From assembly GCA_947489685.1 (NCBI GenBank), contig CANLEM010000001.1:682001-746000 (forward strand): 64,000 bases of DNA, in the 5' to 3' direction. Positions within the stretch are counted from its first letter, which is position 1, and each line of letters opens with the position of its first letter. The notes under the pieces were generated by a model, which was given only the letters and a program-made list of their open reading frames with translations, did no database searches and was not told the origin of the DNA. Source of the DNA: an uncultured Aquimarina sp. GTDB taxonomy: Bacteria; Bacteroidota; Bacteroidia; Flavobacteriales; Flavobacteriaceae. Below are positions 1-64,000 of the stretch, one piece after another. The translations under genes were made by a program, and so were the position numbers.

Positions 1-281
1 CTAGAGGGGTTATGGAAAAATGTTCTATGTGTATCCAAATGACTCAAAAAACAATTTTGGATGCGAAGCTTGAAGGAAGACCAGTTAAGGATGGAGAATT
101 TAAAACTGCATGTTCTGCAGCTTGTTCATCTGGAGCTATGACGTTTGGAGATGCTAATGATAAGCATAGCAAGATTTCTAAATCAGAACATGATAACCGT
201 ATGTATCACTTACTTGAACACGTTGGGACTAAGCCTAATGTGATGTATCAAACGAAAGTAAGAAATACTACCGAAGCTTAA
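1..281 (+). CDS. actB: ActB C-terminal fragment (ACIII iron-sulfur subunit), 5' end outside window
   Basis: This is the 3' end of a gene entering from the left. The frame is already open at base 3 (Arg-Gly-Val before the first Met), so the Met at 12 is internal. The 92 visible residues carry a KCSMC motif and a later CSAAC block followed by GAMTFGD, the usual cysteine pattern of the last cubane clusters in the ferredoxin half of ActB. In alternative complex III this periplasmic subunit carries electrons between the membrane quinol site and the cytochrome subunits. actC follows after 37 bases, as in known act operons. The call rests on the Cys motifs and the operon order; the catalytic-like domain itself is not visible. 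Confidence 0.88.
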   Translation, partial: RGVMEKCSMCIQMTQKTILDAKLEGRPVKDGEFKTACSAACSSGAMTFGDANDKHSKISKSEHDNRMYHLLEHVGTKPNVMYQTKVRNTTEA

Positions 282-318
282 TTAACTAAATAAAGAATCA
301 ATTCAATTATAAAGGATT

Positions 319-2049
319 ATGTCTCATTACGAAGCACCTATAAGAAAACCTTTAGTAACTGGCGATAAAACATATCACGATGTAACTGTGGATGTTGCCG
401 CACCGGTTGAAGGTAAAGCAAATAAATCTTGGTGGATTGTGTTTTCTATCGCACTTGTTGCTTTCCTTTGGGGAATAGGTTGTATTTTATATACAGTTTC
501 TACAGGTATAGGAACCTGGGGATTAAACAAAACAGTAGGATGGGCCTGGGATATCACCAACTTTGTTTGGTGGGTAGGTATTGGTCATGCTGGAACACTA
601 ATCTCTGCGGTATTATTATTATTCCGTCAAAAATGGAGAATGGCAATTAACCGATCTGCAGAAGCGATGACCATCTTTTCGGTGATCCAGGCAGGTTTGT
701 TTCCAATTATTCACATGGGACGTCCATGGTTAGCATATTGGGTATTGCCAATTCCTAACCAATTTGGCTCGTTGTGGGTTAACTTTAACTCGCCATTACT
801 TTGGGATGTATTTGCAATCTCTACATACCTTTCGGTATCATTAGTGTTCTGGTGGACAGGATTATTGCCAGATTTTGCAATGATTAGAGATAGAGCAATT
901 ACTCCTTTCACAAAAAAAATATACAGCCTCCTTTCTTTTGGATGGAGTGGAAGAGCAAAAGACTGGCAACGTTTCGAAGAAGTATCTTTGGTATTGGCAG
1001 GTTTAGCAACACCACTTGTACTTTCGGTACATACGATCGTATCATTTGACTTTGCTACATCAGTAATCCCTGGATGGCATACAACCATATTTCCTCCTTA
1101 CTTTGTTGCAGGAGCAATTTTCTCTGGATTTGCAATGGTAAATACATTACTTATTATCATGAGAAAAGTATCTAATCTAGAAGATTATATTACGATTCAA
1201 CATATAGAATTAATGAACATTGTAATTATGATTACGGGTTCTATTGTTGGGGTAGCTTATATTACAGAGCTGTTTATCGCTTGGTATTCTGGAGTAGAGT
1301 ATGAACAATATGCATTCTTAAATAGAGCAACCGGACCATACTGGTGGGCATATTGGGCAATGATGACATGTAATGTGTTCTCTCCACAGTTTATGTGGTT
1401 TCCAAAACTAAGAAGAAGTATTATGTTCTCTTTCATTATTTCGATAGTGGTAAATATCGGAATGTGGTTTGAGCGTTTTGTAATTATTGTAACTTCATTG
1501 CATAGAGATTACTTACCATCTTCATGGACAATGTTCTCTCCAACATTTGTAGATATAGGAATATTTATAGGTACTATTGGGTTCTTCTTCGTGTTGTTCC
1601 TATTATACGCTAGAACATTCCCTGTAATTGCGCAGGCAGAGGTTAAGACAATTTTGAAATCTTCTGGTGAAAAGTATAAGAAATTAAGAGAAGCAGGAAT
1701 TGATCATAGAGATGAACTTCCTAAAACGAAAGCAAAAGTTACAAAAGAAGCTGCGCCAGTAAAAAAGGCTGAAGCTAAAGAAGCAAGTCAAGAGGATATC
1801 AATAGTTTGCTAGGTAACCTAGGAACATTTGATCCGTCTAGCCAGACTGCAGATGATCTTAAAAAAGTTAATGGAATAGGACCTGTGATGGAAAAGAAAC
1901 TTAACGAGATCGGGATATTTACTTTTGATCAAGTGAGTAAAATGACAACAACAGAGTACGATTTATTAGATAGTATCACAGGATCTTTCCCAGGAAGAGC
2001 ACAACGTGATGATTGGGCTGGTCAAGCCGAAAAACTTAAAAATAATTAG
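319..2049 (+). CDS. actC: ActC, NrfD/PsrC-like membrane subunit of ACIII with C-terminal HhH-like domain
   Basis: The 576-residue polytopic membrane protein is of the NrfD/PsrC type. It anchors the ACIII complex and is thought to carry the quinol site. Hydrophobic helices run from about residue 40 to 445 and include the family-like WWVGIGHAGTLISA and IHMGRPWLAYW stretches. After the last helix comes a Lys/Ala/Glu-rich linker (about 465-500), then a soluble tail at 512-576 with a helix-hairpin-helix-like core (VNGIGPVMEKKLNEIGI). That tail is not part of minimal NrfD proteins. The gene lies between actB and actD and is followed by actD after 4 bases. Confidence 0.93.
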   Translation: MSHYEAPIRKPLVTGDKTYHDVTVDVAAPVEGKANKSWWIVFSIALVAFLWGIGCILYTVSTGIGTWGLNKTVGWAWDITNFVWWVGIGHAGTLISAVLLLFRQKWRMAINRSAEAMTIFSVIQAGLFPIIHMGRPWLAYWVLPIPNQFGSLWVNFNSPLLWDVFAISTYLSVSLVFWWTGLLPDFAMIRDRAITPFTKKIYSLLSFGWSGRAKDWQRFEEVSLVLAGLATPLVLSVHTIVSFDFATSVIPGWHTTIFPPYFVAGAIFSGFAMVNTLLIIMRKVSNLEDYITIQHIELMNIVIMITGSIVGVAYITELFIAWYSGVEYEQYAFLNRATGPYWWAYWAMMTCNVFSPQFMWFPKLRRSIMFSFIISIVVNIGMWFERFVIIVTSLHRDYLPSSWTMFSPTFVDIGIFIGTIGFFFVLFLLYARTFPVIAQAEVKTILKSSGEKYKKLREAGIDHRDELPKTKAKVTKEAAPVKKAEAKEASQEDINSLLGNLGTFDPSSQTADDLKKVNGIGPVMEKKLNEIGIFTFDQVSKMTTTEYDLLDSITGSFPGRAQRDDWAGQAEKLKNN

Positions 2050-2053
2050 AAGT

Positions 2054-2593
2054 ATGGCATCTAAAGTTATACATGCATTATATACAGATGATGATGTCCT
2101 TATGGACGCAGTAAAAAAGGTTCGTGCAGAGCATTATCATATCGAGGAGGTATTTTGTCCTTTTCCTGTTCACGGACTTGATAAAGCCATGGGTTTACCT
2201 CATACACGTTTGGCAATTACATCTTTTATGTATGGATGTGTTGGTTTAACAGTGGCAGTTTTAATGATGAATTACATCATGATCGAAGATTGGCCTCAGG
2301 ATATTGGTGGTAAACCAAGTTTTAGCTATATCGAAAATATGCCAGCTTTTGTACCGATTATGTTTGAGCTTACAGTGTTTTTTGCAGCTCACTTAATGGT
2401 GATTACTTTTTATATGAGAAGTAGATTATGGCCATTTAAAAAAGCTGAAAACCCTGACGTAAGAACTACAGATGATCACTTCTTAATGGAAGTTGATGCG
2501 GGACATCACGATGTAAATACCTTAACAAATTTGTTAAGTGATACTGGAGCGGTAGAAGTAAAAGTAATAGATAAGGAAGACGATAACCATTAG
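2054..2593 (+). CDS. actD: ActD, DUF3341 membrane subunit of ACIII
   Basis: A 179-residue protein with two central membrane helices (about residues 52-75 and 100-125) and soluble ends, matching the DUF3341/ActD family. The VFCPFPVHGLDKAMG motif near residue 35 is typical of it. The open frame extends to an ATG at 2006, but that lies inside actC. The ATG at 2054, 4 bases after the actC stop, gives the standard MASK start and normal family length. ActD is a small structural subunit of alternative complex III. The C-terminal tail contains His pairs (GHHD, DDNH). Confidence 0.93.
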   Translation: MASKVIHALYTDDDVLMDAVKKVRAEHYHIEEVFCPFPVHGLDKAMGLPHTRLAITSFMYGCVGLTVAVLMMNYIMIEDWPQDIGGKPSFSYIENMPAFVPIMFELTVFFAAHLMVITFYMRSRLWPFKKAENPDVRTTDDHFLMEVDAGHHDVNTLTNLLSDTGAVEVKVIDKEDDNH

Positions 2594-2598
2594 TAATA

Positions 2599-3252
2599 AT
2601 GAAGAATACTATAAAAATATTAATAGCAGTAACGATAATAATTAGTGTTGTTTCTTGTCAGAAAGATTCAAAGCCTAATTATCAGTATATGCCAAATATG
2701 TATGAATCTGTAGGTTACGAACCTTATGGAGAATATGGTGTTTTTCCTGGAGGTCAGGAAGCCATGTTACCAGCAGAAGGCTCTATTCCAAGAGGATGGA
2801 AACCATATGAACTGGAAAACTCTAATGAAGGTTATCAGTTTGCAAAAGATTCTTTAAAGAATCCGATTCGATATACTGTCCAGAATCAAGAAAAAGGAAA
2901 AGAGTTATATGATGTGTATTGTGCAATATGTCATGGTACTAAAGGAGATGGAAAAGGAACTTTGGTAAAAAGAGAAAAAATTCTTGGAGTACCAAGTTAT
3001 GATGATATTGGTAGAGCGATTACCGAAGGTAGTATTTATCATGTAATGTACTACGGGATCAACTCTATGGGGTCTTATGCTGCTCAAACTAATGAGCATG
3101 AGCGTTGGCAAATTGTGCAGTATGTGCAAAAGCTTAAGGCAGATCTAGAAGGTAAAACAGCTCGAATAGATACAGATGTTGCAGAAGTAAAAGTGAAAGC
3201 CGAAACAGAAGAACATCACGAATCAACAGAAGATCACGGTGACGCACACTAG
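2599..3252 (+). CDS. actE: ActE, mono-heme cytochrome c lipoprotein of ACIII
   Basis: 217 residues. The N-terminus is a lipoprotein signal with lipobox VVSC (Cys20), so the mature protein should be lipid-anchored on the periplasmic side. A single heme c site, CAICH, lies at residues 108-112, and Met157 in INSMGSY is the likely axial ligand. In ACIII this subunit passes electrons from the Fe-S/pentaheme part toward the oxidase. The C-terminal tail (about 190-217) is charged and His-rich. Start is 5 bases after actD, so the genes are very probably cotranscribed. Confidence 0.93.
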   Translation: MKNTIKILIAVTIIISVVSCQKDSKPNYQYMPNMYESVGYEPYGEYGVFPGGQEAMLPAEGSIPRGWKPYELENSNEGYQFAKDSLKNPIRYTVQNQEKGKELYDVYCAICHGTKGDGKGTLVKREKILGVPSYDDIGRAITEGSIYHVMYYGINSMGSYAAQTNEHERWQIVQYVQKLKADLEGKTARIDTDVAEVKVKAETEEHHESTEDHGDAH

Positions 3253-3297
3253 TGGTATTATAGTTTAAAAAGTTAAGAATAACGATATTATAAAGAT

Positions 3298-4617
3298 ATG
3301 TATACGCTATCAAACAGATTAAGATTATTTTCTATCATTCTTATGGTTGTTGGTCTTGTAGGTCTTATTATTGGATTTGCAGATAGACCCGGATCTATAG
3401 AAGAGGTAAAAGAAATGATGGCAGCGCACGACGCTCATGGAGGAGGTCATGCAGAAGCAGCGACTCAAAGTCATGGAGGAGAACATGGAGAAGATGCTCA
3501 CGGAGGTGATGCACATTACGAACATGTGTTACACCAATTACAGAACAAACCTTGGGCTTCATTATATGCCGCGGCGTTTTTCTTCTTTATGATTGCACTT
3601 GGAGTATTAGCATTTTATGCAATCCAATTTGCTGCACAGGCCGGTTGGTCACCAGTATTATTTAGAGTAATGGAAGCGATTACAGCCTATTTAGTACCAG
3701 GAGGACTTATTCTTTTTGTAATCTTAGCTTTATCAGGATTTCATGTAAATCATTTATTTGTGTGGGCGGATCCAGCAGAAGTCGCAACTGATAAACTTCT
3801 TCAAGGTAAAGCAGGATGGTTAAACGGAACAGGATTTATAATTAGAGCAGCGATTTTCTTGGGAGGATGGTTGTTATATCGCCATTTTGCAGTAAAATAC
3901 TCAAGAAAACAAGATGAAGATTCTGAAGGAAACAAATGGTATAAAAAGAGTTTTAAGATATCCGCAGGATTCTTAGTATTCTTTATATACACAGAGTCAA
4001 TGATGTCTTGGGACTGGATTATGAGTTTTGATCCGCACTGGTTTAGTACATTATTTGGATGGTACGTATTTGCAAGTTTATTTGTTTCGGGTATCACAAC
4101 AATTGCATTAATGACAATTTACTTAAAATCTAAAGGATATTTAGAATTCGTAAATGATAGTCATATCCATGATCTTGCTAAATTTATGTTTGGGATTAGT
4201 ATATTCTGGACCTACCTATGGTTCTCTCAATTTATGCTAATATGGTATTCTAATATTCCAGAAGAAGTTACTTATTTTATTACACGTATCGAGGATTATA
4301 AATTGCCATTTTTCGGAATGCTAGTAATGAACTTTATCTTCCCATTATTGGTGTTAATGAATAGCGATTTTAAACGAGTAAATTGGTTTGTAGTAATGGC
4401 AGGGATAGTTATTCTTTGTGGTCACTATATTGATGTATATAATATGATAATGCCTGCAACTGTTGGTGAGTCCTGGTTTATAGGGATTAGCGAAATAAGC
4501 GCAGTATTATTGTTCTTAGGATTGTTCTTATTCGTAGTGTTTAGAGCACTTACAAAAGCACCATTGTTGGCCAAAGGAAATCCGTATTTAGAGGAAAGTA
4601 AACATTTCCATTATTAA
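3298..4617 (+). CDS. actF: ActF, NrfD-like membrane subunit of ACIII
   Basis: A 439-residue polytopic membrane protein, the second integral NrfD-like subunit of alternative complex III (annotated in many Bacteroidota as quinol:cytochrome c oxidoreductase membrane protein). The first helix (about 8-27) is followed by a periplasmic-type loop very rich in His, Gly and acidic residues (about 41-80, nine His). About nine further helices follow. Conserved-looking segments include ESMMSWDWIMSFDPHWFSTLFGWY. It sits between actE and coxB, 32 bases before coxB, consistent with an ACIII-oxidase supercomplex. Confidence 0.92.
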   Translation: MYTLSNRLRLFSIILMVVGLVGLIIGFADRPGSIEEVKEMMAAHDAHGGGHAEAATQSHGGEHGEDAHGGDAHYEHVLHQLQNKPWASLYAAAFFFFMIALGVLAFYAIQFAAQAGWSPVLFRVMEAITAYLVPGGLILFVILALSGFHVNHLFVWADPAEVATDKLLQGKAGWLNGTGFIIRAAIFLGGWLLYRHFAVKYSRKQDEDSEGNKWYKKSFKISAGFLVFFIYTESMMSWDWIMSFDPHWFSTLFGWYVFASLFVSGITTIALMTIYLKSKGYLEFVNDSHIHDLAKFMFGISIFWTYLWFSQFMLIWYSNIPEEVTYFITRIEDYKLPFFGMLVMNFIFPLLVLMNSDFKRVNWFVVMAGIVILCGHYIDVYNMIMPATVGESWFIGISEISAVLLFLGLFLFVVFRALTKAPLLAKGNPYLEESKHFHY

Positions 4618-4649
4618 AATTTGAATTGTAAAAAAGAAGATAGATAAAA

Positions 4650-5726
4650 ATGACTGTATTCTTAACCATAGTAGTAATAGCACTTTTTGTAATCACATTG
4701 TGGCAAATGTCTAAGATTTTAAAGTTGTCTCAATTAAAAAATGCAGATGATTCTCAAGTTGCTAATGATAAGGACAATAATACACAAGGTAAGTTAATGC
4801 TTGCGTTTGTAATATTTATGTACTTATTAACCATATACTGTTTTGTACAATATCGTTCATTCTTTTTACCAGAGTCTGCTTCAGAACATGGAGTAGATTA
4901 TGATCAGTTAATGTTGATCTCTATGGTATTAATTATGTTTGTACAGATAATCACACAAGGATTACTTCACTTTTTTGCATACAAGTACAGAGGGAAGAAA
5001 GAAAATAAAGCCTTGTTTTTTGCTGATAACGATAAATTAGAATTTATCTGGACTATCATTCCGGTGATCGTATTAGCAGGGTTGATTATATATGGATTGT
5101 TCACTTGGACTGATATTATGAATATCGATGAAAAAGAAGGAGATCCATTAATCGTCGAGTTATACGCTTATCAATTTGACTGGAGAGCAAGATACTCTGG
5201 AGAAGATAATGTGTTAGGTAAAGCCAATGTGCGTTATATTGAGGGGATCAATACGTTAGGTGTTGATGCTTCAGATAGCTATGGTAAAGATGATAAAATT
5301 ACTACAGAATTACATTTACCTGTAAATAGAAAGGTGATCTTTAAAATGAGATCACAAGATATTCTTCATTCGGCATATATGCCATTCTTTAGAGCGCAAA
5401 TGAATGTTGTTCCAGGAATGATAACCGAATTTTCGTATACACCTACAATGACTTCTGAAGAAATGAGAAATAGTGACTTCATGGTAGAAAAAGTTGCTAC
5501 GATCAATAAAATAAGAAGAGAAAAAAGTAAAAAATTAGTTGCTGCAGGTGACGAAGCTTTAGAAACTTATGTATTTGATTATTACTTATTGTGTAATAAA
5601 ATATGTGGTGTTTCACATTATAATATGCAAATGAAAATTGTTGTGGAATCTGAGGAAGATTATGAAGCCTGGTTAAAAACACAACAGACATTTGGAGAGC
5701 AACTATCAGCTCAAGCAAGTAACTAA
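4650..5726 (+). CDS. coxB: Cytochrome c oxidase subunit II (CuA)
   Basis: 358 residues with an N-terminal membrane helix, two further helices (about 85-110 and 131-153) and a periplasmic cupredoxin domain. The CuA ligands are all present: His240, Cys315, Cys319, His323 and Met326 (C-x3-C-x3-H-x2-M). Between the His loop and the Cys loop there is a charged insert (about 264-308) that minimal subunit II proteins lack. The protein accepts electrons from the cytochrome c of ACIII and passes them to subunit I. It is directly followed by coxA in the same operon. No heme c motif is present, so this is the aa3 type by sequence. Confidence 0.96.
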   Translation: MTVFLTIVVIALFVITLWQMSKILKLSQLKNADDSQVANDKDNNTQGKLMLAFVIFMYLLTIYCFVQYRSFFLPESASEHGVDYDQLMLISMVLIMFVQIITQGLLHFFAYKYRGKKENKALFFADNDKLEFIWTIIPVIVLAGLIIYGLFTWTDIMNIDEKEGDPLIVELYAYQFDWRARYSGEDNVLGKANVRYIEGINTLGVDASDSYGKDDKITTELHLPVNRKVIFKMRSQDILHSAYMPFFRAQMNVVPGMITEFSYTPTMTSEEMRNSDFMVEKVATINKIRREKSKKLVAAGDEALETYVFDYYLLCNKICGVSHYNMQMKIVVESEEDYEAWLKTQQTFGEQLSAQASN

Positions 5727-5773
5727 GAAGGAAAAGAAAGAATTAATATATTTTATTAAAAAGAAATAGCTTT

Positions 5774-7582
5774 ATGTCAGCAACTCACGGAGATAACCAC
5801 GATCACGATCACGGGCATCATAAAGAGACATTTATAACTAAGTATATATTTAGTCAAGATCATAAAATGATCTCTAAGCAGTATTTAATTACTGGTTTGA
5901 TCATGGGTATTATAGGTATTGCAATGTCAATTCTATTTAGAATGCAATTGGCATGGCCAGATCACCAATTTACGATCTATGAGATATTATTGGGTAAGTT
6001 TGGTGAAGACGGGGTAATGGACCCTAGTATTTATCTTGCTTTAGTTACCATTCATGGTACTATCATGGTATTTTTTGTACTTACAGCTGGGCTAAGTGGT
6101 ACGTTTAGTAACTTACTTATTCCGTTGCAAATTGGTGCTAGAGATATGGCATCTGGATTCTTGAATATGATTTCATACTGGTTATTCTTTTTAAGTAGTG
6201 TGATCATGGTATTATCATTATTTGCTGAAGCAGGACCAGCATCTGCGGGATGGACCATCTATCCTCCGCTTAGTGCATTACCACAAGCTATTGGTGGATC
6301 TGGGACAGGTATGACCTTATGGTTGGTGTCTATGGCGATATTTATTGCATCATCATTATTAGGTTCATTAAACTATGTAGTAACAGTTATCAATTTACGT
6401 ACTAAAGGAATGTCGATGACAAGAATGCCATTAACAATTTGGGCTTTCTTTGTAACGGCGATTATTGGTATCGTATCTTTCCCTGTATTATTATCTGCAG
6501 CCTTACTGCTTATTATGGATAGAAGTTTTGGTACTTCGTTCTATTTAAGTGATATTTATATTCAAGGAGAAGTATTACATAATCAAGGAGGTTCTCCGGT
6601 TCTTTTCGAACATTTATTCTGGTTCCTTGGGCATCCAGAGGTATATATTGTATTATTACCGGCATTAGGTATAACTTCAGAAATTATAGCCACAAACTCT
6701 CGTAAACCAATTTTTGGATACAGAGCGATGGTAGCTTCAATTTTGGCAATTGCGTTCTTATCTACAATTGTATGGGGTCACCATATGTTTATTTCAGGAA
6801 TGAATCCATTCCTTGGTTCGGTATTTACATTTACAACATTATTAATTGCAATACCTTCGGCGGTAAAAGCTTTTAACTATATAACTACTTTATGGAAAGG
6901 TAATTTGCAGCTTAACCCTGCTATGTTATTTTCTATAGGACTAGTATCTACATTCATTACTGGTGGTCTTACTGGGATTATTCTAGGAGATAGTACACTG
7001 GATATTAATGTACATGACACTTATTTTGTGGTTGCGCATTTCCACTTGGTAATGGGTATATCTGCATTATACGGTTTATTTGCAGGAGTATATCATTGGT
7101 TCCCTAAGATGTATGGTAAGATGATGAATAAGAACTTAGGATATGTTCATTTCTGGGTTACTGCAATTGGTGCTTATGGGGTATTTTTCCCAATGCACTT
7201 TATAGGTATGGCAGGATTACCGCGTCGTTATTATACAAACTCCAATTTCCCGTATTTTGATGATTTAGCAGATACCAATGTGTTGATTACAGTTTTTGCA
7301 TTGATTACGGCAGCTGGACAGTTGGTGTTCTTATATAACTTTATAAGCTCTATTTTCTATGGGAAAAAAGCGATTCGAAATCCATGGAACTCAAATACTA
7401 TGGAGTGGACCACGCCTGTTGAACATATGCACGGTAACTGGCCTGGTGAGATCCCACATGTATACAGATGGCCTTATGATTACAGTAAAACCAATGAAAA
7501 TGGTGAATATGTAATTGCGGGACAAGATTTTGTGTCACAAATTACTCCTTTACAGGATGGAGAAGAAGAAATGCATCATTAA
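5774..7582 (+). CDS. coxA: Cytochrome c oxidase subunit I
   Basis: 602 residues, the catalytic heme-copper subunit. His94 is a likely heme a ligand. The HPEVY motif at 287-291 supplies the CuB His and the cross-linked Tyr, and WGHHMF supplies the two other CuB His residues. The HFHLVMG region supplies the remaining heme ligands. The motif set fits the A-family oxidases, which pump protons. The N-terminus starts with a His/Asp-rich tail (residues 5-17). It is the last gene of the act-cox operon and is followed by a strong terminator. Subunits III and IV are encoded 31 kb away in this window. Confidence 0.97.
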   Translation: MSATHGDNHDHDHGHHKETFITKYIFSQDHKMISKQYLITGLIMGIIGIAMSILFRMQLAWPDHQFTIYEILLGKFGEDGVMDPSIYLALVTIHGTIMVFFVLTAGLSGTFSNLLIPLQIGARDMASGFLNMISYWLFFLSSVIMVLSLFAEAGPASAGWTIYPPLSALPQAIGGSGTGMTLWLVSMAIFIASSLLGSLNYVVTVINLRTKGMSMTRMPLTIWAFFVTAIIGIVSFPVLLSAALLLIMDRSFGTSFYLSDIYIQGEVLHNQGGSPVLFEHLFWFLGHPEVYIVLLPALGITSEIIATNSRKPIFGYRAMVASILAIAFLSTIVWGHHMFISGMNPFLGSVFTFTTLLIAIPSAVKAFNYITTLWKGNLQLNPAMLFSIGLVSTFITGGLTGIILGDSTLDINVHDTYFVVAHFHLVMGISALYGLFAGVYHWFPKMYGKMMNKNLGYVHFWVTAIGAYGVFFPMHFIGMAGLPRRYYTNSNFPYFDDLADTNVLITVFALITAAGQLVFLYNFISSIFYGKKAIRNPWNSNTMEWTTPVEHMHGNWPGEIPHVYRWPYDYSKTNENGEYVIAGQDFVSQITPLQDGEEEMHH

Positions 7583-7604
7583 ATAAAGATGTTCAAAAAA
7601 TATT

Positions 7605-7643
7605 AAAAAGCCTTTTCGTTTTATGAAAAGGCTTTTTCTTTTT
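7605..7643 (+). terminator. Intrinsic terminator of the act-cox operon
   Basis: A perfect 13-bp stem (7605-7617 with 7625-7637), a 7-base loop and a T-rich tail lie 23 bases after the coxA stop. Confidence 0.93.
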
Positions 7644-7722
7644 CTAGTATATTTGTTTTGATCTACTATAAATCGATATATTGATTGAGATAAGTAAGTA
7701 GATTCTAAAAGATACTGCATAG

Positions 7723-8745
7723 ATGAACGAAAATCTAAATCCTACCAATGAAAATTTTTCTAATGAAGATCTCGATATAGAGAGAGCGTTAAGGCCGCTT
7801 ACATTTGAGGATTTTTCTGGACAAGATCAGGTTCTTGAAAACTTGCAAGTATTTGTACAAGCGGCAAACCTAAGAGATGAAGCTTTGGATCATACATTGT
7901 TTCATGGCCCTCCTGGATTGGGAAAAACCACGCTAGCTCATATATTGGCAAATGAATTGAGTGTGGGTATAAAAGTCACTTCGGGACCTGTATTGGATAA
8001 ACCGGGAGATTTAGCAGGTTTGTTAACTAATCTGGATGATAGAGATGTTTTGTTTATCGATGAGATCCATAGACTTAGTCCAATAGTCGAAGAATATCTA
8101 TATTCTGCGATGGAGGATTATAAGATCGACATCATGATCGAGAGTGGACCTAATGCACGTACGGTACAGATTAATCTTAATCCATTTACCCTTGTTGGTG
8201 CAACAACGCGTTCGGGATTACTTACGGCACCTATGAGAGCACGTTTCGGGATCCAATCGCGTTTGCAATATTATACTACAGAATTACTGTCTACTATTGT
8301 ACAAAGAAGTGCATATATTCTTAAGGTTCCTATATCTATGGAAGCTGCTATAGAAATAGCTGGAAGAAGTAGAGGTACGCCGCGAATTGCAAATTCATTA
8401 CTACGTAGAGTACGGGATTTTGCCCAAATAAAAGGTAATGGTAAGATAGATATCGAAATATCAAAATTTGCCTTAAAAGCGCTTAATGTCGATGCTCATG
8501 GCTTGGATGAAATGGATAATAAAATCCTAACTACACTGATCGATAAGTTTAAAGGTGGACCCGTAGGAATAACAACATTGGCAACCGCCGTAAGTGAAAG
8601 TGCAGAAACCATAGAAGAGGTATATGAACCATTTTTAATTCAACAAGGCTTCATTATGCGTACACCTAGAGGGCGAGAAGTTACCGAAGCGGCATATAAG
8701 CATTTAGGTCGTGTAAAAGGCGGAATTCAGGGAGGATTGTTCTAA
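7723..8745 (+). CDS. ruvB: Holliday junction branch-migration ATPase RuvB
   Basis: 340 residues, normal length for RuvB. Walker A GPPGLGKT is at 62-69 and Walker B FIDEIH at about 111-116. The [11 protein letters not shown] start, the sensor ATTRSG and the C-terminal winged-helix segment RTPRGREVT are all as in the family. RuvB hexamers drive branch migration of Holliday junctions together with RuvA. ruvA is also in this window, at 25933, but not adjacent. The gene stands alone after the coxA terminator; the P450 gene follows after 46 bases and may be cotranscribed. Confidence 0.98.
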
Positions 8746-8791
8746 GTATATGGTTTCGCTAATCTTTATAAACTAATCTAATTAATGGCGT

Positions 8792-10126
8792 ATGAAGTCT
8801 ACTAAAGATACCGATGTTTCTTTCTTTAAAGTGCTTAAAAATGCCAAACGTATTCTTAAGAACCCTTTGCCATTTCATCATGAGAATTTTGAGAAATATG
8901 GAAATATCTTTAAAATTCATCTAGGATTTGGTAAAACGGTCTTGTTTACTAGAGATGCGAGTTTTGCGAAACACATGCTTCAAAAAAATCATAGAAAGTA
9001 TTATAAGTCAGAACTACAGACTAAAGATCTGGCAAAATATATTGGAGAAGGATTGTTAACTGCAAATGGAGAAAAATGGTTGAAGCAAAGAAGATTAATA
9101 CAACCCGCTTTTCATAAAAAGAAATTAGAAACAATCGTTATCACCATTAAGGATGTTGTAATAGAAGAATTATCGAGAATTGTACCAGGCAAAACGGTAA
9201 ATATTTTTCCTTTAATGAATGATTTGGCATTTAAGGTGGTTGCCAAATCATTGTTTAGTTATACAGATACAGGAGATACGATTTCGCGATTACAATATAT
9301 TACAGAAACCGCGCAAAAAACATTAATTAAGGAAATAAGACAACCTTATAAAAGATGGTGGTTTAATTTAAGCGGCAAAATCAAAAGTACATTACAACTT
9401 ACTCAAGAAGCTCGCGATATTCTAAATGCGCTTATTGAAGAACGAAGGAAGTCTAATAAAAGCTATGATGATTTATTAGATATGCTTTTAGAATCGAGAT
9501 ATGAAGATGGAAGCGCAATGGATAATGAACAGTTAATTGATGAAATTCTTATTCTGTTTACGGCGGGGCATGAAACTACCTCTAATGCGCTAACTTTTAC
9601 CTTATTTTTGTTGGCACTTCATCCTAAGATTCAGGATAAGGCGTATAATGAGGCTTCTATTACAAAAGATGATGATGTATCTCCAATAGAACAAATCAAT
9701 AAATATCAATATGTAAAACAGTGTATAGAAGAGGCTATGCGATTGTACCCGCCGGCATATTTTTCTGATCGAGTAGCTATCGAGGACGATAGTTATGATA
9801 CACTTGAACTGCCAAAAGGTAGTATGATTTTGATCTCTTTTTTTGAGATCCATAGGCATAAAGAACTCTGGAAAAACCCCGAAGCGTTTGATCCAGATCG
9901 ATTTGCTCCCCACGTTGATAAAAAAGAATATTCGGATAAGTATTTTCCTTTTGGTGCAGGACCTCGAATGTGTATTGGTAATAATTTTGCAATGTATGAA
10001 ATGATTCTTGCCGTAAGCGAAATAGTGAGAAAATATGAAATCAAAACTACTTTTGATGCTATAGAGATTAAACCGTTGATTACTTTAAAACCCCAAAATG
10101 CATTACTGACCTTTACTCCTAGGTAA
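8792..10126 (+). CDS. Cytochrome P450
   Basis: 444 residues with the full P450 signature set: I-helix AGHETTS (O2 activation), K-helix ExxR in EEAMRLYPP, and the heme-thiolate loop FGAGPRMCIG with Cys394 as the iron ligand. There is no N-terminal membrane helix and no fused reductase, so it is a soluble monooxygenase that needs separate redox partners; none is encoded nearby. Overall it resembles the CYP4/CYP102-like fatty-acid hydroxylases common in marine Bacteroidota, but the substrate cannot be told from sequence. The start is the first ATG of the frame, before KSTKDTDVSFF. Confidence 0.93.
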   Translation: MKSTKDTDVSFFKVLKNAKRILKNPLPFHHENFEKYGNIFKIHLGFGKTVLFTRDASFAKHMLQKNHRKYYKSELQTKDLAKYIGEGLLTANGEKWLKQRRLIQPAFHKKKLETIVITIKDVVIEELSRIVPGKTVNIFPLMNDLAFKVVAKSLFSYTDTGDTISRLQYITETAQKTLIKEIRQPYKRWWFNLSGKIKSTLQLTQEARDILNALIEERRKSNKSYDDLLDMLLESRYEDGSAMDNEQLIDEILILFTAGHETTSNALTFTLFLLALHPKIQDKAYNEASITKDDDVSPIEQINKYQYVKQCIEEAMRLYPPAYFSDRVAIEDDSYDTLELPKGSMILISFFEIHRHKELWKNPEAFDPDRFAPHVDKKEYSDKYFPFGAGPRMCIGNNFAMYEMILAVSEIVRKYEIKTTFDAIEIKPLITLKPQNALLTFTPR

Positions 10127-10166
10127 CCCCATTCTTTTACTATATATAAAATCTTGCCAGGCTTGT

Positions 10167-10203
10167 TAGTGTCATTTTTTTGAAAATCAATAATATGACA
10201 CTA
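10167..10203. repeat. Inverted repeat between the P450 gene and the first GG-leader peptide gene
   Basis: TAGTGTCAT at 10167-10175 is repeated inverted as ATGACACTA at 10195-10203, with a 19-base spacer that contains a T run. It could be an operator or a weak hairpin/terminator for the P450 gene. A partial third half-site (AGTGACAT) follows near 10213. Confidence 0.45.
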
Positions 10204-10300
10204 CAATTTATAAGTGACATCTTAATTTTAGATCTCAATAAGATATAATCCCACATATCTATAAAGGATTGGGAAATTGTATGATCTAAATTTTGAACTT

Positions 10301-10486
10301 ATGAAAATTCTTAATGTAAAAGGTGTCCAAATTATAAGCAAAACAACTCAGAAATCTATTCATGGGGGTGAACCAGATAATCCATTCCCAAGGTATTTGT
10401 GCTCTAAACTATGGTGTGAATTACCCAACGGATTACATGTAATTTGTAATGATTGTATAAATTCTACTCTAGAATTTCTTCCTTGA
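10301..10486 (+). CDS. Double-glycine-leader Cys-rich peptide precursor 1
   Basis: 61 residues. The first 23 form a leader ending in Gly-Gly. It shares M1, K2, L4, G8, K14, Q17, K18, I20, G22 and G23 with the precursors at 11616 and 19243. The predicted mature part (38 residues) has four Cys at 34, 39, 49 and 52 (C-X4-C-X9-C-X2-C). The open frame reaches back to a TTG at 10277, but the leader alignment fixes the start at the ATG at 10301. The stop is 4 bases before the next gene, so the two are probably cotranscribed. Leaders of this type direct peptides to bacteriocin-type ABC exporters that cleave after Gly-Gly. Function unknown: bacteriocin-like, signal or structural. Confidence 0.72.
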   Translation: MKILNVKGVQIISKTTQKSIHGGEPDNPFPRYLCSKLWCELPNGLHVICNDCINSTLEFLP

Positions 10487-10489
10487 AAT

Positions 10490-11491
10490 ATGAAAAAAAT
10501 TGTAATTGGATTGTTAATCATTTTCCACTATCAATTGGGAATTTCTCAATCGGATACTTTAAAACTTGGCTTAAAAGGGAAAATAGTTAGGGCATTGGTA
10601 CACTCACCACATACTAAATCAACCTTTTATGCGGGGCTTAAAGGAAAGCGTTTGGGTACAGGTTTGATATACCAAAGTAATGATCATGGTACAACGTGGT
10701 TTCCTTTGCATGAGGGTAAGCCTATTGGTCCTTATGTTTCAGATATACAGGCTATTGCTGAAGCAAAAGATAAAGATCGAACTATCTATGTTGGTACCTG
10801 GAAAAACGGACTGTACAAAAGTGTGAATAAAGGAAAAACATGGGAAAAGGATTCAGTATTTCCTTTTTCTGATGTTAGAAGCATAAAAGTAGGTGTTCAG
10901 AATCCCTCTTTAGTTTATGTGGCCACTTCGGCTTTTGGAGTAATAAAAAGCACGGATGAAGGTAAAACATGGCAACGGTGTACTCCTAATACCATCGATA
11001 ACACATTTAAATTTGTTTGGTCTATAGCATTGGATAACAATGATGACAATATCATTTATGCGCAAACCTATAATAGGGGAGTGTGGAAATCTATGAATCA
11101 GGGAGAAACTTGGAAACAAATTTTAAATACAAAACGAAAAGTCTGTTGGGATATTAAAATATCAGAAAACAATAAAGAAATTTGGGTAGCTTCTAGTAAA
11201 AGAAGAGATAGTATTAGCTCGATTTATCATAGCATCAATGCGGGAAATACCTGGGAAGAAATTAAGGATGTTCCCCAGATTGGAATATGTCAAATTAATG
11301 TTGTTAAACATAAAGGAAGGAACATGTTAATTATAGGAAGTTGGCAAAATGGAGTTTTTGTAAGAGAAGATCAAAAAAAATGGCAGAAAATCAACAGTGT
11401 AGATTTTAATGAAATATCCGAAATATTAGTAAATAAAAACCAATTACTAATAGGTAGTTGGGGTAATGGGATTTACCATGCAAAATTTTAA
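10490..11491 (+). CDS. Secreted Asp-box (BNR-like) beta-propeller protein
   Basis: 333 residues with a Sec signal peptide (about 1-20, ending near GISQS). Five Asp-box motifs of the S-x-D/N-x-G-x-T-W type lie at 63-70, 111-118, 154-161, 201-208 and 248-255, spaced 40-50 residues apart, as in sialidase/sortilin/Ycf48-type propellers. No catalytic residues of sialidases are recognisable, so this is more likely a binding or scaffold protein in the periplasm or envelope. It has no obvious T9SS sorting domain. The start is 4 bases after the stop of peptide precursor 1, which suggests a shared transcript. Confidence 0.8.
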   Translation: MKKIVIGLLIIFHYQLGISQSDTLKLGLKGKIVRALVHSPHTKSTFYAGLKGKRLGTGLIYQSNDHGTTWFPLHEGKPIGPYVSDIQAIAEAKDKDRTIYVGTWKNGLYKSVNKGKTWEKDSVFPFSDVRSIKVGVQNPSLVYVATSAFGVIKSTDEGKTWQRCTPNTIDNTFKFVWSIALDNNDDNIIYAQTYNRGVWKSMNQGETWKQILNTKRKVCWDIKISENNKEIWVASSKRRDSISSIYHSINAGNTWEEIKDVPQIGICQINVVKHKGRNMLIIGSWQNGVFVREDQKKWQKINSVDFNEISEILVNKNQLLIGSWGNGIYHAKF

Positions 11492-11615
11492 AATATAATT
11501 TTTGTTAGGAAAAAAAACAGGCTGTATGGGGGCAAATGTAGTTGAGAGCAACCAAGAATATGTCTCGAGTTCCATACTAGTTCGAGCAATTGATTAATAT
11601 ATAAACAGACAAATC

Positions 11616-11783
11616 ATGAAATTTTTAAAATCACAAGGAGTTAAGATTCTTGACAAAAAAGAACAAAAATTCATCTCGGGAGGACGTGGTGGTAACTGCT
11701 GGGATAATTATGTATGTTGTTTTAAAGGATGTAGAAGTTCTGGATATCCAGTAGATGTATGTAAAGATCTTTGTGCTATTTAA
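11616..11783 (+). CDS. Double-glycine-leader Cys-rich peptide precursor 2
   Basis: A 55-residue gene found by reading the gap between two larger genes. The 23-residue leader ends in SGG and matches the leaders at 10301 and 19243 at ten positions. The core after the Gly-Gly is 32 residues with six Cys (28, 34, 35, 39, 49, 53). The last four Cys are spaced C-X3-C-X9-C-X3-C, exactly as in precursor 3, with Ser-Gly-x-Pro at the same place in the X9 loop. That spacing is the one used by disulfide-stapled helical hairpins. An intrinsic terminator starts 24 bases after the stop. No modification enzyme or exporter is adjacent. Confidence 0.8.
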   Translation: MKFLKSQGVKILDKKEQKFISGGRGGNCWDNYVCCFKGCRSSGYPVDVCKDLCAI

Positions 11784-11807
11784 AAGATTATCTTTTTTAG
11801 CAGATCA

Positions 11808-11840
11808 AAAACCAAGATGTAAAGCATCTTGGTTTTTTTG
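11808..11840 (+). terminator. Intrinsic terminator after peptide gene 2
   Basis: A 12-bp stem (11808-11819 with 11825-11836) around a 5-base loop, ending in a T run. It marks the end of the peptide 2 transcript before the CHAT gene. Confidence 0.88.
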
Positions 11841-11895
11841 TAATTAGAAAACCTAATATCATCTTATAATAAGAAATAAATTATCTTTATAAGAA

Positions 11896-14800
11896 ATGAT
11901 CTTTGGGGTGAAAAAAAGTATTGTTTTTCTACTGTTTTTTTTATTCGTGACATTTGTCTTTTCACAGCAAAAGGATGATGCATATGAAGAGGGTCGTATT
12001 GCGTTCAAAAATTATGATTATAATAAGGCTTTACTAAAATTTAAAAAGGCATCGAGCCAATTCTTTGAAAAAAATGAAATAAAAAGCTACCTAAAATCTC
12101 AGCTATATATTTCTAATATTTCGATGTATACTAATAATTTCTCTTCGGCCCTGCAAACCATTGATCATTCTATTCAGACATATGCATCAAAAAAGATGGC
12201 TAATGATAGTATATGGGGGGAGTTAATGAATACAAAAGCCCTAGTCTATAGAATGAATGGTAATGCAAAAAAAGCATTGCAAATAAGTGATCAGATTTTA
12301 GAGATACAATTAATAACGCCTTCTTTTTCTAAATATAATTTGGTTAAAACATATACTGTACGTAGTCGTATTTTAATAGCATTGGGCAATTTTGATGAAG
12401 CTATTGGTATTATAGAAGAAACGTTGAATTTTCCTAAAGAATCAGTCTCTAATCAATTGAGAGGAGAGCTAATTAATAATTTGGGAACTGCTTATTTGTT
12501 AAAAGACGATTTTCATAGAGCATATGAGTACTATACTATTGCATACGAGCTTAAGCTGAAGCACAACATGGGTTTTTATGATTTGGCAATTGCCACCTTT
12601 AATTTGGGGGTAGTAAATGAAGCATTAAGAGAGTATGATAATGCGCTTGTGTTTTATGAAAAATCGGCAGGATATGACCTCAAAAACCAAGGAGAAAAGG
12701 TAGGTTTCATTGCAGATATTTATATGGCTATTAGCGGAATTTATTCCAAAAAAAATGACCTTGAAAAAGCGGAAGAATTTATAGAAAAATCACTTCAAAA
12801 AACCACTAGTGTTTTTGGAGAAGATCATCTTAATACGGCCAATGTATATAGTTGGTATGTGCGATACCTAAAACTAAAAGGCGAATATGACAAGGCATTG
12901 GCGATAGATAAAAAAGCCCTGGATATTAGAGAAAAATCTTATGGTTTGTATCATTGGTTTCCGATTCAGAATTTAACATCGATTGCAGAAACGCTTACCA
13001 AATTGAAGCAATATAACAAAGCGCAAAAGTATTATGAAGAAGCTCTAAGGCGAAGTAAAAAAATGAATTCTAGATTTCAGGAAGCCGAGTGCTATCAAGG
13101 TATGGGAAAAATGTTTATGCAGATAGGAAAGTATCCCGAATCAATAGATTTTTTGAATAGATCGTTTGAAAGTTTCTCGAAACATTTTAGTGTAAATCAT
13201 CCTTATGCGATCGAAGCAGAAATGTTAAAAGCACATGCTTTATTTCTAAATAAAAATTATGAAGAAGTAATAAAAATTACCACACAGTATAGTACTGAAG
13301 GTTATAAAGATAATAGCTTTCCTACTGTTCTGGTAGATGCCTTACATCTTAATAATAAAATAGCTTTGGCAAATTATAATATCTCCAAAGAGGCAGATTC
13401 TTTAATTAAGGCATACCAAAACCTGGATATGCTGATACAGTATATCCAAAAATTAAATAAAGAATACACTAGTGATATTTCCAGAATTAATGCTGCCCAA
13501 AAGAATACTAAGTATATCAATAAGGGGATCGAAATTTGTTTTTTATTATATGAAAAAACAAAACAAAGGCGGTATGTAGAAAAAGCATTTCGACTTTCAG
13601 AATTTAATAGAAATAGAGTTTTGGTTGCTGGGGTTAAAGACCAGCAGTTCAAAAAATTGACTGGAGTTCCGGATTCGTTATTAATTAAAGAAAGCAACCT
13701 TAAACAAAATTTAGCCTTAACCAAAGAACGCATATATCAAAATAGAGATTCTTCGAAAATAGACTCTTTAATGACCTTGCGATTAGAGTATAGTTCCCAA
13801 TTGCAAGATGTGTTACAAGAAATCAAAAATGATCACCCTAAATATTACCAATTAAAATATGCCGAAAACCTTGTTTCTATAAACCAAATCCAAGATGACT
13901 TTTTGGATGAAACAACTTCAATAATTGAATATTTTGTTGGAGAAGAAAATGTTTTTGTTTTTGTAATCGATAAGGACAATGCCATATTTAAGAAATTACC
14001 GATTGCCAAACAGGTTAAAAAGAATGTAAAAATATATCGCGATCGATTAATGAATCAACAAGATCTAAAAGAAGTTGCGACACAATTATTTGATCAGTTA
14101 CTTAAAAATGTGGATATAAAGAACAGATTAATAATTATATCAGATGATGTGCTAAACTACCTACCTTTTGAAGCTTTATATACAAACGATAAATATCTTA
14201 TAGAGCATTGTGCTATAAATTATACCGGAGCAGCATCGTTGTTACCTCCCATAAAAAATAGAAACTCCAAACGTGATAATACCATAAAATGGGTTGGATT
14301 TGCGCCAAAATATGAGGAGAATAATTTTTTAGCCTCAAGCCACAATGAAATCCTAAACATTTCTAAAATTATGAGGGGAAAAGTGTTTTTGGATGATAAA
14401 GCATCTGTAGAAAATTTTGTTTCAGAGGCAGCAAATGCATCTATATTGCATGTAGCGGCTCATGCCGACATAAATCATGAAAATACGATGTATAACAAAC
14501 TTGTTTTTTCAAAAAATGATCATGCTAGTGAATTAACTGCATCAGAAATTTATACGTTATCCTTATCCTCGGATCTGGTAGTTTTAAGTGCGTGTAATAC
14601 GGGTTACGGAGAATTAAAAAAAGGAGAAGGTGTTATGAGTATGTCTAGAGCGTTTCAATACGCTGGAGCCAAAAGTACAGTAATGAGTTTGTGGAAAGTA
14701 CCTGATAAGGAGACTGCTCTACTTATGAATAATTTCTACAAAAACCTGAAACAAAATAAAGCTAAGGATCTGGCTTTACAAAGTGCAAAATTAGAGTATC

Positions 14801-14973
14801 TTAAAAATACCAAAGATAATGTGTTAAAACACCCGTATTACTGGGCTGGGTTTGTAGTGGCTGGCAATACCGATGCATTACATGTTAATACTTCTTATCA
14901 CTGGTGGATTATTGGTTTGATTTTAATTTTAGTTTTTGTTTTTTTGAAGAAACTAATCCAGCTTTTTAAGTAA
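11896..14973 (+). CDS. TPR-CHAT domain protein (caspase-like), periplasmic with C-terminal membrane helix
   Basis: 1025 residues: an N-terminal signal sequence (about 1-24), many tetratricopeptide repeats (about 30-480), a coiled linker, then a CHAT domain (about 690-985). The last 25 or so residues form a membrane helix plus a Lys-rich end. The CHAT catalytic pair appears intact: His856 in HVAAHA and Cys900 in LSACNTG. CHAT domains are caspase/separase-type cysteine peptidases found in regulated proteolysis and some defence systems. The topology suggests a periplasmic enzyme tethered to the inner membrane. Its 3' end overlaps the convergent anti-sigma gene by 21 bases. The natural substrate is unknown. 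Confidence 0.88.
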   Translation: MIFGVKKSIVFLLFFLFVTFVFSQQKDDAYEEGRIAFKNYDYNKALLKFKKASSQFFEKNEIKSYLKSQLYISNISMYTNNFSSALQTIDHSIQTYASKKMANDSIWGELMNTKALVYRMNGNAKKALQISDQILEIQLITPSFSKYNLVKTYTVRSRILIALGNFDEAIGIIEETLNFPKESVSNQLRGELINNLGTAYLLKDDFHRAYEYYTIAYELKLKHNMGFYDLAIATFNLGVVNEALREYDNALVFYEKSAGYDLKNQGEKVGFIADIYMAISGIYSKKNDLEKAEEFIEKSLQKTTSVFGEDHLNTANVYSWYVRYLKLKGEYDKALAIDKKALDIREKSYGLYHWFPIQNLTSIAETLTKLKQYNKAQKYYEEALRRSKKMNSRFQEAECYQGMGKMFMQIGKYPESIDFLNRSFESFSKHFSVNHPYAIEAEMLKAHALFLNKNYEEVIKITTQYSTEGYKDNSFPTVLVDALHLNNKIALANYNISKEADSLIKAYQNLDMLIQYIQKLNKEYTSDISRINAAQKNTKYINKGIEICFLLYEKTKQRRYVEKAFRLSEFNRNRVLVAGVKDQQFKKLTGVPDSLLIKESNLKQNLALTKERIYQNRDSSKIDSLMTLRLEYSSQLQDVLQEIKNDHPKYYQLKYAENLVSINQIQDDFLDETTSIIEYFVGEENVFVFVIDKDNAIFKKLPIAKQVKKNVKIYRDRLMNQQDLKEVATQLFDQLLKNVDIKNRLIIISDDVLNYLPFEALYTNDKYLIEHCAINYTGAASLLPPIKNRNSKRDNTIKWVGFAPKYEENNFLASSHNEILNISKIMRGKVFLDDKASVENFVSEAANASILHVAAHADINHENTMYNKLVFSKNDHASELTASEIYTLSLSSDLVVLSACNTGYGELKKGEGVMSMSRAFQYAGAKSTVMSLWKVPDKETALLMNNFYKNLKQNKAKDLALQSAKLEYLKNTKDNVLKHPYYWAGFVVAGNTDALHVNTSYHWWIIGLILILVFVFLKKLIQLFK

Positions 14974-15678
14974 TTCTTTTGCCTCTTTCTTTTTATACTC
15001 GCTATCCGAAATGTTTAGTAGTAGCTCTAAAGTAGTTTTGGCCTTTTGCGGGTTATTAGTCTTCAAGTAAGCCAGAGCCAGATACCAATATCTTTTTTCA
15101 CTAAATGAGTCCGTAGTAGCAGTGTCCTTTGTAAGAATTGGGATTGCCATTTCTGCCTGGTCCAATTGAAGTAACACGTTGGATTTGTAAAATAAAATAA
15201 CTGGGTCTTCTGTGTTTGCCAACATCTGATCAAATAACTCTAAGGCTTTCTCAAATTTGGCATTCTCATAAGAATTAAAAGCTAATGCTTTTAGGTTTTC
15301 ATTAACCTCACTTCTAACCACAGGTTGCGTTACATTTCTATAGGGTTCAAAATATTGAGCAAATAATACTTCGTTCGAAGGAGATAATCTGTTGGTTAAA
15401 AAATATGTCAATCCTAAAATTACAATTATTGAAGCGGCCAAATACCACCATTTGACTGATCTTTTTTTGGTTATAGGTTTTGGGTTGACCTCTATTTCAG
15501 AAAGTAAACTTCTAAAATCTCTATCATCCTTATCTTCAGTAACTTTTTTAAGAGTCTCATGAAAATCAACTTCCTTTTTAAAATCAATATCAGATTTTAA
15601 CAACCTGTCAAATTCTATTTGCTCATCTGGAGTAAGCGAATTTTGTATATGTTTCGATATGAGTTCTTGAGGTGTCAT
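14953..15678 (-). CDS. Anti-sigma-factor-like membrane protein with periplasmic TPR region
   Basis: 241 residues: a cytoplasmic N-terminal part of about 70 residues starting MTPQELISKHIQ and resembling anti-sigma domains, one membrane helix (about 77-96), and a periplasmic part with TPR-like helices (about 125-241). Its start codon overlaps the stop of the upstream sigma gene by 4 bases, the classic arrangement for a cognate sigma/anti-sigma pair with translational coupling. The function is inferred from topology and partner; no catalytic motif is present. It converges with, and overlaps, the CHAT gene. Confidence 0.75.
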   Translation of the reverse strand: MTPQELISKHIQNSLTPDEQIEFDRLLKSDIDFKKEVDFHETLKKVTEDKDDRDFRSLLSEIEVNPKPITKKRSVKWWYLAASIIVILGLTYFLTNRLSPSNEVLFAQYFEPYRNVTQPVVRSEVNENLKALAFNSYENAKFEKALELFDQMLANTEDPVILFYKSNVLLQLDQAEMAIPILTKDTATTDSFSEKRYWYLALAYLKTNNPQKAKTTLELLLNISDSEYKKKEAKELLKKLD

Positions 15679-16262
15679 TGTTCTGGGGTATTAATAATTT
15701 CCTTAAGCTGTTTTAAACAACGAGATTTTTGACTACTAACTACATTGGTGTTTTCATATCCCGATTTTTTGGCAATCTCTTCAATAGTTAGTCCTCTATA
15801 ATAGAACAATGTTAACATTTCCTGGCAACGTTTTCCGAGTTTATTAAAAAATGTGCGCAATAATTTTTGTTCTATAGATGGTTCATCAGCAAGATCAAAA
15901 TCAACCTCTTCAACCTTATCATTAATGATATGAATTTCTGAATCCAGAGACACAGTATGTTTGCGTTGCTTGTGGTAGTTATAAATCATCCGTTTTCCGA
16001 TACCAAAAAGGTAGGTTTTAAATGAACTGTCAACCTGCTCAAGTCTTCCCTGAATGGCATGTTTTCGTATAACTATAAATGCTTCCTGATAGATATCTAC
16101 CATAATATCAGTATTTGCTCCATATCGTTTTCCGAAGTTTAAAAAAGCAGCTCTATACTTATAATAAAGTGTGCTTATATCCTTAGGATTGCTATTGGTT
16201 AAAATATGTATAAGAGATGGGTTCACTAGATAAATTTCTATTCCTCTAAGGTAAAAAAACAT
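15675..16262 (-). CDS. ECF RNA polymerase sigma factor (sigma-70 family)
   Basis: 195 residues with a sigma region 2-like segment (about 28-95; DIYQEAFIVIRKH and FKTYLFGIGKRMIYN) and a region 4 helix-turn-helix (about 135-190; CQEMLTLFYYRGLTIEEIAKK). This is the size and layout of an extracytoplasmic-function sigma factor. It is the first gene of a two-gene minus-strand operon with the anti-sigma gene. The start is the most upstream ATG; a later one would remove part of region 2. Targets are unknown; the neighbouring CHAT, peptide and 16-19 kb genes are candidates by position only. Confidence 0.85.
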   Translation of the reverse strand: MFFYLRGIEIYLVNPSLIHILTNSNPKDISTLYYKYRAAFLNFGKRYGANTDIMVDIYQEAFIVIRKHAIQGRLEQVDSSFKTYLFGIGKRMIYNYHKQRKHTVSLDSEIHIINDKVEEVDFDLADEPSIEQKLLRTFFNKLGKRCQEMLTLFYYRGLTIEEIAKKSGYENTNVVSSQKSRCLKQLKEIINTPEQ

Positions 16263-16355
16263 TTTTTCTCAGCATAAATGTTAAGATTCCTTTTTTTTCT
16301 TCCATAAAAAGGAAACAGATCAAACGAATATTAAATTTTTAAAAATGAATTTATC

Positions 16356-16565
16356 ATGAATCAGATGTTGAAAAAATTAAGAATCGAAGGACTATTGTTA
16401 GAAGCTATTCCTTCATTGGGTTTATCATTGCTCATTGCCGAAATGTATTATAAGCTAGGAAGTTTTTCATTAGAGTGTATTGCGTTTTTGGCGACATGGA
16501 TTTTTACAGGTTATTTCTTTAACCAGGCAAGAAAACAAATCATTTTATTAACCAAAAAGAAATAG
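16356..16565 (+). CDS. Small two-helix membrane protein, unknown
   Basis: 69 residues. Two hydrophobic stretches (about 11-30 and 39-56) are flanked by basic residues (LKKLR at the start, TKKK at the end). No family recognised. It is the first of three closely spaced plus-strand genes (gaps of 4 and 12 bases) of unknown function and lies divergent from the ECF sigma gene, sharing its 93-base upstream region. Confidence 0.6.
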   Translation: MNQMLKKLRIEGLLLEAIPSLGLSLLIAEMYYKLGSFSLECIAFLATWIFTGYFFNQARKQIILLTKKK

Positions 16566-16569
16566 GGTC

Positions 16570-16842
16570 ATGGCAAAAACAACAAAACCGGTAACCGTAG
16601 TGGGGACTATGGTAAAAAATGCTATAGTAGGATTTGTAAATCAACCCGCAGATATCATTATTACCAATACGCAAGTCGAAATTTTGGGATCTAAGATTAA
16701 GGTTCTGGGTCCTACCAAAAATGTGTTAATGTCGATAGATGCATCGGCTATTATAGTGAGTAAAAAATTAATGATTGGCAAAAAAGATGTGGGTCAAACA
16801 TTAGAGGATCTCGAAGCTAGAATTAAAAAAATAGAATCTTAA
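16570..16842 (+). CDS. Small protein of unknown function
   Basis: 90 residues with no signal peptide. The N-terminal two thirds look beta-rich with alternating hydrophobics (IIITNTQVEILGSKIKVLG), and the end is a short amphipathic helix (LEDLEARIKKI). No family recognised. It lies 4 bases after the small membrane protein gene and 12 bases before the 486-residue unknown, so it is part of the same presumed transcript. Confidence 0.6.
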   Translation: MAKTTKPVTVVGTMVKNAIVGFVNQPADIIITNTQVEILGSKIKVLGPTKNVLMSIDASAIIVSKKLMIGKKDVGQTLEDLEARIKKIES

Positions 16843-16854
16843 AAAGATATACAG

Positions 16855-18315
16855 ATGAAAATAAGTTTAAGAAATATATACGATCAGCAAGGGGTTTCTC
16901 TTCCTGTAGTTAGTGTAAGGCAAAATCATCAATTACATTTTAAGGCGCCAACTTCTATAAGAAAAGCTCAAGCCGTTTTTCTTTCAAAAAATAGCGGTAA
17001 TGGATTCGATTGCGGTTGCCGTAAGAGTGATTCGTTAAAACTTGTGATTTTACCAAAAGTGTTATCCAAAGAGTTTGGAGAAGTAGTTCCATCATGGGTA
17101 TCGGCAGCGCATAGAGATGCTAGAAAAGGAGCAGCCGTAAGAACAATTAAGGGGGTGCTTACCCAAAGTAGAATATCGGGTACTGATTTTCCTATGAAAC
17201 CATGGCACAATAGCTACGATTGGAACTATTTTGTAAAGACAGATAAACAATTTTTTTATCTCAATAGCCCGGCAAATAATGATTATGACGCAAAAAATAG
17301 AACTTCGGTAATGGAATGTGAATGGGACTCTAAATTTGTGCCTTTATGGTCCTTACCAATGCCAGGTGACCGAATACAAGTAACAGGTAGATGGATTTAT
17401 GATTGTGGTCATCCTATCAACGGGAAACATCGATCCGAAATACATCCTCCCAAGGCAGTAGTTTCGTTTAGAGAAGAAACAGAACTTTTTGCTGGTAACA
17501 AGGGGTTGTCAAGAGCCAGTAAGGCTATAGTGTATATTAATAGTAAAGGCGGGTATATAAATCAAAAAATTAATGATCAAAATTATAGCTTTGATATATA
17601 TCTACCCCCAAAACCATCGACTTCATCTGTTCCAAAGTTTAAAGTAAGTAAAATGATTGCGAGTCCTGTACACCCAATAATTGTTCCTTTTCCTAAAGAA
17701 AACCCGAAAATGTTGAAGGTTACAATTCCGTTGTTAGGCAAAAGTATCCCGTCAGGAAATTATGGGGTGATCATCAGTGGTGGGTGGTCCGATCCTAGTA
17801 GTAGTGACGCGAAGGATATTAAAAAAATAACAGTGTCATTAAAAGAGGTTTTTTTTAAGAAAGATAAGGATCCCGATGGTATAATTTTCTCGAAACGTGA
17901 CGAATGGTATCTATATACAGGTATAAATGGTAGGTGGAAGTTGTTTGAAAGTATGGATAGAGGAAAAAATACATTAAATCACAAAGTAACCTTTCATTTG
18001 CATAAGACCCAAAAAATCAAAATATCTACTAATGGGTACGAAGCCGACGCAATCCATGATATTATGGGGGCTTCTGTAGGGCTTCCTGCCAAGGTAACTA
18101 GTTCTTCAAAATTAACTTCTAGCGAAAGAAAAAAAGCAGGAGAAGGGATAAAAAAAGGTTTTTTAAAATTGGGTAAAAACTTGTTAGAAGGCAGTGATAT
18201 CGAAAATGACAAAATCGGAATCGTATATCAGGAGATTCCTGTTTCTCAAATCTCAAAGGGTGAAACAATACATTCAAATAAGGGAGATTATCATATCGTG
18301 GTAGACGTTACGTAG
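16855..18315 (+). CDS. Large protein of unknown function with Cys/His motif and C-terminal beta domain
   Basis: 486 residues, no signal peptide and no membrane helix apparent. A Cys53-x-Cys55 pair is followed by a striking cluster at 183-197: Asp183, Cys184, His186, His192, Glu195 and His197 within GRWIYDCGHP and EIHPP, which looks like a metal site or a catalytic centre. A later region (about 335-410) is beta-rich, with DEWYLYTGINGRWKLFES and a Gly-Tyr-Glu-Ala-Asp-x-Ile-His-Asp segment resembling a C2-like sandwich. I recall similar EIHPP motifs in unnamed bacterial proteins but cannot name a family. It sits between two small unknowns and the beta/gamma-crystallin gene. Confidence 0.7.
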   Translation: MKISLRNIYDQQGVSLPVVSVRQNHQLHFKAPTSIRKAQAVFLSKNSGNGFDCGCRKSDSLKLVILPKVLSKEFGEVVPSWVSAAHRDARKGAAVRTIKGVLTQSRISGTDFPMKPWHNSYDWNYFVKTDKQFFYLNSPANNDYDAKNRTSVMECEWDSKFVPLWSLPMPGDRIQVTGRWIYDCGHPINGKHRSEIHPPKAVVSFREETELFAGNKGLSRASKAIVYINSKGGYINQKINDQNYSFDIYLPPKPSTSSVPKFKVSKMIASPVHPIIVPFPKENPKMLKVTIPLLGKSIPSGNYGVIISGGWSDPSSSDAKDIKKITVSLKEVFFKKDKDPDGIIFSKRDEWYLYTGINGRWKLFESMDRGKNTLNHKVTFHLHKTQKIKISTNGYEADAIHDIMGASVGLPAKVTSSSKLTSSERKKAGEGIKKGFLKLGKNLLEGSDIENDKIGIVYQEIPVSQISKGETIHSNKGDYHIVVDVT

Positions 18316-18358
18316 ATTACCTCAAACTTCATAAAAGCTTAACGTAAATAAACATACT

Positions 18359-18373
18359 ATGCTCAGTGAGCAT
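18359..18373. promoter_or_regulatory. Palindrome upstream of the beta/gamma-crystallin gene
   Basis: ATGCTCA and TGAGCAT are perfect inverted 7-base arms around a single G. It lies 10 bases before the upstream start codon at 18383 and 43 bases before the alternative ATG at 18416. The size and position suit an operator; a few such palindromes are expected by chance in 64 kb. Confidence 0.35.
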
Positions 18374-18382
18374 TGGTAATGT

Positions 18383-19180
18383 ATGCCCCAAGAATTTTTT
18401 TTAAAGTATAAAAATATGGGAGTATCAGAAAAAGTAATTAAAGCAGCCACCAAAGGGCCAGAAGCAAAAAAAGTAAAAATTAAAGAATTAGGAGGTTCAA
18501 AAAATCATGAGTTTAATGTAAAACCTGTATCACTAACAATAACCTGTAAGGGAGAACTAATTGTATTTGGACAAATCTCGCATCATTTAAGATTTAGAAC
18601 AGATGATCAATGTTGGTTTGGGTTTAAGAAAAAAGGAAATACTATTTCTCCTAACAGTCCCGAAAAAATGGTTGTGGAGAAGAAAGAAGGGGGGCTTGTT
18701 AAAACAATAACAGGTAAACTAAAACCTATTGGCGTGGCAATAGGGGCTTATTATGGAGTTGATGTTGGTAAATATTTTGATAAGCTTGATGAGCATGCCG
18801 ACAAGCTTTCATTTCTGGATATGGATCATGGGTATGAAAAAGCGATAAAGAATTTCTTGTTAGCGCTATCTAAAAATATTAAGCCACCGAGATCCTTAAC
18901 TGGACCAGGGATTACGCTATACCAACATCATATGTTTGGAGGAAAAAAACTATTCATAAAGAAAAATGAGAATATCAAGCACCTCAAAACTGTAGGGTGG
19001 AATGATAGAGCTTCATCTCTTGTCGCTACAATTCCCGAAGGATTAAAATTAGAAATTTTTAAGCATGATAATTTTAAAGGAAGCAAAATAGAATTTGGTT
19101 GTGGTACACATTATATACGTGACCTTAAAATACATAAACTTGGAGACGAGATTACTAGTTGTCGCTGGACGAAGGCTTAA
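18383..19180 (+). CDS. Beta/gamma-crystallin domain protein with unknown N-terminal domain
   Basis: 265 residues. Residues 175-265 form a two-Greek-key beta/gamma-crystallin domain, with paired YQHHMFGG (180-187) and FKHDNFKG (226-233) motifs. The calcium loop NDRASS is at 207-212, with a second, degenerate loop DEITS at 255-259. Microbial members bind Ca2+ and some are secreted toxins or protease inhibitors. Residues 1-170 match nothing I recognise; they hold a Gly-rich hydrophobic segment (about 105-130). No signal peptide is seen. The ATG at 18416 (MGVSEK) is an equally possible start. It follows the 486-residue gene, with a palindrome between them. Confidence 0.78.
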   Translation: MPQEFFLKYKNMGVSEKVIKAATKGPEAKKVKIKELGGSKNHEFNVKPVSLTITCKGELIVFGQISHHLRFRTDDQCWFGFKKKGNTISPNSPEKMVVEKKEGGLVKTITGKLKPIGVAIGAYYGVDVGKYFDKLDEHADKLSFLDMDHGYEKAIKNFLLALSKNIKPPRSLTGPGITLYQHHMFGGKKLFIKKNENIKHLKTVGWNDRASSLVATIPEGLKLEIFKHDNFKGSKIEFGCGTHYIRDLKIHKLGDEITSCRWTKA

Positions 19181-19242
19181 TAATTAACGCGGAAACCGAA
19201 AAGCGTATAGAGTAGGTACATAGTTTATTAAAATATGAAATC

Positions 19243-19419
19243 ATGAAAATCTTAAAACTTGAAGGTTGTAAAACCCTTAACAAGACTAAACAAAAAAATA
19301 TCAATGGTGGGCGTCGTCCTCAAGAAGATGATCAGTGCGCCGAAAGGTGTTTGAGAAGCGGTTCTCCGCTTGCTACATGTTATCAACAATGTGGTCTTGG
19401 CCCAGCTCCAGGGAGATAA
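19243..19419 (+). CDS. Double-glycine-leader Cys-rich peptide precursor 3
   Basis: A 58-residue gene located by its leader. The leader is 23 residues ending NGG and shares ten positions with the precursors at 10301 and 11616. The 35-residue core has four Cys (32, 36, 46, 50) spaced C-X3-C-X9-C-X3-C, with a Ser-Gly-x-Pro turn in the X9 loop, as in precursor 2. It ends in a Gly/Pro-rich tail. A CX3C...CX3C core of this size is typical of two antiparallel helices joined by two disulfides. It lies 62 bases after the beta/gamma-crystallin gene and 72 bases before the DUF4242 gene. A longer overlapping plus-strand frame from 19335 has no support. Confidence 0.8.
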   Translation: MKILKLEGCKTLNKTKQKNINGGRRPQEDDQCAERCLRSGSPLATCYQQCGLGPAPGR

Positions 19420-19491
19420 TAAAGAGAATTAATAATAGTTCAGATCAGGAGACGAATATGTTTCCTGATTTGAATATAAAACAAAGCATTA

Positions 19492-19764
19492 ATGAAAACG
19501 TATCTTATAGAAAGAACAATCCCTAAAATAGAACTTTCCTCAACAGAACAATTAAAGAAAATTTCTGAAAAATCATGTGAGATTGTTAAAGAAATGGGAC
19601 CTAGTATCCATTGGCTACATAGTTATATTGTTAAAGACAAGGTGTTTTGCGTTTATAAAGCTTTGAATAAAAAATTAGTAGAAAAACATGCAAAAAAAGG
19701 AAGTTTTCCTATAGATATCATTTACGAATTAAAAGAAATTATTAACCCAGAAACTGCAAATTAG
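19492..19764 (+). CDS. DUF4242 domain protein
   Basis: 90 residues covering one complete DUF4242 domain: the start YLIERTIP, then IHWLHSYIVKDKVFCVYKA and EKHAKKGSFP follow the family pattern (W-x-x-SY, C-x-Y-x-A, EHA-x-x-G-FP). The family is small and soluble, with a ferredoxin-like fold. Some members are annotated as nickel-binding, but the role here is not known. It stands alone between the third peptide gene and a lipoprotein gene. Confidence 0.8.
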   Translation: MKTYLIERTIPKIELSSTEQLKKISEKSCEIVKEMGPSIHWLHSYIVKDKVFCVYKALNKKLVEKHAKKGSFPIDIIYELKEIINPETAN

Positions 19765-19807
19765 TTCAAATTTAATAGTATATTAACTATTTGATAAACA
19801 ACAAATT

Positions 19808-20272
19808 ATGAAAAAACATATTTTCTTATATACGGGGCTAATTATCTTTTTGTCATCTTGCAGCAAAGATGACGATGCTGGAAATACGGACAATGATACC
19901 ATTATCGGAGAGTGGATTTTACAAAGTACAACCGAAACAGATTATAATTCGGACCCAGACTCTAATAACGATGTTTGTCAAGGAAAAACGACCACATTAA
20001 TTTTTGATAATCAATCAATGATTAATATAATGGATATGTCGGCAACTAGATTTACAGATGATCCTATTACCAAAGTTTGTACAGCCGGAGTTGGTAGTTA
20101 CTCTGGTGATGCCCAAGGAGAAATAGTATTAGATGATCAAACTTTTCCTCCCCCAAAAGATCGATTTACTTTTGTTAGAAATGGTAATGAAATTATTCTT
20201 ACCGATAATAATGGAGGAGAAAACGGAGATGACCCTGATGCGTTGAAATATACTTTTGTAAAAGTGAATTGA
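19808..20272 (+). CDS. Lipocalin-like lipoprotein
   Basis: 154 residues with a lipoprotein signal (lipobox LSSC near residue 18) followed by an Asp-rich linker (SKDDDAGNTDND). A small beta-rich domain opens with IIGEWILQSTTE, the typical first strand of Bacteroidota lipocalin-like proteins (G-x-W-x-L). Two Cys (DVCQG and KVCTA) could form a disulfide. Such proteins sit in the outer membrane or periplasm; the ligand is unknown. Confidence 0.75.
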   Translation: MKKHIFLYTGLIIFLSSCSKDDDAGNTDNDTIIGEWILQSTTETDYNSDPDSNNDVCQGKTTTLIFDNQSMINIMDMSATRFTDDPITKVCTAGVGSYSGDAQGEIVLDDQTFPPPKDRFTFVRNGNEIILTDNNGGENGDDPDALKYTFVKVN

Positions 20273-20370
20273 CCTTATTTTAAGTCTTTGATCCTTGCAA
20301 TAGTTAGAATGAGGAGTTCTATCTAAAAATGAATACTTACTTTTGGGTTAAATTCTGAAAATTACCCTCC

Positions 20371-21300
20371 TTGGCCCAGAAAACAACATACACCCAATTA
20401 ATCAAAACCGAAGCACAACGCTTGGGCTTCCTTTCTTGTGGGGTTTCTAAGGCTGAGTTTCTTGAAGAAGAAGCTCCTCGATTAGAGAAGTGGTTGCAAC
20501 AAAACATGCATGGTGAGATGGGGTATATGGAAAATCATTTTGATAAACGCCTAGATCCTACTAAGCTAGTTGAAGGCTCAAAAACTGTAATTTCTTTACT
20601 TCTTAATTATTTTCCATCTCAAGGTCAGCAGGACCCCGAGGCTCCAAAAATATCCAAATACGCATATGGCACAGATTATCATTTTGTAATCAAAGACAAA
20701 CTTAAAAGGCTATTAAATTTTATTGAAGAGGAAATAGGAGAAGTACATGGCAGGGCTTTTGTAGATTCTGCCCCTGTTTTGGATAAGGCATGGGCTGCAA
20801 AAAGTGGTTTAGGATGGATAGGAAAAAATAGTAACCTGATTACTCAAAAAGTAGGATCGTTTTATTTTATAGCAGAGTTGATCGTTGACCTAGAATTAGA
20901 TTATGACCTACCCGTTACGGATCATTGTGGTACGTGTACAGCTTGCATAGATGCGTGTCCGACGCAGGCGATTGTAGAGCCCTATGTTGTAGATGGCAGT
21001 AAGTGTATTTCGTATTTTACGATAGAACTTAAAGAAGAGATTCCTGCCAGTTATCAAAATCAATTTGATGATTGGATGTTTGGTTGTGATGTCTGCCAGG
21101 ATGTATGTCCTTGGAATCGGTTTTCAAAACCTCATAACGAACCATTATTTAATCCAAAACCCGAGCTGTTAGAAATGACCAAAAAAGATTGGGAAGAAAT
21201 TACACAAGACGTCTTTTCTACCATTTTTCAGAAATCTGCAGTAAAGCGAACAAAATTTTCTGGCCTTCAGAGAAATATTAGTTTTTTAAAAAATATATAA
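20371..21300 (+). CDS. queG: Epoxyqueuosine reductase QueG (TTG start)
   Basis: 309 residues. QueG is the cobalamin- and Fe-S-dependent enzyme that makes queuosine from epoxyqueuosine in tRNA. Two [4Fe-4S] sites are visible: C-x2-C-x2-C-x3-CP in [12 protein letters not shown], and [11 protein letters not shown] with the preceding Cys in SKCISYF. The catalytic-type [13 protein letters not shown] and LGWIGKNS motifs are present. The start must be TTG at 20371: an in-frame stop lies 13 bases upstream, and the first internal ATG is about 47 residues in and would remove the conserved N-terminal domain. Confidence 0.95.
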
Positions 21301-21325
21301 AGCATTTATTGAGGATTTCATAATA

Positions 21326-21335
21326 CAAACGTTTG
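21326..21335. promoter_or_regulatory. CAAACGTTTG palindrome upstream of the symporter gene
   Basis: A 10-bp perfect palindrome with the central CG step of LacI/GalR-type operators, 171 bases before the symporter start. Short palindromes are common by chance, so this is only a candidate. Confidence 0.25.
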
Positions 21336-21506
21336 CACAATCCGTTTTATAGACTTTAGGTAAAAAACTCATATTCATTTTGCTATTATCTTGTATATTC
21401 GATAAGTTTTTTTGTTAAAATCATACGATTTTAATTCGAAACCTTCCCCCTGATCTTTTTGCTTTACAGCTTAGCCGTATATATAAAGCATAAAATAGCT
21501 TCGCTC

Positions 21507-23225
21507 ATGAACGAATTATCGTATATCGACATTACTGTTATTGTAGTGTATCTGATAGGAATCATTATCTACGGAATATCAAAATCGAAAAGAGGAAGCT
21601 CTGAAGATTATTTTTTAGGAGGACGAACAATGACTTGGCCTATAGTGGGTATTGCATTATTTTCGGCAAATATATCAAGTTCTACCTTGGTAGGTTTAGC
21701 ATCTGATGCCTATCAAACCAATATTAATGTATATAACTACGAGTGGTTTGCAGTAGTGGTTTTGATCTTTTTTGCGATATTCTTTTTGCCTTTTTATCTT
21801 AGATCAGGGGTGTATACAATGCCTGAGTTTTTAGAGAGACGTTACGATAGCAGATCAAGATATTATTTCTCATTTATAACTGTGGTAGGTAATATTTTGG
21901 TAGATACTGCGGCGGGATTATATGTAGGTAAGATTGTATTAACGCTATTGTTCCCTTCTTTGGATTCGACATTGATTTTAATAATTCTTGCCGTAGCCGC
22001 AGCTGCATATACTATACCCGGTGGGTTAAATTCGGTAATACAGACCGAAGTAATCCAAGCTATATTATTAATTCTAGGCTCTTGTTTGCTTACCTATTTT
22101 GCATTTGATCAGTTAGGTGGCGGATGGTCCGGTATGATGGCTAAGTTAGATACCATGTTATCTACAGGAAATGTGGATTTTGCCGACAGAGCTGCCGGAG
22201 GGAAGTTTATCCCATCAAATGCCGATGAGGTATTCAGTTTGGTACGACCTGATAATGATGAGTTTATGCCCTGGTGGGGTTTGTTAACTGGGGTGCCGCT
22301 TTTGGGATTTTACTTTTGGGCAAATAATCAATTTATGGTGCAACGAGTACTTGGGGCCAAGGACCTAAATCATGGGCGTTGGGGGGCACTATTTGCAGGA
22401 TTACTTAAATTACCAGTGATCTTTATTATGGTAGTCCCTGGTGTTTTGGCATTGCTTTTATTTAGTACATTAGATATAACCGGGCTTAATTATGAATTGA
22501 CTAATGGCGAAGTTTGCAATAATCTTTCAGATTGCCCTAATCTTACCTATCCGGTTTTACTTTTTCAATTATTACCGGTGGGGGTTTTAGGATTAGTAGT
22601 AGCAGGCTTAATGGCAGCAATGATGTCATCGGTTTCGGCTACATTTAATTCTGCTTCAACTTTGGTCACGATGGATTTTGTAAAACAGCTAAAACCTGAA
22701 ATGACAAGCAAACAATTAGTCAAGGTTGGTCAGGTTACCACAATTATATTGGTAATTTTAGCTATTTCTTGGGTGCCATTTATAGAAAGTGTAAGTGATT
22801 CTCTTTGGACCTATCTACAACTAGTAATTGCCTATACCTGTCCACCAGCCGTATCCACATTTATTTTAGGGTTATTCTGGAAACGTGCAAACGGAACCGG
22901 TTCGATAGTGAGTCTACTAGTAGGGTTTTCTCTCGCTATATTTATGATTCTTTCTCAATGGCTTGACTGGATTCCATCGATAAATGAACTTCATTTTTTA
23001 GCAAAAGCAACATGGTTATTTGTAATTTGTGTGATGATTCATGCAGTGGTAAGTTTGGTTACCATACCCCAATCCGAACAACAAATCATAGAGTATACTT
23101 ATAAAAAAGAAATGTTTGCTCAAGAATCTAAGGAGCTAGTTGGCCTGCCTTGGTACAAAAATTATAGAATTCTATCTATTGTTTTATTGATTTTGACAAC
23201 TGTTGTTGTAGGCTTCTTTTGGTAG
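21507..23225 (+). CDS. Sodium:solute symporter (SSS family)
   Basis: 572 residues from the ATG at 21507; the frame continues upstream to a TTG at 21459, but MNELSYIDITVIVVYL is the usual start of the family. About 13-14 membrane helices are visible. GGRTMTWPIVGIALFSANIS, with the SS-T-L-V-G-L-A segment, is the typical helix 1-2 region of Na+/solute symporters related to sugar or myo-inositol carriers. It imports a solute with Na+ across the inner membrane; the substrate cannot be read from the sequence. No catabolic genes are adjacent. Confidence 0.92.
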   Translation: MNELSYIDITVIVVYLIGIIIYGISKSKRGSSEDYFLGGRTMTWPIVGIALFSANISSSTLVGLASDAYQTNINVYNYEWFAVVVLIFFAIFFLPFYLRSGVYTMPEFLERRYDSRSRYYFSFITVVGNILVDTAAGLYVGKIVLTLLFPSLDSTLILIILAVAAAAYTIPGGLNSVIQTEVIQAILLILGSCLLTYFAFDQLGGGWSGMMAKLDTMLSTGNVDFADRAAGGKFIPSNADEVFSLVRPDNDEFMPWWGLLTGVPLLGFYFWANNQFMVQRVLGAKDLNHGRWGALFAGLLKLPVIFIMVVPGVLALLLFSTLDITGLNYELTNGEVCNNLSDCPNLTYPVLLFQLLPVGVLGLVVAGLMAAMMSSVSATFNSASTLVTMDFVKQLKPEMTSKQLVKVGQVTTIILVILAISWVPFIESVSDSLWTYLQLVIAYTCPPAVSTFILGLFWKRANGTGSIVSLLVGFSLAIFMILSQWLDWIPSINELHFLAKATWLFVICVMIHAVVSLVTIPQSEQQIIEYTYKKEMFAQESKELVGLPWYKNYRILSIVLLILTTVVVGFFW

Positions 23226-23418
23226 CATAATGATCGAGCTCTATACTGTTTACAAAACCACCTAAAAAGTATAAGTGCTCTGTAGGGCCAAAGTTTTGAG
23301 AGGTGCTGATGAAATTTTCAATAAATAAAACATATAGATGCATTATCTTTAATATAAGTGTTAAAAAAATGATTACTTTTTGCTATTCTTTATTTTTTTA
23401 AAGATTAAGAGCTTTAAA

Positions 23419-23449
23419 TTGCTGCATCTCACATAGACTTGTAACTTTG
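23419..23449 (+). promoter_or_regulatory. Bacteroidota-type promoter for maeB
   Basis: A TTG -33 element (23419-23421) and a TAACTTTG -7 element (23442-23449) are spaced by 20 bases, matching the Bacteroidota TTTG / TAnnTTTG pattern. Transcription would start near 23456, about 29 bases before the maeB ATG. Confidence 0.6.
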
Positions 23450-23484
23450 TAAGCTTAGTATTCGCACATTTATCTTGATTTAGT

Positions 23485-25809
23485 ATGAGTATCGAAAGTA
23501 AAAGAAGCGAGGCATTAGTGTATCACGCTAAGCCTACTCCAGGTAAAATCAAAGTAGTTCCAACCAAAAAATATGCTACCCAAAGGGATTTGTCATTAGC
23601 ATATTCTCCAGGCGTTGCCGAACCTTGTTTAGAAATAGAGAAAAATACTGCCGATGTATATAAATACACCGCTAAAGGAAATTTGGTAGCAGTAATTTCT
23701 AATGGTACAGCGGTTTTAGGACTCGGGGATATCGGTCCTGAAGCTTCTAAACCGGTGATGGAAGGAAAAGGGTTACTTTTTAAAATATTTGCTGATATCG
23801 ATGTGTTCGATATTGAAGTAGACACCAAAGATGTGGATGCCTTTATCGAAACGGTTAAAAATATCGCACCAACCTTTGGAGGAATCAATTTAGAAGATAT
23901 CAAAGCTCCTGAGGCTTTCGAAATCGAAAGACGATTAAAAGAAGAATTGGATATTCCTGTAATGCACGATGATCAACACGGTACGGCAATTATTTCTGCA
24001 GCAGCATTATTAAATGCTTTAGAAATTACAGGAAAGAAAATTGAAGAAGTAAAAATAGTGGTTAGTGGTGCCGGTGCAGCGGCAGTATCTTGTACACGAT
24101 TATATAAAGCTTTTGGAGCAAAAGCAGAGAATATTGTGATGACCGATAGTAAAGGTGTGATTCGAAAAGATCGCGATACCCTTACTCCAGAAAAATCCGA
24201 ATTTGCTACGGACAGAGATCTTAATGAGCTTGACGATGCTATGGTAAATGCAGACGTTTTTATTGGTTTGTCAATGGCAAATCTGGTCACTCCGGAGATG
24301 TTGTTATCAATGGCTAGTGATCCTATAGTCTTTGCAATGGCAAACCCAGATCCTGAAATAAAATATAACTTGGCAGTACAAACCAGAAAGGATGTGATTA
24401 TGGCAACGGGAAGGAGTGATCATCCTAATCAGGTAAATAATGTACTGGGGTTTCCTTTTATTTTTAGAGGAGCACTAGATGTAAGGGCAACAGCAATTAA
24501 TGAAGAAATGAAAATGGCTGCGGTAAAGGCTCTGGCAGAACTAGCCAAAGAACCCGTTCCAGAACAAGTGAATATTGCTTACGGAGAAACCCGACTTAAT
24601 TTCGGAAAAGATTATATCATCCCAAAACCCTTTGATCCTAGGTTAATTGCAAAAGTACCGCCGGCAGTTGCAAAAGCAGCCATGGAAAGTGGTGTCGCGA
24701 CAGAACCTATTACGGATTGGGATAAGTATGAAGATGAGTTGCTCGAAAGAATGGGTACCGATAATAAATTGGTACGATTATTATTAGATAGAGCAAAAAC
24801 AAATCCTAAACGTGTAGTTTTTGCAGAAGCAGACCATTTGGATGTTTTAAAAGCTGCCCAGACTGTAAAAGAAGAAGGCATTGCTTTCCCTATTTTGTTA
24901 GGGCGTAAGGATATTATATTAGAATTAATGCAAGAAATTGATTTTGATCCTTCGGGGATTGAAATTATTGATCCTAAGGCAGACGAAGAATGTGAAAGAA
25001 AAAATCATTATGCAAAAATGTATTGGGAAGCCAATAAGCGGAAAGGAATAACTCTGTATGACGCCCAACGCCTGTTAAGAGAGCGTAATTATTTTGCAGC
25101 AATGATGGTTGATAGGGGAGATGCAGATGCTTTACTTTCGGGATATTCTAGAAGTTATCCTACAGTGGTAAAACCAATGTTGGACCTTATCGGTTTGGCT
25201 AAAGGCGCAACTCGAATCGCAACAATGAATGTTATGATGACAGATAAAGGACCTTTATTTATTAGTGATACATCGATTAATATTGATCCGTCTTCTAAGG
25301 AATTGGCAAAGATTGCACAAATGACAGCCCGAACAGTAGAAATGTTTGGTGTTAAACCAATTGTAGCCATGGTTTCTTATGCCAATTTTGGTTCCTCTAA
25401 ACATCCAAGCGCAGAGAAAGTACAGGACGCGGTGGCATATTTGCATAGATATTATCCAAATCTAGTTGTTGACGGAGGGTTGCAAATGAATTTTGCACTA
25501 AATAGAAGAATGAGAAAAGATAAGTTTCCATTCTCAAAACTTAATGGAAAAAAAGTGAACACATTGGTATTTCCAAGTTTGGATGCCGCTAATAGTAATT
25601 ATAAACTTTTGAGCGAATTAAATAATGCAGAGTCTATTGGGCCTATAATGATGGGGATGAATAAACCAGTGCATATCCTTCAGCTAGGAGCTAGTGTTGA
25701 AGAAATGATAAATATGGCAGCTGTAGCGGTTATTGATGCGCAAGAGAAAGAAAAAAGAGAGCGCGATTTATCGTTGATTACTAAAGGAGTTTTGCAAGAT
25801 TTAAAGTAA
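23485..25809 (+). CDS. maeB: NADP-dependent malic enzyme with C-terminal phosphotransacetylase-like domain
   Basis: 774 residues, the size of the two-domain MaeB type. Residues 1-420 or so are the malic enzyme (YSPGVAEPCLEIE, HDDQHGTA, and the nucleotide fold VVSGAGAAAVSC). Residues 430-774 or so are a phosphate acetyltransferase-like domain (VFAEADHLDVLKAAQ, DALLSGYSRSYPT, LQLGASVEEMINMAAV), usually regulatory. The enzyme converts malate to pyruvate and CO2 with NADPH formation. A good promoter precedes it and an intrinsic terminator follows, so it is monocistronic. Confidence 0.97.
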   Translation: MSIESKRSEALVYHAKPTPGKIKVVPTKKYATQRDLSLAYSPGVAEPCLEIEKNTADVYKYTAKGNLVAVISNGTAVLGLGDIGPEASKPVMEGKGLLFKIFADIDVFDIEVDTKDVDAFIETVKNIAPTFGGINLEDIKAPEAFEIERRLKEELDIPVMHDDQHGTAIISAAALLNALEITGKKIEEVKIVVSGAGAAAVSCTRLYKAFGAKAENIVMTDSKGVIRKDRDTLTPEKSEFATDRDLNELDDAMVNADVFIGLSMANLVTPEMLLSMASDPIVFAMANPDPEIKYNLAVQTRKDVIMATGRSDHPNQVNNVLGFPFIFRGALDVRATAINEEMKMAAVKALAELAKEPVPEQVNIAYGETRLNFGKDYIIPKPFDPRLIAKVPPAVAKAAMESGVATEPITDWDKYEDELLERMGTDNKLVRLLLDRAKTNPKRVVFAEADHLDVLKAAQTVKEEGIAFPILLGRKDIILELMQEIDFDPSGIEIIDPKADEECERKNHYAKMYWEANKRKGITLYDAQRLLRERNYFAAMMVDRGDADALLSGYSRSYPTVVKPMLDLIGLAKGATRIATMNVMMTDKGPLFISDTSINIDPSSKELAKIAQMTARTVEMFGVKPIVAMVSYANFGSSKHPSAEKVQDAVAYLHRYYPNLVVDGGLQMNFALNRRMRKDKFPFSKLNGKKVNTLVFPSLDAANSNYKLLSELNNAESIGPIMMGMNKPVHILQLGASVEEMINMAAVAVIDAQEKEKRERDLSLITKGVLQDLK

Positions 25810-25837
25810 AATTTCATTAAAACATATCACAAAGTAG

Positions 25838-25876
25838 ATAAGCTTTAAAAGTCATTTTTTAAAGCTTATTTTTTTA
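25838..25876 (+). terminator. Intrinsic terminator of maeB
   Basis: A 13-bp perfect stem (25838-25850 with 25857-25869), a 6-base loop and a following T run, 28 bases after the maeB stop. Confidence 0.9.
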
Positions 25877-25901
25877 TCCTTTTTATATAGTATAATTTTA
25901 C

Positions 25902-25909
25902 TACATTTG
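25902..25909 (+). promoter_or_regulatory. -7 element for ruvA-sprA
   Basis: TACATTTG fits TAnnTTTG and would start transcription about 17 bases before the ruvA ATG. No convincing -33 TTTG is seen. Confidence 0.4.
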
Positions 25910-25932
25910 GTTGCTTAACATCAACTCAGCAC

Positions 25933-26514
25933 ATGATCACACATATCAAAGGGAGGCTTGTAGAGAAAAACCCTACTGATGTAGTTATTGATTGTAATGG
26001 AGTGGGGTATTTATTACATATTTCATTACATACTTTTTCATTACTTCCGGAAGGAGAAGTACTTCAACTATATACACATCTACAGGTCAAAGAAGATTCT
26101 CATACCTTATTTGGTTTTGCCGAAAAATCTGAAAGAGAAATTTTCAGACTTTTGATCTCTGTTTCTGGGATTGGAGCGAGTACAGCGAGAACAATGTTGT
26201 CATCTTTGCATCCGGATCAGATTAAAGAGGCAATCGCCTCTAATGATGTGGCTACAATTCAATCTATTAAAGGAATTGGTGCTAAAACAGCTCAACGAGT
26301 AATTATTGACTTAAAAGATAAGATACTTAAAGTATATAATATTGATGAAGTTTCAGTGTTGCAAAGCAATACTAATAAAGATGAAGCGTTATCAGCATTA
26401 GAAACCCTAGGATTTAATCGAAAGCATGCAGAAAAGGCTATAGACAAAGTTCTAAAAACTACCCCAAACGAAACAGTTGAAAATATTATTAAACAGGCAC
26501 TAAAAAATTTATAA
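25933..26514 (+). CDS. ruvA: Holliday junction-binding protein RuvA
   Basis: 193 residues with the three RuvA domains: the N-terminal OB fold (MITHIKGRLVEKNPTDVVIDCNG is split here into MITHIKGRL and VVIDCNGVGY), the tandem HhH domain with VSGIGASTARTML and IKGIGAKTAQRV, and the C-terminal RuvB-contacting domain (about 145-193). It binds four-way junctions and recruits RuvB, encoded 17 kb upstream in this window. sprA starts 5 bases after its stop, so they are probably cotranscribed. Confidence 0.97.
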   Translation: MITHIKGRLVEKNPTDVVIDCNGVGYLLHISLHTFSLLPEGEVLQLYTHLQVKEDSHTLFGFAEKSEREIFRLLISVSGIGASTARTMLSSLHPDQIKEAIASNDVATIQSIKGIGAKTAQRVIIDLKDKILKVYNIDEVSVLQSNTNKDEALSALETLGFNRKHAEKAIDKVLKTTPNETVENIIKQALKNL

Positions 26515-26519
26515 AAACA

Positions 26520-29500
26520 TTGAGTTCTTCGAATTATTTACGCTTTGATTTTTTTAGAATATTAGTATGTTTGATAACACTTTATAGTGGGGTGTTATAC
26601 GGTCAAGAAAACGAAACCGTTCGTGATTCTACAAGTACTACTTTTTCTCTAGGTGAAATCTCCTTGCCAGATCCCAATAGTATCATTACCAAATACGAGT
26701 ATGATCCCATTACAAATCGATATATATATCGAGAAATGTTGGGTGATTTTAATGTAAGATACCCTTTGTTTTTAACTCCTGAAGAGTTCGAAGCACTTGT
26801 TGCCGAAGAGCAACGTAGAGCTTATTTCAAGGAAAAAATAGAAGCTTTCAGTGGTAAAAAAGATGGAAGCGAAGAAAAACGAAAGAATCTACTTCCGATT
26901 TTTTATGTGAATTCTAGTTTTTTCGAATCCGTTTTTGGAGGCAATGAAATAGAAATTATCCCGCAAGGATCTGTAGAAATGGATTTGGGACTGTTATATA
27001 CCAAACAAGATAATCCTGCCTTCTCACCACGTAATCGTAGCAATTTTACTTTTGATTTTGATCAACGAATTAGTTTGAGTTTAATAGGTAAGATAGGAAC
27101 AAGGTTACAAATAACAGCCAATTACGATACCGAATCGACGTTTGATTTTCAGAATCAATTAAAATTAGAATATACTCCTACAGAGGATGATATTATACAA
27201 AGTATAGAAGTCGGTAATGTGAGTATGCCCTTAAATAGTTCTTTGATCCAAGGGGCACAAAGTCTTTTTGGGGTTAAAATGGGCCTTCAATTTGGTCGTA
27301 CTACTATTACAGGTGTGTTTTCTGAACAAAGATCCGAAACACGATCGGTAAATGTTCAAGGAGGAGGTACCGTAGAGGATTTTGAACTTTTTGCATTGGA
27401 TTACGACGAAAACAGGCATTTCTTCCTTTCGCATTATTTTAGAGATAACTATGATAATGCATTGGCAAGTTATCCTTTTATCAATAATAATATCCAGATC
27501 ACCAGGATAGAAGTTTGGATTACCAATCGTGCAACAAGTGCGCAAACACTTACCAATGCACGTAACATAGTTGCGCTTCAGGATTTGGGAGAGGCTCCCG
27601 ATCCAGGAAATTTTACAATTCCGGCTACCTTATTTAATACAGGGCCAGGGGCATTTCCGGACAATGAAAATAATGACCTTAATCCTTTTGCTATAGGTCC
27701 AGGAGGTCCTATTACAGATGCGGTTAGGCAGATTCCTACTGTGCAACAAGGATTTATTGGTCCGATTTCTGGATTTAATGAAGGATTTGATTATGCTATT
27801 CTAGAAAATTCTAGAAAATTAAATACTACAGAATATGCATTAAATACTCAGTTGGGATATATTTCTTTAAATCAACGCCTCAATAATGATGAGGTTTTGG
27901 CTGTTGCTTATCAATATACGGTGGGCGGCCAGGTGTTTCAGGTGGGAGAATTTGCTAATGATGGGGTTGATGCGACTATAGGAGATAATACAGGAGCTAC
28001 TGTTGATGTTGGCTCTAGTCAAAGTTTGGTGGTTAAGATGTTAAAAAGTCCAATCACTAATGTAAATCTTCCTATTTGGGATTTAATGATGAAAAACATC
28101 TATAGCACGGGTGCATTTAGGCTTGAACAAAATGATTTTAGATTAAATATATTATATACTAATCCTTCTCCTTTAAACTATATTACTGCAGCCGAAGGAT
28201 CTACGGTACCACTGCCAGATGATGTAGAGCAAACAACGCTTTTAAAAGTATTTAATTTAGATCGACTTAATCCAAATAATGACCCCGTATCAGGGGGAGA
28301 TGGTTTCTTTGATTATGTTCCTGGAGTAACTGTAGATACCGAAAACGGCCGTATTATATTTACAACTATCGAACCTTTTGGAGAGCATTTATTTAACCGA
28401 TTGGATAATGGTCCTGCGGGTTCTGTTTATACCAATCCAGATTCGTATAATCCAAATCAAGCCGAGTACGTTTTTAGAGATCTCTATACACAAACAAAAG
28501 TTGTTGCCGAGCAGCAATCTGCCGATAGGAATTATTTTCAACTTAAAGGGCGATATAAATCATCAGGGCAAGATGGTATTCCTTTAGGGGCTTTTAATGT
28601 TCCGCAAGGATCAGTAACAGTTACCGCAGGAGGAAGAGTGTTGCAAGAAGGTGTAGATTACTCTGTTAATTATCAATTAGGAAGGGTGAACATTTTGGAT
28701 GAAGCCTTACTAGCTTCAAATACACCGATCCAGGTTTCTACAGAGAATAACGCGGTTTTTGGCCAACAAACAAAACGATTTACAGGTCTTAATATAGAAC
28801 ATAAGTTTAGCGATGATTTTATTATTGGCGGTACTTATTTAAACCTTAATGAAAGACCAATTACCCAAAAATCCAGTTATGATTTCGAACCTATTAATAA
28901 TACTATTTTAGGTCTTAATCTAAGTTATTCGACAGAGGTTCCTTTCTTGACTCGAATGGTAAATAAATTGCCAAACATCGATACAGATGTACCATCTAAT
29001 GTTTCGGTTAGAGCTGAAGGTGCTTACTTGGTTGCTGGTGCGCCTAGGGGAGCAGAATTTGATGGTAAGGTAACGACGTATATTGATGATTTTGAAGGCG
29101 CGCAGACCAGAATAGATGTTGGGTCTCCTTTATCATGGGAGCTTTCTAGTGTGCCAATCGGTTTTGGTGATCCAGTCAATCCTAATAGTGGTATCGTGGT
29201 TGATGGTATTCAATCGGGTTATCAAAGAGCAAAATTATCATGGTATTCTATTGATCCAATTTTTTACAGTAATAATAGACCTAGCGGTATTACAGATGAA
29301 GACTTGGCTTCTAACGCCACAAGAAGGGTGTTTATAGACGAAATATTTCCTAATACAGATATAGCACAAGGACAATCCTTGGCACTATTTACGTTAGACT
29401 TAAATTATGATCCAAACACAAGAGGACAATACAATTTTAACCCTGCCTATGCGCCGGGAAGCGGATTGCCATTACCCGATCCAAGCAATAACTTTGCGGG

Positions 29501-32500
29501 TATCACAAGACAATTAACTTCGACTAATTTTGAGCAATCTAATGTAGAATTTATTGAATTTTGGTTGATGGATCCGTTTTTTGAAGGAAACGGTAATCAA
29601 GATCCTTTGACTCAGGCAAATAGTGGAACCATAGTATTTAACTTAGGTAATATTAGTGAAGATGTATTAAAAGACGGTAGGAAACAATATGAAAATGGGT
29701 TACCTGCGCAGGGAACAGATGGCAATACTACCGAAAGTGATTATGCACGAGTTCCTGTAAATCAATCATTAATTTATGCATTTGATACCGAAGGGCAGGC
29801 AAGAACAGATCAGGATGCCGGGTTTGATGGGCTAAGCGATGCAGATGAAAAGGCGAAACCAGAATTTGCGGATTTTCAATCCCTTGATGACCCCTCTGGA
29901 GATAACTATAGGTATTTTCTTCAAGGAAGCGGAGGGATATTAGAAAGATATAAAGATTACAACGGTACGCAAGGAAATTCACCTACTGAAGTGACCAATG
30001 ATGATCGTGGAAACACAACTTTTCCTACTGCTGAGGATGTAAATAGAGATAATACGATGAATACCATCAATAGTTATTTTCAATATGAAATTCCAATTTT
30101 TGAAGGAATGGCGCAAGGAAATGACGGTGGTACAGGTTACATATCCGATGTAGCTCCGATACAAGAGGTTGAGGTAGAAGGAAGACTTATCCAGACCAGA
30201 TGGGTGAGATTTAAAGTGCCGATTTATGAACCTACAAGTGAGTTTAATGTTAGCGATTTTAGATCCATTCGCTTTATGCGAATGTTCTTAACAGATTTTG
30301 ATCAACCCGTTTTATTACGATTCGGAAATTTGGATTTGGTAAGAGGAGATTACAGGCGATATATAGTAGAAGGGAATCAGACTAACGATCCAACTAGTGG
30401 TTTAAATGCTTTTGGCGATTCTGAAGTAATTGTAACTTCGGTGAGTGAAGAAGAGACGCCAAATTACGTAACCCCGCCAGGAGTTGTAAGAGAACAATTA
30501 AATAATAACAACAATATTATTAGAGAAGATGAAAGATCGTTGGCATTAACTGTGAACAATCTTCGTTCTGGTGATGCAAGAGGGGTGTATAAGAATTTTA
30601 ATGTTGATATGAGGCAATATGAGAACCTTGAAATGTTCTTGCATGCCGAGCCTGTGCTTAATCAATTAGAAGTCCAGGACGGAGACCTCACTGCCTTTAT
30701 CAGAATGGGTAATGATTTTACAAATAATTTCTATCAAATTGAATTGCCTCTTACAGTTTCTGCGTTGAGTGATGTGACACAAGATGCAGTATGGCCAGAG
30801 GCGAATAGATTAAATCTACCGCTAGAATTTCTTCAACAAATTAAATCCAATGTTTTAGGTGATGATGCACTAAGTGCCGGAGATCTTAATTTTTTCCAAG
30901 GACCAAATGATCTTAGAGTTGGGATTAAGGGTAATCCAAATTTTGGGGATATACGAGTGATGATGGTAGGGGTTAAAAATGATAGTGGTACCGATCAGAC
31001 CGGTACAGTTTGGTTTAATGAAATGCGTCTCACCGATCTTAAAAACCGCGGGGGTTGGGCAGCAGTGGCCAATATGGATGCTAATATTGCGGATTTTGCA
31101 AATGTAAGCGCGTCGGGAAGAATTAGTACTATTGGATTTGGAGGTATAGAGCAAGGACCGAACGAAAGAAGTCGAGAGGATCTCAGGCAATATGATTTGA
31201 CCACCAATGTTAATATTGGGCAATTACTACCAAAAAAATGGGGTGTTCAGATTCCGTTTAATTATAGTAGAGGTGAAGAGCTAATTACACCACAATTTGA
31301 TCCAGAATTTCAAGATATCGAACTTCAAGACAGGTTGGATAATATAACCGATCCAGCCGAAAAAGAAAGAGTAGAAAGGCAATCTACAGATTATACTAAA
31401 AGGCAAAGTTTTAATCTAATAGGCTTGCGTAAAGAACGAACGGGAGAGGGTAAACCAATGCCTTATGATGTAGAGAATTTTACATTTTCTGGAACCTATA
31501 ATCAAACAGATCACCGTGATTTTGAGATAGAAAAATCTTTGGATCAAAATGTGAGATTAGGGGGGACCTATGATTTTAACTTTCAGACAAAAGAAATTGA
31601 GCCATTCAAAAAAATCAAGTTCTTAGGAAAAAGTAAGTATTTCGACTTGATTAAAGATTTTAATTTCAATTTACTCCCTACGAGTATTTCGGTAAATTCG
31701 AATATTAACAGACAATACAATGAACAGGTTTTTAGAGATATTACTTTAGGACCAGATGATATTAGATTGCCAGCTTTGTTTCAACGAAATTTTCTTTTTG
31801 ATTGGCAATTTGGGATTAATTATAACCTCACAAAATCACTAAACTTTAGCTTTACTTCGGCAAATAACCGTATTGTTAAAAACTTTATTGATGAAAATAA
31901 TGTAGTAGACAATTCGATAGATATCTGGAGTGGATTTTTTGATATAGGTGACCCTAATACACATAGTCAACAGTTGCAGGTAAACTATGAGGTTCCTTTT
32001 AGTAAGATTCCATTATTTAAGTTTATGAGAGCTACATATACCTATAATGCAGATTTCCAGTGGGTAAAAGGGAGTGAAGCTTTAAAAACATTAGAGGGGA
32101 TACCTGATTTGGGAAATACTGTGCAAAATGCCAATGTGCATACGGTTAATGGTTCTCTCGATATGAATACCTTGTATAAATATGTTGGTTTAACCAAAAT
32201 TAAAGCCGGTAGAAGAAATGGTAAGCCTAAAAAAGGAGCAAAAGAAAAAGAAGGGCCAAAACTAGAGTCCAAAGAAGGAGCAAAAGCACAGGCCAAAAGT
32301 AAAAGACCAAAAAGTAAATTAACTGTAGGAGATAAGGCGTACAATACTTTAATAGGACTGGTTACAGCTATAAAAAAGGTGAATGTCAACTATCAACAGG
32401 ATAATGGGATTTTATTGCCTGGGTATATAAGAGAGCCCGGATTTGTGGGTACTTTAAAACCTACTGTAGGGTTTACTTTTGGAAGCCAGGCAGAAATTAG

Positions 32501-33701
32501 AGATATCGCTGCGCGTAATGGATGGTTGACGTTATATCAGGATTTTAATCAACAATACCAGGAGGTTGAGGGCAGACAGCTTAATATTCAGGCTTCATTG
32601 GGTTTACTTAAAGATCTTAAAGTAGATATAAGTGCGAATAGAAACTATTCTGAAACTTTTACCGAAAATTATAGAGTAAATAGTGATTTGGAGTATGAAT
32701 CCTTAACCCCTAATGTCTTTGGTAACTTTACCATTTCTACCTTATTAATTAATACTGCGTTTAAGAAAAGTGATGAGTTTACCTCTGCAGCATTTGATGA
32801 TTTTAGAGAAAACAGGCAAGTAATAGCAGATCGTTTGGCGACAGAGTTTTATGGTACTCCTTCATTTCCAAGAAGTACTGAGCAAGAACCTAATGGTTAT
32901 CGTTATCCGGTAGGATTCGGAAAAACAAATCAAGCTGTATTATTGCCAGCATTTTTATCTGCATATTCTGGCTCTAATCCGGATAAAGTGCAAAAAGGAG
33001 CTTTTAGAGATGTACCATTGCCTAACTGGGATGTAAAGTATACTGGTTTAATGAATTTAAAATGGTTTAAAAAACGTTTTAAACGATTCTCGGTTGCTCA
33101 TGGATATCGCGCTAATTATACGATCAATCAATTTAGAACCAATCTTGAGTTTGAACAAAACAATCCATCTCTAGTAGATCAGGCAGGTAATTTTAGAAAT
33201 CCAGAGTTATATTCTAACGTTAACCTTACAGAGCAATTTAGTCCATTAATGAGATTGGATATGGAAATGAAAAACTCGATTAAAATTTTGGCCGAGTGGA
33301 AAAAAGATAGAGCGTTATCGTTGAGCTTCGATAATAACCTGCTTACCGAAATACAGGGTAACGAGTATATTATTGGATTGGGATATAGGTTGCAAGACCT
33401 TACTTTTGCAACAAGAATTGCAGGAAGAAAGCAGGTGATCAAAAGTGATCTTAATCTTAGGGCAGATATATCATTACGCCAAAACGAGACGTTGATTCGT
33501 TATCTGGATTTGGATAATACGCAAATAACAGCTGGACAGGATATCTATGGGTTAAAACTTACTGCGGATTATGCTTTAAGTAAAAACCTTACGGCCTTAT
33601 TCTTTTATGACCATACGTTCTCTGAGTATTCTATTTCTACGGCATTTCCGCAGACCACGATTAGAGGAGGATTTACTTTAAGATATAATTTCGGAAATTA
33701 A
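26520..33701 (+). CDS. sprA: SprA (Sov), T9SS outer-membrane translocon (TTG start)
   Basis: 2393 residues, the giant outer-membrane beta-barrel that forms the type IX secretion pore. It has the family's size and typical segments (IEIIPQGSVEMDLGLLYTKQ, VTTYIDDFEGAQTRID, VWFNEMRLTD) and ends in a barrel strand with a C-terminal aromatic-rich stretch (GGFTLRYNFGN). A signal sequence of about 29 residues is encoded only if translation starts at TTG 26520, since the next in-frame Met is about 70 residues later. The gene lies 5 bases after ruvA, an arrangement I recall from other flavobacteria. A Lys-rich insert (about 1900-1930) is unusual-looking. Confidence 0.97.
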   Translation: MSSSNYLRFDFFRILVCLITLYSGVLYGQENETVRDSTSTTFSLGEISLPDPNSIITKYEYDPITNRYIYREMLGDFNVRYPLFLTPEEFEALVAEEQRRAYFKEKIEAFSGKKDGSEEKRKNLLPIFYVNSSFFESVFGGNEIEIIPQGSVEMDLGLLYTKQDNPAFSPRNRSNFTFDFDQRISLSLIGKIGTRLQITANYDTESTFDFQNQLKLEYTPTEDDIIQSIEVGNVSMPLNSSLIQGAQSLFGVKMGLQFGRTTITGVFSEQRSETRSVNVQGGGTVEDFELFALDYDENRHFFLSHYFRDNYDNALASYPFINNNIQITRIEVWITNRATSAQTLTNARNIVALQDLGEAPDPGNFTIPATLFNTGPGAFPDNENNDLNPFAIGPGGPITDAVRQIPTVQQGFIGPISGFNEGFDYAILENSRKLNTTEYALNTQLGYISLNQRLNNDEVLAVAYQYTVGGQVFQVGEFANDGVDATIGDNTGATVDVGSSQSLVVKMLKSPITNVNLPIWDLMMKNIYSTGAFRLEQNDFRLNILYTNPSPLNYITAAEGSTVPLPDDVEQTTLLKVFNLDRLNPNNDPVSGGDGFFDYVPGVTVDTENGRIIFTTIEPFGEHLFNRLDNGPAGSVYTNPDSYNPNQAEYVFRDLYTQTKVVAEQQSADRNYFQLKGRYKSSGQDGIPLGAFNVPQGSVTVTAGGRVLQEGVDYSVNYQLGRVNILDEALLASNTPIQVSTENNAVFGQQTKRFTGLNIEHKFSDDFIIGGTYLNLNERPITQKSSYDFEPINNTILGLNLSYSTEVPFLTRMVNKLPNIDTDVPSNVSVRAEGAYLVAGAPRGAEFDGKVTTYIDDFEGAQTRIDVGSPLSWELSSVPIGFGDPVNPNSGIVVDGIQSGYQRAKLSWYSIDPIFYSNNRPSGITDEDLASNATRRVFIDEIFPNTDIAQGQSLALFTLDLNYDPNTRGQYNFNPAYAPGSGLPLPDPSNNFAGITRQLTSTNFEQSNVEFIEFWLMDPFFEGNGNQDPLTQANSGTIVFNLGNISEDVLKDGRKQYENGLPAQGTDGNTTESDYARVPVNQSLIYAFDTEGQARTDQDAGFDGLSDADEKAKPEFADFQSLDDPSGDNYRYFLQGSGGILERYKDYNGTQGNSPTEVTNDDRGNTTFPTAEDVNRDNTMNTINSYFQYEIPIFEGMAQGNDGGTGYISDVAPIQEVEVEGRLIQTRWVRFKVPIYEPTSEFNVSDFRSIRFMRMFLTDFDQPVLLRFGNLDLVRGDYRRYIVEGNQTNDPTSGLNAFGDSEVIVTSVSEEETPNYVTPPGVVREQLNNNNNIIREDERSLALTVNNLRSGDARGVYKNFNVDMRQYENLEMFLHAEPVLNQLEVQDGDLTAFIRMGNDFTNNFYQIELPLTVSALSDVTQDAVWPEANRLNLPLEFLQQIKSNVLGDDALSAGDLNFFQGPNDLRVGIKGNPNFGDIRVMMVGVKNDSGTDQTGTVWFNEMRLTDLKNRGGWAAVANMDANIADFANVSASGRISTIGFGGIEQGPNERSREDLRQYDLTTNVNIGQLLPKKWGVQIPFNYSRGEELITPQFDPEFQDIELQDRLDNITDPAEKERVERQSTDYTKRQSFNLIGLRKERTGEGKPMPYDVENFTFSGTYNQTDHRDFEIEKSLDQNVRLGGTYDFNFQTKEIEPFKKIKFLGKSKYFDLIKDFNFNLLPTSISVNSNINRQYNEQVFRDITLGPDDIRLPALFQRNFLFDWQFGINYNLTKSLNFSFTSANNRIVKNFIDENNVVDNSIDIWSGFFDIGDPNTHSQQLQVNYEVPFSKIPLFKFMRATYTYNADFQWVKGSEALKTLEGIPDLGNTVQNANVHTVNGSLDMNTLYKYVGLTKIKAGRRNGKPKKGAKEKEGPKLESKEGAKAQAKSKRPKSKLTVGDKAYNTLIGLVTAIKKVNVNYQQDNGILLPGYIREPGFVGTLKPTVGFTFGSQAEIRDIAARNGWLTLYQDFNQQYQEVEGRQLNIQASLGLLKDLKVDISANRNYSETFTENYRVNSDLEYESLTPNVFGNFTISTLLINTAFKKSDEFTSAAFDDFRENRQVIADRLATEFYGTPSFPRSTEQEPNGYRYPVGFGKTNQAVLLPAFLSAYSGSNPDKVQKGAFRDVPLPNWDVKYTGLMNLKWFKKRFKRFSVAHGYRANYTINQFRTNLEFEQNNPSLVDQAGNFRNPELYSNVNLTEQFSPLMRLDMEMKNSIKILAEWKKDRALSLSFDNNLLTEIQGNEYIIGLGYRLQDLTFATRIAGRKQVIKSDLNLRADISLRQNETLIRYLDLDNTQITAGQDIYGLKLTADYALSKNLTALFFYDHTFSEYSISTAFPQTTIRGGFTLRYNFGN

Positions 33702-33836
33702 GTTTTTACGATTTTATAATCAAGAAGGTTATTGACAATTGTTTTTTAATAATTTTTTGGTGTGGTTTTCTTAGAATTTAATAAAATAGAATTATTTTCG
33801 TCGGAAATAATAAAAAACTCATAATACTTTTTTCAA

Positions 33837-34217
33837 ATGAATATTCCTTCAGAATTAAAATATACCAAAGATCACGAGTGGGTTAAAATTGACGGTGATA
33901 TTGCTACAGTAGGCATTACAGATTTCGCACAAGGCGAATTAGGAGATATCGTTTATGTAGAAGTAGAGACCTTGGACGAAGAACTTGATCGAGAAGAAGT
34001 TTTTGGTACTGTTGAAGCTGTAAAGACAGTTTCGGATTTGTTTTTACCGCTATCAGGAGAAATAGTTGAATTTAACGAGGCGCTAGAAAGCGATCCAGAA
34101 TTGGTGAACAATGATCCTTATGGAGCAGGGTGGATGGTAAAAATCAAAATGTCCGACACTTCTCAAATCGATGACTTATTATCTGCAGATGGGTATAAAG
34201 AAGTTATTGGCGCATAA
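33837..34217 (+). CDS. gcvH: Glycine cleavage system H protein
   Basis: 126 residues, normal length. The lipoyl-lysine is Lys63 in [12 protein letters not shown], and KYTKDHEWV opens the protein as in the family. The lipoylated arm carries the aminomethyl group between the P and T proteins of glycine cleavage. No other gcv genes are near. The downstream vanZ-like gene overlaps its 3' end. Confidence 0.98.
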
Positions 34218-34599
34218 ATACCTGTTAGGATCTGTAGTTTTATATACTTTCTTAATAACCTGGGCATCTCTGGCCAAATTTGTTGTGCCGATTGATGTAG
34301 AAGTAAAAGGAAGTGATAAAATAGGTCACCTGATCGCTTATTTTATTTTTACCATAGTCTGGTTTTTATTTTTCTTTTTTTCAGAGAGAAGAAATGAAAA
34401 TTTTAAACAAAGTCTAACCAAAGCTTCGCTAATATGTTTCTTTTATGGTGGGCTTATGGAATTATTACAGACATTACTAACAAATTATCGAAATTCTGAT
34501 TGGTATGATGTGCTGGCAAATACAAGCGGTATAATTATTGCGGTAATTTTATTGAAAGTGTTTGAAAATAAATTGATTAAATTTAATAAGCAGCAGTAA
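34189..34599 (+). CDS. VanZ-like membrane protein
   Basis: 136 residues from ATG 34189, with four hydrophobic helices and the VanZ-type features [13 protein letters not shown] and a second half with [14 protein letters not shown] and [12 protein letters not shown]. The family is named after a teicoplanin-resistance protein, but most members have unknown function. The start overlaps gcvH by 29 bases; a TTG at 34207 or an ATG at 34171 are alternatives. The overlap suggests translational coupling with gcvH. Confidence 0.85.
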
Positions 34600-34754
34600 T
34601 AAGTAATTTGATATACACTTTTTGAAAAAGTTTTTGTTTCAATAAAGAGTAACGTAAAAGTTAAAAAACCTATTTTTTGATTTACATTTTAATCTTTAAT
34701 TGGAAATTACAAAAGAAATTAGCTATTTTAGCAATCCTATAACGTAATATAATT

Positions 34755-35480
34755 ATGGAACCAAAGAAAAATCCTAAATCCGATTTAAGCAGAAGAAGTA
34801 CCTTGTTCCTTCAACTAGGTCTTATACTAGTGCTTTTTATAACATGGCGAGGAATAGAGTGGAAAACGTATGATAGAAGTAATATCGACATTGGTCAAGT
34901 AAACCTTGACGAATTAGAAGAAGAAGATGTGCCAATTACTCAAAACTTAAATACACCACCTCCACCTCCACCTCCGCCGCCTGCACCAGAAATTATTGAT
35001 GTAGTAGAGGATGAGGAAGAAGTAGAAGAAACTATCATTGAATCTACTGAAACTAATCAGGAAGAAGAAATAGTAGAAGTAGAAGAGGTAGAAGATGTTG
35101 AGGAAGAAGAAGAAATTGCAGATGTACCATTTGCAGTGATCGAAAATGTGCCAATCTTCCCTGGGTGTGAAAATGCAGGAGGAAACGCAGCTAAGAAAAA
35201 ATGTATGAGTGATAAGGTTAAGAAATTTGTTAACCGTAAATTTAATACTGAACTTGGTAGCGAATTGGGATTATCAGGTGTAAACCGAATCTATGTACGA
35301 TTTAAAATCGATAGAGGGGGTAATATTGTTGGGGTACAGGCAAGAGGGCCACACCCAAGATTAGAAAAAGAAGCAAATAGAGTAATTAAGTTGCTTCCTA
35401 AAATGACACCAGGAAAACAAAGAGGAAAAGCAGTAGGTGTACTGTATTCTTTACCAATCGTTTTTCAGGTACAAGACTAA
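34755..35480 (+). CDS. TonB-family energy transducer 1
   Basis: 241 residues: a short cytoplasmic part, one membrane helix (about 17-31), a Pro run (68-77), a very acidic spacer (about 83-122) and a TonB C-terminal domain (about 150-241, ending LPIVFQVQD). Cys138 and Cys150 (FPGCE...C) are the Cys pair typical of flavobacterial TonB proteins. It transmits proton-motive force to outer-membrane receptors. No exbB/exbD is nearby. It is followed by a terminator and then a paralog. Confidence 0.92.
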   Translation: MEPKKNPKSDLSRRSTLFLQLGLILVLFITWRGIEWKTYDRSNIDIGQVNLDELEEEDVPITQNLNTPPPPPPPPPAPEIIDVVEDEEEVEETIIESTETNQEEEIVEVEEVEDVEEEEEIADVPFAVIENVPIFPGCENAGGNAAKKKCMSDKVKKFVNRKFNTELGSELGLSGVNRIYVRFKIDRGGNIVGVQARGPHPRLEKEANRVIKLLPKMTPGKQRGKAVGVLYSLPIVFQVQD

Positions 35481-35502
35481 AAAAAATATCTTTTAAAATA
35501 TC

Positions 35503-35540
35503 AGAATCCCGTTACAGAAATGTAGACGGGATTCTTTTTT
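35503..35540 (+). terminator. Terminator between the two tonB-like genes
   Basis: A 10-bp stem (35503-35512 with 35526-35535) extended by TACA/TGTA around a GAAA tetraloop, then a T run. It shows that the two tonB-like genes are not simply one transcript. Confidence 0.88.
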
Positions 35541-35588
35541 GGTATGCTTGTTGATTCAGTTTTAATTGTAACGTTAAAACAAAATATT

Positions 35589-36332
35589 ATGAGTAACAAG
35601 CACGATGCTAATGTACGAAAAAGTACATTGGTAAACTTTCAGATTGGACTTATAGCGAGTCTATTATTTACGTATTTTATGTTTGAGGTGTATACGACAG
35701 TGCCTAAGGTTGTTTCAGAGCCTCAAATAACACTTGAAGAAGAACCTTTTGTGTGGGATGGTGTTTATAAGGTTTATGAAGAACCAAAACAAAAAGTTGT
35801 TGCGGTAAAAAGACCTAAACCGGTTGTGGCTCCTGAAGAATTTAAGGTTATTGATGATGTTAAAGACATTGACGCAATGGCTGAAGAATTTAAGAATGAC
35901 TCTCCTTCAGATAGTGAGCCACTAAGCCCTAGTGATATTGTTGATGTAGAACCAGAGACTAAAACTGAAGTTAAAGTTCCGTTTATTGCGGTAGAGGACG
36001 TTCCAGTATTTCCGGGATGTGAAACATTGGGGAGTAATAAGGAAAAGGCAGCATGTTTTTCTAAGAAAATTGCTCGAATTGTTTCTAAGAAGTTTAATAC
36101 AGGTTTGGGAGAAAAATATGGGTTATCTGGAATTCAGAGAATTCATACGCAATTTGAAGTAGGAACCGATGGTCTAATAACTAATATTAGAGTAAGAGCT
36201 CCACATCCAAAATTAGAGAAAGAAGCAAAAAGAGTAATTAGTTTGTTTCCGCAAATGACTCCAGGAAAACAAAGAGGAACTCCTGTAAAAGTAGTGTATC
36301 AATTACCAATTGTATTTAAAATACAGGATTAA
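35589..36332 (+). CDS. TonB-family energy transducer 2
   Basis: 247 residues: a membrane helix (about 18-35), a spacer rich in Pro, Lys and acidic residues but without the poly-Pro run of copy 1, and a TonB C-terminal domain closely like copy 1 (KFNTGLGEKYGLSGIQRI, APHPKLEKEAKRVI). The FPGCE...C Cys pair is kept. The frame extends to an ATG at 35544, but that lies directly after the terminator hairpin and encodes a non-conserved leader; MSNKHDANVRKS at 35589 is the better start. It is a tandem duplication of the upstream gene with a diverged spacer. Confidence 0.92.
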   Translation: MSNKHDANVRKSTLVNFQIGLIASLLFTYFMFEVYTTVPKVVSEPQITLEEEPFVWDGVYKVYEEPKQKVVAVKRPKPVVAPEEFKVIDDVKDIDAMAEEFKNDSPSDSEPLSPSDIVDVEPETKTEVKVPFIAVEDVPVFPGCETLGSNKEKAACFSKKIARIVSKKFNTGLGEKYGLSGIQRIHTQFEVGTDGLITNIRVRAPHPKLEKEAKRVISLFPQMTPGKQRGTPVKVVYQLPIVFKIQD

Positions 36333-36338
36333 AAAATA

Positions 36339-36376
36339 AGAGCCTGCCAATACACTGCGGCAGGCTCTTTAAATTT
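36339..36376. terminator. Bidirectional terminator between tonB 2 and the MBL gene
   Basis: A 10-bp GC-rich stem (36339-36348 with 36359-36368). An A run on the left and a T-rich tail on the right let it serve both convergent genes. Confidence 0.85.
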
Positions 36377-36392
36377 TATAGTGTATGTAATC

Positions 36393-37262
36393 TTATTTGG
36401 TAAGACTTAAATAAATTGTCTTTCGCATTCGTTCTGGATTTATAAAACCACTCCCAAACTCTTTTGCGTCATATTTTGCAGTTAGTGCTTTGTTTTTAAC
36501 AATAGCCTCTTCAGGTGAGCCTGCCTCTATTTCCTTTTGCACATTCGCGGTGATTTCTTTTAGCATTTCCAAAAAGTCCTTTAAGTCTTTTTTGCTTGCC
36601 AATGCTCCATGGCCAGGGATAATTTTTGTGTCATCATTAGCTATTAATAAAGCTTTTTCTGAAGCTTTAATATATCCTTTGATACTTCCGCCAGAATTTA
36701 GATCTACGTATGGGTAACGGCCGTTAAAAAACGTATCTCCCATATGTAAGACATTTCCGTTTGCAAAATAAATTAAAGCATCTCCATCTGTATGCGCATT
36801 ATGTACATGATACGCTTTAATACTCTCGTCGTCGAAATATAACTGTAACCCTTCATCAAATGTAATTACAGGTAGGCTGTTTGTATTAACGCTTCCTTTT
36901 TCCTTTTGTGAATTTTCCATACGCGAGCGTACATTTTTTTGAGCAAAGATCGTCGCGCCTTGCTTGGTCATATTTTCGTTACCGCCTGTATGATCTCCAT
37001 GATAATGAGTATTAATTACCATAGTAACGGGTTTGTCACTTATCGTTTTGAGGCCGGTAAGAATTTTTTCGGATAACCGTGCAAACTGATCATCGATTAT
37101 AAATAACCCTTTTTCGTTCTTAAAAACACCAATATTGCCTCCTCGACCAGTAAGCATGTATATGTTCTCGGCAACAGGATCTATTTTGATCGTAACTTCT
37201 TTTTGTTGTGCATTAGAAGTAAGCCAGATTATAGATAATCCTAGGATAAGTAATTTTTTCAT
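36393..37262 (-). CDS. Periplasmic metallo-beta-lactamase-fold hydrolase
   Basis: 289 residues with a Sec signal peptide (about 1-19). The zinc motif HxHxDH is His86-x-His88-x-Asp90-His91 in NTHYHGDH. The further ligands lie in the HTDGD and PGHG segments, so both metal sites look complete. The family covers beta-lactamases, but also many general hydrolases of the SoxH/quinoprotein-associated type, which this resembles more; I do not call it a resistance gene. It is monocistronic on the minus strand between two plus-strand clusters. Confidence 0.88.
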   Translation of the reverse strand: MKKLLILGLSIIWLTSNAQQKEVTIKIDPVAENIYMLTGRGGNIGVFKNEKGLFIIDDQFARLSEKILTGLKTISDKPVTMVINTHYHGDHTGGNENMTKQGATIFAQKNVRSRMENSQKEKGSVNTNSLPVITFDEGLQLYFDDESIKAYHVHNAHTDGDALIYFANGNVLHMGDTFFNGRYPYVDLNSGGSIKGYIKASEKALLIANDDTKIIPGHGALASKKDLKDFLEMLKEITANVQKEIEAGSPEEAIVKNKALTAKYDAKEFGSGFINPERMRKTIYLSLTK

Positions 37263-37434
37263 AAGTATGATTGTGTAGTTTAAAGTGTTTTGTCGAACGG
37301 AAAGTACAAAAATTACACGATGTTATTCTTTTGATAATCAAATTGTTCTATAAAAAACTTCTTTTTTACTGAAGGAATTAAAAAGGTTTAGAAAAAGCAT
37401 AGGTGTTAAAAGGTGAATAATAGGGAGTTATAAG

Positions 37435-37465
37435 TTGTCTAAAAAGCTTTTAAGATATATCTTTG
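37435..37465 (+). promoter_or_regulatory. Bacteroidota-type promoter for the ctaB-cox cluster
   Basis: TTG at 37435-37437 and TATCTTTG at 37458-37465, spaced 20 bases, give a good match to the TTTG / TAnnTTTG pattern. The start of transcription would fall about 25 bases before the ctaB start codon. Confidence 0.6.
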
Positions 37466-37495
37466 CACCACTTTTAAAAAAGCTATTTAGAAAAC

Positions 37496-38407
37496 GTGCA
37501 AGATTTGAGCATAACCCAAGTAGATACTGCAAAAATTTCTGTTGTTCAGGATTTTAAAGAAATTACAAAAATGCGTTTGGCATTAAGTGTTGTTTTTTCG
37601 TCAGTAGCAGGATATTTATTAGGAGTAGAAACTGTTTCTTGGAGCACCCTATTACTGCTGGCCGTTGGAGGGTATTTTATGGTTGGAGCCTCTAACGCAT
37701 TTAACCAGATCATCGAAAGAGATCTGGATAAACTAATGAGTCGGACTAAAAACAGACCGATCCCATCTGGGCGAATGACTGTAAATACCGCTTTGGCTAT
37801 TGCTACTATTTTTACTATTGCCGGAATTACCGTACTTTATATTATAAATCCGCAAACAGCAATGTTTGGAGCGATTTCTATATTTATTTATGTAAGTCTC
37901 TATACTCCGTTAAAAACAAAAACACCTTTATCTGTTTTTGTAGGAGCTATTCCTGGAGCCATCCCTTTTATGCTAGGTTGGGTAGCAGCTACTAATGATT
38001 TTGGAATAGAACCAGGTACCTTGTTTATGGTGCAATTCTTTTGGCAATTTCCACATTTCTGGGCCATAGGATGGTTTTTGTATGAGGATTATAAGAAAGG
38101 TGGGTTTTTTATGCTTCCTACTGGTAAAAGAGATCAAGGAACAGCTTCACAGATTATAATATATACCCTTTGGACTATCGTTACCTCTCTAATACCTGTT
38201 TTTGGTGTTACGGGTAAATTATACCTTACACCCGTTTCGGGAGTAGTGATTTTGATCTTGGGATTGGTTATGTTAAGGTCCGCGATTCGATTATACAAAC
38301 AGAGAGATGCCAAAACGGCGAAGCAATTGATGTTGATGAGTGTTTTGTATATAACATTGTTGCAGATCATATATGTTGCAGATAAATTTATTAGAGTATG
38401 GATTTAA
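37496..38407 (+). CDS. ctaB: Protoheme IX farnesyltransferase (heme O synthase), GTG start
   Basis: 303 residues, a UbiA-type prenyltransferase that makes heme O, the precursor of the heme A used by the oxidase at 5774. The first Asp-rich motif NAFNQIIERDLDKLMSRT and the second, YTPLKTKT, are present, with about nine membrane helices. No ATG precedes the conserved DFKEITKMRLAL, so the start is GTG 37496 (or TTG 37505). The 3' end overlaps the next gene by 10 bases, so coupling is likely. Confidence 0.95.
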   Translation: MQDLSITQVDTAKISVVQDFKEITKMRLALSVVFSSVAGYLLGVETVSWSTLLLLAVGGYFMVGASNAFNQIIERDLDKLMSRTKNRPIPSGRMTVNTALAIATIFTIAGITVLYIINPQTAMFGAISIFIYVSLYTPLKTKTPLSVFVGAIPGAIPFMLGWVAATNDFGIEPGTLFMVQFFWQFPHFWAIGWFLYEDYKKGGFFMLPTGKRDQGTASQIIIYTLWTIVTSLIPVFGVTGKLYLTPVSGVVILILGLVMLRSAIRLYKQRDAKTAKQLMLMSVLYITLLQIIYVADKFIRVWI

Positions 38408-38979
38408 CACAAGGAACTACACAAGAAAAAATTGATAGGTCGAAAAAGACGATGATGTGGTTTGCTATGATAAGTATGGCAATGGTGTTTGCAGGCCTTA
38501 CCAGTGCTTATGTAGTTAGCAAAACAAGGAAGGATTGGTCTACAGATTTGGTTTTTCCTGAGCCATTTATATATAGTATATTGGTGATATTGGCAAGTAG
38601 TATTACATTTTACCTCGTAAAAAAAGCAATAGAAAATAATAATAGAAATCTGGCAACAGGTTTATTGTTAGCAACATTGGCGCTAGGAATAGGGTTTGTT
38701 TTCTTGCAATTCGAAGGTTTTAAAGATATAGTTAGTCAAGGATATCATTTTACAGGTCCTACTTCAAATATTGTTTCTACTTTTATGTTTATCATTGTGG
38801 TAACCCATTTAGCGCATATTGTAGGAGGGCTTTTGGTTCTTTTAGTAGTAATTTATAATCATTTTAAACAAAAATATAAAACAGGGCAAACATTAGGTCT
38901 CGAATTAGGTGCTATGTATTGGCATTTTGTTGATTTTCTGTGGGTTTATCTGTTTCTGTTTTTGTATTTCGTGAAATAA
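38398..38979 (+). CDS. Heme-copper oxidase subunit III-type protein, short copy
   Basis: 193 residues with five membrane helices, the layout of short subunit III proteins. The typical end motif ELGAMYWHFVDFLWVYLFLFLY is split here into GAMYWHFVDFLWVY and LFLFLY. It overlaps ctaB by 10 bases. Together with the 327-residue subunit III at 39120 it makes two consecutive subunit III-like genes; the first may be an assembly-related or accessory copy. Both belong to the aa3 oxidase cluster. Confidence 0.9.
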   Translation: MDLTQGTTQEKIDRSKKTMMWFAMISMAMVFAGLTSAYVVSKTRKDWSTDLVFPEPFIYSILVILASSITFYLVKKAIENNNRNLATGLLLATLALGIGFVFLQFEGFKDIVSQGYHFTGPTSNIVSTFMFIIVVTHLAHIVGGLLVLLVVIYNHFKQKYKTGQTLGLELGAMYWHFVDFLWVYLFLFLYFVK

Positions 38980-39119
38980 GCCCTAATAAGGATATTCAAT
39001 ACTATAAAAATGTATTAGCAAATTGAATCACATTTGATTTAATTAAAAATAGATTTGAGGAGGTGAAATGATAAAATTGATTATTTTTGTGGAAAATTTA
39101 ACAATACCAAATTCTTTAT

Positions 39120-40103
39120 ATGGAAACAGCTGTTACTAAAACAGGTACAGAGGATAAGATCTGGGGGGGTGGTAACGAACCGCTCAAAGTGAGTTATGGT
39201 AAGATGATGATGTGGTTTTTTATCGTTTCGGATGCACTTACATTTTCAGGTTTTCTTGCCGCATATGGTTTTTCAAGATTTAAATTTATTGATTCATGGC
39301 CTATAGCGGATCAAGTATTTAATCACTTTCCGTTTTTGCATGGAGTTGATGCTCCTATGTATTATGTGGCTTTAATGACATTTATACTTATCTTTTCTTC
39401 GGTGACTATGGTGTTAGCCGTTGATGCAGGTCATCATATGAAACAGAAGAAAGTAATTCTATATATGTTCCTTACCATTATAGGAGGAGCGATTTTTGTG
39501 GGATCACAAGCTTGGGAGTGGAAAAACTTTATTAAAGGTGAGTATGGTGCGGTAGAGACCAAAGGAGGTCAGATTTTACAATTTTTGGATACTGATGGTC
39601 ATAGGGTAGCTTTAAAAGATATAGCTATAATAGATACGCATAGTGATAGAGCTCAGCACGAAAGAAAAAATGGAGTTTGGTTTTATAAAGAAGGCACACT
39701 TCCTACATATACTGTTGAAGAGATAAGAGCCGGTTTTGTTAAGAATAAAGATTTATTAATAAGAACTCAACTCTTGACTGAAAAAGGAGAGAAAACAATT
39801 TTATCAAGAGAGGAATCTTTAAGAAGATTAAAAACAGATGCCATTGGGGTGGTTGAAGGTGCTAACCTGATCCATAATGAATATGGTACTCCGTTATTTG
39901 CTAACTTCTTCTTTTTCATTACAGGTTTTCATGGTTTTCACGTATTATCAGGAGTAATAATTAACATCATCATCTTTATCAATGTTATTCTTGGTACCTA
40001 CGAAAGAAGAAAGAACTATGAAATGGTAGAGAAGGTTGGTTTATACTGGCACTTTGTAGATTTAGTATGGGTATTTGTATTTACATTCTTTTACCTGGTT
40101 TAA
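39120..40103 (+). CDS. Cytochrome c oxidase subunit III, long copy with soluble insert
   Basis: 327 residues. The N-terminal membrane half (KMMMWFFIVSDALTFSGF) and C-terminal half (GLYWHFVDLVWVFVFTFFY) are typical of subunit III. Between them, residues 145-250 or so form a hydrophilic insert (KDIAIIDTHSDRAQHERKNG and following) that short subunit III proteins lack. A TATTTTTG -7-like box at 39082 suggests its own promoter. It is followed by the subunit IV gene after 22 bases. Confidence 0.93.
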   Translation: METAVTKTGTEDKIWGGGNEPLKVSYGKMMMWFFIVSDALTFSGFLAAYGFSRFKFIDSWPIADQVFNHFPFLHGVDAPMYYVALMTFILIFSSVTMVLAVDAGHHMKQKKVILYMFLTIIGGAIFVGSQAWEWKNFIKGEYGAVETKGGQILQFLDTDGHRVALKDIAIIDTHSDRAQHERKNGVWFYKEGTLPTYTVEEIRAGFVKNKDLLIRTQLLTEKGEKTILSREESLRRLKTDAIGVVEGANLIHNEYGTPLFANFFFFITGFHGFHVLSGVIINIIIFINVILGTYERRKNYEMVEKVGLYWHFVDLVWVFVFTFFYLV

Positions 40104-40125
40104 TAAAAATTAGTAGTTAGATAAC

Positions 40126-40485
40126 ATGGCACACGATACAGCACATCACGAATCAAACATAGGAAGAATCTGGAAAGTGTTTTTTTTACTTTCAGTAATC
40201 ACAATAGTAGAAGTAATATTAGGTATTATCAAACCTGCGTTTTTGATAGAAACCACATTGATTAGCATGAAATTGCTAAATTGGATTTTCATCATTCTTA
40301 CTATTTGGAAAGCATATTATATCACATGGGCATTCATGCACATGGAAGGAGAAACCAAAGGATTAAGAAGATCTGTTGTTTGGACAGCAATTTTCTTAAT
40401 TTGTTATTTGATATTTATACTTCTAACAGAAGGAGATTATATATACGAAGTATTCAAAGGAGGCTATAAAGCTTGGGATTTTTAA
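40126..40485 (+). CDS. Cytochrome c oxidase subunit IV family protein
   Basis: 119 residues with three membrane helices and the pattern of the small bacterial subunit IV family (WKVFFLLSVITIVEVILG; YYITWAFMHMEGETKGLRR is split here into YYITWAFMHMEGE and TKGLRR). The N-terminus is His-rich (MAHDTAHHES). It stabilises the oxidase. It is followed by a strong terminator that closes the ctaB-cox transcript. Confidence 0.9.
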   Translation: MAHDTAHHESNIGRIWKVFFLLSVITIVEVILGIIKPAFLIETTLISMKLLNWIFIILTIWKAYYITWAFMHMEGETKGLRRSVVWTAIFLICYLIFILLTEGDYIYEVFKGGYKAWDF

Positions 40486-40514
40486 TCCTTTGGATGTTTA
40501 GTTAAAAGCATTGT

Positions 40515-40545
40515 AAAAAGACGGTTTTTAAACCGTCTTTTTCTA
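40515..40545 (+). terminator. Intrinsic terminator of the ctaB-cox cluster
   Basis: AAAAAGACGG at 40515 pairs with CCGTCTTTTT ending at 40542 (stem of at least 10 bp, extendable), followed by a T-rich tail, 29 bases after the subunit IV stop. Confidence 0.92.
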
Positions 40546-40551
40546 TTTTTG
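40544..40551 (+). promoter_or_regulatory. -7 element for the sco cluster
   Basis: TATTTTTG directly after the terminator fits TAnnTTTG. Transcription would start about 38 bases before the gene at 40596. The -33 region falls in the terminator stem and has no clear TTTG. Confidence 0.42.
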
Positions 40552-40595
40552 CACGTAACTTATTTAGGTTCTAAAAAAATAAAAAATAGCCGTAA

Positions 40596-41249
40596 ATGAA
40601 AAAATTTCTTGTCTTAGGTATTTTGTTTGTATTACCTCTGGTGGCGTATTTATTTTTTGCTTCAGGAGTTCATAATTTTGCAAAACTCCCGGTGTTAAAT
40701 AATGATGTTGGAAGCATCGAAAATTTCGAATCCCTCTCTAAAAATACGATAACTTTAAAAAATAAGATTACAGTACTTGGTTTTTTGGGTGAAAATATTC
40801 ACAATAAACAAGGGAATGCCTTCAATTTAAATCAGAAGATTTATAAAAAAAATCATGGCTTTCAAGATTTTCAGTTTGTAATGGTATTGCCCTATGGGAG
40901 TGAAACAGCTGCAAAAGAACTCCTTGACGAGTTAGATAATATTGCTGATGTCTCTCAATGGAAATTTGTGTTTGGCACCACCGAAAGTATCAAGAAATTA
41001 TTTACTACACTTAGAACCCCCCATCAACTAGACGCAAATTTGGCAACTAATTATGTGTATATTATTGATAAGGATGGGAGTTTAAGAGGTAGAGACGGAA
41101 ACTTTAAAGAAAATGAGCCTAAAGTATATGGTTACGATGCTAGTTCTGTAGCGGACCTAGCAAATGTAATGGTCGACGATATTAAGGTGATTCTTGCCGA
41201 GTATCGCCTGGCCCTAAAGAAATATAAAGCAGACCGTAAAGATAAATAG
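40596..41249 (+). CDS. Cysteine-less Sco-like membrane-anchored thioredoxin-fold protein
   Basis: 217 residues with an N-terminal membrane anchor (about 4-22) and a periplasmic domain that resembles a diverged thioredoxin/Sco fold (ITVLGFLGENIHNKQG for the first strand, NYVYIIDKDGSLRGRDG for the hairpin before the end). The protein has no Cys at all, so it cannot bind copper or do thiol exchange the way Sco does. It is 5 bases upstream of a canonical Sco gene, which suggests a partner role in CuA assembly. The name is by fold-like pattern and position. Confidence 0.65.
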   Translation: MKKFLVLGILFVLPLVAYLFFASGVHNFAKLPVLNNDVGSIENFESLSKNTITLKNKITVLGFLGENIHNKQGNAFNLNQKIYKKNHGFQDFQFVMVLPYGSETAAKELLDELDNIADVSQWKFVFGTTESIKKLFTTLRTPHQLDANLATNYVYIIDKDGSLRGRDGNFKENEPKVYGYDASSVADLANVMVDDIKVILAEYRLALKKYKADRKDK

Positions 41250-41254
41250 TCATC

Positions 41255-41989
41255 ATGAAAAAATATTCGTACGTTGGTATTTCGTTTATTATTTTAATAT
41301 TCGGAATTATTTTTATCCCAAAAATAGTAAATAGAGTAAAAGGGACCTCAGTCGTTAAAAACGATCGGATGAGTGCCAGTAATCCTGTAGCCAACGAGAA
41401 ACTAGCTTATATTAAAATTAATGGAGAACCCAGAAAAGTGCCCGAATTTGCTTTTTTGGATCAGGATAGTATTTTGATTACCAATCATGATTATAAAGGT
41501 AAAGTGTACATAGCAGAGTTTTTCTTTACCAGTTGTCCTACTATTTGCCCAAAGATGAATAGAAATTTGGTATACCTGCAAAATGAATTAAAAGATTATG
41601 CAAATTTTGGTGTTGCCTCTTTTACAATTAATCCAAAATTTGATACGCCAAGAAGGCTTAAAAAATATGCCGAAAATTATAAAGTTACGAATCCGGACTG
41701 GCATTTTCTAACCGGTGATCGAGAAGATCTATATGATTTGGCTAATGCTGGATTTAATATCTATGCTGCAGAAAACCCTGATGTCCCAGGAGGTTTTGAG
41801 CACAATGGTTACTTTGCATTAATTGATCAAGATGGATATATACGATCAAGGTATGATGCATCCGGAAATCCAATTATCTACTATAGAGGGACTATTGGCA
41901 TAGAAGAAAAGGTGGATGAAAATGGAGAAGAAGAACAAATAACCGTATTGCTAAGAGATATTAAAAAATTATTGAAAACGGATGAGTGA
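41255..41989 (+). CDS. Sco1/SenC-family copper chaperone
   Basis: 244 residues: N-terminal membrane anchor, then a thioredoxin-like domain with the Sco motif C-x3-CP in FFFTSCPTICPKMN and the distal His in FEHNGYFALIDQDG. Sco proteins insert copper into the CuA site of oxidase subunit II (coxB at 4650). The 3' end overlaps the DUF420 gene by 8 bases. It is part of the 40596-42829 assembly cluster. Confidence 0.93.
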   Translation: MKKYSYVGISFIILIFGIIFIPKIVNRVKGTSVVKNDRMSASNPVANEKLAYIKINGEPRKVPEFAFLDQDSILITNHDYKGKVYIAEFFFTSCPTICPKMNRNLVYLQNELKDYANFGVASFTINPKFDTPRRLKKYAENYKVTNPDWHFLTGDREDLYDLANAGFNIYAAENPDVPGGFEHNGYFALIDQDGYIRSRYDASGNPIIYYRGTIGIEEKVDENGEEEQITVLLRDIKKLLKTDE

Positions 41990-42524
41990 TCTATCAGAAG
42001 TAGAAAAAAAATATAATAAGTGGATTGTTATCCTATCTATTGTTATCCCACTTGCGGTAGCGGTATTATTTGGTGTTAACCTTAAAAAACTGGGGTTCGA
42101 TGTGCAACCATTGTCTTTTTTACCTCCAATTTATGCCTCGATAAATGCATTAACCGCAATACTACTGGTAGCTGCGTTATTGGCGGTAAAAAATAAAAGA
42201 ATAAAACTGCATGAAAGATTAATGAAAACTGCAATTTTATGTTCGGTTCTTTTCTTATTAATGTACGTTGCCTACCATATGACTAGTGATTCTACAAAAT
42301 TTGGAGGAGAAGGAACTATTAAATATGTATATTATTTTATTTTAATAACCCATATTGTATTATCCGTTGTTGTAATTCCGTTTGTGTTAATTACCTATGT
42401 GCGTGCGCTTGCAAAACGTTTTGATAAGCATAAAAAAATAGCCAAAATTACTTTTCCTATATGGTTATATGTAGCAATTAGTGGTGTGATTGTATATATA
42501 ATGATATCTCCATATTATGTATAA
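41982..42524 (+). CDS. DUF420 (CtaM-like) oxidase assembly membrane protein
   Basis: 180 residues with five membrane helices. The family motif INALTAILLVAALLAVKNKR is followed by KLHERLMKTA and YHMTSDS, as in DUF420. The Staphylococcus member, CtaM, is needed for activity of heme A-containing oxidases, which fits the position right after the Sco gene (8-base overlap). A role in aa3 oxidase assembly is inferred from family and context. Confidence 0.88.
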   Translation: MSDLSEVEKKYNKWIVILSIVIPLAVAVLFGVNLKKLGFDVQPLSFLPPIYASINALTAILLVAALLAVKNKRIKLHERLMKTAILCSVLFLLMYVAYHMTSDSTKFGGEGTIKYVYYFILITHIVLSVVVIPFVLITYVRALAKRFDKHKKIAKITFPIWLYVAISGVIVYIMISPYYV

Positions 42525-42589
42525 GCGGTATACGCTGGTTAATGTATCTTGGTTGTTTGTAACCAGTTTGAGAATAAAAATTAATACAA

Positions 42590-42829
42590 ATGAAAGCTAA
42601 GGTTTTTTATTTATTCATTCTTTTTTTATTAGTTACTGTTTCTGCAGAAGCGCAATGTTCTATGTGTAGAGCTGTTTTAGAAAGTGAAGAGGGTCAAGAA
42701 ACAGCTAAAGGTATTAATGACGGAATCGTTTACCTAATGATTATCCCATATATTTTGATAGCATTTGTAGGATATTTTATATTTCGAAATAAAAGGAGAC
42801 CCGTTACTCCTGAAAATCAGAATACATAG
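42590..42829 (+). CDS. Small CxxC membrane protein, oxidase-cluster associated
   Basis: 79 residues: signal sequence (about 1-21), a short periplasmic segment that begins AQCSMCRAVLE, one membrane helix (about 46-66) and a basic tail. The CSMC pair directly after the signal peptide could bind a metal or exchange thiols. No named family recalled, though I have the impression that such proteins recur next to DUF420/Sco genes in Bacteroidota. It is probably part of the same transcript and perhaps a copper-handling helper. Confidence 0.7.
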   Translation: MKAKVFYLFILFLLVTVSAEAQCSMCRAVLESEEGQETAKGINDGIVYLMIIPYILIAFVGYFIFRNKRRPVTPENQNT

Positions 42830-43022
42830 AATTTTCGAATTTAACATTTTCATAACACGTAAAAATGTAACAAAAATAGATTTAGGGTAGTCTTATGTAG
42901 AAGGCTGCACTAACCATCATAAGTCTTAATGGGGAAAATTAAGAATTGATATATAGTATTTAGTGAGTCTGGATTGTATTTAAGGTATACTTATTGTGCC
43001 TTATTAATCTTAATCAATTGAT

Positions 43023-43724
43023 ATGATTGAAATCAAAGACTTACATAAATCTTACCAAATGGGAAGCAATTCGCTTCATGTACTCAAAGGGATCGATTTT
43101 AGTGTAAAAGAAGGAGAATTAGTCTCGATTATGGGTTCTTCGGGATCTGGAAAATCTACATTACTCAATATTTTGGGAATGCTTGATGAAGCAGATAGTG
43201 GAAGTTATTTTTTGGATAACATGCCAATTAAAGATCTCAATGAGAAAATAGCAGCGAGGTATCGCAACAAATTTCTTGGGTTCATCTTTCAATCTTTTAA
43301 TCTTATAACCTATAAAAATGCTGTAGACAATGTTGCTATGCCGCTATATTATCAAGGTATAAAAAGGAAAGAAAGATTAGAAAAAGCAATGCACTATTTA
43401 TCAAAGGTTGGCTTGGCCGATTGGGCAACTCATCTTCCTAATGAGTTGTCAGGAGGACAAAAGCAAAGAGTAGCCATTGCTAGAGCTATGGCATCAGAAC
43501 CAAAAGTACTACTTGCTGATGAGCCAACAGGAGCTTTAGACACAAAAACTTCATATGAAGTTATGGAATTAATACAGGGTATTAATGACGATGGCAAAAC
43601 AATTCTTATTGTTACACACGAACCCGATATAGCCAATATGACAAAACGTATTGTAAATCTAAAAGACGGGGTAATCATAGATGATACATTAGTAAATCAA
43701 GTAAAAGCAATGGCAAATGTTTAG
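43023..43724 (+). CDS. MacB/LolD-type ABC transporter ATPase
   Basis: 233 residues with Walker A GSSGSGKST, signature LSGGQKQRVAIARA, Walker B VLLADEPTGALD and the switch His in IVTHEPD. This is the stand-alone ATPase of a MacB-type (type VII) ABC system, which uses mechanotransmission to drive export across the outer membrane with an adaptor and TolC. It overlaps the first permease gene by 8 bases. Six genes follow the order ATPase, permease, permease, adaptor, TolC, adaptor. Confidence 0.93.
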   Translation: MIEIKDLHKSYQMGSNSLHVLKGIDFSVKEGELVSIMGSSGSGKSTLLNILGMLDEADSGSYFLDNMPIKDLNEKIAARYRNKFLGFIFQSFNLITYKNAVDNVAMPLYYQGIKRKERLEKAMHYLSKVGLADWATHLPNELSGGQKQRVAIARAMASEPKVLLADEPTGALDTKTSYEVMELIQGINDDGKTILIVTHEPDIANMTKRIVNLKDGVIIDDTLVNQVKAMANV

Positions 43725-44964
43725 TCTCGAGCGTTGGCAGGAAATATTTGAAACTATTGGAAAAAATAAGCTTCGTACGTTTCTTACTGGAGTATCTGTA
43801 GCATCAGGAATATTTATTCTTGTATTGCTTTTAGGTGTTGGCCAGGGTATGCAAAATGGAATTGCTAAAGAATTTGAGTCGGATGCATCTAATAGTATTT
43901 GGGTTTGGACAAGAACTACTTCAATAGAGTATAAAGGGTTAAATCCTGGAAGAAGAATAGAACTTACTAATGAGGATTATGATTTTATAAACAAAAAAAA
44001 CAATAAAGATTTAGAATATAAATCATCTAGAGCTCGGCGATGGGGAGTAGTGGTTACCTATGGTAAGGAGTCAGGGAGTTATGGCATCGAAGGAATATTT
44101 CCAGATTTTCAGATGCTAGAAAACGAAGAAATGGTTTCAGGAAGATTTATCAATCAAAATGATATTCATGAGAAAACCAAGGTGGCCGTAATTGGAAACA
44201 AAATAAAAAAAGAACTGTTTAAAAATGAAAAGGAAGCAGTAGGAGAGTTTATACAAATCAACGATATTCCGTTTAAGGTTATCGGAGTGTTTTCTGAGAA
44301 AATGGCAGAACGAGAGGAAAATAGAGTGTTTATTCCTTCGCCAATAGCGCAACAAGTATTTAATAAAGGTCATAAGGTTGATGGTTTTGCATATACATTG
44401 AAACCAGAAGAAAATTTTGAAACAGCGGTGCAGAAATCTGAAGCATTCGTCGAATCCATGACATCTTATCTTAAAAACAAACATATTGTTTCACCAGAAG
44501 ACGAACGTGCTATTGGAGTTAATAACTCTCTCGAGGGAGCAAAACGATTTTATAAACTAATCTTTATGATTAAAGCCTTTTTTTGGTGGGTAGGTATATG
44601 TACCATTATTGCAGGTGTGGTTGGAGTTAGTAATATCATGCTTATCATAGTAAAAGAAAGAACCAAAGAAATAGGAATTCGAAAGGCTTTAGGAGCACAA
44701 CCAGGTTCGATCATTGGAATGATTTTGCAAGAGGCTATTTTTGTCACTGCTATAGCTGGATTTGCGGGATTAGTTTTAGGCCTTGCACTATTAGAGCTTG
44801 CAGGACCAATGATTCAAACCGATTTTATTGCCAACCCCTCAGTAGATTTTAATGTGGCTTTGACTACAGTATTTATACTCATTTTTGCAGGAGCTATGGC
44901 GGGGTTTTTTCCTGCTTGGAGAGCAGTGAGAATTAAACCAATTGTTGCACTTAGAGACGAATAA
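43717..44964 (+). CDS. MacB-type ABC permease 1
   Basis: 415 residues: one membrane helix near the N-terminus (about 23-42), a large periplasmic domain, and three C-terminal helices with the FtsX-type motif KERTKEIGIRKALGAQPGSI. This is the four-helix MacB permease topology without a fused ATPase. The substrate is unknown; MacB systems export peptides, lipoproteins, siderophores or antibiotics. It is followed by a second permease after 1 base, probably to form a heterodimer. Confidence 0.92.
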   Translation: MFSLERWQEIFETIGKNKLRTFLTGVSVASGIFILVLLLGVGQGMQNGIAKEFESDASNSIWVWTRTTSIEYKGLNPGRRIELTNEDYDFINKKNNKDLEYKSSRARRWGVVVTYGKESGSYGIEGIFPDFQMLENEEMVSGRFINQNDIHEKTKVAVIGNKIKKELFKNEKEAVGEFIQINDIPFKVIGVFSEKMAEREENRVFIPSPIAQQVFNKGHKVDGFAYTLKPEENFETAVQKSEAFVESMTSYLKNKHIVSPEDERAIGVNNSLEGAKRFYKLIFMIKAFFWWVGICTIIAGVVGVSNIMLIIVKERTKEIGIRKALGAQPGSIIGMILQEAIFVTAIAGFAGLVLGLALLELAGPMIQTDFIANPSVDFNVALTTVFILIFAGAMAGFFPAWRAVRIKPIVALRDE

Positions 44965-44965
44965 T

Positions 44966-46231
44966 ATGTTTAACAAAGATCGATGGAATGAAATACTTGA
45001 GGCCCTTACTGCAAATTGGTTTAGAACCCTATTGACAGCTTTTGGAGTGTTTTGGGGGATATTTATTCTGGTGATTCTATTGGCAGCCGGAAAAGGCTTA
45101 GAAAATGGAGTAAAGCAGGGATTCGGAGATATTGCCACTAACACCATGTTTATGTGGACTCAAACCGCATCCAAACCATATAAAGGACTGCCCAAGGGAA
45201 GAAGGTATAATTTTAAAATAGGAGATGTACCGTCTATAAGGTCGCAAGTTCCTGGATTATTATATGTCTCACCAAGAAATCAATTAGGAGGTTTTAGAGG
45301 TTCTAATAATGTAGTTAGAGGTTTAAATACGGGTGCCTTTAACGTATATGGCGACTATCCAGAAATCATAAGGCAAGATCCTATTAATATTACCTCTGGC
45401 CGATTTATGAATTATGGCGATATCGATAATAAAAGAAAAGTTGCCGTTATAGGAGAAGGTGTTAAAAAAGAATTGTTTACGGATGGAGAAGACCCTCTTG
45501 GAGAATACATAAAAATACAAGGAGTTAATTTTATGGTGATAGGTACGTATTCTAAACGGTCTAATAATGGGGATGGAGAAGAAAATCAAAAAGAAATCTA
45601 TGTGCCTTTTACTTCTTTCTCGCAAGCCTTTAATTATGGAGAACGTGTAGGTTGGATGGCTATTACGGCGCAAGATGATCAATCGATCACTAGTCTAAAG
45701 GAGGATATTATCGAAGTTGTAAAGACTAATCATACTATTCATCCAGAAGATAATCGGGCTGTTGGTAATTTTGATTTATATGAAGAATTCAATAAAATTA
45801 ATGGGTTGTTTATAGCTTTAAAAGGAGTAGCTTATTTTGTAGGGACATTAATATTACTTTCGGGGATTATTGGTATTAGTAATATCATGTTGATTGTAGT
45901 AAAAGAAAGAACCAAAGAAATAGGAATTCGTAGAGCATTGGGTGCATCTCCTTGGGCAGTAAGAGGTCAAATATTATTAGAATCTATTTTCTTAACTATA
46001 ATTTCAGGTATGGCAGGTATAGCCATGTCTACAGGGATAATATTTTTAATTAATAAAATTTTAGACAGCTCTCCTCCAGATGAGGATAGTATGTTTGCTA
46101 ATCCAAGTGTCGATTTAACCGTTGTTTTTGTGGCGCTATTTATATTAGTTACAAGCGGTTTGCTAGCCGGGTTAATTCCTGCGCAAGTAGCAATCAAAAC
46201 AAAACCAATAGACGCATTACGAACCGAATAA
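44966..46231 (+). CDS. MacB-type ABC permease 2
   Basis: 421 residues from ATG 44966. The open frame reaches into permease 1 at 44942, but MFNKDRWNEILEALTANWFR is the conserved start and begins 1 base after the preceding stop. Topology and motif (KERTKEIGIRRALGASPWAV) match permease 1, with clearly diverged periplasmic domains, so the pair is a duplicated, specialised heterodimer. Confidence 0.92.
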   Translation: MFNKDRWNEILEALTANWFRTLLTAFGVFWGIFILVILLAAGKGLENGVKQGFGDIATNTMFMWTQTASKPYKGLPKGRRYNFKIGDVPSIRSQVPGLLYVSPRNQLGGFRGSNNVVRGLNTGAFNVYGDYPEIIRQDPINITSGRFMNYGDIDNKRKVAVIGEGVKKELFTDGEDPLGEYIKIQGVNFMVIGTYSKRSNNGDGEENQKEIYVPFTSFSQAFNYGERVGWMAITAQDDQSITSLKEDIIEVVKTNHTIHPEDNRAVGNFDLYEEFNKINGLFIALKGVAYFVGTLILLSGIIGISNIMLIVVKERTKEIGIRRALGASPWAVRGQILLESIFLTIISGMAGIAMSTGIIFLINKILDSSPPDEDSMFANPSVDLTVVFVALFILVTSGLLAGLIPAQVAIKTKPIDALRTE

Positions 46232-46289
46232 AACAAATCAATCAAATTTTATATCCCTTTAGGGGTGACATTAATCAATATATATTAAA

Positions 46290-47402
46290 ATGAAAAAAAC
46301 CGTTACGATTATTATTTTACTTCTTATAGCAGTTGTATTTGGAGGATCATTATACTACTTGTATCAAAAAAATCAGGAAGATCCGGTAACGTACGAGACC
46401 GAGCAAGCTACTACAGAAACGATTATCAAAAAAGCAGTTGCAACAGGAAGTATTGTTCCCAAAGAAGAAGTCTTAATAAAGCCCAATATTTCTGGAATTA
46501 TTGAAGAAATTTATATTGAGGCAGGAGATCAGATTAAATCAGGCGATTTGATTGCCAAAATTAGAGTAGTACCAAACGTATCCTCATTACAAAGTGCGCA
46601 AAATGCTGTAGAAACTGCTAAAATTGCACTTGATAATCAAGATAAGGTATATCGCAGACAGAAAGACCTCTTTGATAAAGGAGTAATATCTGCAAATGAC
46701 TTTGATGGTGTCGATGTAGCTTATAAGCAGGCAAAGCAATCTTACGAATCTGCAAAACAGAATTATCAAATTGTTAGAACCGGAACGGCAAGAGGCCTGG
46801 GTAGTGTGGCCAATACACTTATTCGATCAACTGTGACAGGAATGATTCTAGAAGTTCCTGTAAAAGCAGGAAATCAAGTGATAGAAGCAAATAATTTTAA
46901 TGATGGAACAACCATTGCTACAGTAGCAGATGTTGGAGAAATGATTTTTGAAGGAAAAGTAGACGAAAGTGAAGTTGGTAAAATCAAAGAAAGCTTACCG
47001 CTAGAAATTACAGTTGGAGCAATAGAAAATAAAAAATTTGATGCGATTTTGGATTATATTGCACCCAAAGGAAAAGAAGAAAATGGAGCGATACAATTTG
47101 AAATTAAAGGTACGCTCAGTAAAAAAGATACTACATTTATAAGAGCTGGACTAAGTGCAAATGCTTCAATTATATTAGCTAGAGCCGATAGCATTATGGC
47201 TCTTAAAGAGGCACTAATTCAATATAATCCAGATGATCAAAAACCATTTGTCGAAGTCGAAGTGGGAGAGCAGAAGTTCGAAAATAAGGCTATCGAATTA
47301 GGAATTAGTGATGGAATAAACGTAGAAATAAAAAACGGAATTACTAAGGATGATAAGATCAAAGTTTGGAATCAAATCAAAAAACCAGAATTTGATAATT
47401 AA
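46290..47402 (+). CDS. MacA/HlyD-type periplasmic adaptor 1
   Basis: 370 residues: an N-terminal membrane helix (about 4-24), then lipoyl-type halves flanking a coiled-coil hairpin (about 95-165, with SLQSAQNAVETAKIALDNQD split here as SLQSAQNAVE and TAKIALDNQD), a barrel domain and a C-terminal domain. It links the MacB-type permeases to TolC. It is 58 bases after permease 2 and precedes the tolC-like gene; a second adaptor follows tolC. Confidence 0.9.
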   Translation: MKKTVTIIILLLIAVVFGGSLYYLYQKNQEDPVTYETEQATTETIIKKAVATGSIVPKEEVLIKPNISGIIEEIYIEAGDQIKSGDLIAKIRVVPNVSSLQSAQNAVETAKIALDNQDKVYRRQKDLFDKGVISANDFDGVDVAYKQAKQSYESAKQNYQIVRTGTARGLGSVANTLIRSTVTGMILEVPVKAGNQVIEANNFNDGTTIATVADVGEMIFEGKVDESEVGKIKESLPLEITVGAIENKKFDAILDYIAPKGKEENGAIQFEIKGTLSKKDTTFIRAGLSANASIILARADSIMALKEALIQYNPDDQKPFVEVEVGEQKFENKAIELGISDGINVEIKNGITKDDKIKVWNQIKKPEFDN

Positions 47403-47456
47403 TTTTTTTTAAAAAAAACTGTAACAACCATAATCAATTATATACATATAGGCATT

Positions 47457-48899
47457 ATGCGAATTAAAATTTCAATTTTATTAATAACACTTTTAAGTGT
47501 ATTAGGTACTCAGGCACAGGAAAAAAAATGGACCTTGCGTGAATGTGTAGAATACGCCTTAGAGAATAATATTACCATTAAGCAATCGGCACTCGATATT
47601 GAGGCGGCAGATATTGATAAGATTGATGCTCTTGGTAATTTTTTACCAACATTAAACGCTTCTGGATCCAACTTTTGGAGTTCAGGTTTGAGTCCTGATC
47701 CGATTACAGGTACAAACCGGACGTTAACCTTTAGGAGTTCTTCGTATCGAATAGACGTTGGTTTAACATTGTTTGATGGTTTAAGAAATGTAAAAAGATT
47801 TCAAAGGGCAAAGTTAAATCAATTGTTAAGTCAATATAATCTGGGTAAATCCAAAGATGATATCGCATTATTTGTAGCAAACAGTTATTTGCAGGTATTA
47901 CTCAATAAAGAATCTTTAAAAGTAGTCGAAAAGCAACATGAAATTACCTTAGAGCAATTAAAAAGAACTCAGGATTTGGTAGAAGCCGGCGTGCTGCCAG
48001 AAAATGATATATTGGATATTGAGGCAACATCTGCAGATGAATTAACAAGGATAATACAAGCAGAAAATGCAATTCAAATCTCTTTAGTAAGTTTGGCTCA
48101 AACGTTACTAATAAAAGATTATGAAAATTTTGATATAGCAGAACAAGAATACTTAATACCTGGATCTGAAATAATGGAGCAACCAATAGATCAGGTTGTA
48201 GCCAAAGCTAGAGAAGCCAGATATGAGGTGCAAATAGCTGAGCAAAATAAACTATTAGCCGAGAAAGATTTAGAAATAGCTAGAGGTGCATATTACCCTA
48301 CCTTAAATGCAGGGTTTAACTACAACACAAGAGAATCTGGTGCTAGTGCATTTGTTCCTGGAAGCATAGACCCTGATAATCCAACAAGAGTAATTGGTAT
48401 TGTAGAAGGTACTAATCAAAATGTTATAGTGCCAAGATTTTTAAATGATAGGGAGATCACTCCTGAAAAGACTATCAAGCAACTATATCTAAATGATGGT
48501 ATTTCTTATGGATTATCTCTTAATGTACCGGTATTTAATGGGTTTTCTGCAAGAAACCAGGTTAAGAGGAGTAAGATAAATGTGAAAAGAGCAGCGTTTC
48601 AATTAGAGCAAGCCCAATTAGATCTGGATAGTAATATATACCAAGCATACTTAGACGCCAAAGGTGCAGCTAAAGCATATGAAGCTTCACAAGCATCTGT
48701 AAAAGCGCAACAAGGAGCGTATAACTATGCCAAAGATCGTTATGATGGGGGATTGATCAATTCTTTTGATTTTAGTCAATCAAAATTTAGATTGGAGAAT
48801 GCACAAAGTCAAGAAGTACAAAATAAATTTGATTATATATTCAAACTAAAGGTTTTAGAACTTTATTTTGGGATAAAAATCGCTGATATTAAATTGTAA
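47457..48899 (+). CDS. TolC-family outer-membrane efflux protein
   Basis: 480 residues with a signal peptide (about 1-20, ending TQAQE) and two TolC half-repeats, each with a long helical stretch ending in a beta part (KWTLRECVEYALENNITIKQ is the usual opening, and KIADIKL the end). It forms the outer-membrane duct for the ABC system encoded around it. The upstream and downstream genes both encode adaptors. Confidence 0.93.
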   Translation: MRIKISILLITLLSVLGTQAQEKKWTLRECVEYALENNITIKQSALDIEAADIDKIDALGNFLPTLNASGSNFWSSGLSPDPITGTNRTLTFRSSSYRIDVGLTLFDGLRNVKRFQRAKLNQLLSQYNLGKSKDDIALFVANSYLQVLLNKESLKVVEKQHEITLEQLKRTQDLVEAGVLPENDILDIEATSADELTRIIQAENAIQISLVSLAQTLLIKDYENFDIAEQEYLIPGSEIMEQPIDQVVAKAREARYEVQIAEQNKLLAEKDLEIARGAYYPTLNAGFNYNTRESGASAFVPGSIDPDNPTRVIGIVEGTNQNVIVPRFLNDREITPEKTIKQLYLNDGISYGLSLNVPVFNGFSARNQVKRSKINVKRAAFQLEQAQLDLDSNIYQAYLDAKGAAKAYEASQASVKAQQGAYNYAKDRYDGGLINSFDFSQSKFRLENAQSQEVQNKFDYIFKLKVLELYFGIKIADIKL

Positions 48900-48977
48900 A
48901 TAACGTAGTAGTTCCTGTTTTGACTGCTATACAAAGGATTATAATTTATTATCTTAGTTTTAACATTAAAGTAAGTC

Positions 48978-50279
48978 ATGAATAGAAAAACACTACTTAT
49001 TATTTTAAGTGTCGTAGTATTGCTAATTGTAAGCCTTGTTTATGGTAAAAAAGCAGGTTGGTTTGGTAAAAACAGCGATGCTAAAGAGATATCAGCAACC
49101 AAGATCGAAAAGATCGATATCATAGAAACCGTTTCGGCTACAGGTAAAATTCAGCCCGAAGTTGAAGTTAAGCTTTCATCTGAGGTATCTGGAGAAATTA
49201 TCGACTTGCCTATTAAAGAAGGTCAACAGGTTGAAAAAGGAGACCTATTGGTTCGAATCAATCCCGACATTATACAATCTGGTTTAAATAGATCTCAAGC
49301 CTCATTAGAAAATGTTAGAGCAGGGCTTCAACAAGCCGAGGCAAGTCTTAAAGAGGCTAAACTAAGTTATGATCGAAATAAAGGTTTGTTCGAAAAAGGA
49401 GTGATTTCTAAAGCAGATTGGGATAGAGCCGTATCTGCATACGAGGTAGCCGAAGCAAGTAAACAATCAGCATATTATAGCGTAAGAAGTGCTCAGGCAA
49501 CAGTTAATGAAGCTAAAGACAACTTGAGCAGAACTACAATATACGCACCTATGAGCGGCACAATTTCTAAATTATCTGTTGAGTTGGGAGAACGTGTTGT
49601 TGGTACGCAACAAATGGCAGGTACAGAGATTGTAAGAGTTGCTAACCTTAATAATATGGAGGTAGAGGTTGATGTAAATGAAAATGATATTGTAAAAGTT
49701 TCTATTGGTGATTCTACCATAGTCGAAGTTGACGCGTATCTTAAAAAGCAGTTTAAAGGATTAGTTACAGAAATTGCTAATTCGGCAGAAAATGCTATTA
49801 GTGCAGATCAGGTTACTAATTTTAGAGTAAAAGTTAGAATTCTCGAAGAATCATACAAAGATTTAATCGAAGGTAAGCCTGAAAGTTTTTCTCCATTTAG
49901 ACCTGGTATGACTGCAACTGTAGATGTTATAACAGATAAAAGAGAACAAACAATCGGAGTTCCTATAAGTGCAATAGTAATTAAAACCGATACATCTAAT
50001 GTGCGTAAAAAAGGAGCCTCAAAAGATAAAATCGCGAGTACAAAGAGTGCGATCGAAGAAAAATTTGAATGTGTCTTTCTTAAACAGGGAGAAATTGCTA
50101 AGTTAAGAGTTATAAAGACAGGTATTCAAGATGACAGTAATATTGAGATTTTAGAGGGGTTATCTGAAGGAGATGAAGTAATCACCGGCCCGTACAATCT
50201 GGTTACCAAAACGCTTAGACCAGGAGATAAAGTAATCACCGAAAATAAAGATAAATCGGATAAAAATTCTGAGGGATAA
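48978..50279 (+). CDS. MacA/HlyD-type periplasmic adaptor 2
   Basis: 433 residues: N-terminal membrane helix (about 4-22), lipoyl half VEVKLSSEVSGEIIDLPIKE, a coiled-coil hairpin (about 105-180), second lipoyl half (ATIYAP-like segment TTIYAPMSGTISKL), barrel and C-terminal parts. It is longer than adaptor 1 and has a charged insert near 335-360 (KKGASKDKIASTKS). It is the last gene of the export cluster; no clear terminator follows. Two adaptors for one ATPase suggest two assembled pumps or a heteromeric adaptor ring. Confidence 0.9.
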   Translation: MNRKTLLIILSVVVLLIVSLVYGKKAGWFGKNSDAKEISATKIEKIDIIETVSATGKIQPEVEVKLSSEVSGEIIDLPIKEGQQVEKGDLLVRINPDIIQSGLNRSQASLENVRAGLQQAEASLKEAKLSYDRNKGLFEKGVISKADWDRAVSAYEVAEASKQSAYYSVRSAQATVNEAKDNLSRTTIYAPMSGTISKLSVELGERVVGTQQMAGTEIVRVANLNNMEVEVDVNENDIVKVSIGDSTIVEVDAYLKKQFKGLVTEIANSAENAISADQVTNFRVKVRILEESYKDLIEGKPESFSPFRPGMTATVDVITDKREQTIGVPISAIVIKTDTSNVRKKGASKDKIASTKSAIEEKFECVFLKQGEIAKLRVIKTGIQDDSNIEILEGLSEGDEVITGPYNLVTKTLRPGDKVITENKDKSDKNSEG

Positions 50280-50352
50280 ACGAAAATCCTTTTCGAATTA
50301 GATTTCTCTTATTGATTTAATATTCTTGATGATATAATTTGTCTAATTGGAC

Positions 50353-50360
50353 TATATTTG
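50353..50360 (+). promoter_or_regulatory. -7 element for tsaB
   Basis: TATATTTG fits TAnnTTTG and sits 17 bases before the ATG at 50377. It argues against the upstream TTG at 50347 as start. The -33 element is unclear. Confidence 0.42.
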
Positions 50361-50376
50361 TGTCCAAATTTGGATA

Positions 50377-51039
50377 ATGACCTATATTCTTTGTATTGAA
50401 ACTTCTACAACAAATTGTTCTGTAGCTTTAACCAAAAATGAAACGGTTATAGCACTTAAAGAGGATTATGATACTAAATATTCTCATGCCGAGAGATTAC
50501 ACAATTTTATCGATATTGTTGTTAAAGAAGCGGGAGTTCGTTTAAAGGATCTTTCTGCTATAGCGGTAAGCAAAGGCCCTGGATCGTATACTGGACTTAG
50601 AATTGGTGTATCTGCAGCAAAGGGACTATGCTACGCACTTGATATTCCTTTATTATCAGTACCTACGTTACAATCTTTGGCGCTTCAAGTAAAAATTGAA
50701 CAAGACGGTGTTGTTATTCCTATGATTGATGCCCGAAGAATGGAAGTATACGCTGCGGTGTTTTCTAATACCAATATATTGGTTAGAGAAACTATGGCAG
50801 AGATCTTAGATGAATCTTCTTTTTCAGAATATTTAGGAAAAGGAAAAGTATATTTTATAGGAAATGGAGTTGAGAAGTTTTCTGCAATATGCAATAATGA
50901 TCAAGCAGTATTTGTACAAAACAAATTGCCATCTGCAAATGAGATGGCAATTTTAAGTTATGCTAAATTTTTGAAAAAAGATTTTGAGGATGTTAGTTAT
51001 TTTGAGCCCTATTACTTAAAAGACTTCCTGATTGGTTAA
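50377..51039 (+). CDS. tsaB: tRNA t6A biosynthesis protein TsaB
   Basis: 220 residues from ATG 50377 (ILCIETSTTNCSVAL is the normal family start). The ASKHA-fold motifs include SKGPGSYTGLRIGVSAAKGL and PMIDARRMEVYAAV. TsaB pairs with TsaD in forming threonylcarbamoyl-adenosine on ANN-decoding tRNAs. The last 47 bases overlap the convergent minus-strand gene that ends at 50993. Confidence 0.95.
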   Translation: MTYILCIETSTTNCSVALTKNETVIALKEDYDTKYSHAERLHNFIDIVVKEAGVRLKDLSAIAVSKGPGSYTGLRIGVSAAKGLCYALDIPLLSVPTLQSLALQVKIEQDGVVIPMIDARRMEVYAAVFSNTNILVRETMAEILDESSFSEYLGKGKVYFIGNGVEKFSAICNNDQAVFVQNKLPSANEMAILSYAKFLKKDFEDVSYFEPYYLKDFLIG

Positions 51040-51694
51040 GATCAATATTTTTTAAAGCGTTGTATCTGGCGACTAAACGTATTAAATCTTCTTCTTTTTT
51101 AAGTTTTATTTTCTCTTTTTTGATGTATTCCTTTAATTCGGCTTGTTTGTCTGATAAGGCAGATAGTATTCCTTTTTTACTCATAGGTAGTTCTCGAATT
51201 TTATTTTCACTTTCCAGATAATAGGTGGTAATACGTTTAATTTTTCCGGTAACAGCACTACCAGTCATAGGATCTAATTCTTGTGGATCTGTTATTTTAA
51301 GGCTATATTTTTTATAGACACGATAATTATCGTTTAATTCGACAAGAATATAATACCCGTTTTTTTTGACACCGCGAGTGTTTTTAAAATTACAATAATA
51401 ATAGTAGTCATTATCTATGCGAGCATATGTAGTAGATGTTTTAATTACTTCGCGTAGCTGGCCCTCTTCCTTAAGTTCTAGTGCATCTGTATAGATGTTA
51501 TATTTAAGTCTGGCATCATATGATTTTGATTTCTCGTCGATCACATCGGCTTTTTGATAGTCTTTATTTAGATAAACCGAACCAGCATACTTTTCTAATT
51601 CAGACATTTTTTTGTTAGGCTCTATAGCCTGTGAAAATTGGGCATATGCAATAGGAGCAGCTAATAAAAACAATAATTGTAGTACTTTTCTCAT
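50993..51694 (-). CDS. Secreted protein of unknown function, tandem paralog 1
   Basis: 233 residues with a signal peptide (about 1-18, ending AYAQ). It belongs with the genes ending at 51865 and 52960 to a family of three. Shared features are YNIYTDALEL, a YYYC-type DYYYYCNFK strand, GYYILVELNDNYRVYKK, and a charged C-terminal end with KKEEDLIRLVARYNALK. No domain is recognised; the aromatic-rich strands suggest a beta-rich periplasmic or surface protein. Its 3' end overlaps tsaB by 47 bases. Confidence 0.72.
   Translation of the reverse strand: MRKVLQLLFLLAAPIAYAQFSQAIEPNKKMSELEKYAGSVYLNKDYQKADVIDEKSKSYDARLKYNIYTDALELKEEGQLREVIKTSTTYARIDNDYYYYCNFKNTRGVKKNGYYILVELNDNYRVYKKYSLKITDPQELDPMTGSAVTGKIKRITTYYLESENKIRELPMSKKGILSALSDKQAELKEYIKKEKIKLKKEEDLIRLVARYNALKNIDLNQSGSLLSNRAQNN
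51078..51112. repeat. 35-base direct repeat, copy 1
   Basis: Identical to 51938-51972. It lies in the 3' coding part of tandem paralog 1 and encodes the KIKLKKEEDLIR region. Confidence 0.85.
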
Positions 51695-51864
51695 AATCTT
51701 AAGCTTTGTTACAGACTAAAGTATTGAAAAATACGATAAAAAGCAAATATAACTACGTCAAAACCATAATTCGAGTAAGTAATTCAGTAATTATCCTTAC
51801 TTTTTATAAGAAATACAAGGGATTTGTATTAAAAAAAAGCCTTACTCCCTCACGTACAACACAA

Positions 51865-52560
51865 TTAAAATTTACTTAGCATATTTCTAGGTCTATCTGT
51901 ATCCAGATTTTTTAATGCATTATATTTGGCTACTAAGCGTATTAAATCTTCTTCTTTTTTAAGTTTTATTTTTTCTTTTTTTATATATTGTTTTAGTTCA
52001 TCCTGTTTATCTTCGAAAGTAGAGGATAGAATTGCCTTTTTCTCTTGAGGTAATTTTTGAACAATATCATTTTCTTCTAGATAGTATGTGACTATTTTTC
52101 TTATAGTACCAGGAGAGAGGTTGCCATTATAAACGTCCATTTTTATAGGTTCTTTTATATGTACCTGATATCGTTTATAGATACGATACTGGTCATTTAA
52201 TTCCACCAGAATATAGTATCCATATTTTTCTGCTCCGCGTTGAGTTTTGAAGGTACAATAATAAAAATAGTCTTTACCAATTCTAGCCTGTATTGTTGGA
52301 CGCTTACTTATTTCATATAATTCTGAGTCTTCTTTGTATTCTATGGTATCGGTATAGATATTATACCTTAATATGGCATCAAAGGTTCCTAATGCCTCGT
52401 CAATTACGCTCGATTCTATGAATTTTGTATTTAGATAAATAGAACCATCGTAGTCTTCATATTTCGGAAATTTTTGGGTGAACTGTAGTATAGAATCCGG
52501 TAATTGGGCATTTACAATAAGAGGAGTCACTACAGTTACAAAGAGTAATAGTTGTCTCAT
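51865..52560 (-). CDS. Secreted protein of unknown function, tandem paralog 2
   Basis: 231 residues with a signal peptide (about 1-19, ending VNAQ). It is clearly paralogous to the genes on both sides, with the same order of motifs (YNIYTDTIEY, DYFYYCTFK, GYYILVELNDQYRIYKR, KKEEDLIRLVAKYNALK). It carries its own upstream region with a TATTTTTG-like -7 box (52592-52599 on the minus strand), so each copy may be transcribed separately. Function unknown. Confidence 0.72.
   Translation of the reverse strand: MRQLLLFVTVVTPLIVNAQLPDSILQFTQKFPKYEDYDGSIYLNTKFIESSVIDEALGTFDAILRYNIYTDTIEYKEDSELYEISKRPTIQARIGKDYFYYCTFKTQRGAEKYGYYILVELNDQYRIYKRYQVHIKEPIKMDVYNGNLSPGTIRKIVTYYLEENDIVQKLPQEKKAILSSTFEDKQDELKQYIKKEKIKLKKEEDLIRLVAKYNALKNLDTDRPRNMLSKF
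51938..51972. repeat. 35-base direct repeat, copy 2
   Basis: Identical to 51078-51112, in tandem paralog 2. The repeat could support recombination or gene conversion between the copies. Confidence 0.85.
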
Positions 52561-52959
52561 ATTTTATTAAGGGGTATGTCGTTTTGCACTACAAAAATAT
52601 TTAAAAAGACAGTGAAAAAATGGATGAGAATATCCAAATACACATTATTAATGTTTTTTTAAAGTAGGTTGTTACTTATTGAAAGTTGAAGCTCTTTGGT
52701 TTTTAGAAGAGAAATACCGTTAGAGTACCTGTTTTTGTGATGTACATCAATTTTCAATAAGCTATAAATTGGAATTAAGTGACTAATTTGGTGGTAAATT
52801 GTTGAGGTTGTTTTTATATATACTTAATTTTATTTTAAAGATATAGACACTCTCAATTCTGAAGTTTTATTATTTTATAGTAAATGACTATTCATAAAAA
52901 AAACCATCTCGAATGAGATGGTTACTTTAATATATCCTAAATTTTAATAGAGAAAAAAA
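52561..52959. other. 399-base intergenic region between tandem paralogs 2 and 3
   Basis: AT-rich, with no supported open frame. It holds the upstream region of paralog 2 on its left side, with a minus-strand -7-like box at 52592-52599, and the terminator of paralog 3 at 52894-52923. I see nothing else in it. Confidence 0.6.
52894..52923 (-). terminator. Intrinsic terminator of tandem paralog 3
   Basis: A 9-bp stem (52902-52910 with 52915-52923), a 4-base loop and, on the minus strand, a run of eight T. It lies 36 bases after the stop of the gene starting at 53667. Confidence 0.88.
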
Positions 52960-53667
52960 TTAATCTCGCCCGCTTATATTTGTTAAAAGGCTTTGTGAGG
53001 GATTACCTCCTGCACTTTTAAGTGCGTTATATCTGGCAACGAATCGGATTAAATCCTCTTCTTTTCTCAGTCTAATTTTTTCCTTCTTTAAATATTCTTT
53101 TAATTCTGGTCCTTTATCAGTAAATATGGCCAGTATGTCTTTTTTATTCAAAGGTAACTGTACAATTACACCATCTTCTTCAATATAGTAAGACGTTATT
53201 GATCTAAGTTCTCCAGCCTCTGCAATACCATTATTAACATGTTGTTTTTTCTCTGGTTCTGTAATTTTAAGAGTTAATTTTTTATAAATGCGATATTTAT
53301 CATTTAACTCCACCAAAATATAATACCCGCTTCTATTAAGACCTCTCTGGTTTTTAAAATCACAATAATAAAAATAGTCATCATCTATTCTAGCGTGAAG
53401 TGTAGGACTTTTAACAATTTCATATAATTTGGATCCCTGAGTAAGTTCAAGTGCATCGGTATAAATGTTGTATTTTAACTTGACATCATATGTTCCAGTT
53501 TGTTCATTTATAATACTAGACTCCTTATATCGAGCTTTCATGTACATAGAACCATCATACTCATCAAACGTGGTAACTTTTTCTGTAGATTTCAGTAAAC
53601 TTCGTGGTAGTTGCGCTAACAATGTGGATGAAATTGTTAGGAAAAACAAAAGTAATATTTTTCTCAT
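52960..53667 (-). CDS. Secreted protein of unknown function, tandem paralog 3
   Basis: 235 residues with a signal peptide (about 1-18, ending LLAQ). It has the same family motifs as paralogs 1 and 2 (YNIYTDALELTQG, DYFYYCDFK, GYYILVELNDKYRIYKK, RKEEDLIRFVARYNALK) and is the most diverged copy at the DNA level in the repeated 3' segment. Its own terminator and 312-base upstream gap show an independent unit. Function unknown. Confidence 0.72.
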   Translation of the reverse strand: MRKILLLFFLTISSTLLAQLPRSLLKSTEKVTTFDEYDGSMYMKARYKESSIINEQTGTYDVKLKYNIYTDALELTQGSKLYEIVKSPTLHARIDDDYFYYCDFKNQRGLNRSGYYILVELNDKYRIYKKLTLKITEPEKKQHVNNGIAEAGELRSITSYYIEEDGVIVQLPLNKKDILAIFTDKGPELKEYLKKEKIRLRKEEDLIRFVARYNALKSAGGNPSQSLLTNISGRD

Positions 53668-53979
53668 GGTTTAAAGATTTAGGTACGATAAATGTAACTA
53701 AATGTCGGATTAAATGCAATTATGTTGGATTTTTGATCAAATTTTTGCGAATCTTTCAATGCCCGGCAATTATAGATCATTTTTTTTTAACAAAAAAGGC
53801 TTTTTGGTGTAAAATCCACATATTTTTTTGCGGAAAAACCGTAAATATTGTAAGATTTCAGCTACTTAAGCAGTGTAAATAGTTTATTTTGATCATTTTA
53901 AAGTAGTTAATAATACGTGTTTTTGAAAATACTTTTTTTCGAATTCAAGATGTAAAACAGCGATTTTTCAAATAAAATA
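53668..53979. other. 312-base intergenic region
   Basis: Very AT-rich. It should hold the promoter of paralog 3 and the end of the DUF255 transcript. I find no clear TAnnTTTG box, no strong hairpin and no supported gene; plus-strand open frames here have no start context or family match. Confidence 0.5.
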
Positions 53980-56082
53980 TTAATCTAATAATTTTAAAGC
54001 TGCTTCAGAGGTATCTACAGGGTATTTACAAGAATTATTTACACAGATATAAAATAAAGTTTCATCTTCTACAAACCTGTTTTTTAATAGCGCTTCATTA
54101 GAGTCTGATGTGCTACCAGCCAATAGTTTATTAGGAACATAAGTCATATTGAATTCTTGAAGTTTGTCTTTAGCGTCTTTTCCAACTACAACGACTTCAT
54201 AGAAATTATAAGAATAATTAATCATAAGATCCAACCAATTAGAATATCCCGAAGCATAAGATGCTATTTGAGGTTGTATATTATGTAACATTTGTTCACT
54301 TAATTCTCTATAATCAGTTGCATCATAATAATGAGAAAGTAAAAACAGATTTTTTGCCATCACCGAATTGGATGCGGGGATTACATTGTCGCTCGACTCT
54401 ATGGTACGTGCAATTAATGCTGGATCTTCATCAGATGTGAAATAAAATATATTTTTCTCTTTGTCTAAAAAATGAGCCAATGTATATGCTGTAAGTTTTT
54501 TTGAAACGTCCAACCATTGCTCATCCAATGTGTTTTGGTACACTTCTATAAAAGCTTCGATTACCATTGCATAATCTTCTAAATAACCATTAATGGTACT
54601 TTTGTTATCCTTATAGTTATGATATAATGAGTAATCTTTTTTTAGCTGTTTGTTTTTGATAAAATTTGCATTCTTTAGGGCAGCTTTCAAAAACTTTTCC
54701 TCTTCAAAAACTCGATATGCGTCCAAATATCCTTTAATCATAAGAGCATTCCAGGAGGTTAAAGTTTTATCATCCAATCTAGGTCTAGAACGTTTTTCTC
54801 TGTGTTCTAATAATACATTCTTCCAGTTTTGTATCTTTTTAGAAAGTTCTTGATTTTTGATATCATGCTCGCCACAAAAATCTACAGTATGCTGTTTTCT
54901 TATTAGGACATAGTTTCCTTTTTCCCATAAACCATAAGCGTTGATATTATAATAATCGGCAAATAAATCATAATCATCGCCTAACAAAGTTTTAAGTTCT
55001 TCTTTGGTCCATACATAATATGCTCCCTCTTCTAATTCTCCTGTAGGAGTTTTGCTATCAGCATCAAGTGATGAGTAAAAAGCACCTTCCTTATTTGTAA
55101 GTTCTCTGGATACAAAATCCAAAGTCTCGTATACAACATCTTTAAACCAGGGGTTTTTTGTAATAAGATACGCGTTAGAATATAAGCTTACTAACTGAGC
55201 ATTATCATAAAGCATTTTTTCAAAATGCGGAACATGCCATTTGTCGTCTGTAGAATATCTAGCAAATCCTCCTCCTACATGATCATATACGCCACCATAT
55301 GATATTTTGGTTAAGGTGTTTGTTACAAAGTCCAATAAGGCTTTATCTTGAGTTTGGTGAGCATAACGAAGCAGAAACATATAATTGTTGGGCATCATAA
55401 ATTTTGGAACTCGTTTTGTACCTCCTTTTTGATGATCAAAATTTTTACTCCACTGGTCTACTGCTGTAGTAATAAATTCTTTCTCAAAATTGATCTCATC
55501 GGTATTTACCTCTACAATATCCACAGCTTTGATACCTTGTTCTAATTTGTCGGCATATTCCAAGAGCTTCTCTGGTTTTTTTTGATATAAGTCCGAAATT
55601 TGTTTTAGAGCATCAACCCAATTTCCTTTGGGAAAATAAGTACCACCCCAAACTGGCCTCCCATCTGGAAGAGTAATAACATTCAGAGGCCATCCACCAC
55701 TACCAGTCATTAATTGAACAGCATTCATATATACTTGATCGACATCCGGTCTTTCTTCTCGATCTACTTTAATATTAATATAGTTACTGTTCATTAGTTT
55801 GGCAACTTCGGGATCTTCAAAACTTTCATGTTCCATAACATGACACCAATGGCAAGCGGCATAGCCTATACTTACAATAATGAGTTTGTTTTCTTTTTTG
55901 GCTTGCTCCAACGCTTTTTCTCCCCATGGCATCCAGTTTACCGGATTATGTGCATGTTGAAGTAGGTAAGGACTGGTTTCATTAACCAGATCATTAGTAT
56001 ATGCATATTCCATAGGAGGTTTATTTTGACTTGTGCAAGAAATTGTGAATATCAATACTATGATGAACCAATGTTTCACCAT
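53980..56082 (-). CDS. DUF255 (YyaL/SPATA20-type) thioredoxin-domain lipoprotein
   Basis: 700 residues from the ATG at 56082. This start gives a lipoprotein signal with lipobox ISC ([16 protein letters not shown]). The longer frame to 56187 begins inside a terminator hairpin and is rejected. The N-terminal domain is thioredoxin-like with the CHWC motif in [14 protein letters not shown], preceded by [12 protein letters not shown]. The rest is an (alpha/alpha)6-barrel-like region with [15 protein letters not shown], as in the SPATA20/YyaL family. The molecular role is unknown; it is often linked to redox or sugar epimerase-like folds. Confidence 0.9.
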
Positions 56083-56178
56083 ATAATGTACTACTGTTTT
56101 TATTTCGTTTTGTAAGATCATATTGGTAGTATCTGCATAGCCGATTGGGCTTAGATATTTAAATAGACCTAAAAATAT

Positions 56179-56215
56179 AAAAAGCATCTTAATTACGGTG
56201 ATTAAGATGCTTTTT
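56179..56215 (-). terminator. Intrinsic terminator of the dodecin gene
   Basis: A perfect 15-bp stem (56179-56193 with 56201-56215) around a 7-base loop, with a T run on the minus strand, 21 bases after the dodecin stop. It also rules out 56187 as the start of the next gene. Confidence 0.9.
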
Positions 56216-56235
56216 ATATGGTGAGTAAATTATTT

Positions 56236-56436
56236 TTAATTTATCTCAAAAGAAATTTTTAAACTTACTCTAAACTCTGTTACTTCATTGTCTTTAACAA
56301 CAACACTTTGATCAGACACCCAAGCAGAACGAATGTTTTTTACAGTTTTTCCAGCTTGTTTTACTGCTTTTTTTGTTGCGTCTTCCCAGCTTTTTTCAGA
56401 ATTAGCTAATACTTCAATAACTTTAATAATTGCCAT
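56236..56436 (-). CDS. Dodecin family flavin-binding protein
   Basis: 66 residues, the full length of the dodecin family. The pattern KVIEVLANSEKSWEDATKKA, then VKNIRSAWV and a final strand FRVSLKISFEI, is typical. Dodecins form hollow 12-mers that store flavins or CoA-type ligands. Monocistronic, with its own terminator. Confidence 0.95.
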   Translation of the reverse strand: MAIIKVIEVLANSEKSWEDATKKAVKQAGKTVKNIRSAWVSDQSVVVKDNEVTEFRVSLKISFEIN

Positions 56437-56561
56437 TTTGTGATTTTTTTAGTTAAAATTTTAAAAGAATCTCTAAGATACGGCATACTTTAGTTTATTT
56501 GAAATAAAACAGACTAATATTTTAACAATATTTCCGGTGTAATGAAATATTTTTCGATGAA

Positions 56562-57467
56562 CTACCCATTTATTGCTTCAACATATTCCACTTTATCTTT
56601 AAGCATTTCTTTAAGCATGTTTTCTATACCATTTTTCAAAGTAAATGTAGAAGAAGGGCATCCACTACATGCTCCTTGTAAAATTACTTTTACACCTTTA
56701 CTTTCTGGATCATACGAATCAAAAAGTATATTTCCTCCATCACTGGCAACAGCTGGCTTAATATATTCTTCAATAATATTTACAATGTCTTTAGAAACAT
56801 CATCTAATTTATCAAAGTCAACATCTGCTTGTTTCTCTTTCTCGCTTTTAGAGACAGTAGCATTGGCTGATAAAACTTCTTTTCCTTGTTCTAAATAAGT
56901 TTTTAAAAACTCTCTTATCTCTGTAGTAATAGCATTCCAATCTGCCATATCATATTTTTGAATGGAAATATAATTTTCGTCCACATAGACTTCTTTTACA
57001 AATGGAAAATGAAATAACTCCTGGGCTAGAGGAGCTTCCTGAGCGTCATCAATATTTTTAAATTCATGCCCACTGGTAACCAATTTTTTATTGGCAACAA
57101 ATTTTAAAACAGCCGGATTAGGAGTGCTTTCTGCATAAATAGTTATAGGAACCTTCTTAGAAGACTCAGTTTCTGTAATTACCGGTTGATCCGTATTTAG
57201 ATAACTTTTTATTTGTTCTGCAACTTCTTCTTGAACATCTGCCCACTCTACAATATCATACTTATCTATCGCTATAAAATTTTGAGCTATAAATACTCTT
57301 TTTACAAATGGTAAATAGAACAATTGTTGGGCCAGAGGGGAGTTCTTGGCTTGATCAATATTTTCAAATTCATAACTGGTATGTTGTGTCAAAAAATAAT
57401 TAGCTTCAAATTTTACAATACCAGGATTTGAAGTAGCTTCTATCTTTATCTCAAAATTCTTTTCCAT
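56562..57467 (-). CDS. NifU/Nfu-type Fe-S scaffold with duplicated Nfu N-terminal domain
   Basis: 301 residues in three domains: two tandem Nfu_N-like domains (about 5-90 and 107-192), each with the S/T-x-NP-x-x-x-KF opening and a PLAQ-L-F-x-x-PFVK-x-V motif, then a NifU C-terminal domain (about 218-301) with the cluster-binding Cys267-x-x-Cys270 in GACSGCPSS. It carries [4Fe-4S] clusters to client proteins. Single Nfu_N is the usual form; duplication also occurs in other Bacteroidota as far as I recall. It is a stand-alone gene. Confidence 0.93.
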   Translation of the reverse strand: MEKNFEIKIEATSNPGIVKFEANYFLTQHTSYEFENIDQAKNSPLAQQLFYLPFVKRVFIAQNFIAIDKYDIVEWADVQEEVAEQIKSYLNTDQPVITETESSKKVPITIYAESTPNPAVLKFVANKKLVTSGHEFKNIDDAQEAPLAQELFHFPFVKEVYVDENYISIQKYDMADWNAITTEIREFLKTYLEQGKEVLSANATVSKSEKEKQADVDFDKLDDVSKDIVNIIEEYIKPAVASDGGNILFDSYDPESKGVKVILQGACSGCPSSTFTLKNGIENMLKEMLKDKVEYVEAING

Positions 57468-57569
57468 ACTCTAATTTTTTGGCAAATTTACTAAAAAGCA
57501 ATGCGATATCATTACAGTTTTGTGCCTACTAACACTTTTTAACGAATTTTACTTAAAAACCCTAAAATC

Positions 57570-57598
57570 TTGGGTTCTGACAAAAATTTATATCTTTG
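57570..57598 (+). promoter_or_regulatory. Bacteroidota-type promoter for porP-like gene
   Basis: TTG at 57570-57572 and TATCTTTG at 57591-57598, spaced by 18 bases, match the TTTG / TAnnTTTG pattern. The leader to the ATG would be about 118 bases. Confidence 0.55.
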
Positions 57599-57722
57599 GA
57601 ACCATCATGTTTTATGATATTATTTAAAATTAATAGTGAAGCCCCACAATATAAACTGTTTTTAATAGTTTAGATTTAATTCACGAAATCCGTATTGTCC
57701 CCATAAAAATAACAGTACCTAA

Positions 57723-58751
57723 ATGAACTTAAAAATAATTTATGTAGCATGTTTACTGTTTGTTTCCCAATTGGTTATTGCACAAGAGGGAATTCCAGTA
57801 TTTGCCGATTATCTCTCTGATAATTTATACTTGGTACACCCAGCTATGGCTGGAGCTGCAAACGCTAATAAAATAAGGCTTACTGCCAGAAAACAATGGT
57901 TTGATGTAGATAATGCTCCTAATTTGCAAACCATGAATATCAATTTTAGAACTGGTGAAAAAGCAGGTCTTGGTGGAATTATTTACAGAGATGAGAACGG
58001 TAGATTTTCTCAAACAGGAGTGTATCTTACTTTTGCGTACCACCTCTTATTTTCAAGAGATCGAACAGATTTAAATATGCTTTCTTTTGGTGCAAGCGCA
58101 GGATTTATACAATCTAATGTGGATTTAAGAGGTTTAGATGATATTTTTGATCCTGATCCAGTTATTTTGGATAGGGTGCAAAAAGATTTTTATTATAATG
58201 TGGATATCGGTTTGTCTTATAATTACTTAGAATGGTATGCTCATTTTACAGTAAAAAATCTGTTACCTACAGTTAGAGATATATTTGATAATGATACTCC
58301 TATTAGAGAATCTAATAATCAGCGTAGATATATTTTTTCTCTTGGATATTTGTTTAGTTTAGGTAATGGAGATGGAGAGTGGGGGATTGAGCCCTCATTA
58401 TTATATCAGGCTACAGATCAGACTCAAGAAAGTACTATTGATGGTAATGTAAAGGTGTATAAAGATCTAGGTGAAGTAACCACGTTATGGGGTGGATTAT
58501 CTTATCGACGTAGTTTGGACGGTGCAGAGTTCTCTCAGGATGGAACATCGGTCGAAAATCAGCAATTACAATATATTACGCCTTTTTTGGGTGTTAATTA
58601 TAAAAAATGGATGGTTGGATATACATTTAGTTACCAATCCAATTCTATAGTTTTAAGTGACGGTGGATTTCACCAACTCACCCTAGGTTATGATTTTGGA
58701 AAACAAAAAGAACGTTGGAACTGTAAATGTCCGGCAGTAAATTCGAAGTAA
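57723..58751 (+). CDS. PorP/SprF-family T9SS outer-membrane protein
   Basis: 342 residues with a signal peptide (about 1-20) and the family start PVFADYLSDNLYLVHPAMAGAAN, split here as PVFADYLSDNL and HPAMAGAAN. The barrel-type strands continue to the end. PorP/SprF proteins support type IX secretion, often for particular cargo. No cargo gene with a C-terminal sorting domain lies next to it and no other por genes are adjacent, so it may be an orphan copy. sprA at 26520 supplies the translocon. Confidence 0.9.
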   Translation: MNLKIIYVACLLFVSQLVIAQEGIPVFADYLSDNLYLVHPAMAGAANANKIRLTARKQWFDVDNAPNLQTMNINFRTGEKAGLGGIIYRDENGRFSQTGVYLTFAYHLLFSRDRTDLNMLSFGASAGFIQSNVDLRGLDDIFDPDPVILDRVQKDFYYNVDIGLSYNYLEWYAHFTVKNLLPTVRDIFDNDTPIRESNNQRRYIFSLGYLFSLGNGDGEWGIEPSLLYQATDQTQESTIDGNVKVYKDLGEVTTLWGGLSYRRSLDGAEFSQDGTSVENQQLQYITPFLGVNYKKWMVGYTFSYQSNSIVLSDGGFHQLTLGYDFGKQKERWNCKCPAVNSK

Positions 58752-58785
58752 ATTTTTAATATCCAGAACAACATTAAAAATTTAC
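58748..58785. terminator. AT-rich hairpin between convergent genes
   Basis: A 13-bp perfect inverted repeat (58748-58760 with 58773-58785) overlapping the porP stop codon and ending next to the stop of the convergent gene. It may terminate both genes, though the stem is AT-only except at its base. Confidence 0.65.
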
Positions 58786-58786
58786 T

Positions 58787-59707
58787 TTACGATTCATCAC
58801 TCCATGCTACAGAGGATATTTTCCATTTCTCACTAGATTTTATGAATTGAATGGTTTTCATTCCTATATTCTTAAAATGCACACCATTTAATGTTCCCGA
58901 TTTTTTATATAAACTAAATCGATGTGCTATATTTCTGTAAACCTCTGTCTTATGCGAAATTTCACCTTCTTTAAAATTAATAAGGGTACCATCCATTAGT
59001 ATACTTTCTCTAGAGATAATGAAACTATCCAGATCATAATGAATAGAATTTGCAGAGGTATTATTTGTAATTATTCCATCCGAAACGAACATATTACGTA
59101 GCTCTTTAACATCAGGAATTTTACCATTAATAGTTGTAAAAACATTAAAAAAGGAAGTAGTTAATTGATCGATTTCTTTTCTATCCTCTTTGTTATCTAT
59201 TGGCGAAAAAACCAGAACGCTGTCATTTTTAGATAAGGCTAATGTTTTTTCAAAATTGAGTCCGATTTTATTCAATAAAGTAATCGAAGCAATATTATTT
59301 GGATCAGTAATGGCTATTATTTTCTTCAGATTTAGATTGTTTTTCGCAAAACTTATCGTGGCACTTGCTATTTCATAACCATAACCTTTACCGATATAAT
59401 TGGGAAGCATAGCAAAACCAATATCTGGATAATCAAGTATTTCTCTATTTACTAATCCACACATTCCGATTGGAATCTGAGATTCTTTTAGTGCAATTAA
59501 CCAGAGGCCATACCCATTTTCTTCATAACTTTTTAAAGGACCATTTTTTAAATAATCTTTTGCATCGTTATTCGTTTTTACTCCTTTATCTCCAATAAAT
59601 CGCAACCAATTTTCTGAATTAACCAGTTTTAAAATAAATTGAGAATCGTTTATATCAAATTCTCGTAGAGAAAGTCTTTGGGTATCCAGTATTTTTTTGT
59701 GTTGCAT
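58787..59707 (-). CDS. GNAT acetyltransferase fused to NTF2-like domain
   Basis: 306 residues. Residues 1-170 or so are a RimJ/RimL-type GNAT domain (QRLSLREF opening, acetyl-CoA motif LPNYIGKGYG at 101-110). Residues 178-306 or so are an NTF2-like domain (ITNNTSANSIHYDLDSFI, GVHFKNIGMKTIQFIKSS, WKISSVAWSDE), a fold used for small-molecule binding or enzyme work. Both halves look complete. The substrate is unknown. First gene of a minus-strand neighbourhood with no clear operon. Confidence 0.82.
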   Translation of the reverse strand: MQHKKILDTQRLSLREFDINDSQFILKLVNSENWLRFIGDKGVKTNNDAKDYLKNGPLKSYEENGYGLWLIALKESQIPIGMCGLVNREILDYPDIGFAMLPNYIGKGYGYEIASATISFAKNNLNLKKIIAITDPNNIASITLLNKIGLNFEKTLALSKNDSVLVFSPIDNKEDRKEIDQLTTSFFNVFTTINGKIPDVKELRNMFVSDGIITNNTSANSIHYDLDSFIISRESILMDGTLINFKEGEISHKTEVYRNIAHRFSLYKKSGTLNGVHFKNIGMKTIQFIKSSEKWKISSVAWSDES

Positions 59708-59733
59708 GTTTGGTGAATGAATATTTTAATTTT

Positions 59734-60102
59734 TTATAATTGCGATTCCAAATTATTACTAATAAGTATACTCCATATCAATGCTGCCGATAACCAAAGT
59801 ATTGAAAGATAAATGATGCGAAGAATTATTTTGGAAGAGATAAACTTAGAGAGATAATGCCAGATAATACCGGCCAAAATAAAACTAAAGGACCATATCA
59901 TTCCGGCTATTATTATTGCTGGCCAAACCCAATCTCCACGCCAATCATTAAGCGGCGCATATGATGTAAAAAGAAAGGCAACGCAGTAATAGAGTGCCAT
60001 ACCTAATAGGCCTATACTTACAAAACCTAATACCAATGTTATCAAAAAAGCAATGATAGAGAGCTTAGAGGTGTAGCTTAATGATTTCCAGAATTTGAGC
60101 AT
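59734..60102 (-). CDS. Small membrane protein, unknown
   Basis: 122 residues with four hydrophobic helices (about 14-33, 37-49, 52-72 and 90-110). No family recognised. It lies 8 bases after the ACT-domain gene, so they are probably cotranscribed. Confidence 0.65.
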   Translation of the reverse strand: MLKFWKSLSYTSKLSIIAFLITLVLGFVSIGLLGMALYYCVAFLFTSYAPLNDWRGDWVWPAIIIAGMIWSFSFILAGIIWHYLSKFISSKIILRIIYLSILWLSAALIWSILISNNLESQL

Positions 60103-60110
60103 ATATAAGT

Positions 60111-60512
60111 TTATGAGTGGGTATTGGACAAATTTGTCAAAACTTGAATTGCTTTTTTTGAGTCGTTTTTATCCACAAAAATGTGATCATGATAATATCC
60201 CGCGATAACATTGCAACTTATATTATGTTCTGCTAATGCTGTCGAAAATACTGCTGTTAAACCTACCGCCTCTAGAGAAGAATGAATCATTAAAGTAATC
60301 CACGCAGCCACATAGGTATACGTCAATTTTAATGCGTCTGCTTTGTTTTTCTCCATAACAATAGTGATACCTTCTTTTTCTTTGAATTCGAAAAGTGTAT
60401 GTTCTCTGTTAATTTTACTAATATCCTTGGTAGTAATAAAAACGTAATCTCCTAAATTGAGTTTAGGGGTCATTTCTTTTATTAATACGGATAAATTCGT
60501 TTCTCCTGCCAT
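60111..60512 (-). CDS. ACT-domain protein
   Basis: 133 residues with two ACT-like halves: DYVFITTKDISK...FEFKEKEGITIVM and HSSLEAVGLTAVFSTALAEHNI, followed by DHIFVDKNDSKKAIQVL. The size and pattern match the small stand-alone ACT proteins (ACT_3/DUF2241-type) that may bind amino acids. It is 3 bases after the DUF1801 gene and 8 bases before the small membrane protein gene. No enzyme partner is visible. Confidence 0.8.
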   Translation of the reverse strand: MAGETNLSVLIKEMTPKLNLGDYVFITTKDISKINREHTLFEFKEKEGITIVMEKNKADALKLTYTYVAAWITLMIHSSLEAVGLTAVFSTALAEHNISCNVIAGYYHDHIFVDKNDSKKAIQVLTNLSNTHS

Positions 60513-60515
60513 CTT

Positions 60516-60944
60516 TTACATTCCTAATGTGGGTAAATGCTTAACTGTATGATATGTTAATGCTGCGGTGATACAGCTTTTTAATTCAACTTCCGGAATG
60601 GTATCTTTTATTCGAAAAATTATAGCTCGGTTTCCTTCAAATGTAAACGTATCTCGATAAATTATTTTAAATGTAGGAACTAGTTTACTCGTACATTGAA
60701 AATAGATGCCATATTGATCAGGTGCGTTTTTCTTTGAGTTAATTCGTATTGTACTTCCGTTTTTGGCCAAAAAACTAGGTTCTCCCCATCTTAGAGTTTC
60801 TTCTAGAGCAGTAATTTCTTTAGTTTCATTGGCTGTTTGGATAATTAAATTGCGAAGATGAGTTATTTTTTTTCTAACATGGGGAGGGTATTTATCGAAT
60901 ACGATCTCTACTTCGGGATTTGTTTTTATTTGCATGTTTTTCAT
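60516..60944 (-). CDS. DUF1801 domain protein
   Basis: 142 residues with the DUF1801 pattern: LRNLIIQTAN, then EETLRWGEPSFLAKNG, a DQYGIYFQC strand and a C-terminal helix pair (IKDTIPEVELKSCITAAL). The family is related to YdhG/SufE-like fold proteins and has no settled function. MQIKT at 60935 is an alternative start. It is the first gene of a three-gene minus-strand group with the ACT and membrane protein genes. Confidence 0.83.
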   Translation of the reverse strand: MKNMQIKTNPEVEIVFDKYPPHVRKKITHLRNLIIQTANETKEITALEETLRWGEPSFLAKNGSTIRINSKKNAPDQYGIYFQCTSKLVPTFKIIYRDTFTFEGNRAIIFRIKDTIPEVELKSCITAALTYHTVKHLPTLGM

Positions 60945-61036
60945 CGCTTCTGCATCTCTTGTTTAAAGGTACGTATTTGCAAGATACAAATAGTTGGTGC
61001 TTGTGGGTGTAGCGAATAACATTCAAAATAATGTTT

Positions 61037-62155
61037 TCATAAATTAAATCGTTCTTTTAATGCTTGCTTTACGCGTTCTAAACCTTCTAGGATATAGGTT
61101 TTACGCTCGCCTATACCAATTCTGAAATGGTAATCCATACCGTAGCAATCACCTGCCAAAATGAACACGCTTTTTTCGGTGCGTAACCAATTAGCTAAAT
61201 CAGTAGAATTAATATCCATATTGTACTTTATAAAAAGCATCCCACCTGCTTTTGGAGGAGTATATTCGAACAAATCTCCATATTGATCTAACCATGCTTT
61301 AACTGCAATTAAGTTTTCGTTTAACATAGTTCTGTTCCGGGTTAAAATTTCCTGCCTTTTTTTTGCTCTTAATGCAATTTCTCCTATGTAATGACTCATT
61401 ATACCTGCAGTAATAGAAGTATAATCATGATACGCCCATGTATCGGCAATATATTCTTTGGGGCCAATAAGCCAACCTAAACGTAATCCGGGTAAAGCAT
61501 ATGCCTTGGATAAACCGCCATTAACCATAACTTTATCATACATGCCAACAAAACTTTCGATAGTTTTTCCGTTTAATTCGGCACCTCTATAGACTTCATC
61601 ACAATAAATCCACGCATCTACACTTTTTGCAATGGCAACAATTTCTTGCATCTCATCTTTTGTGAGGGTATATCCTGTTGGATTGTTAGGGTTACAAATG
61701 GCGATCATTTTTGTTTTGGGAGTCACTATGGATTTTAATTCGACCAAATCTGGTTTCCATTCATTATTTTCTTTTAAATGAAATGCCTTTGGAAAACACC
61801 CCATTTCTTGAGCAATACCCCAAATTTGCATATAATTAGGGACCATCATAACTACTTCATCTCCTTTTTCTAAAAGTGTATGACAAGCAATAAAATTAGC
61901 TTCAGAAGAGCCATTAGTGACCAAAACATGTTCTTCATTAATGTTAGTATACATTGTACTTATTCTTTTTCGCAAAGGAATAGAACCATTAGTTTGACCG
62001 TAACCCAATACTGTATTGGTAAGAGTATGTATTTGATCCTTATCTAATAGTTCGTTTAGTGTATATGGATGAAAACCACTTTCGGTTAGGTTATAATCTA
62101 CAGTGTTTTCAAATAATGATTGTACTCTTTCAAGTTCAAAAATTGGAATATTCAT
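61037..62155 (-). CDS. PLP-dependent class I/II aminotransferase
   Basis: 372 residues with the fold-type I set: NPNNPTG at 155-161, Asp186 in YCDEVY, the Schiff-base Lys217 in GGLSKAYALPGLRLGW, and the phosphate-binding Arg. The opening SGFHPYTLNELL and YGQTNGSIPLRKRI resembles the aminotransferase branch that includes capreomycidine synthase-like enzymes, but I cannot name the substrate. The start overlaps the OCD-family gene by 4 bases, so the two are coupled and likely act on the same amino acid. Confidence 0.88.
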   Translation of the reverse strand: MNIPIFELERVQSLFENTVDYNLTESGFHPYTLNELLDKDQIHTLTNTVLGYGQTNGSIPLRKRISTMYTNINEEHVLVTNGSSEANFIACHTLLEKGDEVVMMVPNYMQIWGIAQEMGCFPKAFHLKENNEWKPDLVELKSIVTPKTKMIAICNPNNPTGYTLTKDEMQEIVAIAKSVDAWIYCDEVYRGAELNGKTIESFVGMYDKVMVNGGLSKAYALPGLRLGWLIGPKEYIADTWAYHDYTSITAGIMSHYIGEIALRAKKRQEILTRNRTMLNENLIAVKAWLDQYGDLFEYTPPKAGGMLFIKYNMDINSTDLANWLRTEKSVFILAGDCYGMDYHFRIGIGERKTYILEGLERVKQALKERFNL

Positions 62156-63114
62156 AATATTTTGTTTTTAAATTTTGTATAAACAGCTTCTGCAATCATG
62201 ATATCCTGCACGGCCACTCCTGTTAAATCTGCGATGGTAATTTGGTGGTTGTTATTTCTTTGTAATGTTTTGCTTTGGATAGCAATACCTAGTTCGATAC
62301 TCTTTTTTAGTGTTACTTTATTATCTTTTACAGCACGATAAATCTCTCCTCTACTTTTACTTTGAGAAATACTATCTGCTATAAGTAGATCTGATCGATG
62401 AAGCAACTCACTATCAAGTTCCTGCTTTTCAGAAGTATCCGAGCCTATAGCTGTAATATGTGTTCCTGGCAGGATATCTTCAGAAAATAATAGCGGTGTT
62501 TGCGAAGGAGTTGTTGTTACAATCAAATTTGAGTTTGCCGCGACTTGTGCAGGGGTTTTCGCTATAAAAATATCAAAATGATCGCGCAATTCTGATTTGA
62601 ATTGCGCCATATTTTCTAGTGTTCTTCCCCAAACCCAAACAGTTTTGCATGGGGTGTGTTTTTGGAGATATTGCAATTGTAATTTTGCCTGAATACCCGT
62701 TCCGATAATTCCGATTGAAGTAATGTTTTTTGGAGCAAAATATTTTGCCACCAAAGCACCGGCTGCCGCTGTACGAATATCGGTAAGATATCCCTCGTCT
62801 AACAAAATGGCTATAGGTTGCCCTGTTTTTTGACTAAAAAGTAACATGAGCCCCTGACTAGAGGAAATACCTAGTTTAGGATTTTCATAAAAACCAGATG
62901 CTATTTTAACAACATAGTATTCATCATTTTTGATATAACCATATTTAATATGGGTTTCTCCTTTTGGAGTATCAAAAAGTAGTTCGCCTACAGGAGGCAC
63001 AATAGTATTTCCGTTACTATAGGCTATAAATCCTTTTTCCATCGCTGTAATTACATCGATATCCTGGATAATATGTTCGATTTCTTTTTTATGAATGATA
63101 GCCGCCATAATCAC
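62152..63114 (-). CDS. Ornithine cyclodeaminase/mu-crystallin family protein
   Basis: 320 residues with the Rossmann motif IGIIGTGIQAKLQLQYL and the N-terminal substrate region (EGYLTDIRTAAAGALVAKYF). Family members deaminate ornithine to proline, reduce imino acids or act as alanine dehydrogenases. It is the first gene of a pair with the aminotransferase (4-base overlap). The start is ATG 63114, or the second ATG at 63108 (MAAIIHK). The substrate is unknown; the pair suggests an imino-acid/amino-acid interconversion. Confidence 0.88.
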   Translation of the reverse strand: MIMAAIIHKKEIEHIIQDIDVITAMEKGFIAYSNGNTIVPPVGELLFDTPKGETHIKYGYIKNDEYYVVKIASGFYENPKLGISSSQGLMLLFSQKTGQPIAILLDEGYLTDIRTAAAGALVAKYFAPKNITSIGIIGTGIQAKLQLQYLQKHTPCKTVWVWGRTLENMAQFKSELRDHFDIFIAKTPAQVAANSNLIVTTTPSQTPLLFSEDILPGTHITAIGSDTSEKQELDSELLHRSDLLIADSISQSKSRGEIYRAVKDNKVTLKKSIELGIAIQSKTLQRNNNHQITIADLTGVAVQDIMIAEAVYTKFKNKIL

Positions 63115-63147
63115 ATAATATTTATGTTAGTGATGTTTTAGAAACAA

Positions 63148-63201
63148 AAAACCTCCGTATACCACATCAATTTTAATTGATTTAAGGTATACGGAGGTTT
63201 T
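63148..63201 (-). terminator. Long hairpin upstream of the OCD-like gene
   Basis: A 16-bp perfect stem (63148-63163 with 63186-63201) enclosing a second small hairpin (63166-63172 with 63175-63181). On the minus strand it is followed by a T run, so it can terminate the SnoaL-like gene transcript or attenuate the next genes. It is 34 bases before the OCD start codon. Confidence 0.75.
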
Positions 63202-63371
63202 CCGTAGGATTATCACTTATTTTTCCAATTTCTTCCTTAACGTTGAAAAATAAGTGTGTAATACGCTGATTACTATATTTTCAATAACACAAATATAGAA
63301 AAAAATAGTATCGTAAGATATCGCAAAATAGTTGGTATACCTTATTGGTTTGATTACGCCAATAATAACAA

Positions 63372-63749
63372 TCAATACATCGTATTTGGGTTTGCAGAAT
63401 TTTCAGGGATTTGTTGAATCGAATCCCAATGTTCACATATTTTCCCGCTTTCGTCGAATCTAAAAAAATCCATGGTTACGTATTGGTCGTTTCCTGGCCA
63501 TGTTTGATGTGTATGTAATGCCACCAAATTTCCTTCGGCAATACATCTAACAAATTCGATCGATTTATTAGGGTATTCCTTTTGCATTTTTTCAAAATAA
63601 TCAATAAAACCTTGTGTTCCATCTGCAACATCGGGGTTATGTTGTATATATTCTTTACCCACATATTGATCGATTGCCCCCTTTGGATTTCCTAAGTATG
63701 CCATTTTATAAAAAGCGATAGCATTTTCTTTATTCTCTTTTAAGTTCAT
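63372..63749 (-). CDS. SnoaL-like (NTF2-fold) protein
   Basis: 125 residues matching the SnoaL-like subfamily annotated as putative aldol condensation-type proteins: YIQHNPDVADG, VALHTHQTWPG, and FFRFDESGKICEHWDSIQ. No signal peptide. The function is not known for most members. It stands alone, upstream of a long hairpin and the OCD/aminotransferase pair. Confidence 0.85.
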   Translation of the reverse strand: MNLKENKENAIAFYKMAYLGNPKGAIDQYVGKEYIQHNPDVADGTQGFIDYFEKMQKEYPNKSIEFVRCIAEGNLVALHTHQTWPGNDQYVTMDFFRFDESGKICEHWDSIQQIPENSANPNTMY

Positions 63750-63793
63750 GATTGATTTTTGATATGATTAGGAATGTTGATTCTACTAATAGA

Positions 63794-64000
63794 CTATTTG
63801 CTGGTAATATTATGGTTTAATTGTTGTTCCATGAGGTACAAATCTAATCCTTGCCCCCAATAATTCTTTTCAATTTTCTTAAGCCGAAAATCAAACTTTT
63901 CAAAAAATCTAAAAGCTAATTGAGAGGTGGTTACTACTAATTTTTGGATTACTTGATTTGATTTTAGTATTTCTAAACAATGAGTGACCGCTTTTTTTCC
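63794..64000 (-). CDS. GNAT-family acetyltransferase, 3' end only
   Basis: The last 68 codons of a minus-strand gene that continues beyond the window. The frame is open from base 64000 to a TAG at 63794-63796. The residues LAFRFFEKFDFRLKKIEKNYWG are split here as LAFRFFEKFDF and RLKKIEKNYWG, followed by GLDLYLME; they are the typical C-terminal part of small GNAT acetyltransferases (a Q-L-A-x-x-F-F-E-K-x-x-F segment). Only the ending is visible. Confidence 0.75.
   Translation of the reverse strand, partial: GKKAVTHCLEILKSNQVIQKLVVTTSQLAFRFFEKFDFRLKKIEKNYWGQGLDLYLMEQQLNHNITSK

Follow-up and report, generated by a model that had tools for sequence, protein, structure and literature searches.

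In the window, a 64,000-nucleotide stretch of DNA from an uncultured Aquimarina sp., we found a trio of genes encoding a TPR-CHAT protein, a putative membrane anti-sigma factor and an ECF sigma factor, in which the CHAT protein, predicted to be periplasmic, probably acts as a site-1 protease that cuts the anti-sigma factor after a single linker arginine (R122) and thereby frees the sigma factor, as judged from conservation, covariation and structure models. This trio represents a single copy of a cassette that is widespread. Bacteria commonly encode CHAT proteins, which we found in 192 of the 392 genomes of our phylum sample, and to our knowledge few of their substrates have been described, gasdermins being among them. 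If the proposed reaction is true, exported CHATs of the Bacteroidota would gain a candidate substrate, a predicted scissile bond and two predicted pocket residues, and caspase-like proteolysis would be tied to ECF sigma control outside CRISPR. Another substrate already assigned to a CHAT is Csx30, cut by Craspase (PMC10028731, available text). A full-text literature search, whose scope mostly left out subscription papers, found no paper on this cassette.

Organization of the trio and predicted topology of its products

The TPR-CHAT protease gene (11896-14973, + strand; ORF of 1025 aa) and the anti-sigma gene (14953-15678, - strand; 241 aa) are convergent and overlap tail to tail by 21 bases, and the anti-sigma gene overlaps the ECF sigma gene (15675-16262, - strand; 195 aa) by 4 bases, so that the ORF coordinates bear out to the base the layout and both overlaps given in the initial annotation. 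The sigma gene matches TIGR02937 over the curated cut-off (1.2e-18); its start codon is uncertain, since four orthologous loci, in which the start is called further in, conserve the DNA around the start called here and upstream of it. Three neighbour genes on the + strand (16356-18315; 69, 90 and 486 aa), divergent from the sigma gene, lie beside the trio in the same four loci (L157-L160), where their products show 61-64%, 42-45% and about 77% identity, respectively; they are possible targets of the sigma factor. Peptides with double-glycine leaders are also encoded beside CHAT genes (10277-10486 and 11616-11783 in the window). By a regular-expression count, their density per 10 kb was 0.16 within 1.5 kb of a CHAT gene, 0.61 at 1.5-3 kb and 0.43 at 3-6 kb, and for lack of enrichment near CHAT genes they are not considered part of the system.

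The CHAT domain (PF12770, 5.2e-62; residues 726-991; 14071-14868, +) lies downstream of the TPRs. The match is over the cut-off and the catalytic dyad, His856 (codon 14461-14463, +) and Cys900 (14593-14595, +), is intact, which places the protein among the CHAT peptidases. Both residues are invariant in 54 sequences and present in all 145 aligned CHATs, ruling out the loss of the dyad that a crude motif search had suggested for some paired CHATs. Topology prediction gives two hydrophobic segments (residues 2-20 and 1005-1023), the second within a C-terminal membrane helix with a basic tail (residues 1001-1024; 14896-14967, +) that fold prediction also returns, and the protein is thus predicted to be exported via its N-terminal signal and anchored in the membrane by this helix. 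Such a helix is predicted in all 8 CHATs of the same genome and in 63 of 67 CHATs that are at least 850 aa long and encoded no more than 4.5 kb from an anti-sigma match, versus 41 of 63 others; the anchor is absent from the CHAT of locus L133. An N-terminal hydrophobic stretch exceeded a crude threshold in only 47 of the 67 paired CHATs and in 3 of the 8 from this genome, the others of which look signal-like by eye.

The anti-sigma factor is assigned from gene place and homology, its match to the "anti-sigma" family NF052375 reaching only E 0.01. It is predicted to consist of a cytoplasmic helical domain, one transmembrane helix (residues 76-96, 15391-15453, -; hydrophobic segment 77-95), a juxtamembrane helix, an exposed loop (residues 110-123; 15310-15351, -) and TPRs, of which the profile matches are weak, with one (PF14559) over Pfam's cut-off. 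It thus has the predicted topology of substrates of regulated intramembrane proteolysis, being a single-pass anti-sigma factor with a periplasmic domain. By eye, a relative in locus L197 has an N-terminal domain of the zinc-finger type (H..C..C). These predictions agree with the periplasmic TPR part and the periplasmic TPR-peptidase that had been proposed for the anti-sigma and CHAT proteins, and they would place the CHAT catalytic domain and the anti-sigma TPR part on the same side of the membrane.

The cassette is conserved and repeated

The trio singled out by the initial annotation is kept in many relatives, in several gene orders. In the same genome, 7 of the 8 full CHAT genes lie near a sigma/anti-sigma pair, a proximity that has a chance probability of about 1e-5 for the sigma genes alone, and all 7 relatives of the window anti-sigma gene lie near a CHAT gene. 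Across 12 genomes, 32 of 36 anti-sigma genes had a CHAT domain at a distance of 8 kb or less (0.81 expected; the CHAT fragment C2:676693 was left out), and one more had a CHAT cut by a contig end; conversely, 26 of the 59 CHAT matches in these genomes had no such anti-sigma gene nearby. In the phylum sample (G000 left out), a CHAT domain lay no more than 8 kb away from 46 of the 63 anti-sigma relatives, where 0.64 would be expected, the linked cases spanning 29 genomes and 7 families, and a CHAT was found in 77 of the 84 genomes with such an anti-sigma gene, compared with 192/392 overall. At least 22 of 80 loci found by CHAT alone contain the trio, many loci being cut by contig ends; the genes run in line as sigma-anti-sigma-CHAT in 5 of these 22, are convergent in 8, divergent in 7 and arranged otherwise in 2. 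Since gene order varies, the linkage is not frozen synteny.

A linker arginine covaries with two acidic residues of the CHAT domain

The structure model of the anti-sigma factor places R122 (codon 15313-15315, -) in the exposed loop, where it is the predicted P1 residue of an R|S bond. Among 59 non-redundant anti-sigma factors, the site holds R in 53 and K in 2, and the next position holds G, S, N or D in 55. R122 is also kept in 130 of 138 anti-sigma/CHAT pairs, a set from which L191|12152 and L134|254 (doubtful anti-sigma factors) and 3 pairs lacking the aligned catalytic part were left out. The L133 linker is long, proline-rich and without the R122 motif; it counts as R by alignment in the pair counts and as non-R among the 59 sequences, and taking it as non-R throughout would add one non-R/D937 pair.

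When 356 CHAT columns were scanned against R122, D937 (3e-9) and E818 (2e-8) came out on top, and when 222 anti-sigma columns were scanned against position 937 in a 126-pair set, R122 ranked first (9e-8; runner-up 6e-3). D937 is altered in none of the 130 pairs with R122 and in 6 pairs without it. On the tree there are four changes at 937 and every E937 tip is non-R, so that the 6 E937 pairs amount to only about 4 independent events. Three of the six come from loci added after the prediction for 937 had been made, and these added pairs comprise 62 R/D937, 3 non-R/E937 and no mixed cases. Because E818 was chosen from a scan that included the first new set, its sole fresh test is the last set, with 10 R/E818, 1 non-R/A818 and 1 R/S818. 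Exceptions are L088 and L145, which have K at the R122 site with E818 and D937 unchanged, and L292, which has R with S818; in L135, position 818 changes from E to D and stays acidic.

In the predicted CHAT fold, E818 (codon 14347-14349, +) lies in helix alpha1 (813-826) and D937 (14704-14706, +) at the start of the helix that follows beta5 (937-952). An S1 acid of separase, which we take to lie at Cys+41, was tried as pocket residue and rejected, the corresponding Asp not being conserved in CHATs; the column scan pointed to E818 and D937 instead. By fold topology, and with a geometry argued from the secondary structure of singly folded chains, these two residues are predicted to occupy the positions that hold the P1 side chain in gingipain-R, MALT1 and caspase-3, as those are described in the available text of PMC4626109. 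By sequence alignment, Csx29, the protease of Craspase, has Ser at position 937, and its cleavage follows L, M or A according to the accessible part of PMC11106740.

Proposed mechanism and alternative explanations

Altogether, these results suggest a model in which the anti-sigma factor would keep the ECF sigma factor at the membrane, while the exported TPR-CHAT protein would remain tethered to the inner membrane through its C-terminal helix, its TPR superhelix keeping the caspase-like domain inactive until an envelope signal arrives. Once activated, the CHAT protein would bind the anti-sigma factor at its short TPR domain and cut the juxtamembrane loop at R122|S123, with the R122 side chain lodged in an S1 pocket formed by E818 and D937. 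The remaining membrane stub would then be handed to a general site-2 (M50) protease, presumably the product of the one such gene in the genome (5.9e-48), which would free the sigma factor. At some of the paralogous loci, the CHAT operon is probably transcribed by the sigma factor, and so is the sigma gene itself in one group, which would create a positive loop. Of the two links that had been suggested at the outset, regulated proteolysis of the anti-sigma factor is thus strongly supported in silico, by the conserved cassette, the shared predicted compartment, the linker arginine and the covariation, with the cleavage itself being predicted; the idea that the sigma factor controls the protease gene finds support at paralogous loci but not in the window.

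This second link leads to another reading, which we consider unlikely, in which the CHAT protein is merely an output: the sigma factor would transcribe its gene, the protease would act on other envelope substrates, and the anti-sigma factor itself would sense the signal. GTAACA-type sites indeed precede the CHAT operon in 5/9, 10/14 and 2/4 loci of groups T2, T3 and T4, respectively, and CHAT genes share operons with lipoprotein and subtilase genes. Among these three groups, such sites precede the sigma gene in T2 only (0/14 T3 loci), and in the group at 36-39% GTTAAC-like sites were seen by eye before both CHAT and sigma genes. In the window, neither a GTAACA nor a GTTAAC site was seen before 11896, so that the ECF-type motif suggested to be common to 11896, 16262 and 16356 was not found, and an output role would predict neither that R122 is conserved in the loop nor that it covaries with E818 and D937.

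Sigma/anti-sigma pairs without a CHAT, in which R122 is mostly kept, are compatible with an output role as well. R122 is kept in 8/8 loci with no CHAT in the stretch examined and CHATs elsewhere in the genome, and in 7 further CHAT-less loci. Of 7 genomes without any CHAT, three of one genus keep it (G275, G335 and G358), G126, G130 and G219 do not, and G302 gave an ambiguous result; a prediction that R122 would be lost in such genomes clearly held in 1 of 5 new ones and failed in 3. R is also absent in G411, which has one CHAT elsewhere and belongs to the same genus as G126 and G219, and is replaced by K in L303 (G231, CHATs elsewhere); the orphan pieces L270 and L277 have V and no clear R, respectively, and L275 and L279-L285, judged outside the family or unalignable, were left out. 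The three CHAT-less genomes with R122 and the small number (six) of E937 pairs would also fit cleavage by another periplasmic protease, the covariation with CHAT then reflecting shared descent of linked genes. We regard this as very improbable, given that the two highest-ranking of 356 columns, E818 and D937, are acidic residues located at S1 positions of the fold, that about four separate lineages are involved, and that all three non-R pairs in newly added loci obey the rule. The same conservation and covariation would also fit a model in which R122 docks uncut in the CHAT groove and the CHAT protein, as a co-sensor or scaffold without proteolytic activity, shields or masks the anti-sigma factor, and peptidase folds are known in general to serve as pseudoenzymes; yet a mere scaffold would not need the dyad kept in every aligned CHAT, which makes docking a rather poor candidate.

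Comparison with known systems

The best fold match of the CHAT protein is Csx29 (8eey_B, Z 34.2), which assigns it to the TPR-CHAT fold. As in the Type III-E CASP/Craspase locus, where Csx29 cuts Csx30, an inhibitor of the ECF-like CASP-sigma (PMC10028731, in the text available), a TPR-CHAT protease, a putative sigma inhibitor and a sigma factor share one locus. Unlike Craspase, the predictions make the window CHAT an exported, membrane-anchored protein rather than a cytoplasmic, soluble one, the putative inhibitor is a transmembrane anti-sigma factor with TPRs, and no Cas7-11 (RAMP) effector is encoded with the protease, a search of the nearly complete draft genome with the single Pfam model PF03787 giving no match. 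A fixed P1 arginine is also predicted here, whereas Csx29 cuts non-conserved sites and needs no fixed P1 residue, at least in the accessible part of PMC11106740. We see an about even chance that the cassette represents an undescribed large family in which each exported caspase/separase-like protease serves its matching TPR anti-sigma factor as dedicated site-1 protease, cutting after one Arg, some cells having seven or eight such pairs in parallel, and that the CHAT-inhibitor-sigma axis of Craspase is a CRISPR-captured branch of this older, CRISPR-free envelope signalling.

The arrangement also resembles DegS-RseA-RseP, which combines a membrane anti-sigma factor, a periplasmic site-1 cut and an M50 site-2 protease (partly PMC10028731, in the text available), the periplasmic cut being predicted here from covariation; it differs in that the site-1 cut would fall to a Cys protease of the caspase/separase-like type that belongs to the cassette, of which a genome holds several parallel copies. 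DdvA of Myxococcus xanthus (PDB 8rot/8rw5), compared by entry title, fold and profile, is titled a transmembrane anti-sigma factor and matches the TPR-CHAT fold (Z 24.4 over 562 residues; CHAT profile 9.5e-6), but in a single chain that fuses what two convergent genes encode here. Separase (5fc2_B; 301 residues aligned to the CHAT protein at 3.0 A) likewise joins a superhelix to a caspase-like domain and, in the available text of PMC4626109, recognizes a P1 Arg through two acidic residues of its S1 pocket, as predicted here; it is eukaryotic, acts on cohesin and seems to have its second S1 acid further along the helix. Finally, CHAT and subtilase genes also lie near ECF54 sigma genes, for which the accessible part of PMC8999054 proposes that these sigma factors act without an anti-sigma factor; judged by gene content, the trio is set apart from this group by its anti-sigma gene.

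Organization and predicted products of the three genes

The boundaries and overlaps that the initial annotation had given for the trio were borne out exactly by ORF calls in the window: a gene for a CHAT peptidase with TPRs (11896-14973, + strand; PF12770, 5.2e-62) is followed by an anti-sigma gene (14953-15678, - strand) and a gene for an ECF sigma factor (15675-16262, - strand; TIGR02937 match). The anti-sigma has one hydrophobic helix (residues 77-95) plus C-terminal TPRs, while the CHAT protein is predicted to begin with a hydrophobic export signal (residues 2-20) and to terminate in a hydrophobic helix plus a basic tail. Most of the CHAT protein should therefore face the TPRs of the anti-sigma in the periplasm. 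Among CHATs of at least 850 residues, a C-terminal hydrophobic helix was found in 63/67 of those located within 4.5 kb of an anti-sigma match versus 41/63 of the others, and an N-terminal hydrophobic stretch exceeded a crude threshold in 47 of these 67.

The model of the CHAT protein (mean pLDDT 85.5) shows a TPR superhelix and a caspase-like domain. Its best solved relative is Csx29 (8eey_B; Z 34.2, 547 residues), the TPR-CHAT protease of Craspase; it also resembles separase (5fc2_B; 301 residues at 3.0 A, Z 28.2) and, over 562 residues, the anti-sigma DdvA of Myxococcus (8rot_A; Z 24.4); the DdvA sequence matches the CHAT profile at 9.5e-6. No variation was seen at H856 and C900 in 54 aligned CHATs, and both residues were found in 145/145 of a larger alignment.

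CHAT genes and sigma/anti-sigma pairs form a recurrent cassette

The source genome contains 8 full-length CHAT genes, and 43 of its genes pass the cut-off for the sigma family; 7 of the 8 CHAT genes adjoin a sigma/anti-sigma pair, and all 7 anti-sigma relatives detected there adjoin a CHAT gene. In the 12 genomes with a complete CHAT-domain listing, 32 of the 36 anti-sigma relatives have a CHAT domain no more than 8 kb away (0.81 expected), and the CHAT gene of a thirty-third (locus L173) is cut by a contig end. In a sample of 148 genomes of the phylum, with the source genome left out of the count, the same 8-kb proximity was seen for 46 of 63 anti-sigma-sized matches (0.64 expected), the 46 spanning 29 genomes and 7 families; in a 392-genome sample, CHAT was present in 77/84 genomes with a strong anti-sigma match versus 192/392 overall. 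Among 80 loci picked by the CHAT profile alone, and hence not selected for sigma, 22 contained the trio; its genes were in line in 5 of these, convergent in 8, divergent in 7 and arranged in other ways in 2. Since adjacency persists while gene order changes, these data speak for shared function rather than frozen synteny. An orthologous trio (56-57% identity) was found in 4 of 32 congeners searched (G001, G002, G026 and G029), where the next genes of the window (69, 90 and 486 aa) accompany it.

An arginine of the anti-sigma loop covaries with two CHAT residues

In the anti-sigma model (mean pLDDT 87.5), cytoplasmic helices lead into a TM helix (76-96); a juxtamembrane helix (102-109) and a loop (110-123) separate it from the TPRs, which start at residue 124. 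Among 59 anti-sigmas less than 55% identical to one another, loop position R122 is occupied by R in 53 and by K in 2, a conservation similar to that of the TPR tryptophan W198 (55/59), and 55 have G, S, N or D at the position after it. The distance from R122 to the TM helix is 18-30 residues in 58/59, and the rest of the loop is variable. The bond after R122 is a likely scissile bond.

In a first alignment of CHATs with their partner anti-sigmas, E occurred at CHAT position 937 only where the partner lacked R. This rule was set down in advance and then tried on 60 newly fetched loci, which yielded 54 pairs: 51 combined R and D937, 2 combined K and E937, none was mixed and 1 lacked an aligned catalytic part. 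When 357 CHAT columns were scanned against the R122 state in 126 pairs, E818 and D937 came joint first, and the reverse scan ranked R122 first among 222 anti-sigma columns; E818 had thus not been foreseen, as it emerged from the scan. A further set added 11 R pairs with D937, of which 10 had E818 and one had S818, and a single non-R pair with E937 and A818. Over all 138 pairs, 130 combine R with D937, none combines R with an altered 937, 6 are non-R with E937 and 2 (both K) are non-R with D937; E818 is altered in the same 6 E937 pairs (one to D) and, among the R pairs, in L292 only. Of 356 columns, D937 (3e-9) and E818 (2e-8) rank highest, with P values that ignore kinship. On a tree for which both columns were omitted, position 937 changes 4 times and the anti-sigma site 6 times, and every E937 tip is non-R.

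According to the secondary structure of the model, the helix that follows strand 1 of the caspase-like core contains E818, and D937 opens the helix that follows strand 5. By this criterion, these are the predicted places at which, according to PMC4626109, the P1 side chain is held by Asp163 of gingipain-R, Asp365/Glu500 of MALT1 and Arg64/Arg207 of caspase-3. Csx29 has Ser aligned at position 937 and is described in PMC11106740 as cutting after L, M or A.

A proposed model of site-1 proteolysis

The initial annotation had suggested regulated proteolysis of the anti-sigma, or control of the protease gene by the sigma factor. The most economical reading of our results is site-1 proteolysis of the anti-sigma by CHAT: upon a signal, the activated protease would cut the exposed loop after R122, a site-2 protease would complete the breakdown (the source genome has one M50 gene) and the sigma factor, presumably repressed until then, would be set free, probably feeding back on the CHAT operon in some paralogues. 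Gene presence, linkage, conservation, covariation and predicted folds are what the analysis shows; topology, repression, cutting and the signal are inferred. Several observations count against this reading. Of the 59 CHAT matches counted in the 12 genomes, 26 have no anti-sigma of this family nearby. R122 is kept in 8/8 sigma/anti-sigma loci whose fetched stretch lacks a CHAT gene and in 7 further CHAT-less loci, all in genomes that have a CHAT elsewhere, and also in 3 of the 7 genomes that lack CHAT altogether. Finally, two R-to-K changes occurred with the predicted pocket residues unaltered.

Regarding transcription, the shared motif that the initial annotation proposed to look for at 11896, 16262 and 16356 was not found in the window, where no GTAACA/GTTAAC-type site precedes CHAT and a terminator-like hairpin is read directly upstream of it; the idea held in part for paralogous loci. 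In the paralogous group T2, a GTAAC site precedes the called sigma start by exactly 31 b in 8/9 loci, and GTAACA is on the CHAT side in 5/9. GTAACA faces the CHAT operon in 10/14 T3 loci (and sigma in 0/14) and in 2/4 T4 loci; shuffled sequences gave 0.3 to 1.1 loci for these T2-T4 site counts. In relatives of the window trio at 36-39%, GTTAAC-like sites were seen by eye before sigma and before the lipoprotein-CHAT operon. The DNA upstream, around the called sigma start, is strongly conserved in the four orthologous loci; it is possibly a promoter or leader, and the true start may lie further downstream.

Relation to known systems

Craspase, of type III-E CRISPR, likewise combines a TPR-CHAT protein, a sigma inhibitor (Csx30) and a sigma factor; the present set is CRISPR-free and predicted to be shifted to the periplasm. 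It is not Craspase, as its CHAT is predicted to be exported and no RAMP-family gene was matched in the source genome. The set would also work like DegS-RseA, with a protease of a different class. DdvA unites anti-sigma and TPR-CHAT fold in a single chain, unlike the two chains here. The full-text library searched returned no paper on this cassette.

Other genes around CHAT loci

The 486-aa protein of the window (16855-18315), without Pfam match, has ~77% identity to its counterparts next to the trio of four relatives; a 265-aa protein (18383-19180) with a weak beta/gamma-crystallin match comes next. Some CHATs of ~1100-1200 aa have the same architecture and no sigma/anti-sigma neighbour (e.g., L009:7292-10813), and a short CHAT remnant carries an in-frame TAA (G000:C2:676693-676899, source genome). 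Judged from gene sizes, L174 (G001) and L193 (G019) have similar surroundings but differ in the presence of a CHAT gene, and so do L172 (G003) and L164; CHAT would have been lost (or gained) there while sigma/anti-sigma and R122 stayed. At L197 (G169:C31, 6258-10896), a sigma gene, an anti-sigma gene and a 250-aa catalytic CHAT piece with its own signal and membrane helix stand in line and are convergent with the gene of an 855-aa lipoprotein carrying the TPRs and the first part of CHAT; this is either a CHAT split into two chains or an inversion/assembly artefact. Genes for short double-glycine-leader peptides (three in the window: 10277-10486, 11616-11783 and 19243-19419) are common in these loci and no denser near CHAT. 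Many paralogous loci include within the CHAT operon a subtilase lipoprotein (PF00082; L014:9546-10865, L184:6046-7383, L191:5655-6983) or a small lipoprotein (L011:4760, L012:4541, L013:9627), the latter looking by eye like the N-terminal, prodomain-like part of subtilases.
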